From Clostridiales bacterium (lineage in GTDB: Bacteria; Bacillota_A; Clostridia; Saccharofermentanales; Saccharofermentanaceae): a stretch of 22,725 bases of DNA. Positions within the stretch are counted from its first letter, which is position 1. Each line of letters begins with the position of its first letter. The stretch is taken from positions 1-22,725 of the forward strand of contig JAGCGE010000109.1 in the NCBI GenBank assembly GCA_017649745.1, in the 5' to 3' direction. Shown here piece by piece: positions 1-22,725 of the stretch. The notes under the pieces are model-generated. The model was not told the DNA's origin, searched no databases, and saw nothing but the letters and a program-made list of their open reading frames with translations. Made by a program: the position numbers and the translations under genes.

Positions 1-318
1 CGCTGCACCTAATGCAGAACCTGATGAAACACCGATCGTATATGAAGATGCGAGAGGGTTCTGAAGAAGTGACTGCATAACGGCGCCACTTACTGAAAGC
101 GCACCGCCGATGAGAAACGCGACTATGGCTCTCGGTACTCTGATATTCCAGAAGATCGAGACAGTCATAGGCGCGACGCTCTCGGGAAGCTGCATCTTAA
201 ATGCTTTGTGCATAAAAATGTGGAAAGCATCGGGGAGTGCGATGTTCACACTCCCCAAGCTTACACACAACAAAAATATTGCAATACCTATCAAAAGTGA
301 GAGCAATAATCTCTTCAT
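1..318 (-). CDS. FecCD-family ABC transporter permease, N-terminal part (cut by window edge)
   Basis: This is the first 106 codons of an integral-membrane permease of the iron-siderophore/heme/cobalamin importer class (FecCD/BtuC family). The reading frame runs off the left edge without a stop. The N-terminus MKRLLLSLLIGIAIFLLCVS is a first membrane helix. It is followed by the family hallmarks RVPRAIVAFLIGGALSVSGA and then MQSLLQNPLASSYTIGVSSG, which is the conserved cytoplasmic segment and following helix of this family. The ATG at 318-316 lies 2 bases past the stop of the upstream binding-protein gene, with an AAGGA site inside the end of that gene. The two are therefore co-transcribed and translationally coupled. 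The ATPase gene is expected further left, outside the window. The substrate cannot be read from this sequence. Confidence 0.9.
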   Translation of the reverse strand, partial: MKRLLLSLLIGIAIFLLCVSLGSVNIALPDAFHIFMHKAFKMQLPESVAPMTVSIFWNIRVPRAIVAFLIGGALSVSGAVMQSLLQNPLASSYTIGVSSGSALGAA

Positions 319-320
319 TA

Positions 321-1352
321 TCACATGTCCTTATAAACGTCAGGATATACTGCCTTAGCCATTTCGATCATGGAATCGATGATGTGGTTGTTAGGCTGGT
401 TGCTTGATGTAGCGTCGATGTAGTAGACGTCGCCGTTCTTAACAGCTGTTACATTCTCCCATCCTGCGTTTTCCTTGATAACACTTACAGGATCGTCGAT
501 GTAGTCAACGTTTGTAAGGATAACGTCAGGGTTAAGTGCGATAGCTTCCTCTTCTGTGAGAGCAACCCAGCTGTCGAGGTCTCCTGTTACGTTAACAGCA
601 CCGATACCTGTGATCATCTCGTCGATATATGTGCCCTTACCTAATGTGTAAAGTGTTGGAAAATCAGCACTTGGAAGACCGATCTCGAACAATACTGTCT
701 TCTTGTCTTCAACTGTAGCACCGAGTGCACAGATCTCGTCGTACTGAGCCTTGAACTCATCAATGAGCTCAGCTGCCTTATCTTCTTCACCAACTGCAAA
801 ACCGATGAACTCAAGATCGAGAACGATATCGTTAACTGACATACTGGAAGGGATGTCTGCAACGCAGATACCTGCATCTCTTGCAGGCTGATAAACATCA
901 GTACCGCCGAAGCTGCTCATTCCGGATGTGAAGATGATATCAGGATCCAAAGCTACGAGAGCCTCGTTATCTGGATTCATCATATCGAACTGCTGAACAT
1001 CAGCTGAGAGCTGATCGAGATATGTGTAAGAGTTTGTATCGATAGCAATGATCTTGTCAGCAAGACCAAGATCGATCAAAAATCTTGTTGTGGAAGGTGC
1101 CATTGAAATGATGGTATCAACCTGAGCAGGGATGCTGATAGCATTACCTGAACGGTCCTCTGCCTCTATAAAGATCTCCTTGGCAGGATCCACTGTTGCA
1201 ACAGTTGTTGCCTCTGTTTCTTGTGTAGCTTCTGTTTCAGCCTGTGCAGCGGTTGTTTCAGTTGTCTCTTCAGTTGTTGTTGAAGAACAAGCTGCGAACA
1301 TGGATACTGCCATGACTGCAGAAAGAGTTAATGCGAAAATTCTTTTCTTCAT
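321..1352 (-). CDS. ABC transporter substrate-binding lipoprotein, FecB/BtuF-like (PF01497 type)
   Basis: A 343-residue extracellular binding protein that captures a ligand, probably a siderophore, heme or corrinoid, and delivers it to the FecCD permease encoded next. The start at 1352 (MKKRIFALTLSAVM) is chosen because it has a GGAGATGA site just upstream and begins the signal peptide; a longer frame to 1406 lacks such a site. The lipobox is MFAAC with the lipid-bearing Cys at residue 22. A Thr/Glu/Ala-rich linker (about residues 23-55) tethers the domain to the membrane. The remainder fits the two-lobed periplasmic-binding fold: a DTIISMAPSTTRFLIDLGL segment, 'ALDPDIIFTSG' near the middle, and 'ALNPDVILTN' in the second lobe, the repeated 'dPDlii' strand of this family. 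No Fur-like box is obvious upstream. The ligand is not predictable. Confidence 0.9.
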   Translation of the reverse strand: MKKRIFALTLSAVMAVSMFAACSSTTTEETTETTAAQAETEATQETEATTVATVDPAKEIFIEAEDRSGNAISIPAQVDTIISMAPSTTRFLIDLGLADKIIAIDTNSYTYLDQLSADVQQFDMMNPDNEALVALDPDIIFTSGMSSFGGTDVYQPARDAGICVADIPSSMSVNDIVLDLEFIGFAVGEEDKAAELIDEFKAQYDEICALGATVEDKKTVLFEIGLPSADFPTLYTLGKGTYIDEMITGIGAVNVTGDLDSWVALTEEEAIALNPDVILTNVDYIDDPVSVIKENAGWENVTAVKNGDVYYIDATSSNQPNNHIIDSMIEMAKAVYPDVYKDM

Positions 1353-1384
1353 AAAATCATCTCCATTTCTTGATAAACAATTAC

Positions 1385-1414
1385 ATAATATATCACGTTT
1401 GGCCATATTGTGAC
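1385..1414 (-). promoter_or_regulatory. Putative sigma-A promoter for the ABC importer operon
   Basis: Reading the minus strand, GTCACA (1414-1409) and TATTAT (1390-1385) are separated by 18 bases and lie about 35 bases upstream of the binding-protein start. Each hexamer matches most consensus positions. This is found by eye only. Confidence 0.35.
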
Positions 1415-1446
1415 TATTTTCGTTAATTTTTACATTCTATAGTACG

Positions 1447-1475
1447 TTGTAATAGAAAAAACTGCGTTATAAAAT
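1447..1475 (+). promoter_or_regulatory. Putative sigma-A promoter for the butyrate kinase operon
   Basis: TTGTAA (1447-1452) and TAAAAT (1470-1475) are 17 bases apart, about 40 bases before the GTG start of the kinase gene. The overlapping TATAAA at 1468 is an alternative -10 with shorter spacing. It lies back-to-back with the promoter of the divergent ABC operon. Confidence 0.35.
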
Positions 1476-1515
1476 AGACACGGCTAAAAACAGAAGAAAG
1501 TTTGAGAATAATAAC

Positions 1516-2631
1516 GTGGCAGATAAAAAAATCAAGATCTTGGTAATCAATCCGGGATCCACATCCACAAAGGTAAGTCTTTTCGAAGATGAGGATCTGG
1601 TATTTGAAAGAAGCCTTTTCCATGATGCAGATGAGCTTTTAAAGTTCCCGCATGTTAACGGTCAGATGCCGTTCAGATACGATGTCATCATCGATATGCT
1701 CAATAAGGAGAATATTGCTCCTGAGTCTATCGACGTATTCGTAGGAAGAGGTGGTAGCGCATGCACACAGCCTGGCGGTATCACGACTATCGATCAGAAG
1801 CTTTTCGACGATACAGAAGCTGCTGTAGGCGGTTCAGAGCACCCTGCTAAGCTCGGTGTAATGCTCGCATGGCAGTTCGCAACAAAGTACGGTAAGCCTG
1901 CTTATACACTTAACCCTACTAACGTCGACGAGTACTGTGATTACGCTAGACTTACGGGTATCAAGGGAATCTACAGAGTTTCCCATTCACATGTATTGAA
2001 TCAGAAGGCTGTTGCAGAGTATCACGCTGAGCACATGGGCAAGAAGTATGAAGACTGTAACTTCATCGTGGCTCATATCGATGGCGGTATCACAGTAAGC
2101 GCTCACGATCACGGCCGTATGGTCGACGGTAACATGGGTGCTGACGGTGAGGGTGCTTTCACACCAACTCGTATCGGTAGTGTTCCTGTTCTTTCTCTTC
2201 TTGACTACATCGAAAAGCATTCAGTAGACGATGTTCGCTTAAGATGTTCAAGAGCAGGCGGATTCGTTGATCTCTTTGGCACAGCTAATTCTGATACTAT
2301 CCACGAGCTCGTTGAGAAAGGTGATAAGAAAGCTTCTCTTGTATGGAACACAATGCTCTATCAGATCTGCAAGATGATCGGTGAGATGAGCTGCGTACTC
2401 GAGGGTAAGGTTGACGGAATCCTTCTTACAGGCGGACTCCTGAGATTCAAGGACGTAGAAGAAACTATCAACCGTCGTTGCGGATGGATCGCTCCAATTA
2501 GCGTATATCCTGGTGAAATGGAGCAGGAAGCTCTTGCTATGCCTGCACTTAAGGTAATGAGAGGTCAGTTAAAGCCTAGGACGTATTCAGGCAAGAATGT
2601 CTGGGACGGATTCGAAGGCATGGAACTTTAA
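1516..2631 (+). CDS. buk: Butyrate kinase
   Basis: A 371-residue acyl kinase (acetate/butyrate kinase superfamily, ASKHA fold) that makes ATP from butyryl-phosphate and ADP in the cytoplasm, or runs in reverse. The N-terminal phosphate-binding strand ILVINPGSTSTKVSLFED is the butyrate-kinase form of the motif. Further on, VGRGG, NPTNVDEYCDYARLTG, VAHIDGGITVSAH and ILLTGGLL fit Buk rather than AckA, which is longer and carries a different N-terminal motif. Translation starts with GTG at 1516; the upstream purine-rich stretch around 1492-1500 is a weak ribosome site and no better in-frame ATG is present. The phosphotransacylase gene begins 13 bases after the stop. Branched-chain or other short acyl-phosphates are possible substrates, since substrate choice cannot be read from motifs. 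Confidence 0.93.
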   Translation: MADKKIKILVINPGSTSTKVSLFEDEDLVFERSLFHDADELLKFPHVNGQMPFRYDVIIDMLNKENIAPESIDVFVGRGGSACTQPGGITTIDQKLFDDTEAAVGGSEHPAKLGVMLAWQFATKYGKPAYTLNPTNVDEYCDYARLTGIKGIYRVSHSHVLNQKAVAEYHAEHMGKKYEDCNFIVAHIDGGITVSAHDHGRMVDGNMGADGEGAFTPTRIGSVPVLSLLDYIEKHSVDDVRLRCSRAGGFVDLFGTANSDTIHELVEKGDKKASLVWNTMLYQICKMIGEMSCVLEGKVDGILLTGGLLRFKDVEETINRRCGWIAPISVYPGEMEQEALAMPALKVMRGQLKPRTYSGKNVWDGFEGMEL

Positions 2632-2644
2632 TGAGGTGACAACT

Positions 2645-3637
2645 ATGAGCATGATAGAAAAGATCAAGACAAAGGCACGTCAGAATGTTAAGCGCATCGT
2701 TCTTCCTGAGGGAAACGAGCCTCGTACAATCCAGGCAGCAGCTATTATCAAGAAGGATGGTCTTGCTGAGCCTGTATTACTCGGTAACAACGACGAGATC
2801 ATGAGCGAAGCAGCTAAGGTCGGAACAGACCTTACAGGTATCGAGATCATCGATCCTGTAAAGAGCCCTAAGTTCGACGAGTATGTGGCTACACTTTATG
2901 ACCTTCGTAAGGCAAAGGGTGTTACTGAGGAGGATGCGAAAAAGCTCGTATCTGATCCAATGTACTTCGGTATCATGATGGTTAAGCTAGAAGATGCTGA
3001 CGGTCTTGTATCGGGTGCTGTTCATACAACAGGTGATATGCTCCGTCCTGCTCTCCAGATCATCAAGACTAAGCCTGGAATGAAGGTCGTATCTTCAAGC
3101 TTCCTTATGGATTGTCCTAACAAGGATATCGGTGAAGACGGACTTCTCGTATATGCAGACTGCGTAGTAATGCCTAATCCTACAGCTGAGGAGCTTGCTC
3201 ATATCGCGATCGCAGCAGCTGATACAGCAAAGACACTTTGCGGTGTTGAAGAGCCAAGAGTAGCAATGCTCTCATTCTCTACAAAGGGTAGCGCTAAGCA
3301 TGAGAACGTAACAAAGATGCAGGAAGCAACAAGAATAGCTCATGAGCTTAAGCCTGATCTTCTTCTCGACGGCGAGCTCCAGTTCGACGCTGCTTTAGTT
3401 CCTGAGATCGCAGCTTCAAAGGCTAAGGGCAGTCCAGTAGCCGGAAGAGCTAATGTTCTTATCTTCCCTGATCTTCAGGCAGGTAACATCGGATATAAGA
3501 TCACACAAAGACTTGGCGGAGCTGATTGTTTCGCAGTTCTTCAGGGACTTGCTAAGCCATGTAACGACTTGTCTCGTGGATGCTCTGTAGAGGATATCGT
3601 AAACACTGTTGCAATGACTGCTGTTCAGGCTCAGTGA
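2645..3637 (+). CDS. pta: Phosphate acetyltransferase (Pta-type phosphotransacylase)
   Basis: A 330-residue phosphotransacylase that swaps CoA for phosphate on an acyl group, feeding the kinase encoded just upstream. The ATG at 2645 (MSMIEKIKTKARQ) is chosen because GAGGTG lies 6 bases ahead; an earlier in-frame ATG at 2597 overlaps buk and has no ribosome site. Diagnostic Pta features are RIVLPEGNEPRT near the N-terminus, SGAVHTTGDMLRPALQ, LSFSTKGSAKHENV, LDGELQFDAALVP and NDLSRGCSVED. The last holds the Ser, Arg and Asp matching S309, R310 and D316 of the Methanosarcina enzyme. Oddities: HTTGDM replaces the usual HS/TTADT, and the GGADCFAVLQG segment is one residue shorter than the common GGAxAxGPxxQG. 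Sequence motifs favour Pta over phosphate butyryltransferase, but partnership with Buk leaves the acyl chain open. Confidence 0.88.
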   Translation: MSMIEKIKTKARQNVKRIVLPEGNEPRTIQAAAIIKKDGLAEPVLLGNNDEIMSEAAKVGTDLTGIEIIDPVKSPKFDEYVATLYDLRKAKGVTEEDAKKLVSDPMYFGIMMVKLEDADGLVSGAVHTTGDMLRPALQIIKTKPGMKVVSSSFLMDCPNKDIGEDGLLVYADCVVMPNPTAEELAHIAIAAADTAKTLCGVEEPRVAMLSFSTKGSAKHENVTKMQEATRIAHELKPDLLLDGELQFDAALVPEIAASKAKGSPVAGRANVLIFPDLQAGNIGYKITQRLGGADCFAVLQGLAKPCNDLSRGCSVEDIVNTVAMTAVQAQ

Positions 3638-3668
3638 TACAAGCTCTTAATATTATTATGATAATGGA

Positions 3669-3704
3669 GATGATATAATCGAAAAGGTTATATCATCTTT
3701 TTTT
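3669..3704 (+). terminator. Rho-independent terminator after pta
   Basis: A perfect 10-base-pair stem, GATGATATAA (3669-3678) with TTATATCATC (3688-3697) around a 9-base loop, is followed by seven T residues (3698-3704). It sits 31 bases after the pta stop and ends the buk-pta transcript. The stem is AT-rich, so it may leak. Confidence 0.85.
3671..3679 (+). promoter_or_regulatory. Extended -10 promoter inside the terminator stem
   Basis: TG (3671-3672), one base, then a perfect TATAAT (3674-3679) lies inside the left arm of the buk-pta terminator. It is about 37 bases before the start of the next lipoprotein gene. No good -35 is present, as is usual for extended -10 promoters. Transcription from it would start in the loop or right arm, so its product would not form the complete hairpin. 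Confidence 0.4.
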
Positions 3705-3715
3705 GAGGGAGCAAT

Positions 3716-6130
3716 ATGAAAAGAACGCTGTCACTAATACTTATCTCTACATTATTGTTCGGAATGATGACATCCGTGAGTGGATGTGGTTTTTTCGAAA
3801 AGATCAAGAGGGACCGATACGACAGACCTGAGACTGAAGGAACAGAAGATGAAGAAGAGGAAGAGGAAGGCTCTGTCGATTTTTCACTTGATGATCTTAA
3901 AGGTGTCTGGTTTGATGAACACGGACCAGTCCTTAAGATAGATGATGTTGTGACTTTTGTAAGGGATTACAGACAATTCGAGCTGTTATCGGTTGAAGAG
4001 GATAAGATCGTTATCAAAGGAATAAAAGATGACAATTTCAGTTATTCTGAATTCAAGTATGTTCCTGACGAGATTGCATTGGAGATACCTCTCAAGATGA
4101 CATCTGACGGTTATATTGATCTTATGGGAAACAAGCTCTTCCGAGATGACACTAAAGATGGGAAGAAGGCTGTTGAGAAGATCAACGAGAGTATGGAATC
4201 TGATGCGTACGTCGTGAATTATGAAAATATGGGCTTATTATCCGTTTATTTTGTAAAGGATCAGATGTGCTATAAATATGAATCGTATGAGTATTCTGTT
4301 TATTTCAGCAATGAATGCGGGATCATCAATCTTGTATCTGATTATTCGGTAACATATGATGCATATTTGTTTTTCTTCTACAATGATGTTTCTGACGATG
4401 ATATATATTTAGTTGACTTTTCGGGAGTATACAAGAATTCTGAAGAAGCTACTGACAGTTTGGATCTTATCAAGGAAGTATTGCCTGACGAATTCTATTG
4501 TTTCGACGGGAACAATATTAAACTTCGAGACACTCGATTCGATGATGGAAATATCATCATCTATGACCTTGACGGGAATGAAGAGATAGAATACGAGCTG
4601 ACTGATTCGGCATATGATCCGGGAACCATGTATTTCACCGGATTATCATTCAATTGGGAAGGAACTCCGCATACTGATGATTTTATGGAAGAGACCGAAG
4701 AGTACATATTCTATATGCCTTGGAGTCTTTCCAGGATCGTGGATGAGATTGCGGAAGGAGTACGAGACGGTAATAGTGAAAATACCTGTTTAAGTAACGT
4801 GATGGAATTCCAAAGTGATTATGGAAAGATAAACGTTACAGTAGATATAGATGGTAAGGATCCGTCTGAGACATGGATCTGGGATTATGCGACAGTTGAA
4901 AGAAACGAATTTGATTATTTTTCGGTTTTTGATGAACAAACACGTTTAAGCGAGATAGTCGATATTTACCCGAGAGAGAAGTTTACTTCGGCAAAGATCG
5001 TTTTCGAAATAGATAAGGATTATGAAACTGACAAGATATATATCTACCATTGCCCAAATGGCGCGTTTCTGGAATCTAGCGATGTGATCCTTGATTTTAC
5101 AAGCGAAGTCACATCAGATGCTCTTTTGATCACGCTGGATGTTACATCAGGTGGTAAATACTGTGTTTGCTATGGTGGCGGAGCTCTGTATGAAAATACG
5201 CTTTTTGATGTTGAGACGCTTCTCGCTTCTGAGCCGGAAGAAACTTATTGGGCTTCTATGAACGAAACGGGAGACATACTTGATATGGTGGATCTCGAAT
5301 ATATAGAAAACTCTATTTTCGACGAATGCGGAAGTGCTTGTTTCTGGGTATCTACACCTGAAGAATTGGCATCAGCTTTTTACTATGTAAATGCACACGA
5401 AGTCCTTGAAAGTGATGAGCTTAAAACGATGTATTACATTCATCTGTTGAATGATATTGATCTTGAAGGGTTCGATTTTGTACCTTTAGGTTGGCACCCT
5501 TATAAGACTTTTGACGGTGAATATGTTTCATGTGATTTTCAGGGAATAATCTTCGGTAACGGTTATTCGATCAAAAACTTTACCCGTATAAGCGATGAGG
5601 ATTACTATGTTAATTCTTTCTTCGGAGATTCGCATATGATGACTGTTATAGGTCTTACTCTCGATCATCCGAAGATCAGTCAGGGCGCAAAATACGAGGA
5701 TAACCAAGTGTTCTTCTATTCAGCATGCATCTCGGAATATTTCGACTGCAGTTATATTGTCAATCCTGATGTTGTTGATAATTATCATTTCGGTGATACC
5801 AATAATGATTCGGTCAATCTTTTCGATTGCACTTCCTACATCGGAAAGAATGGTGACATCAAGGAACACGGACTCGATGATGATTACGCCGACTTCTACT
5901 ATAACGGCTACGATAACTGGGTCAGACGTTATTATCAGGGTGACGGAACTGAGTATAAGTATGATGCGGAAAAAGAGTATGAAGAATTCCAGAAAGACCC
6001 TGTGAAGTTCTATGACATGAGTTATTATCTTGGTGAGGAAAAGGAAGAATACGAAGGCTATCTCTGTTTTCAGGGATGGCTTGTCGGAGAGGAGTTCTGT
6101 ACTAATTACGGATATGTATACTATGCATAA
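3716..6130 (+). CDS. Large acidic lipoprotein with a GLUG/beta-helix-like segment, function unknown
   Basis: An 804-residue surface lipoprotein. The signal peptide MKRTLSLILISTLLFGMMTS ends in the lipobox VSGC with Cys at residue 24, followed by a Glu-rich tether (about residues 39-55). Most of the chain is acidic, rich in Asp, Glu and Tyr, and not recognisable to me. Around residues 574-660 the pattern LLNDIDLEGFDFVPLGWHP, then FQGIIFGNGYSIKNF, then FFGDSHMMTVIGLTLDHPKI closely resembles GLUG-type right-handed beta-helix repeats seen in surface adhesins and proteases. The start has a GAGGGAG site 4 bases upstream. The next gene overlaps its stop codon. It could bind a polymer or another cell, but no catalytic motif is visible. 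Confidence 0.85.
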   Translation: MKRTLSLILISTLLFGMMTSVSGCGFFEKIKRDRYDRPETEGTEDEEEEEEGSVDFSLDDLKGVWFDEHGPVLKIDDVVTFVRDYRQFELLSVEEDKIVIKGIKDDNFSYSEFKYVPDEIALEIPLKMTSDGYIDLMGNKLFRDDTKDGKKAVEKINESMESDAYVVNYENMGLLSVYFVKDQMCYKYESYEYSVYFSNECGIINLVSDYSVTYDAYLFFFYNDVSDDDIYLVDFSGVYKNSEEATDSLDLIKEVLPDEFYCFDGNNIKLRDTRFDDGNIIIYDLDGNEEIEYELTDSAYDPGTMYFTGLSFNWEGTPHTDDFMEETEEYIFYMPWSLSRIVDEIAEGVRDGNSENTCLSNVMEFQSDYGKINVTVDIDGKDPSETWIWDYATVERNEFDYFSVFDEQTRLSEIVDIYPREKFTSAKIVFEIDKDYETDKIYIYHCPNGAFLESSDVILDFTSEVTSDALLITLDVTSGGKYCVCYGGGALYENTLFDVETLLASEPEETYWASMNETGDILDMVDLEYIENSIFDECGSACFWVSTPEELASAFYYVNAHEVLESDELKTMYYIHLLNDIDLEGFDFVPLGWHPYKTFDGEYVSCDFQGIIFGNGYSIKNFTRISDEDYYVNSFFGDSHMMTVIGLTLDHPKISQGAKYEDNQVFFYSACISEYFDCSYIVNPDVVDNYHFGDTNNDSVNLFDCTSYIGKNGDIKEHGLDDDYADFYYNGYDNWVRRYYQGDGTEYKYDAEKEYEEFQKDPVKFYDMSYYLGEEKEEYEGYLCFQGWLVGEEFCTNYGYVYYA

Positions 6131-6557
6131 GATGAGAGATTTTATACATGATGAACTTGATATCCATTCGATCAGCAAGGATTACAAAGGTATCGATACG
6201 CCTTTTGATCTTTATGATGCACTCTCGAAAATATGGTGCGCGAGAACTTGTGCACCAAGGATGAGGAACGAGTGGACACCTGAGAATATGACGTATGGTC
6301 AGTGTTCGATAACGGCATTCCTGGCGCAGGATATCTTCGGAGGCATCGTCAAGGGAGTTCCGCTGGAAGACGGAAATGTTCACTGTTATAACGTGGTCGA
6401 CGGACAGATGTTCGATCTTACGAGCGCACAGTTCCCTGAGGCGTTGACGTATAGAGATGAGGATGAGATCCAGACAAGAGAGAAACACTTCAGCAAGCTC
6501 GAGAAAAAAGAAAGATATGAGTATCTTTGTAAAGCGCTGAAAGAAGCTTGCGTGTGA
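6123..6557 (+). CDS. Small YunG-like protein with a possible Cys-His-Asp triad
   Basis: A 144-residue cytoplasmic protein. The core GQCSITAFLAQDIFGG followed by a segment with HCYNVVDGQMFDLTSAQF resembles the YunG-like family of uncharacterised Firmicutes proteins. The order Cys61, His87, Asp98 looks like a transglutaminase or papain-type triad; this catalytic reading is my inference. The start is uncertain: ATG at 6123 overlaps the stop of the lipoprotein gene by 8 bases, which suggests coupled translation, and no Shine-Dalgarno is seen. ATGs at 6114 and 6132 are alternatives. The promoter of the next gene overlaps this gene's end. The function and any link with the lipoprotein are unknown. 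Confidence 0.72.
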   Translation: MHKMRDFIHDELDIHSISKDYKGIDTPFDLYDALSKIWCARTCAPRMRNEWTPENMTYGQCSITAFLAQDIFGGIVKGVPLEDGNVHCYNVVDGQMFDLTSAQFPEALTYRDEDEIQTREKHFSKLEKKERYEYLCKALKEACV

Positions 6558-6566
6558 TGTTATAAT
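6558..6566 (+). promoter_or_regulatory. Extended -10 promoter for the GH39-WYL-WYL-rtcB operon
   Basis: TG (6558-6559), T, then TATAAT (6561-6566) begins right after the upstream stop codon and about 30 bases before the GH39 start. The surrounding TGATGTTATAATA is repeated exactly in front of the iron-ADH-like gene at 17859. No convincing -35 is seen. Confidence 0.45.
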
Positions 6567-6595
6567 ATTCCAAAAAATGAATTGAGAGGAACACT

Positions 6596-8080
6596 ATGGT
6601 CAAGATAGAAGATAAAGAATTTCTGTTCAACAACCATGTTGACAGTTGTATAGGAACGGGCAGAATGGGGCTCGCACTCCAGAAGGAGTACTTAGATCAG
6701 CTCGAGTTCGTTCAGAAGTATATTGGATTCAAGCACATCAGAGGTCACGGCCTTTTCTCAGATGACATGGCGATCTATCAGGAACGTGATATGAGCAGGT
6801 TCGGAGAAGGCATAACGATAGATTATAACTTCACTTATCTCGATCTTGTCATGGATAGCTACAGAAGGCTCGGACTTAAGCCTTATCTCGAGCTTGGATT
6901 TATGCCTAATAAGATGGCTTCAGGAGAGCAGACGATCTTCTACTGGAAGGGTAATGTAACTCCGCCTAAGGATTACGATGCATGGGCTAAGCTGCTTAAG
7001 GTTACTCTCGAGCATCTGATCTCACGTTATGGTCTCGAGGAAGTTCTCACATGGCCTGTTGAAGTATGGAATGAACCTAACCTTAAGGGATTCTGGAAAG
7101 ATGCTTCAAAGGAAGAATACTTTAAGCTTTTCAAGGTGTCATTCAATGCAGTTAAGAGCGTCAATAAAGACTTTAAGGTCGGAGGTCCTGCAGTATGCGG
7201 CGGTTCTGATAAGGAGTGGATCCAGGCGTTCCTCGAATTCTGCGATAAAGAGGATATCAGACCTGACTATATCTCACGTCACCACTACTGTACTGATCAG
7301 CCTCTGGTCAAGGGTCACTATGGTTATCAGAAACTTCTCGATCCTGAAAATGAGGAAGACGGATTCCCGAACCTTCATTCCACGAGAGAGATCATAGACA
7401 GTTTCCCTAAGTTTAAGGGACTTCCTATACACATTACGGAATTCAACACATCATATATTCCTAATTGTCCGTTACATGACACTAATCTGAATGCGGCTTA
7501 TATCGCTCATCAGCTCTCAAGATTGGGTGATGATAACGTTGCATATTCCTACTGGACATTTGGTGATATCTTCGAAGAATTCGGTGTTCCTTTCACGCCT
7601 TTCCACGGAGGATTCGGACTTGTGGCTAACGGCATTATCCCTAAGCCTACTTTCTGGACTTTCGTCTTCTTTAAGAACCTTAAGGAGAAGGAATATAAGT
7701 GCGTTTATAAGGACGAGTATTCCGTTATCGTTAAGTTCCCTGATGGTGAATACAGAGGCGTTTTGTGGAACAGGTTTACGGAAGACAAGGAAATGTCCTT
7801 CGAATTCGCTAACGACGAGTATTCGTTTATAACAGAGACTGTCGATAAGGATACATGTAATCCTCTTAAGATATGGCACGATATGGGTGAACCGTCATCT
7901 CTTTCGGAGAGTCAGAAAGACATCTTAAGAAGAGCAGCTAATCCGCTCGTCTCATCATCGAGATCGGATGGTAAGCTGAGCTTCAATATTAAGGCTGACG
8001 GAGTGATCTATTTCACATTGAAGCCTAATAAGATAACACCAGACAGAGGATACGATTTTGATCTTGTAACCGGAGGTTAA
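6596..8080 (+). CDS. Glycoside hydrolase family 39, probable beta-xylosidase
   Basis: A 494-residue retaining glycosidase of clan GH-A, with no signal peptide, so it should act in the cytoplasm on imported oligosaccharides. The catalytic acid/base is Glu160 in VEVWNEPNLKGFW and the nucleophile is Glu282 in IHITEFNTSY. Glu160 is the same position reported for Thermoanaerobacterium XynB, the best-studied GH39 member, and length is also typical. The HIRGHGLFSDD segment near residue 47 and YWTFGDIFEE near 330 are further GH39-like blocks. A strong GAGAGGA site precedes the ATG. The next gene starts on the base after this stop, and its ribosome site lies inside the last codons here. GH39 also contains other activities, such as alpha-L-iduronidase, so beta-xylosidase is probable rather than certain. 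Confidence 0.9.
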   Translation: MVKIEDKEFLFNNHVDSCIGTGRMGLALQKEYLDQLEFVQKYIGFKHIRGHGLFSDDMAIYQERDMSRFGEGITIDYNFTYLDLVMDSYRRLGLKPYLELGFMPNKMASGEQTIFYWKGNVTPPKDYDAWAKLLKVTLEHLISRYGLEEVLTWPVEVWNEPNLKGFWKDASKEEYFKLFKVSFNAVKSVNKDFKVGGPAVCGGSDKEWIQAFLEFCDKEDIRPDYISRHHYCTDQPLVKGHYGYQKLLDPENEEDGFPNLHSTREIIDSFPKFKGLPIHITEFNTSYIPNCPLHDTNLNAAYIAHQLSRLGDDNVAYSYWTFGDIFEEFGVPFTPFHGGFGLVANGIIPKPTFWTFVFFKNLKEKEYKCVYKDEYSVIVKFPDGEYRGVLWNRFTEDKEMSFEFANDEYSFITETVDKDTCNPLKIWHDMGEPSSLSESQKDILRRAANPLVSSSRSDGKLSFNIKADGVIYFTLKPNKITPDRGYDFDLVTGG

Positions 8081-9307
8081 ATGGCTTTTTCCGAACTCAT
8101 AAAGAACTTCGATAACGTTCGCGATTATATGCGTGAATTCTACGTATACGGCTTCAAGAGCCGCGAAATGTATGCGGAGAAAAGTTCCAGGAGTTATGAT
8201 GATACGAGAAGAAGGATCGAGAGCTGGCTTGACGGTCATATGTCGTTTAATACGACTTCTGACGGCAAGAATGTATTCATCTCGATCGACAGCAGAAAGG
8301 TTGAATCTAACCCTCTTTTTAAGGCATGGAAGAGCAAGAGTTTCACAACTGGTGACATAACCTTGCACTTTCTTCTCATGGATATCCTCGCGAAAGGAAA
8401 GGAGCTTACTCTTAAGGAGATAATGACTTCTCTTGACGAGTACTCCAAGGGATTTACTGAACCTAAGATCTTTGATGAATCTACTGTTCGAAAAAAGCTT
8501 TCCGAATACATCGACGAAGGCATAATCTTTTCGAGAAAAGAAGGCAGAACTGTTTACTATAAGAGGACAGAAGAATATGATCTTCCTTCACCGGATCTTC
8601 TGAGATTCTATTCCGAGATCATGCCATGCGGTGTCATCGGTTCTTTCATAGAGGACAAGAAGATGCCCGTGAAGTCGGTGTTCGCGTTTAAGCATCACTA
8701 CATTACTTCGGTCCTCGACAGCGAGATCTTGTGCGAGATATTCTGCGCGATGCAGGAGAAGAGGATGATCAGGGTCAAGTCCTATAATGCTCGAAAAAGA
8801 TCGACAAAGGAAAGCGTCGTTATTCCGATAAAGGTCATGATCAGTTCCCAAAGCGGCAGGCAGCATCTGGCATGCTTTTCGATCGAGGATGAGAGTTTTG
8901 TAAGTTTAAGGATCGATAAGATAAAAAGGATCGAAACGCTTGATATGTGCGACTTTTTCGATGAGACGAGAAAGAAATTCGACAGCATGTCAGAGCACAT
9001 GTGGGGTGTCGGATTAAGCAGGCACACTGAGCATGTTGAGTTCGATATCAGATACCACGATTACGAAGGATTTATAAAGCAAAGGCTGGAAAGAGAGAAG
9101 CGTTGCGGTAAAGTGACACAGATCGAAGACGGACTTATAAGGTATGAAGCAGACGTCTATGACGCAAGCGAATTGATGCCTTGGATCAGAACATTCATAG
9201 GAAGGATCGTGAGGATAGAATTCTCGAATGAGGAGCTTCAGAACAGGTTTGTAAATGACATAAAAGCGATGGCTGCGATGTATGGAGGTAAAGATGATAT
9301 ACAGTGA
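8081..9307 (+). CDS. WYL-domain transcriptional regulator (first of a tandem pair)
   Basis: A 408-residue predicted DNA-binding regulator. It opens with a VRDYMREFYVYGFKSREMY segment. Residues about 95-160 look like a winged helix (LKEIMTSLDE, then STVRKKLSEYIDEGII, then a GRTVYY wing). A WYL-type Sm-like sensor domain covers about 215-290 (ILCEIFCAMQEKRMIRVKSY through SLRIDKIKRIETLD), and a WCX-like C-terminal domain follows to about 390. WYL domains bind ligands such as nucleic acid or nucleotides in characterised members. The gene abuts GH39 with no gap, has GGAGG at 8072-8076, and overlaps the second WYL gene by 14 bases. It probably controls its own operon, though no operator could be identified. 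Confidence 0.85.
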   Translation: MAFSELIKNFDNVRDYMREFYVYGFKSREMYAEKSSRSYDDTRRRIESWLDGHMSFNTTSDGKNVFISIDSRKVESNPLFKAWKSKSFTTGDITLHFLLMDILAKGKELTLKEIMTSLDEYSKGFTEPKIFDESTVRKKLSEYIDEGIIFSRKEGRTVYYKRTEEYDLPSPDLLRFYSEIMPCGVIGSFIEDKKMPVKSVFAFKHHYITSVLDSEILCEIFCAMQEKRMIRVKSYNARKRSTKESVVIPIKVMISSQSGRQHLACFSIEDESFVSLRIDKIKRIETLDMCDFFDETRKKFDSMSEHMWGVGLSRHTEHVEFDIRYHDYEGFIKQRLEREKRCGKVTQIEDGLIRYEADVYDASELMPWIRTFIGRIVRIEFSNEELQNRFVNDIKAMAAMYGGKDDIQ

Positions 9308-10190
9308 ACTTTACGGTGCATACTATAACTGTGTAGCGGATATCATCAGAGTCGCTTTGTGTCACAAGCTGACCGTCGACGATATGAACGATATCATCAC
9401 GGCGCGCGGCTTCAGCGAGAGCTCGATGAACATCATCCCGGCCATCACTAAAGAGGAATATAAACTCATCAGAAAAGACGGAACTACTCCGATCAAAAAT
9501 ATTCCGACGATGCCGCTTACCACGCTTCAGAAAAGATGGCTTAAATCGGTTACTCTCGATCCGAGGTTCAGGCTTTTCGGAGAGAAGATTGATGGACTTG
9601 ATGATGTTGAACCGCTCTTTACGCAAGAGGATATGAGCGTTTATGACTCGTATTCTGACGGCGATCCTTATGAGGATGAGCACTATATAAAGATCTTCAG
9701 GACACTTCTTAAGGCGGTAAGAGAGAATACCACTTTGGATGTTACGATGAGGAACCGAAGTGACAGGAAACGTAAGATCCTTATTCTTCCTAGATCGATC
9801 GAATATTCTGAAAAAGACGATAAGTTCAGAGTCATCGGAAGCGGCAAGACGATCAACATAAGCAGGATCGTTAGTGTCAGTCCATCCGAGAAGAAGATAT
9901 CGCCATCCGAAAATGATAATACAACTAAGAGTGAAGTAACTTTCGAACTTATAAATACGAGAAATGCACTCGAAAGAGTCATGTTCCATTTTGCTCATTT
10001 CGAGAAGGAGGCAACGAGGATCGAGAGAGGCAGATATATGGTCACACTCAAGTACGATCCTGATGACGAGACCGAGCTTCTTATAAGGCTTCTGTCATTC
10101 GGACCGATGATCAAGGTAATGGCTCCGCAGAAGTTTGTTTGCCTCATGGAAGAGAGGATACAAAAGCAGTTCGCAATATTTTTTCCGTGA
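9294..10190 (+). CDS. WYL-domain protein (second of a tandem pair)
   Basis: A 298-residue relative of the preceding regulator, shorter and with a different N-terminus (MIYSELYGAYYNCVADIIRVA). The ATG at 9294 is chosen because GGAGGT lies 4 bases upstream; the in-frame ATG at 9282 would place that site inside the gene. Blocks typical of this partner type are TTPIKNIPTMPLTTLQKRWL (about 64-83), a LDPRFRLF element, then a WYL-like region (ILPRSIEYSEKDDKFRVIGS) and a C-terminal WCX-like part (ALERVMFHFAHFEKEA, LLSFGPMIKVMAP). No separate helix-turn-helix is clear, so it may act as a heteromeric partner of the first WYL protein. The rtcB gene follows after 65 bases. Confidence 0.8.
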   Translation: MIYSELYGAYYNCVADIIRVALCHKLTVDDMNDIITARGFSESSMNIIPAITKEEYKLIRKDGTTPIKNIPTMPLTTLQKRWLKSVTLDPRFRLFGEKIDGLDDVEPLFTQEDMSVYDSYSDGDPYEDEHYIKIFRTLLKAVRENTTLDVTMRNRSDRKRKILILPRSIEYSEKDDKFRVIGSGKTINISRIVSVSPSEKKISPSENDNTTKSEVTFELINTRNALERVMFHFAHFEKEATRIERGRYMVTLKYDPDDETELLIRLLSFGPMIKVMAPQKFVCLMEERIQKQFAIFFP

Positions 10191-10255
10191 TTAAGAAAAA
10201 CGGAGAAGTTATAGTCTGATCATAAAACAACCGACAAACGGAAGGAATGATCAAG

Positions 10256-11497
10256 ATGTTTACAATCGAAGGCAAATACAATACAGCGATCTGCTATGCT
10301 AAGGTCTGTGAGGACGAAGCTATCGAGCAGATCAAGACAATGATGGATACTGCTTTTTCGGAAGGTTCCAGAGTAAGGATCATGCCGGACGTTCATACAG
10401 GTGCAGGCTGCACGATCGGTACGACAATGACGATCGTCGATAAGGCAGTACCTAACGTTGTAGGCGTTGACATCGGCTGCGGCATGTACACTGTCGAACT
10501 CGAAGATAAAGAGATCGATCTTGAGAAACTTGATGAAGTATGTCACTTTATCCCGTCAGGTAAGTGTGTATGGGAAGGCAGGATCGACAAGTTTGAGCTG
10601 TCAGCACTTAGATGCTTCAGGATCCTTAATGATACAAAAAGACTCGTAAGATCCCTCGGCACTCTTGGCGGCGGCAATCACTTTATCGAACTTGATAAGG
10701 CGTCCGACGGCACACTTTTTCTCGTTATCCACTCCGGCAGCAGAAATCTCGGTAAGCAGGTAGCAGAATACTACCAGTCTCTTGCGGTAGATCTCCACAA
10801 GGGTAAGGAAGAGTTTTTCAAGAAGCGTGACGAGATCATCAGAACATATAAAGAAGAGGGCAGAAGAACTGAGATCCAGGCTGAGATCAAAAAGCTCGCG
10901 AAGGAATTCGAGAGCACGACTCTTTCTGTTCCTGAAGAGTTATGCTGGCTCTACGGTACATACTTAGAAGATTATCTCTTCGATGTTAAGATCTGTCAGG
11001 ATTTCGCGAAAAAGAACCGTGAACTTATGGCTAAGGTCATCGTGGATAAGCTCGGCCTTACGGTCAAGTCATCTTTCCACACGATCCATAACTACATCGA
11101 TACTGAAGAGAAGATCTTAAGAAAAGGTGCTATCGCAGCTCATAAGGGTGAGAAGGTATTGATCCCGATCAACATGCGTGACGGTGCGATCCTCGCAGTC
11201 GGCAGAGGTAATCCTGAGTGGAACTTCTCTGCTCCTCACGGTGCAGGCAGGGTCATGTCCAGAACTAAGGCGAAGGCTACGATCCTTCTCGAAGATTTTA
11301 AGAAGTCAATGGAAGGTATCTACACAACATCTGTTAATGAGAACACGATCGACGAATCTCCGATGGCATATAAGTCTCTCGAAGATATCATCGATGTAGT
11401 TTCCGAATCAGTTGATGTGATCGAGGTGATCAAGCCTGTATTCAATTTCAAAGCTTCTGAAGATGGCCCTTGCTGGAGAAAGAAGACTCAGTCGTAA
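10256..11497 (+). CDS. rtcB: RtcB-family RNA 3'-phosphate/5'-OH ligase
   Basis: A 413-residue GTP- and Mn-dependent RNA ligase that joins 2',3'-cyclic phosphate or 3'-phosphate ends to 5'-hydroxyl ends, repairing cleaved RNA. All hallmark motifs are intact: MPDVHTGAGCTIGTT, VDIGCGM with metal ligand Cys75, GGGNHFIE (His142), HSGSRNLG (His159), HTIHNYID (His278), RKGA and SAPHGAGR with the guanylylated His328. The start at 10256 (MFTIEGKYNTA) is preferred because GAAGGA lies 9 bases ahead; ATG at 10247 directly abuts that site. It is the last gene of the GH39-WYL-WYL-rtcB cluster and overlaps the convergent lipoprotein gene by 10 bases. No archease or RtcA gene is in the window. Confidence 0.95.
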   Translation: MFTIEGKYNTAICYAKVCEDEAIEQIKTMMDTAFSEGSRVRIMPDVHTGAGCTIGTTMTIVDKAVPNVVGVDIGCGMYTVELEDKEIDLEKLDEVCHFIPSGKCVWEGRIDKFELSALRCFRILNDTKRLVRSLGTLGGGNHFIELDKASDGTLFLVIHSGSRNLGKQVAEYYQSLAVDLHKGKEEFFKKRDEIIRTYKEEGRRTEIQAEIKKLAKEFESTTLSVPEELCWLYGTYLEDYLFDVKICQDFAKKNRELMAKVIVDKLGLTVKSSFHTIHNYIDTEEKILRKGAIAAHKGEKVLIPINMRDGAILAVGRGNPEWNFSAPHGAGRVMSRTKAKATILLEDFKKSMEGIYTTSVNENTIDESPMAYKSLEDIIDVVSESVDVIEVIKPVFNFKASEDGPCWRKKTQS

Positions 11498-12690
11498 TCG
11501 AACTCACAGATGTATCCGATGAAGCCGGACATGTCTTTATTCTCACCGACAGGATCGTCAGATGTCTGCATGATGTAAAGACTTCCGTCTTCACCGCTTA
11601 CGCTTACCATATATGCATCGTAGCTTTGGTCTGCATCATACTTCCAGAGGTAATCCTGGTCAGCACAAGATTCGTCTACGAAGAAACATCCGAATTCAGA
11701 ATTGTAGTTAACGAGGACAGTAACGATAGCTGCTTCTTTCTCGGAAGATATGGTGACGAGATGTCCTCCCATGGCCTCACACATTTCCTTAGCTTCATCA
11801 TAAGTGCAGTCTGTTACAACAGCCTGATACTTGTGAGGGAGTCTTGAGAATGGAGTAAAGTCTTCGAACGGATCGTAATCCGGGAGATCCAGTTCCTGAT
11901 CAATATCATAATCAGTGATGGATCCGCGATTAATGATCTCGCCGTCAGTGATCTCGAACCAGCAGACATCGGAATTCGTATCGTTCGGATCTTCGTAATC
12001 CGAGAAGTATGACTTGATATCTTCTGTCTCGTAATCATCGTTGAACGTGTAAGTCGTTACACTCTTATAAGCTGCTCCGCTTGATCCGACCTTAAAAAGG
12101 ATGTCATCTTCCATAAGATAGAGCTGATTTCTCTCCCATCCTTCGTCGATGAGCTTTGGCTCACCGTCCATCGTGTAGATCGCAAGGACCCTGTAGCCGT
12201 AACCGTTGTTGTTTTCCGACTTATCAAGGATGAAAAGTTCTCTCATTCCGTCATAGTTGATATCCCTGAATGCATATCCGACCTCATCGAAAACATTATC
12301 TCCGGAAGCCGCAGACAGTACTATCTCATCGATTCCGATGAGAGTATAGAAATCATCTTCAAGTACATTGCCACTTAAGTGATACATTACATCATCGAGA
12401 ACTGATGCGTATATTGAGATCACATAAGGACTCGCGTTCTGGTCGACTGTTGTCTCTGTTGGCTCAGTAGATTCAGTAGTTTCTTCTGTCTCTTCTGTTT
12501 CCTCGGTTTCTTCAGTCTCCTCAGTCTCTTCGGTATCCTCGGTCTCTTCTTCGTCCTCTTCTTCATCGTCAGCTCTGTGCCTTCTCGAACCGGATCTTCT
12601 TCCGCCTGAAGAGAAGTCACACGCTGTCATGAGCATTGTAAGAGCAAGTAAAAATGCAAGCAAAGTTGTTATCTTCTTGAAGTTTTTCAT
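11488..12690 (-). CDS. Lipoprotein with C-terminal C-type-lectin-like domain
   Basis: A 400-residue surface protein. The signal peptide (MKNFKKITTLLAFLLALTML) ends at Cys24 of MTAC. A basic patch (RRSGSRRHR) and then a long Glu/Thr linker (about residues 41-82) follow. The middle part carries a DINYDGMRELFI motif (about residue 145) of the type found in Ca-binding or FG-GAP-like segments of clostridial lipoproteins. Residues 288-400 fit a C-type lectin-like fold: YDEAKEMCEAMGGHLVTISS (Cys304), then a Trp/Tyr-rich middle, and a final GFIGYICEF (Cys395), with Cys295 also in place. Start 12690 has a GAGAGGG site; a longer frame to 12708 is unsupported. It probably binds a surface ligand, which may or may not be a sugar. 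The 3' end overlaps rtcB. Confidence 0.8.
   Translation of the reverse strand: MKNFKKITTLLAFLLALTMLMTACDFSSGGRRSGSRRHRADDEEEDEEETEDTEETEETEETEETEETEETTESTEPTETTVDQNASPYVISIYASVLDDVMYHLSGNVLEDDFYTLIGIDEIVLSAASGDNVFDEVGYAFRDINYDGMRELFILDKSENNNGYGYRVLAIYTMDGEPKLIDEGWERNQLYLMEDDILFKVGSSGAAYKSVTTYTFNDDYETEDIKSYFSDYEDPNDTNSDVCWFEITDGEIINRGSITDYDIDQELDLPDYDPFEDFTPFSRLPHKYQAVVTDCTYDEAKEMCEAMGGHLVTISSEKEAAIVTVLVNYNSEFGCFFVDESCADQDYLWKYDADQSYDAYMVSVSGEDGSLYIMQTSDDPVGENKDMSGFIGYICEFDYD
12479..12550 (-). repeat. Eight 9-bp units encoding a Thr-Glu-Glu repeat
   Basis: Eight consecutive imperfect 9-base units (plus-strand form GTYTCYTCN, with one GTATCCTCG unit) encode TEE/TED repeats in the linker of the lectin-like lipoprotein. 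The unit length is a multiple of three, so gain or loss of a unit would change linker length without breaking the frame. Confidence 0.85.
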
Positions 12691-12730
12691 ATTCCCTCTC
12701 CATACCATAATGTCATTTTATTATGAGTCG

Positions 12731-12759
12731 ATTATACATATAATGAAATAGGCGTTCAA
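12731..12759 (-). promoter_or_regulatory. Sigma-A promoter for the lectin-like lipoprotein
   Basis: On the minus strand TTGAAC (12759-12754) and a perfect TATAAT (12736-12731) are spaced by 17 bases, about 40 bases upstream of the lipoprotein start at 12690. A plus-strand TATAAT at 12739-12744 sits within the same region and could serve the divergent nnrE gene, although its -35 is poor. Confidence 0.5.
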
Positions 12760-12792
12760 TCAACCGAATTATGTATTATCGAGGATGGGGAA

Positions 12793-13419
12793 ATGGTCAA
12801 GTGCGTATCAACAGAAGTCATGAGACAAAGTGACAGGTGGACAATAGAAAACCTCGTTCCTTCTAAGGAATTGATGGAAAGAGCAGGAAAGGCGATCTTT
12901 GAATCGGTCGAATGGGAAGGACCTGTCGGAGTAGTCTGCGGCAAGGGTAATAACGCAGGTGACGGATTTGTTGTGGCAAGTCTTCTGAAAGACAAAGGGA
13001 TCGACGTTGAGATCGTTCTTTTATACGAAGACAGCTTCTCAGAGGATGGGAAATACTTCTACGACAGATGTATCGAAAAGGGGATCGATGTAGTAAAGGA
13101 AACGGACTATAAGAAATATCGATACATCCTTGATGCCATTTTCGGAACCGGATTTAAAGGTGAAATCAAAAGTCCTGCAAGAGAAGCCATAGAAGGAATA
13201 AACTCGTCAGGGGCTTTCGTCGTAAGTGCTGATATCAACAGCGGACTTAACGGTGATACGGGGCTTGGTGATCTCTATGTCAGATCGGATCTTACTGTAT
13301 CCATAGGAACATATAAGTATGGCCATTTTCTCGGAAATGCAGATATCGCTATGAAAAAGAAGATAAATTGTGATATCGGAATAGTGATCAGGGGCGAAAT
13401 GAAGGAGATAAATCAATAA
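12793..13419 (+). CDS. nnrE: NAD(P)H-hydrate epimerase, stand-alone YjeF N-terminal domain
   Basis: A 208-residue repair enzyme that interconverts R and S epimers of hydrated NAD(P)H so that a dehydratase can restore them. It has the YjeF_N order: an N-terminal helix with MRQSDRWTIENLVPSKELMERAGKAI, the loop GKGNNAGDGF (residues 50-59), catalytic-site strand ILDAIFGTGF with Asp114, and SADINSGLNGDTG (145-157). In most relatives that last motif reads DxPSGLN, so the Pro to Asn change is slightly unusual. In many bacteria this domain is fused to the ADP/ATP-dependent dehydratase NnrD; here the protein ends after YjeF_N and no NnrD gene is in the window. GAGG at 12781 supports the ATG. Confidence 0.9.
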   Translation: MVKCVSTEVMRQSDRWTIENLVPSKELMERAGKAIFESVEWEGPVGVVCGKGNNAGDGFVVASLLKDKGIDVEIVLLYEDSFSEDGKYFYDRCIEKGIDVVKETDYKKYRYILDAIFGTGFKGEIKSPAREAIEGINSSGAFVVSADINSGLNGDTGLGDLYVRSDLTVSIGTYKYGHFLGNADIAMKKKINCDIGIVIRGEMKEINQ

Positions 13420-13501
13420 TTCGGCTATTTTAAAAAAAAAGCGTAAATGCTAATATTATGTTGATCTTTGCTGTAAAGGCAGATCGCAGGAGGGTAAAAT
13501 A

Positions 13502-14443
13502 ATGGCAAATAAAAAATTTAAGGCAATTGCTGCAGCTTCAATGGCAGCAGTTATGATGGTTGCTTTGGTTGGATGTGGTAAGCCGACACCAAAGAAACTC
13601 GCAGATGTAGCTGTTAAGGAATTTCAGGCAGAAGAGTTGAAGGTCGAAGATCTTGAGGATCTCGACGAAGGTGATGCTCAGCATCTCGATGACGGTTTCG
13701 TATTGCACGGTACAGGTGAAGAACTCGAAGATCAGTACGAAGATGAGATCGAGAAATATGAGGAAGAACTTGAAGAAGGCATGAAGGCAGCCGAGAATGA
13801 CGGAGTCGATATTGAAGACGCACTTTCTTTCGATCCGACTGATTGGGGAGTTGAAGACCTCGGTGAATTTACAGTCTATGTTATGGCTGACGGTGTTGCA
13901 AAGCCTGAGTCAGATCTTCTCGTTCAGGGTGCTACTGTTATCGAGTTTACCGATAAGGAAAAGGCTAACGAACTTATGGCAGATTTGGGCGAAAAGTTTG
14001 TCGAAGATTCTGAGATCGAAGTTAAGAATCTTAACAAAGGTGAATTCTCATATTCTAAGAATAAGTTCCAGTTCATCATGACCGGTGACGGTGATGAGCT
14101 CGCAGAGCTCGCAGGTGACTTCCTTGCGGCGATGTTAGAGACTTCGGATTCCAGTGATGAGGAAGCAAAGCATCATAAGGAAGAAATCAAGGAAATGAAG
14201 AAAGAGATCAAAGAAGAGATTAATAATCTCCAGTACACACTTGGTATCTATTACAATAACGGAACTCTTACGATCCTCTGTGGCGTAACGATGGATGATG
14301 AGTTAGATCAGATCTCTCAGCTCGCTAAGGCTCTTGGTGTAAAGGATCCTTTGACAGTTGAGATGAGCGATGAGATGCATGAAGCTATCATTAACTATAT
14401 GGTGAAGAGTGCAGAGGGCACAGATATCGATAAATACATCTGA
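13502..14443 (+). CDS. Acidic lipoprotein of unknown function
   Basis: A 313-residue lipoprotein that I cannot assign to a family. The signal peptide MANKKFKAIAAASMAAVMMV leads to the lipobox ALVGC with Cys25. The mature part is strongly acidic: residues about 40-90 are dense in Glu and Asp and probably helical, residues about 222-245 are a charged HKEEIKEMKKEIKEEI stretch likely to be coiled-coil, and between and after these lie mixed strand-like segments such as LGEFTVYVMADGV and LGIYYNNGTLTILCGVTM. AGGAGGG at 13488-13494 gives one of the strongest ribosome sites in the window, so it may be highly translated. It is monocistronic, with a terminator after it. Confidence 0.85.
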   Translation: MANKKFKAIAAASMAAVMMVALVGCGKPTPKKLADVAVKEFQAEELKVEDLEDLDEGDAQHLDDGFVLHGTGEELEDQYEDEIEKYEEELEEGMKAAENDGVDIEDALSFDPTDWGVEDLGEFTVYVMADGVAKPESDLLVQGATVIEFTDKEKANELMADLGEKFVEDSEIEVKNLNKGEFSYSKNKFQFIMTGDGDELAELAGDFLAAMLETSDSSDEEAKHHKEEIKEMKKEIKEEINNLQYTLGIYYNNGTLTILCGVTMDDELDQISQLAKALGVKDPLTVEMSDEMHEAIINYMVKSAEGTDIDKYI

Positions 14444-14463
14444 TAAGTAATTTATCGAATACC

Positions 14464-14491
14464 AAAAGCTCTCCTTCGGGAGAGCTTTTTT
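14464..14491 (+). terminator. Rho-independent terminator after the acidic lipoprotein gene
   Basis: AAAAGCTCTCC (14464-14474), a TTCG tetraloop (14475-14478), GGAGAGC and a run of six T (14486-14491) form a compact strong hairpin 20 bases after the stop codon. The UUCG loop is the exceptionally stable type. Confidence 0.95.
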
Positions 14492-14576
14492 GTACCTTGA
14501 AAAATGAAAAATTGGACTTTTTCGAATAATAACAGTAATATTTTGTTTAGCAAATCAAGATTGCGGAGGAAAAATT

Positions 14577-15428
14577 ATGAATATCAAGAAAACGGTTAGT
14601 TCGCTCTTGGCTGTTACGATGATATTGCCAATCGTGTTTTTTGCAGGCATGAACGTAAATGCCGCTGGAACGAGCAAGGACTTCGTAAACAGGATATACA
14701 AGTACATCCTTCAGAGAGATCCTGACGAAAAAGGTCTTAATTACTGGACAAGCGAGCTTGACAACAAGAAGGTCAACGGCGGTTCTCTTGCCAAGTCTTT
14801 CCTTGTAAGTGAAGAATTCACTAAAAAGTCGATCAGCAATAAACAATATGTAACTATCCTTTACAATACATTTTTCGGAAGAGAGCCGGACGAATCCGGT
14901 CTTAAGTATTGGGAAGGCAACCTGAACGATGGAAAGAATAACAGAGAACAGGTAGCTAACGGATTCATCAATTCACAGGAGTGGGCTGATATCTGTGCTG
15001 AGTACAACATTATCTCAGGCGGTAACAAGAAGCCTTCCAAGCCGATGAGTGCAACTCCTAACGATAAGACAAAGGCTTTCACTGAAAGACTTTATACATG
15101 TGCTCTCGAGAGAAGCTCTGATCAGTCAGGTCTTGACTACTGGTCAAAGAAGCTTGCTTCGTTTGAAGTAACAGGCGAAGAAGCAGCTGCAGAGTTCCTT
15201 CTCGGTTCAGAGATCAAGAAGGCTAATCTCAGCGATGCACAGTTCCTTTACAGACTCTACCAGACATTCCTTGGAAGAGTTCCTGATCTTGAAGGATATG
15301 ATTACTGGCTCGATTACATGAAGAAGCATCCTGAGGATAAGTTCCAGAAGACAGTATATGCCTTCTCAAGAAGCCAGGAGTTCATCCAGATCTGTGATGA
15401 GGCAAACATCTTACCTTACGCAGGTTGA
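14577..15428 (+). CDS. Secreted protein with four DUF4214 repeats
   Basis: A 283-residue exported protein. A cleavable signal peptide (MNIKKTVSSLLAVTMILPIV onward, probable cut after VNAA near residue 30) is followed by four DUF4214-like units. Each contains the pattern LY-x4-L-x-R-x-PD-x2-GL-x-YW-x3-L, at about residues 37-61, 92-115, 169-193 and 224-248. The four units are arranged as two pairs separated by a Lys/Pro/Ser linker (about 148-165). DUF4214 is found in many surface and extracellular proteins, but its role is not established. There is no lipobox, LPXTG or S-layer anchor, so it is either released or held by the repeats. A GCGGAGGA site supports the ATG. A related gene starts at 22354. 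Confidence 0.9.
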   Translation: MNIKKTVSSLLAVTMILPIVFFAGMNVNAAGTSKDFVNRIYKYILQRDPDEKGLNYWTSELDNKKVNGGSLAKSFLVSEEFTKKSISNKQYVTILYNTFFGREPDESGLKYWEGNLNDGKNNREQVANGFINSQEWADICAEYNIISGGNKKPSKPMSATPNDKTKAFTERLYTCALERSSDQSGLDYWSKKLASFEVTGEEAAAEFLLGSEIKKANLSDAQFLYRLYQTFLGRVPDLEGYDYWLDYMKKHPEDKFQKTVYAFSRSQEFIQICDEANILPYAG

Positions 15429-15440
15429 TCTCTTAATACA

Positions 15441-17786
15441 TTAACCAAGAGTAATTATCAGTTCCTTAGCGGAAAAGTCGATAGAAGTTCCCCAGTCGGA
15501 AATGTTCGGCATTGATTCAGAAACGCTTACAACGTTTTTGATACCGCTAAGGACTATTCTTTTATTGGAACCAAATCCTTCAGTCCTTACAGTGATCTTG
15601 TTGCCGCTCTTAAGGATGTTGATGACACCTGAATGTGATCCGTCTGCTGAGAACACTTCGAAAGCAGCGATCTGCTCATTCTGAAGCTCGAAAACAGTAA
15701 AGGTTAAATTGTTAAGGAAGTCATCAGCGTGAGTATCAGGCATTGCAGATACAACGATAGAATTCGGTCTTACAAGGATCGGAATGTTGTTAGCATCTGC
15801 CTTTGTCTTTTTGTAGCACGGACCCTGGATCTTCTCTCTTGTAAGAAGGTTGGTCCATATTCCTGAAGGAACATAGTAGCTTACGATGCTCTGATCGTTA
15901 AGTACCGGTGCGACCAAAAGATTAGGTCCTAACATATACTGGTGGATAAGAAGTCTTGATGAGAGATCTTTCTCGAACTCGAGGAACATAGGTCTCATCG
16001 AAGGAGCTCCCAGTGTAGCTGCTTCACATACGAGTGAATAGAAGTGAGACAGCATTCCTTTTCGCATATTGGAGAAGAACTTGATCGTATCGGATGCACC
16101 GTTGAAGGCTGACAATAAAGTCTTGCCGTCTACAGTAAATCTCATGTGCGGAGCAAGAAGTCCGAACTGAGCCCAGCGTGTGAAGAGAAGATCATCTTTT
16201 CCAGGAACGAGAAGAGGTGTGTCGATATTTACAGTATTGATTCCACTAAGTCCGAGTGAGAGACACTTCTTAAGAGTACAGCTGAGCGCTCCGAATGTGT
16301 TGTTCTCTGCGATGATGTTCGCATAAGGATAGAGCTGTGCTCCTGTAGAGAGCGCATTCATGATGACCATTGCATTAGCGTGTCCCTGAGTTCTTGAAAC
16401 TGCTTCGTAAACAGTCTCGTTGAAGAGCATTGAGAACGAATCATTGATCTCTGAAGCCTTAAAATCGCTGAAGAACTTGACCTCGTCGTCTTCGAAATCG
16501 AAGAGTCTGTAACTGAATCCTGCTTCGATCATATCTACTCCGAGTAAAAGAAGGCTATCGACTCTCTGCTGGATGAATGATCTTGCTGCGATATTTGTAA
16601 GATCGAGCAAAGCAGCACCGGCGCATTCGTTATCACGCATATAGATGAGGCCGTCAGTTGTCTTAAGGAGAAGATCATTCTCGAGACACTCGTCGTAGAA
16701 TTCAGAACTGTCACTAATATAAGGCGTTACGGTAAGACCTACACGGCATCCTCTCTCGTGGATCTTTCTGCAGAAGCCCTGAGGGTCAGGGAATCTTGCA
16801 GGATCAAACGAGAATCCCAAAGGATCAGTAGGTGCAAGCCACATCGTGGAAAGCCAGATCTCGCTTAATGGAATGCCTGCTTCCTCGCTTCTCTCAACGT
16901 ACTTGATAACATCGTCAGCTGTGAGATCTTTGTTGTCTTCGATGATGACGGATGTTCCAAGGCTCCATGAAGGTGCTGTGTGAGCTACTCCCAAGAATCC
17001 GTTGAAAAGATTGAGAACGCTCATCATATCTTCGCTTACGAAGATGATGTACTCGATCTCTTCGTCATCGGTCGAGAAAGAAACCGTTGAAGCATATTCT
17101 GTTCCGAATGAGAAGTCGACGGAACTATAAGTGTTTACGAAGATACCGTATTTACCTGAAGAGATGTAGAAAGGAACCTTCTGGCAGTCAGAAGCCTTAG
17201 CTCCCTGACCGGCTCTGTTTGTTGCGTGGATATTGGAACCATTCAAGAGAAGAGCAGCACCGTTAGCACCAAGACCATAAAGCTGTTCGTCAGGTGAGAA
17301 GGATAAAGCTTCTCCCGTTGATACTTTCTTGGAGATCTTGTAGTTAGATGCAACACCTGAATTAGTTGTATATGAAGCGCCTCCGTTATCGGAGTGTGAT
17401 GATGTTACGAATTTACCGTAATAATAGAAGTCGATACCGAAAGTGTCTGATTTGGAGATCCTTGCCTCGAACATATTAGCCTTGAAGATGATGTTATCAT
17501 CAGTCTCTTCGACTTCGCCTAACTGGGAAGGCTTAGCTTCGATGTATCTCTTTGTCGGCATGAGACTTGAACGGTGATTTACATAGCGGACTCTGATCGC
17601 GTTAGATCCGCATGCGGATAATTCTATTGTCATCTGACCCGGAACGTCAGACCTTTTGACTGTTTTGCCTGTAAAACCGCTTGAGTAGGAACAGACTGAC
17701 GTCTTCAATGTAAGAGTGTAGTTATCGAATGATACTGCCGTTATCTTCTTTGGGTTTTTGATAAGAGCACTGGAACTTGATGACAT
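15441..17786 (-). CDS. Glycoside hydrolase family 31-like protein with degenerate active site
   Basis: A 781-residue cytoplasmic protein with the complete GH31 architecture: N-terminal beta-sandwich (about 50-260), catalytic-type barrel (about 270-600) and C-terminal sheet domains. Family landmarks are clear: FDPARFPDPQGFCRKIHERG (327-346), LGLSG (511-515), and FTRWAQFGLLAPHMRF (535-550). Key catalytic positions differ. Where GH31 enzymes have the nucleophile in KTDFGE or WxDMNE, this protein reads GVDMIEAGFSY with Gly423 at the nucleophile. Around the acid/base Asp it reads YPYANIIAEN (Ala493-Glu494), and the pocket Asp of the IWxDxxW strand is Ser313. It is full length with GGAGGA ahead of the ATG, so it is not a decayed fragment. 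It may bind rather than cleave alpha-glucosides. It is divergent from the iron-ADH-like gene. Confidence 0.88.
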   Translation of the reverse strand: MSSSSSALIKNPKKITAVSFDNYTLTLKTSVCSYSSGFTGKTVKRSDVPGQMTIELSACGSNAIRVRYVNHRSSLMPTKRYIEAKPSQLGEVEETDDNIIFKANMFEARISKSDTFGIDFYYYGKFVTSSHSDNGGASYTTNSGVASNYKISKKVSTGEALSFSPDEQLYGLGANGAALLLNGSNIHATNRAGQGAKASDCQKVPFYISSGKYGIFVNTYSSVDFSFGTEYASTVSFSTDDEEIEYIIFVSEDMMSVLNLFNGFLGVAHTAPSWSLGTSVIIEDNKDLTADDVIKYVERSEEAGIPLSEIWLSTMWLAPTDPLGFSFDPARFPDPQGFCRKIHERGCRVGLTVTPYISDSSEFYDECLENDLLLKTTDGLIYMRDNECAGAALLDLTNIAARSFIQQRVDSLLLLGVDMIEAGFSYRLFDFEDDEVKFFSDFKASEINDSFSMLFNETVYEAVSRTQGHANAMVIMNALSTGAQLYPYANIIAENNTFGALSCTLKKCLSLGLSGINTVNIDTPLLVPGKDDLLFTRWAQFGLLAPHMRFTVDGKTLLSAFNGASDTIKFFSNMRKGMLSHFYSLVCEAATLGAPSMRPMFLEFEKDLSSRLLIHQYMLGPNLLVAPVLNDQSIVSYYVPSGIWTNLLTREKIQGPCYKKTKADANNIPILVRPNSIVVSAMPDTHADDFLNNLTFTVFELQNEQIAAFEVFSADGSHSGVINILKSGNKITVRTEGFGSNKRIVLSGIKNVVSVSESMPNISDWGTSIDFSAKELIITLG

Positions 17787-17850
17787 ATAATTATCCTCCG
17801 TTAAACACTTTGTGGTTACCCTTTCCTTATTAAATCACACTTTTTTGAAG

Positions 17851-17856
17851 ATTATA
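17851..17856 (-). promoter_or_regulatory. Putative -10 for the GH31-like gene
   Basis: A perfect TATAAT on the minus strand (plus-strand ATTATA) lies about 65 bases upstream of the GH31-like start and only 7 bases from the -10 of the divergent gene. A good -35 is not evident. Confidence 0.3.
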
Positions 17857-17860
17857 CTGA

Positions 17861-17869
17861 TGTTATAAT
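17861..17869 (+). promoter_or_regulatory. Extended -10 promoter for the iron-ADH-like gene
   Basis: TG (17861-17862), T, then TATAAT (17864-17869) lies 27 bases before the ATG. The -35 region is T-rich (17841-17846). The block TGATGTTATAATA starting at 17859 is identical to that ahead of GH39. Confidence 0.5.
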
Positions 17870-17896
17870 ACAATTTGATTTCAAAGGAGCGCGAGA

Positions 17897-19081
17897 ATGG
17901 TCACTAACAAGAAATTTGCCAAATATGCCAAGCATAATGATGTTGAGACTCAGAGCCTCTACATTGAAGATGAGGCACGATTTCATCTTGTTGACGAGCT
18001 TCGCAGCAGAGGAACTCGACGCATACTTGTAATATGTGACAATTCATTAAGAAGACTCCATCCGTTCGAAGAAGTTATCAATTCATTTGAAGAAGCGGGA
18101 TTCAGGGTATTCGTATACTGTCAGCCGGGAAGCATCCTTCTGGACAGGGATATCGAAGGCGGATTCAAGATGTACGGTGAGTACAACTGTGACACGATAG
18201 TTGCTATCGGAGGCACATCTGAGATCGACTGCGGTAAGCTCGTAGCTGCTCTCGTAACTAATCCTGTAAAGACCGTTGCGCAGTTTGTGGGTATAGACAA
18301 GATAAGTAATGAGATACCTCTTCTTTGCACTATCATGACAGAGAACTGTGCATCGTCCACGACGGGCAGCGCAGAATTTTTCGATAATACATCGAAGCAG
18401 TGGAAGACTGTAATAAGCAGTGTTCTTGTTCCGCATATGGTCGTTATCGATACCGAGATATCAGAGCGTGTATCGCTCGAGAATTCCATCTCATCAGCAC
18501 TTACGGCTCTCTGCGTAACGATCGAAGCATATATTAGCCCTGTTGCCAAGGAATATCCTGAGTATAGGGCGAGCGCGATTAATGCGAGCATGATCTTTTT
18601 CAAGAATCTGGAGAAGTTCTGTAATAACCCTAGTGATAATTTCCTTCGAAAACAGATCGCCGTTGCAGGATTTTATGCAGGTCTCGCATCACGTAAGACG
18701 GGTATCGGATATGCACACATAATCATGCATACGATACTCGGAAGATACAAAGTGCTTCACGGAACCGGACTTATCAGGATCCTTATACTTGTTCTTCGCG
18801 AACAGCTCGTAAATAAAGAAACATGCAGCGTCCTGTCGGAACTTGCGAAGGCAGCACACTTCTGTTCTCAGGGTCTGTCAGATGATAAAGCGGCAGAATC
18901 ACTTGTTGATAATCTTGAAAGACTCTATCTCAAGGTATCAGGTGATGCAGGAAATCCGATAGTAGATGCTGCCGATATAGATATGCTCGTAAGCGAGGTC
19001 GAAAACGAAGCCAGGACTTACGTGCTAAGTAAAGATATAGATTCGAAAGCGTTAAGGAAGATAATCCTCGCGCTGTCTTAA
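17897..19081 (+). CDS. Iron-containing alcohol dehydrogenase-like protein lacking two metal ligands
   Basis: A 394-residue protein of the type III (iron) alcohol dehydrogenase family. The N-terminal nucleotide-binding half carries YNCDTIVAIGGTSEIDCGKL, where the usual GGGS is GGTS (105-108), and the phosphate-loop region TENCASSTTGS replaces the usual TTAGTGSE. In the helical half, metal ligands are expected in DALTHAIE; here the segment is TALCVTIE, so the Asp is Thr203 and the His is Val207. The other two ligands, His274 and His288 of GYAHIIMHTILGRYKVLHG, are kept with normal spacing. It may not bind Fe or Zn in the usual way and may be non-catalytic, or use another mechanism. AAGGAG lies 7 bases ahead of the ATG. 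The cca gene follows after 18 bases. Confidence 0.85.
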   Translation: MVTNKKFAKYAKHNDVETQSLYIEDEARFHLVDELRSRGTRRILVICDNSLRRLHPFEEVINSFEEAGFRVFVYCQPGSILLDRDIEGGFKMYGEYNCDTIVAIGGTSEIDCGKLVAALVTNPVKTVAQFVGIDKISNEIPLLCTIMTENCASSTTGSAEFFDNTSKQWKTVISSVLVPHMVVIDTEISERVSLENSISSALTALCVTIEAYISPVAKEYPEYRASAINASMIFFKNLEKFCNNPSDNFLRKQIAVAGFYAGLASRKTGIGYAHIIMHTILGRYKVLHGTGLIRILILVLREQLVNKETCSVLSELAKAAHFCSQGLSDDKAAESLVDNLERLYLKVSGDAGNPIVDAADIDMLVSEVENEARTYVLSKDIDSKALRKIILALS

Positions 19082-19099
19082 TAGAGGATATAAGCAAAG

Positions 19100-20440
19100 A
19101 TGAATATTGATTTTAGATTTCCGTCCTATGTGGAAAAGGTGCTCGACCTTTACGAAGAGAACGGCTATAAGGCCTTTGTCGTCGGCGGCGCCGCCAGGGA
19201 CATTATTATGGGTAAGCCCCCACACGATTATGATATCGCGACAGATGCAGATCCGGATGAAGGTCTTGCGATATTTAAAGCTAAAGATATTAAAACTATA
19301 GATACATCAGCCCGCCACGGAACCATTATTGCCGTTGTTGAGGGCGAGCAGGTCGAGATAACGACATTTAGGGTTGACGGCGATTATAACGACAATCGTC
19401 ATCCCGACAGTGTGATCCTGACAAGAGACATCAATGAAGACGTATCAAGACGCGACTTTACGATGAATGCCATCTATATTGGGAAAGATCTTAAACCTGT
19501 AGATAAATTCGGAGGCGTCGATGACATCTCGAAAAAACTCATCAGAGCAGTAGGTGATCCGAAGAAGCGTTTTGAAGAAGATGCGCTTCGTATCCTGCGT
19601 GCCTTGAGATTCTCATCCGTTCTCGGATTTAAGATCGAGGAGAGCTTAAAGAATGCCATCTTCGATTGCAAAGAACTCCTCCACAACATCTCGGTCGAGA
19701 GGATCAGGGAGGAGCTTTATAAGATAGTCACAGGCAAGAATGCGACGACAGTCATAAGAGATTATCTGGAAGTGTTCTCGCTCTTTGTTCCTGAACTTTT
19801 AAGGATGAGAGGATTCGATCAGCATTCGAGATACCACGATAAGGATCTTCTCGAACACACATTATCGGTACTCGATCTTGTTGAACCGAAAGAGGGCAAT
19901 CTCTGTCTGGCTGCACTCCTTCACGATGTCGGTAAGCCGGATGTTTTCGTAATGGATGATGAAGGTTATGGTCACATGAAGATGCATAACATCAAAAGCC
20001 GCGAGATCACTGACGATTTCCTGAACAGGTTCAAGTTTTCGAATGCAGACAAGAAAGAGATCAGCGATCTGGTATTTCTCCATGACGTTTTCCCTGAGTC
20101 TAAGGCATCTGTCAGAAAGTACCTGTCGAAGTATACGCTGGACTTCATGAAGAAGCTTGCTTCTCTTCAGAAGGCCGATATCCTGTCGCATTCCGAATAC
20201 GGCAAGAGGAGGATCACACTGCTTGAAGACAGGGAGAAGATCATCGAAGAGATCATTGCTAATGATGAGTGCTTCAATATGAAAGATCTTAAGATCGGAG
20301 GCAGGGATCTTATCGATATGGGTATCCCTGAAGGACCTGACGTCGGCAGGATCATGAAGGATGTTTTCGCGAAGGTGCTCGAAGGCGAGATCAAAAACGA
20401 CAGGGACGAACTGCTCCTTTATGTTAAGAGTCTGATTTGA
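19100..20440 (+). CDS. cca: CCA-adding tRNA nucleotidyltransferase (class II) with HD domain
   Basis: A 446-residue enzyme that builds or repairs the 3' CCA end of tRNA without a nucleic-acid template. Class II motifs appear in order: GGAARD (29-34), catalytic DYDIATDA (43-50), RRDFTMNA (117-124), and EDALRILRALRF, whose EDxxR element selects the incoming nucleotide. A C-terminal HD phosphohydrolase-type domain follows, with LLHDVGKP at about residues 273-280 and HD in FLHDVF; this is common in Firmicutes versions. It is a housekeeping gene in an operon with the ADH-like gene upstream and plsC downstream (12-base gap). GAGGAT at 19084 is a spaced ribosome site. Confidence 0.94.
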   Translation: MNIDFRFPSYVEKVLDLYEENGYKAFVVGGAARDIIMGKPPHDYDIATDADPDEGLAIFKAKDIKTIDTSARHGTIIAVVEGEQVEITTFRVDGDYNDNRHPDSVILTRDINEDVSRRDFTMNAIYIGKDLKPVDKFGGVDDISKKLIRAVGDPKKRFEEDALRILRALRFSSVLGFKIEESLKNAIFDCKELLHNISVERIREELYKIVTGKNATTVIRDYLEVFSLFVPELLRMRGFDQHSRYHDKDLLEHTLSVLDLVEPKEGNLCLAALLHDVGKPDVFVMDDEGYGHMKMHNIKSREITDDFLNRFKFSNADKKEISDLVFLHDVFPESKASVRKYLSKYTLDFMKKLASLQKADILSHSEYGKRRITLLEDREKIIEEIIANDECFNMKDLKIGGRDLIDMGIPEGPDVGRIMKDVFAKVLEGEIKNDRDELLLYVKSLI

Positions 20441-20452
20441 TATTATTGTCCT

Positions 20453-21742
20453 ATGGCTAAAAATATGGAACAGGGGCACGAGCCCAGCACGTTTTTCTAT
20501 ACATTTTGTGCGACACAGGTTGTTGTGCCTGTCTTGGCGTGGCTTTTGAGGATAAAGGCGAAGCCGGACAAGGAGTTCCTTAAGGCCGAAGGACCTATCG
20601 TAATCCTCGGCAATCACCCTTCATATCTCGATCCGATCAATGTCATGAGACTTACAAAGGGAAGGAAAGTCAATTTCCTGGCAGGTGAGTTCCTGTTCCG
20701 TAACAAGATCTGGGGCTATCTTTTTCGAAAAGCAGGCATAATCGAGATCATGCAGTTTGCTAAGGACACGTCCGCGGTAATGGGTATGATGCGCGTGCTG
20801 AAGCGAAAAGGCGTCCTCGTGATATTCCCTGAGGCGACGAGATTTGTTGACGGCAAGTCCGTAAAGTTCGATTCGGGTGTAGCAAAGTTCATAAAAAGAT
20901 CGGGCGCGGGGATCTGGTTCATGGATGTTAACGGCGCTTATCTGACATATCCGAGATGGAGCGAATCTTTCGTAAGACTTGGAAGGATCGATGCTAGATT
21001 CAGCTCTCATCTGACACCTTCCGAGGTTAAGGAGATGTCTCTGGAAGAACTCCAGGAGACCATTGTAAAACGACTTGATTATAACGAGAATGACTATATG
21101 AGAAGCGCGAATCCTTGCCACAAGAGCCGTAAACTCGCAGCAGGACTTCAGAATATCGCATACTCCTGCCAAAGATGCGGCGGAGAGTTCACGATGGGCT
21201 TTACAGGTAAAGATGAGATCAGATGCGATAAGTGCGGTAACAGGGTGAGGATGCTCACGTCCGGACTTCTTGAAGCACCTACAAAAGACGATGTCACGAG
21301 CGAGGATCTTCATCAGTATACCGAGTGGGAAAAATCTGTCACGAGAAAGCAGCTCGAAGATCCGAACTTCTGTCTAAAGATCGACTGTAAGCTTCTGAGA
21401 AAGTACGACGCTGTTGATTTCTCACATGTCGGGAACGGCGTGCTGACGGTAACTGCTGATAAGTTTGTGTATGAAGGTACCGACGCAGATCCTAAGGGCG
21501 GAATAGTTATCCACAAGGGTAAGGTAAAGCGCAAGTACAGGAATAAGACGATACAAAATGAGACACCTTGCAGGATGGAATTCGATATCTCTGAGATGAA
21601 GGGTCTCATCTGCGAGTTCGGTGATCATATAGAACTTCACGGCAAAGACGGAACGCTCTTCCGCTTTCTTATCGACGGCAGAAAAGTTCTTAAGTTATGT
21701 GAGATAGTAGCGATAAAAGGGAAATTATCGGTTACAGCTTAA
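20453..21742 (+). CDS. plsC: 1-acyl-glycerol-3-phosphate acyltransferase (PlsC type) with zinc-ribbon extension
   Basis: A 429-residue membrane-associated acyltransferase for phospholipid synthesis. The N-terminal domain holds a hydrophobic helix (about 20-33), the catalytic NHPSYLD motif (His55, Asp60) and the FPEATR substrate motif (125-130). A normal PlsC ends near residue 240. Here a zinc ribbon follows with CQRCGGEF and CDKCGN (Cys239, 242, 258, 261). After it comes about 160 residues of a strand-rich domain (GNGVLTVTADKFVYEG, GLICEFGDHIELHGKDG) that resembles a PH-like sheet and has no known role to me. There is no clear Shine-Dalgarno, so translation may be coupled to cca; ATG at 20465 is an alternative. 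Its end overlaps the convergent GNAT gene by 11 bases. Confidence 0.87.
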   Translation: MAKNMEQGHEPSTFFYTFCATQVVVPVLAWLLRIKAKPDKEFLKAEGPIVILGNHPSYLDPINVMRLTKGRKVNFLAGEFLFRNKIWGYLFRKAGIIEIMQFAKDTSAVMGMMRVLKRKGVLVIFPEATRFVDGKSVKFDSGVAKFIKRSGAGIWFMDVNGAYLTYPRWSESFVRLGRIDARFSSHLTPSEVKEMSLEELQETIVKRLDYNENDYMRSANPCHKSRKLAAGLQNIAYSCQRCGGEFTMGFTGKDEIRCDKCGNRVRMLTSGLLEAPTKDDVTSEDLHQYTEWEKSVTRKQLEDPNFCLKIDCKLLRKYDAVDFSHVGNGVLTVTADKFVYEGTDADPKGGIVIHKGKVKRKYRNKTIQNETPCRMEFDISEMKGLICEFGDHIELHGKDGTLFRFLIDGRKVLKLCEIVAIKGKLSVTA

Positions 21743-22211
21743 GTCTCATGAAGAAGTCGACGTCTTCGTTATCCTTGTATCTAGGGATCTCGACGAATCC
21801 GAACTGCTTATAGATCTCGATAGCCTGTTCGCTGTATTTCTTAGTAGCATCAAGATAGAGCCATGTATATCCGAAGGACTTAGCCTGATCGATAGCAAAT
21901 CCGATCATCTTCTTGCCGTAACCTTGTCCCTGGTACTCCTTAAGAAGATAGAGGTGCTTGATCTCGCCTGAATTCCTGTGAAGGATATTGGCATACTTCT
22001 GCTCGAAAGGAAGGTCAGTAACGGCGATCGTTCCTACGATCTCCTGTTCATCATCCATCATTACCCAGAAATGTCTGTAGTTGCCTGCAACATCAGAAAG
22101 ATGGGCATGTTTACCCTCAGGGTCGTATCTTCGACCTGATTCAGGCAGACACTTCTCGAAAAATGCATTAAGTTGTCTCTGCAAAAAATGCACGAAACCT
22201 ACAAGACGCAT
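21732..22211 (-). CDS. GNAT-family N-acetyltransferase
   Basis: A 159-residue acetyl-CoA-dependent acetyltransferase. The pyrophosphate-binding motif A is YQGQGYGKKM (93-102), preceded by the GEIKHLYLLKE strand and followed by LYLDATKKYSEQAIEIYKQFGF, the usual motif B with the FGF end. The N-terminal part EIVGTIAVTDL is the family's central strand pair. The acceptor is not predictable; proteins of this size modify small amines or protein N-termini. The ATG at 22211 has a purine-rich AAGGAAAGGAAA ahead of it, with rather long spacing. It runs convergent to plsC with no terminator between them. Confidence 0.88.
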   Translation of the reverse strand: MRLVGFVHFLQRQLNAFFEKCLPESGRRYDPEGKHAHLSDVAGNYRHFWVMMDDEQEIVGTIAVTDLPFEQKYANILHRNSGEIKHLYLLKEYQGQGYGKKMIGFAIDQAKSFGYTWLYLDATKKYSEQAIEIYKQFGFVEIPRYKDNEDVDFFMRLKL

Positions 22212-22248
22212 CGATGATATTTCCTTTCCTTAAGTACTTACATTCAAA

Positions 22249-22257
22249 TTGTAACAG
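22249..22257 (-). promoter_or_regulatory. Putative extended -10 promoter for the GNAT gene
   Basis: Reading the minus strand, TG, one base, then TACAAT lies about 40 bases before the GNAT start. The -35 is unclear. Confidence 0.3.
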
Positions 22258-22353
22258 AATCTCAACATAAAACATATATCTATAATCTTTCAAAATGGTA
22301 TCATTTAAATGTTTATTTTTGACACAATTTGCATAACATGGGGGATATAACCA

Positions 22354-22725
22354 ATGAAAACGCCCAAGAAACTACTAGGTTTTTTACTGGCGCTCATTCT
22401 GGTGCTCCAGGTACCTGTAGCGGTATTTGCCGATGACGAATCCGATGAGACAGGTCTTGGCGGCTTTGTTTCCAGAGTCTACAGAACCGTTTTGGAACGT
22501 GAATATGACCAGGACGGTTACGATTATTGGGTCGACGGATTGACGCAGAATAAGCTCAATGCAGCTAATCTCATGGATTTTTTCGTATTCTCGCCTGAGT
22601 TCATAGGCAAGAACGTTTCTGATAACGAATACGTTGATATCCTTTATCATTCGATGATGGACAGAGAGCCTGATGCCGACGGTCAGAAGTTCTGGCTTGA
22701 TTCACTTCATGACGGAATGACCAGA
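22354..22725 (+). CDS. Secreted DUF4214 protein, N-terminal part (cut by window edge)
   Basis: 124 codons with no stop before the right edge. The start MKTPKKLLGFLLALILVLQV is a signal peptide with a probable cut after VFA near residue 27. Two DUF4214-like units are visible: VYRTVLEREYDQDGYDYWVDGL, and LYHSMMDREPDADGQKFWLDSL. They share the LY/VY-x4-L/M-x-R-x-PD/YD-x2-G-x2-YW/FW pattern with the protein encoded at 14577, so the two are paralogues in one surface-protein family. GGGGGAT at 22340-22346 is the ribosome site. More repeats, or another domain, probably follow outside the window. Confidence 0.85.
   Translation, partial: MKTPKKLLGFLLALILVLQVPVAVFADDESDETGLGGFVSRVYRTVLEREYDQDGYDYWVDGLTQNKLNAANLMDFFVFSPEFIGKNVSDNEYVDILYHSMMDREPDADGQKFWLDSLHDGMTR

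Follow-up and report, generated by a model that had tools for sequence, protein, structure and literature searches.

A probable GH31-derived pseudo-glycosidase with stages of its catalytic loss preserved in one bacterial family

The window, the whole 22,725-nucleotide stretch of DNA analyzed here, carries a gene for a homologue of glycoside hydrolase family 31 (GH31) that has kept its fold, lost its catalytic residues and remained under purifying selection, a combination expected of a pseudoenzyme. Relatives in the same bacterial family preserve the order in which these residues were lost, largely at one locus. In the clade that contains the window, conservation has shifted from the barrel to the C-terminal domains, and a new set of barrel residues has become fixed. 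We favor, with modest confidence, the reading that the gene encodes a neofunctionalized GH31 pseudo-glycosidase with a non-catalytic binding or scaffold role, its C-terminal domains providing the main surface. Judged from sequence, the protein would be incapable of hydrolyzing glycosides by the GH31 double-displacement mechanism. The coordinates of the features discussed here are listed in Table 1.

Table 1. Features of the window (coordinates count from its first nucleotide)
Feature	Coordinates	Strand	Basis
GH31-derived pseudo-glycosidase gene, 781 codons	15441..17786	-	
Ribosome site GGAGG, 8 bases 5' of ATG	17795..17799	-	Sequence reading
TIM-barrel domain, residues 271-585, catalytic pocket dismantled	16032..16976	-	Pfam PF01055 and pocket states
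Proximal and distal C-terminal beta domains, residues 593-781; conservation highest here across the inner clade	15444..16010	-	
Ser313, pocket Asp position (YicI Asp306), past strand beta2	16848..16850	-	Alignment
Glu421 (YicI Lys414), new residue, 64/64 inner-clade sequences	16524..16526	-	
Gly423, nucleophile position (YicI Asp416), just past strand beta4	16518..16520	-	Alignments
Asn490 (YicI Trp479), new residue, 97% of 64	16317..16319	-	
Ala493, acid/base position (YicI Asp482)	16308..16310	-	Alignments
Asn520 (YicI Ser509), new residue, 64/64	16227..16229	-	
Conserved block, GH31-like/ADH-like intergenic region	17829..17883	.	Window aligned with L001-L005
Divergent iron-ADH homologue, two of four metal ligands lost	17897..19081	+	PF00465/PF25137
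cca (CCA-adding enzyme) gene	19100..20440	+	Named by sequence inspection

The first-pass annotation of this DNA had described a full-length GH31 homologue with an undamaged frame and a good ribosome site, and these points held. The frame, for which the annotation had named no strand, lies on the minus strand and encodes 781 residues with no internal stop; its ATG follows a GGAGG motif at a distance of 8 bases, and three GH31 domains score above their Pfam cut-offs (121, 70.9 and 58.4 bits). The protein shows both the homology and the fold of the family, a (beta/alpha)8 barrel with beta-sandwich flanks. Against the NCBIfam alpha-xylosidase equivalog PRK10658 it scored 438.5 bits, below the curated cut-off of 606. 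We saw no signal peptide by eye, and the protein is probably cytoplasmic.

We compared the predicted pocket to that of the GH31 alpha-xylosidase YicI from Escherichia coli (1we5, 1xsi), which together with a Klebsiella homologue (8t7z) is among the closest known systems. Excerpts of two papers place the catalytic aspartates of GH31 enzymes on strands beta4 and beta6 (PMC8063059, PMC1249566). HMMER and two MAFFT alignments agreed that the nucleophile Asp416 of YicI, at the end of beta4, corresponds to Gly423 in the window and that the acid/base Asp482, at the end of beta6, corresponds to Ala493, with Glu494 adjacent. Three residues that we take to be sugar-binding in YicI, Asp306, Arg466 and His540, are replaced by Ser313, Asn477 and Thr551. 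The loss proved wider than the first reading of the sequence, which had singled out positions 423, 493-494 and 313. We assembled 15 positions that presumably line the YicI pocket, with residue letters that agree with the YicI sequence, and the window protein differs at every one of them in the MAFFT alignment (YicI to window: D185-A192, F277-D284, D306-S313, F308-M315, W345-T352, W380-E387, K414-E421, D416-G423, R466-N477, W479-N490, D482-A493, W508-V519, S509-N520, H510-I521 and H540-T551). In the alignments, the window protein retains neither the residues that carry out double displacement nor those that hold the sugar.

A clade sharing these changes, which the first-pass annotation had proposed looking for, was found. 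A search of 5.8 billion proteins, in which only candidates sharing words with the query were scored, returned 12 close clusters at 46-98% identity; the remaining GH31 proteins were at most 27% identical. All 12 clusters lack the acid/base Asp and carry Glu for Lys414 and Asn for Arg466, and the nucleophile position holds Gly in five and Asp in seven. Because the acid/base, Lys414 and Arg466 replacements recur in 12 further clusters, the loss is not a lone sequencing error. A search of genome contigs gave six loci, in Clostridia/Clostridiales metagenome-assembled genomes and Mageeibacillus sp. UBA4314. Within the window's own family, 85 of 115 genomes contain a match at E<=1e-90; at this threshold, which would miss weaker relatives, none of 73 genomes from the same order outside the family has a copy. 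Of the 85 family loci that we read, 81 have an eroded site and four keep the catalytic pair (L092, L094, L095 and L124). As a separate observation, six GH31 matches of about 670-700 residues contain one or two stops (G014:C44, G043:C72, G063:C38, G064:C61, G068:C18 and G073:C6), which could reflect either genuine damage or the way the matches end.

The relatives fall into stages of loss. We built two trees, one on 64 and one on 34 rows chosen by hand from 115, after deleting 17 catalytic columns. In the 34-row tree, the catalytically intact L092 and L094 join the eroded rows in a single group (support 100/100), and the eroded rows form one side (90/92); a quick tree of 64 rows gave the same grouping. 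In both L092 and L094, about 4.3 kb separates the GH31 gene from cca. Near these GH31 genes are RsgI-like anti-sigma genes (L092 4593-5600, recognized by Pfam; L094 8584-9639, by inspection) and a sigma-like gene, also named by inspection. We distinguished three kinds of eroded site. L122 and L123 keep Asp306, Asp416 and His540 and have His or Arg at the acid/base position. A second clade (L101-L121) keeps Asp416, with Asn at the acid/base position and His for Arg466. In 19 of its 21 members, an Asp sits one place before the acid/base column, so that a one-residue shift could save the acid; this clade may not be fully dead. The inner clade, which includes the window, has lost the catalytic set more fully. 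Among 64 inner-clade sequences, the nucleophile column holds Asp in 34, Asn in 20, Gly in five, Ser in three and Ala in two. The 34-row tree places three nucleophile changes: to Gly in the window's group, to Ala in L058/L061 and to Asn in L062/L085. In the 64-row tree, the Asp rows L074 and L090 sit among Asn and Ser rows, so the changes there number more than three. We propose that the gene descends from one for an intact YicI-like alpha-glycosidase located near cca in an ancestor. The acid/base and the sugar-holding Asp, Arg and Trp residues were lost first, and the nucleophile disappeared afterward on more than one occasion; the fold and the position of the gene were retained.

We give very little credence to the idea that the window holds an ordinary GH31 glycosidase that has been misaligned, or else a decaying pseudogene. 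Finding an Asp/Glu pair at the nucleophile and acid/base positions would have overturned the first-pass annotation; the alignments place no acid at the nucleophile position, and Glu494 is only adjacent to the acid/base column. A one-residue shift of this loop could bring Glu494 near the acid/base place, and it is present in 11 of 13 close sequences (the window and the 12 clusters), so it could be a shifted acid facing an empty nucleophile place. Across the inner clade, Glu494 is found in only 11 of 64 sequences, and the acid/base column holds Asp or Glu in none of the 64. The register was the same in three alignments, and we rejected misalignment with the caveat about Glu494 still standing.

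Purifying selection bears on the second half of that idea. Nei-Gojobori dN/dS for the GH31-like gene ranged from 0.033 to 0.114 in 20 hand-picked pairs; four of these, among the window, L001, L002 and L003, have a dS above 1.5 for this gene, near saturation. In 17 of 19 of the same pairs, dN/dS was lower than that of cca (the exceptions are L081-L091 and L065-L080), and dN was lower in all 19. The GH31-like gene is thus constrained about as tightly as its housekeeping neighbor and mostly more tightly, in line with the earlier claim that selection keeps it. On values this far below 1, we rejected a decaying pseudogene. Only two of 82 eroded frames (81 genomes plus the window) are clearly short: L127, at 496 residues, and L128, at 605 residues and at a contig end.

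Where the constraint now lies differs from intact enzymes. In 20 intact GH31 proteins (21 rows less L144), 176 columns reach 95% conservation or more. The inner clade, represented by 64 sequences that exclude the fragment L127 and P0002-P0006, preserves 45 of these columns and none of the 14 that belong to the pocket. Other residues have become fixed in their place. In addition to Glu421, Asn490 and Asn520, the 64 inner rows carry Glu309 (97%), Trp311 (95%), Pro524 (100%) and Arg575 (95%) where intact proteins have a different fixed residue, and they retain Asp522, His547 and Arg549 at 100%. Glu309, Trp311, Glu421, Asn490 and Asn520 map to strands 2, 4, 6 and 7 of the modeled barrel, positions from which these residues would lie close together.

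These residues could belong to a new enzyme, with the barrel rebuilt around Glu421, Asn490 and Asn520 and joined by Asp522, His547 and Arg549. Such an enzyme might carry out inverting hydrolysis with a re-sited base, or act as a lyase or isomerase. We consider this unlikely, yet a serious rival to our preferred reading. Glu421 and Asn520 are invariant and Asn490 nearly so in sequences with a mean pairwise identity of 43% (in a 38-row subset), and an invariant Glu421 would also be compatible with a new enzyme. There is also precedent in the related family GH97, some subfamilies of which have Gly at the nucleophile position according to the sections of PMC1249566 on which we draw; as described there, the base of GH97a and GH97e is elsewhere, and strand beta5 ends in an acidic residue. 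In the window this stretch reads VIMNAL (residues 474-479), which puts Asn477 directly after beta5 where those enzymes carry the acid. The window's close clade likewise has Asn at 477, so the GH97 solution is not available to the window protein, and we rejected a re-sited acid of this type for it. Of the 64 inner-clade sequences, 32 carry Asp at residue 477 and 26 carry Asn. For the relatives with Asp477 the GH97-like arrangement stays open and the new-enzyme explanation is more serious. With Asp477 in half of the inner clade and Asp in the nucleophile column of 34, some members keep acidic groups at the mouth of the barrel; the window has neither. Two further observations weigh against a new enzyme: one new acidic residue is fixed at a strand end, and the inner-clade barrel is less conserved than the C-terminal domains (40% against 52-55%), the reverse of the usual active-site pattern. 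The first-pass suggestion of a rebuilt site using Glu421 or Glu494 gains some support for Glu421, given its presence in all 64 inner-clade sequences, and less for Glu494, which is common only in the close clade.

The shift in conservation was seen in two analyses. In 10 intact proteins, the barrel had a mean pairwise identity of 65% and the distal C-terminal domain one of 25%, while in 38 inner-clade rows the distal domain reached 55% with the barrel at 40%. The window's own close clade (nine rows) shows a small shift, with 66% in the barrel and 68% in the distal domain. In separate pairwise alignments, the distal domain was more conserved than the barrel in 135 of 136 inner-clade pairs, 28 of 55 second-clade pairs and 1 of 45 intact pairs; the pairs were formed among 17 of 64 inner, 11 of 21 second-clade (without the fragment L128) and 10 of 21 intact rows, and since each sequence enters several pairs, the counts lack independence. 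The conservation of the C-terminal domains may be structural. When we used the C-terminal 194 residues as a query, we found 29 candidate stand-alone proteins, 27 with PF21365, some of which could be gene fragments. The distal domain alone gave a weak match to YicI in the PDB (E 0.028). The first-pass annotation had offered a sugar sensor or carbohydrate-binding protein as possible roles. The analysis does not bear this out: the sugar-holding residues are gone, and across the inner clade conservation is strongest in the C-terminal beta domains and not in the barrel.

A stricter version of a structural role, in which the protein is a ligand-free oligomeric platform whose barrel residues merely replace old contacts, strikes us as quite unlikely. 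It would account for the proximal and distal C-terminal domains being the most conserved and for the variability of the old pocket at YicI positions 416, 466, 482 and 540. YicI itself is reported to be a hexamer in the portion of PMC9061262 that describes it. Polar residues on the barrel strands have been fixed completely, which hints at a role beyond filling space, and the only partner is a candidate one. Our preferred reading leaves room for both features: the protein would serve in binding or as a scaffold without catalysis, perhaps as an oligomer like YicI, with a working surface mainly on the C-terminal beta domains, while a rebuilt barrel center around Glu421 might bind a new small ligand or lock the structure.

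We also considered a prozyme-like role, in which the protein, itself non-catalytic, would regulate an active GH31 paralogue of the same cell as its subunit. Among the 81 genomes that carry an eroded copy, 18 contain a second GH31 match (E<=1e-60), and the two second copies that we read (L139 and L140) both have intact sites. A single GH31 candidate was found in 14 of the 81 (G003, G006, G007, G017, G018, G026, G030, G034, G047, G059, G060, G084, G093 and G095); these are drafts in which distant copies may be missed. Their number makes it unlikely that the protein generally depends on an active paralogue, and we rate this explanation as very improbable.

The eroded gene occupies a recurrent position. 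In the following counts, 80 eroded loci comprise 79 relatives and the window, with L122 and L123 left out. In 72 of the 80, the gene has a divergently oriented cca homologue upstream, and four of the remaining eight (L068, L077, L097 and L128) have fewer than 500 bases of upstream contig. Between the GH31-like gene and cca, 34 of the 80 loci carry an iron-dependent alcohol dehydrogenase (iron-ADH) homologue. The four metal ligands of this family are, we assume, Asp-His-His-His. The window copy has Thr-Val-His-His, with Thr for Asp and Val for His; among 53 ADH-like copies in the family none has all four ligands and four have three. With an ADH-like gene that lacks metal ligands, the locus holds two enzyme relics. 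Alignment of the window with five relatives shows strong conservation along the whole intergenic stretch between the two genes, with its peak in the block given in Table 1. This divergent region probably contains back-to-back promoters; a promoter-pattern scan found five matches against 5.3 expected and so did not rise above chance.

The ADH-like protein is the first candidate partner of the GH31-like protein, with a tie that is incomplete at 34 of 80 loci. In 19 further genomes of the family (L145-L163), the ADH-like gene occurs without a GH31 gene in the sampled stretch, next to cca in 17; all 19 have a thrH-like HAD-type motif (named by inspection) that is absent from the 102 other loci. 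The top NCBIfam model for the window's ADH-like protein is ErcA, at 138 bits against a cut-off of 550, so it is not a member. The passages of PMC12997753 on which we rely treat an ErcA-type ADH homologue, along with its kinase, as regulatory elements. This is a regulatory precedent for an ADH homologue; the window's neighbor differs in having lost metal ligands. One tentative idea, which we think unlikely, is that the two relics, the GH31-like one with its barrel center wholly rebuilt (Glu421/Asn490/Asn520), form a new cytoplasmic two-protein device. It would act as a sensor or scaffold, and the work would be done by the C-terminal beta domains of the GH31 relic, not by its barrel.

Adjacency to cca may be a matter of position only. 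In L058, L060 and L061, the sampled stretch contains no cca, and a distance of 146-189 bases separates the GH31-like gene from a pilin-like gene of the kind that elsewhere follows cca, which weighs against a functional link to cca; these three form one clade in the tree and thus represent one event. A pilin-like gene follows cca, or in three loci the GH31-like gene, in at least 54 of the 80 loci, and the PF07963 N-methylation motif was found in L058 185-937, L061 4979-5809, L076 9949-10740, L101 1963-2718 and L125 11648-12589. We found no pilin-like gene in the window. Elsewhere in the window, 14577-15428 and 22354-22725 encode secreted-looking proteins with DUF4214 repeats. The first of these genes and the GH31-like gene are convergent, and L002-L004 carry homologues of the former in the same place (60-63%). 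A GH39-family gene at 6596-8080 (382 bits) has homologues in L003 and L004 at 83-84%, and the two genes after it look like WYL-type regulators by inspection.

We compared the window protein to other glycosidase folds with non-catalytic work. Chitinase-like proteins and the GH13-like SLC3 heavy chains are pseudo-glycosidases. Heparanase 2, as presented in excerpts of PMC12406646, is a further one. All of these belong to other glycoside hydrolase families and other hosts. Within GH31, NET37-like proteins of sandflies, including LlGlyMyo2, seem to lack hydrolytic activity and have Pro in place of the proton donor, according to the relevant part of PMC8063059. Those proteins are eukaryotic and the proton donor alone is reported there, whereas here the whole pocket has changed across a bacterial family, mostly at one locus. 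A search of one open-access library turned up no bacterial GH31 pseudoenzyme. Pseudo-glycosidases are already known; what appears to be new here is a GH31-derived one with the stages of its making preserved.

Pseudoenzymes appear to have been studied far more in kinases and phosphatases than in bacterial glycosidases. One bacterial family holds intact, half-eroded and fully dismantled versions of the same GH31 protein, mostly at one locus. Because these versions are preserved in living relatives, both the order of loss and the new conserved core can be read and tested, and the adjacent metal-less dehydrogenase homologue provides a candidate partner to test. Annotation of these genes as alpha-xylosidase or GH31 may mislead across a whole family of gut and rumen bacteria.
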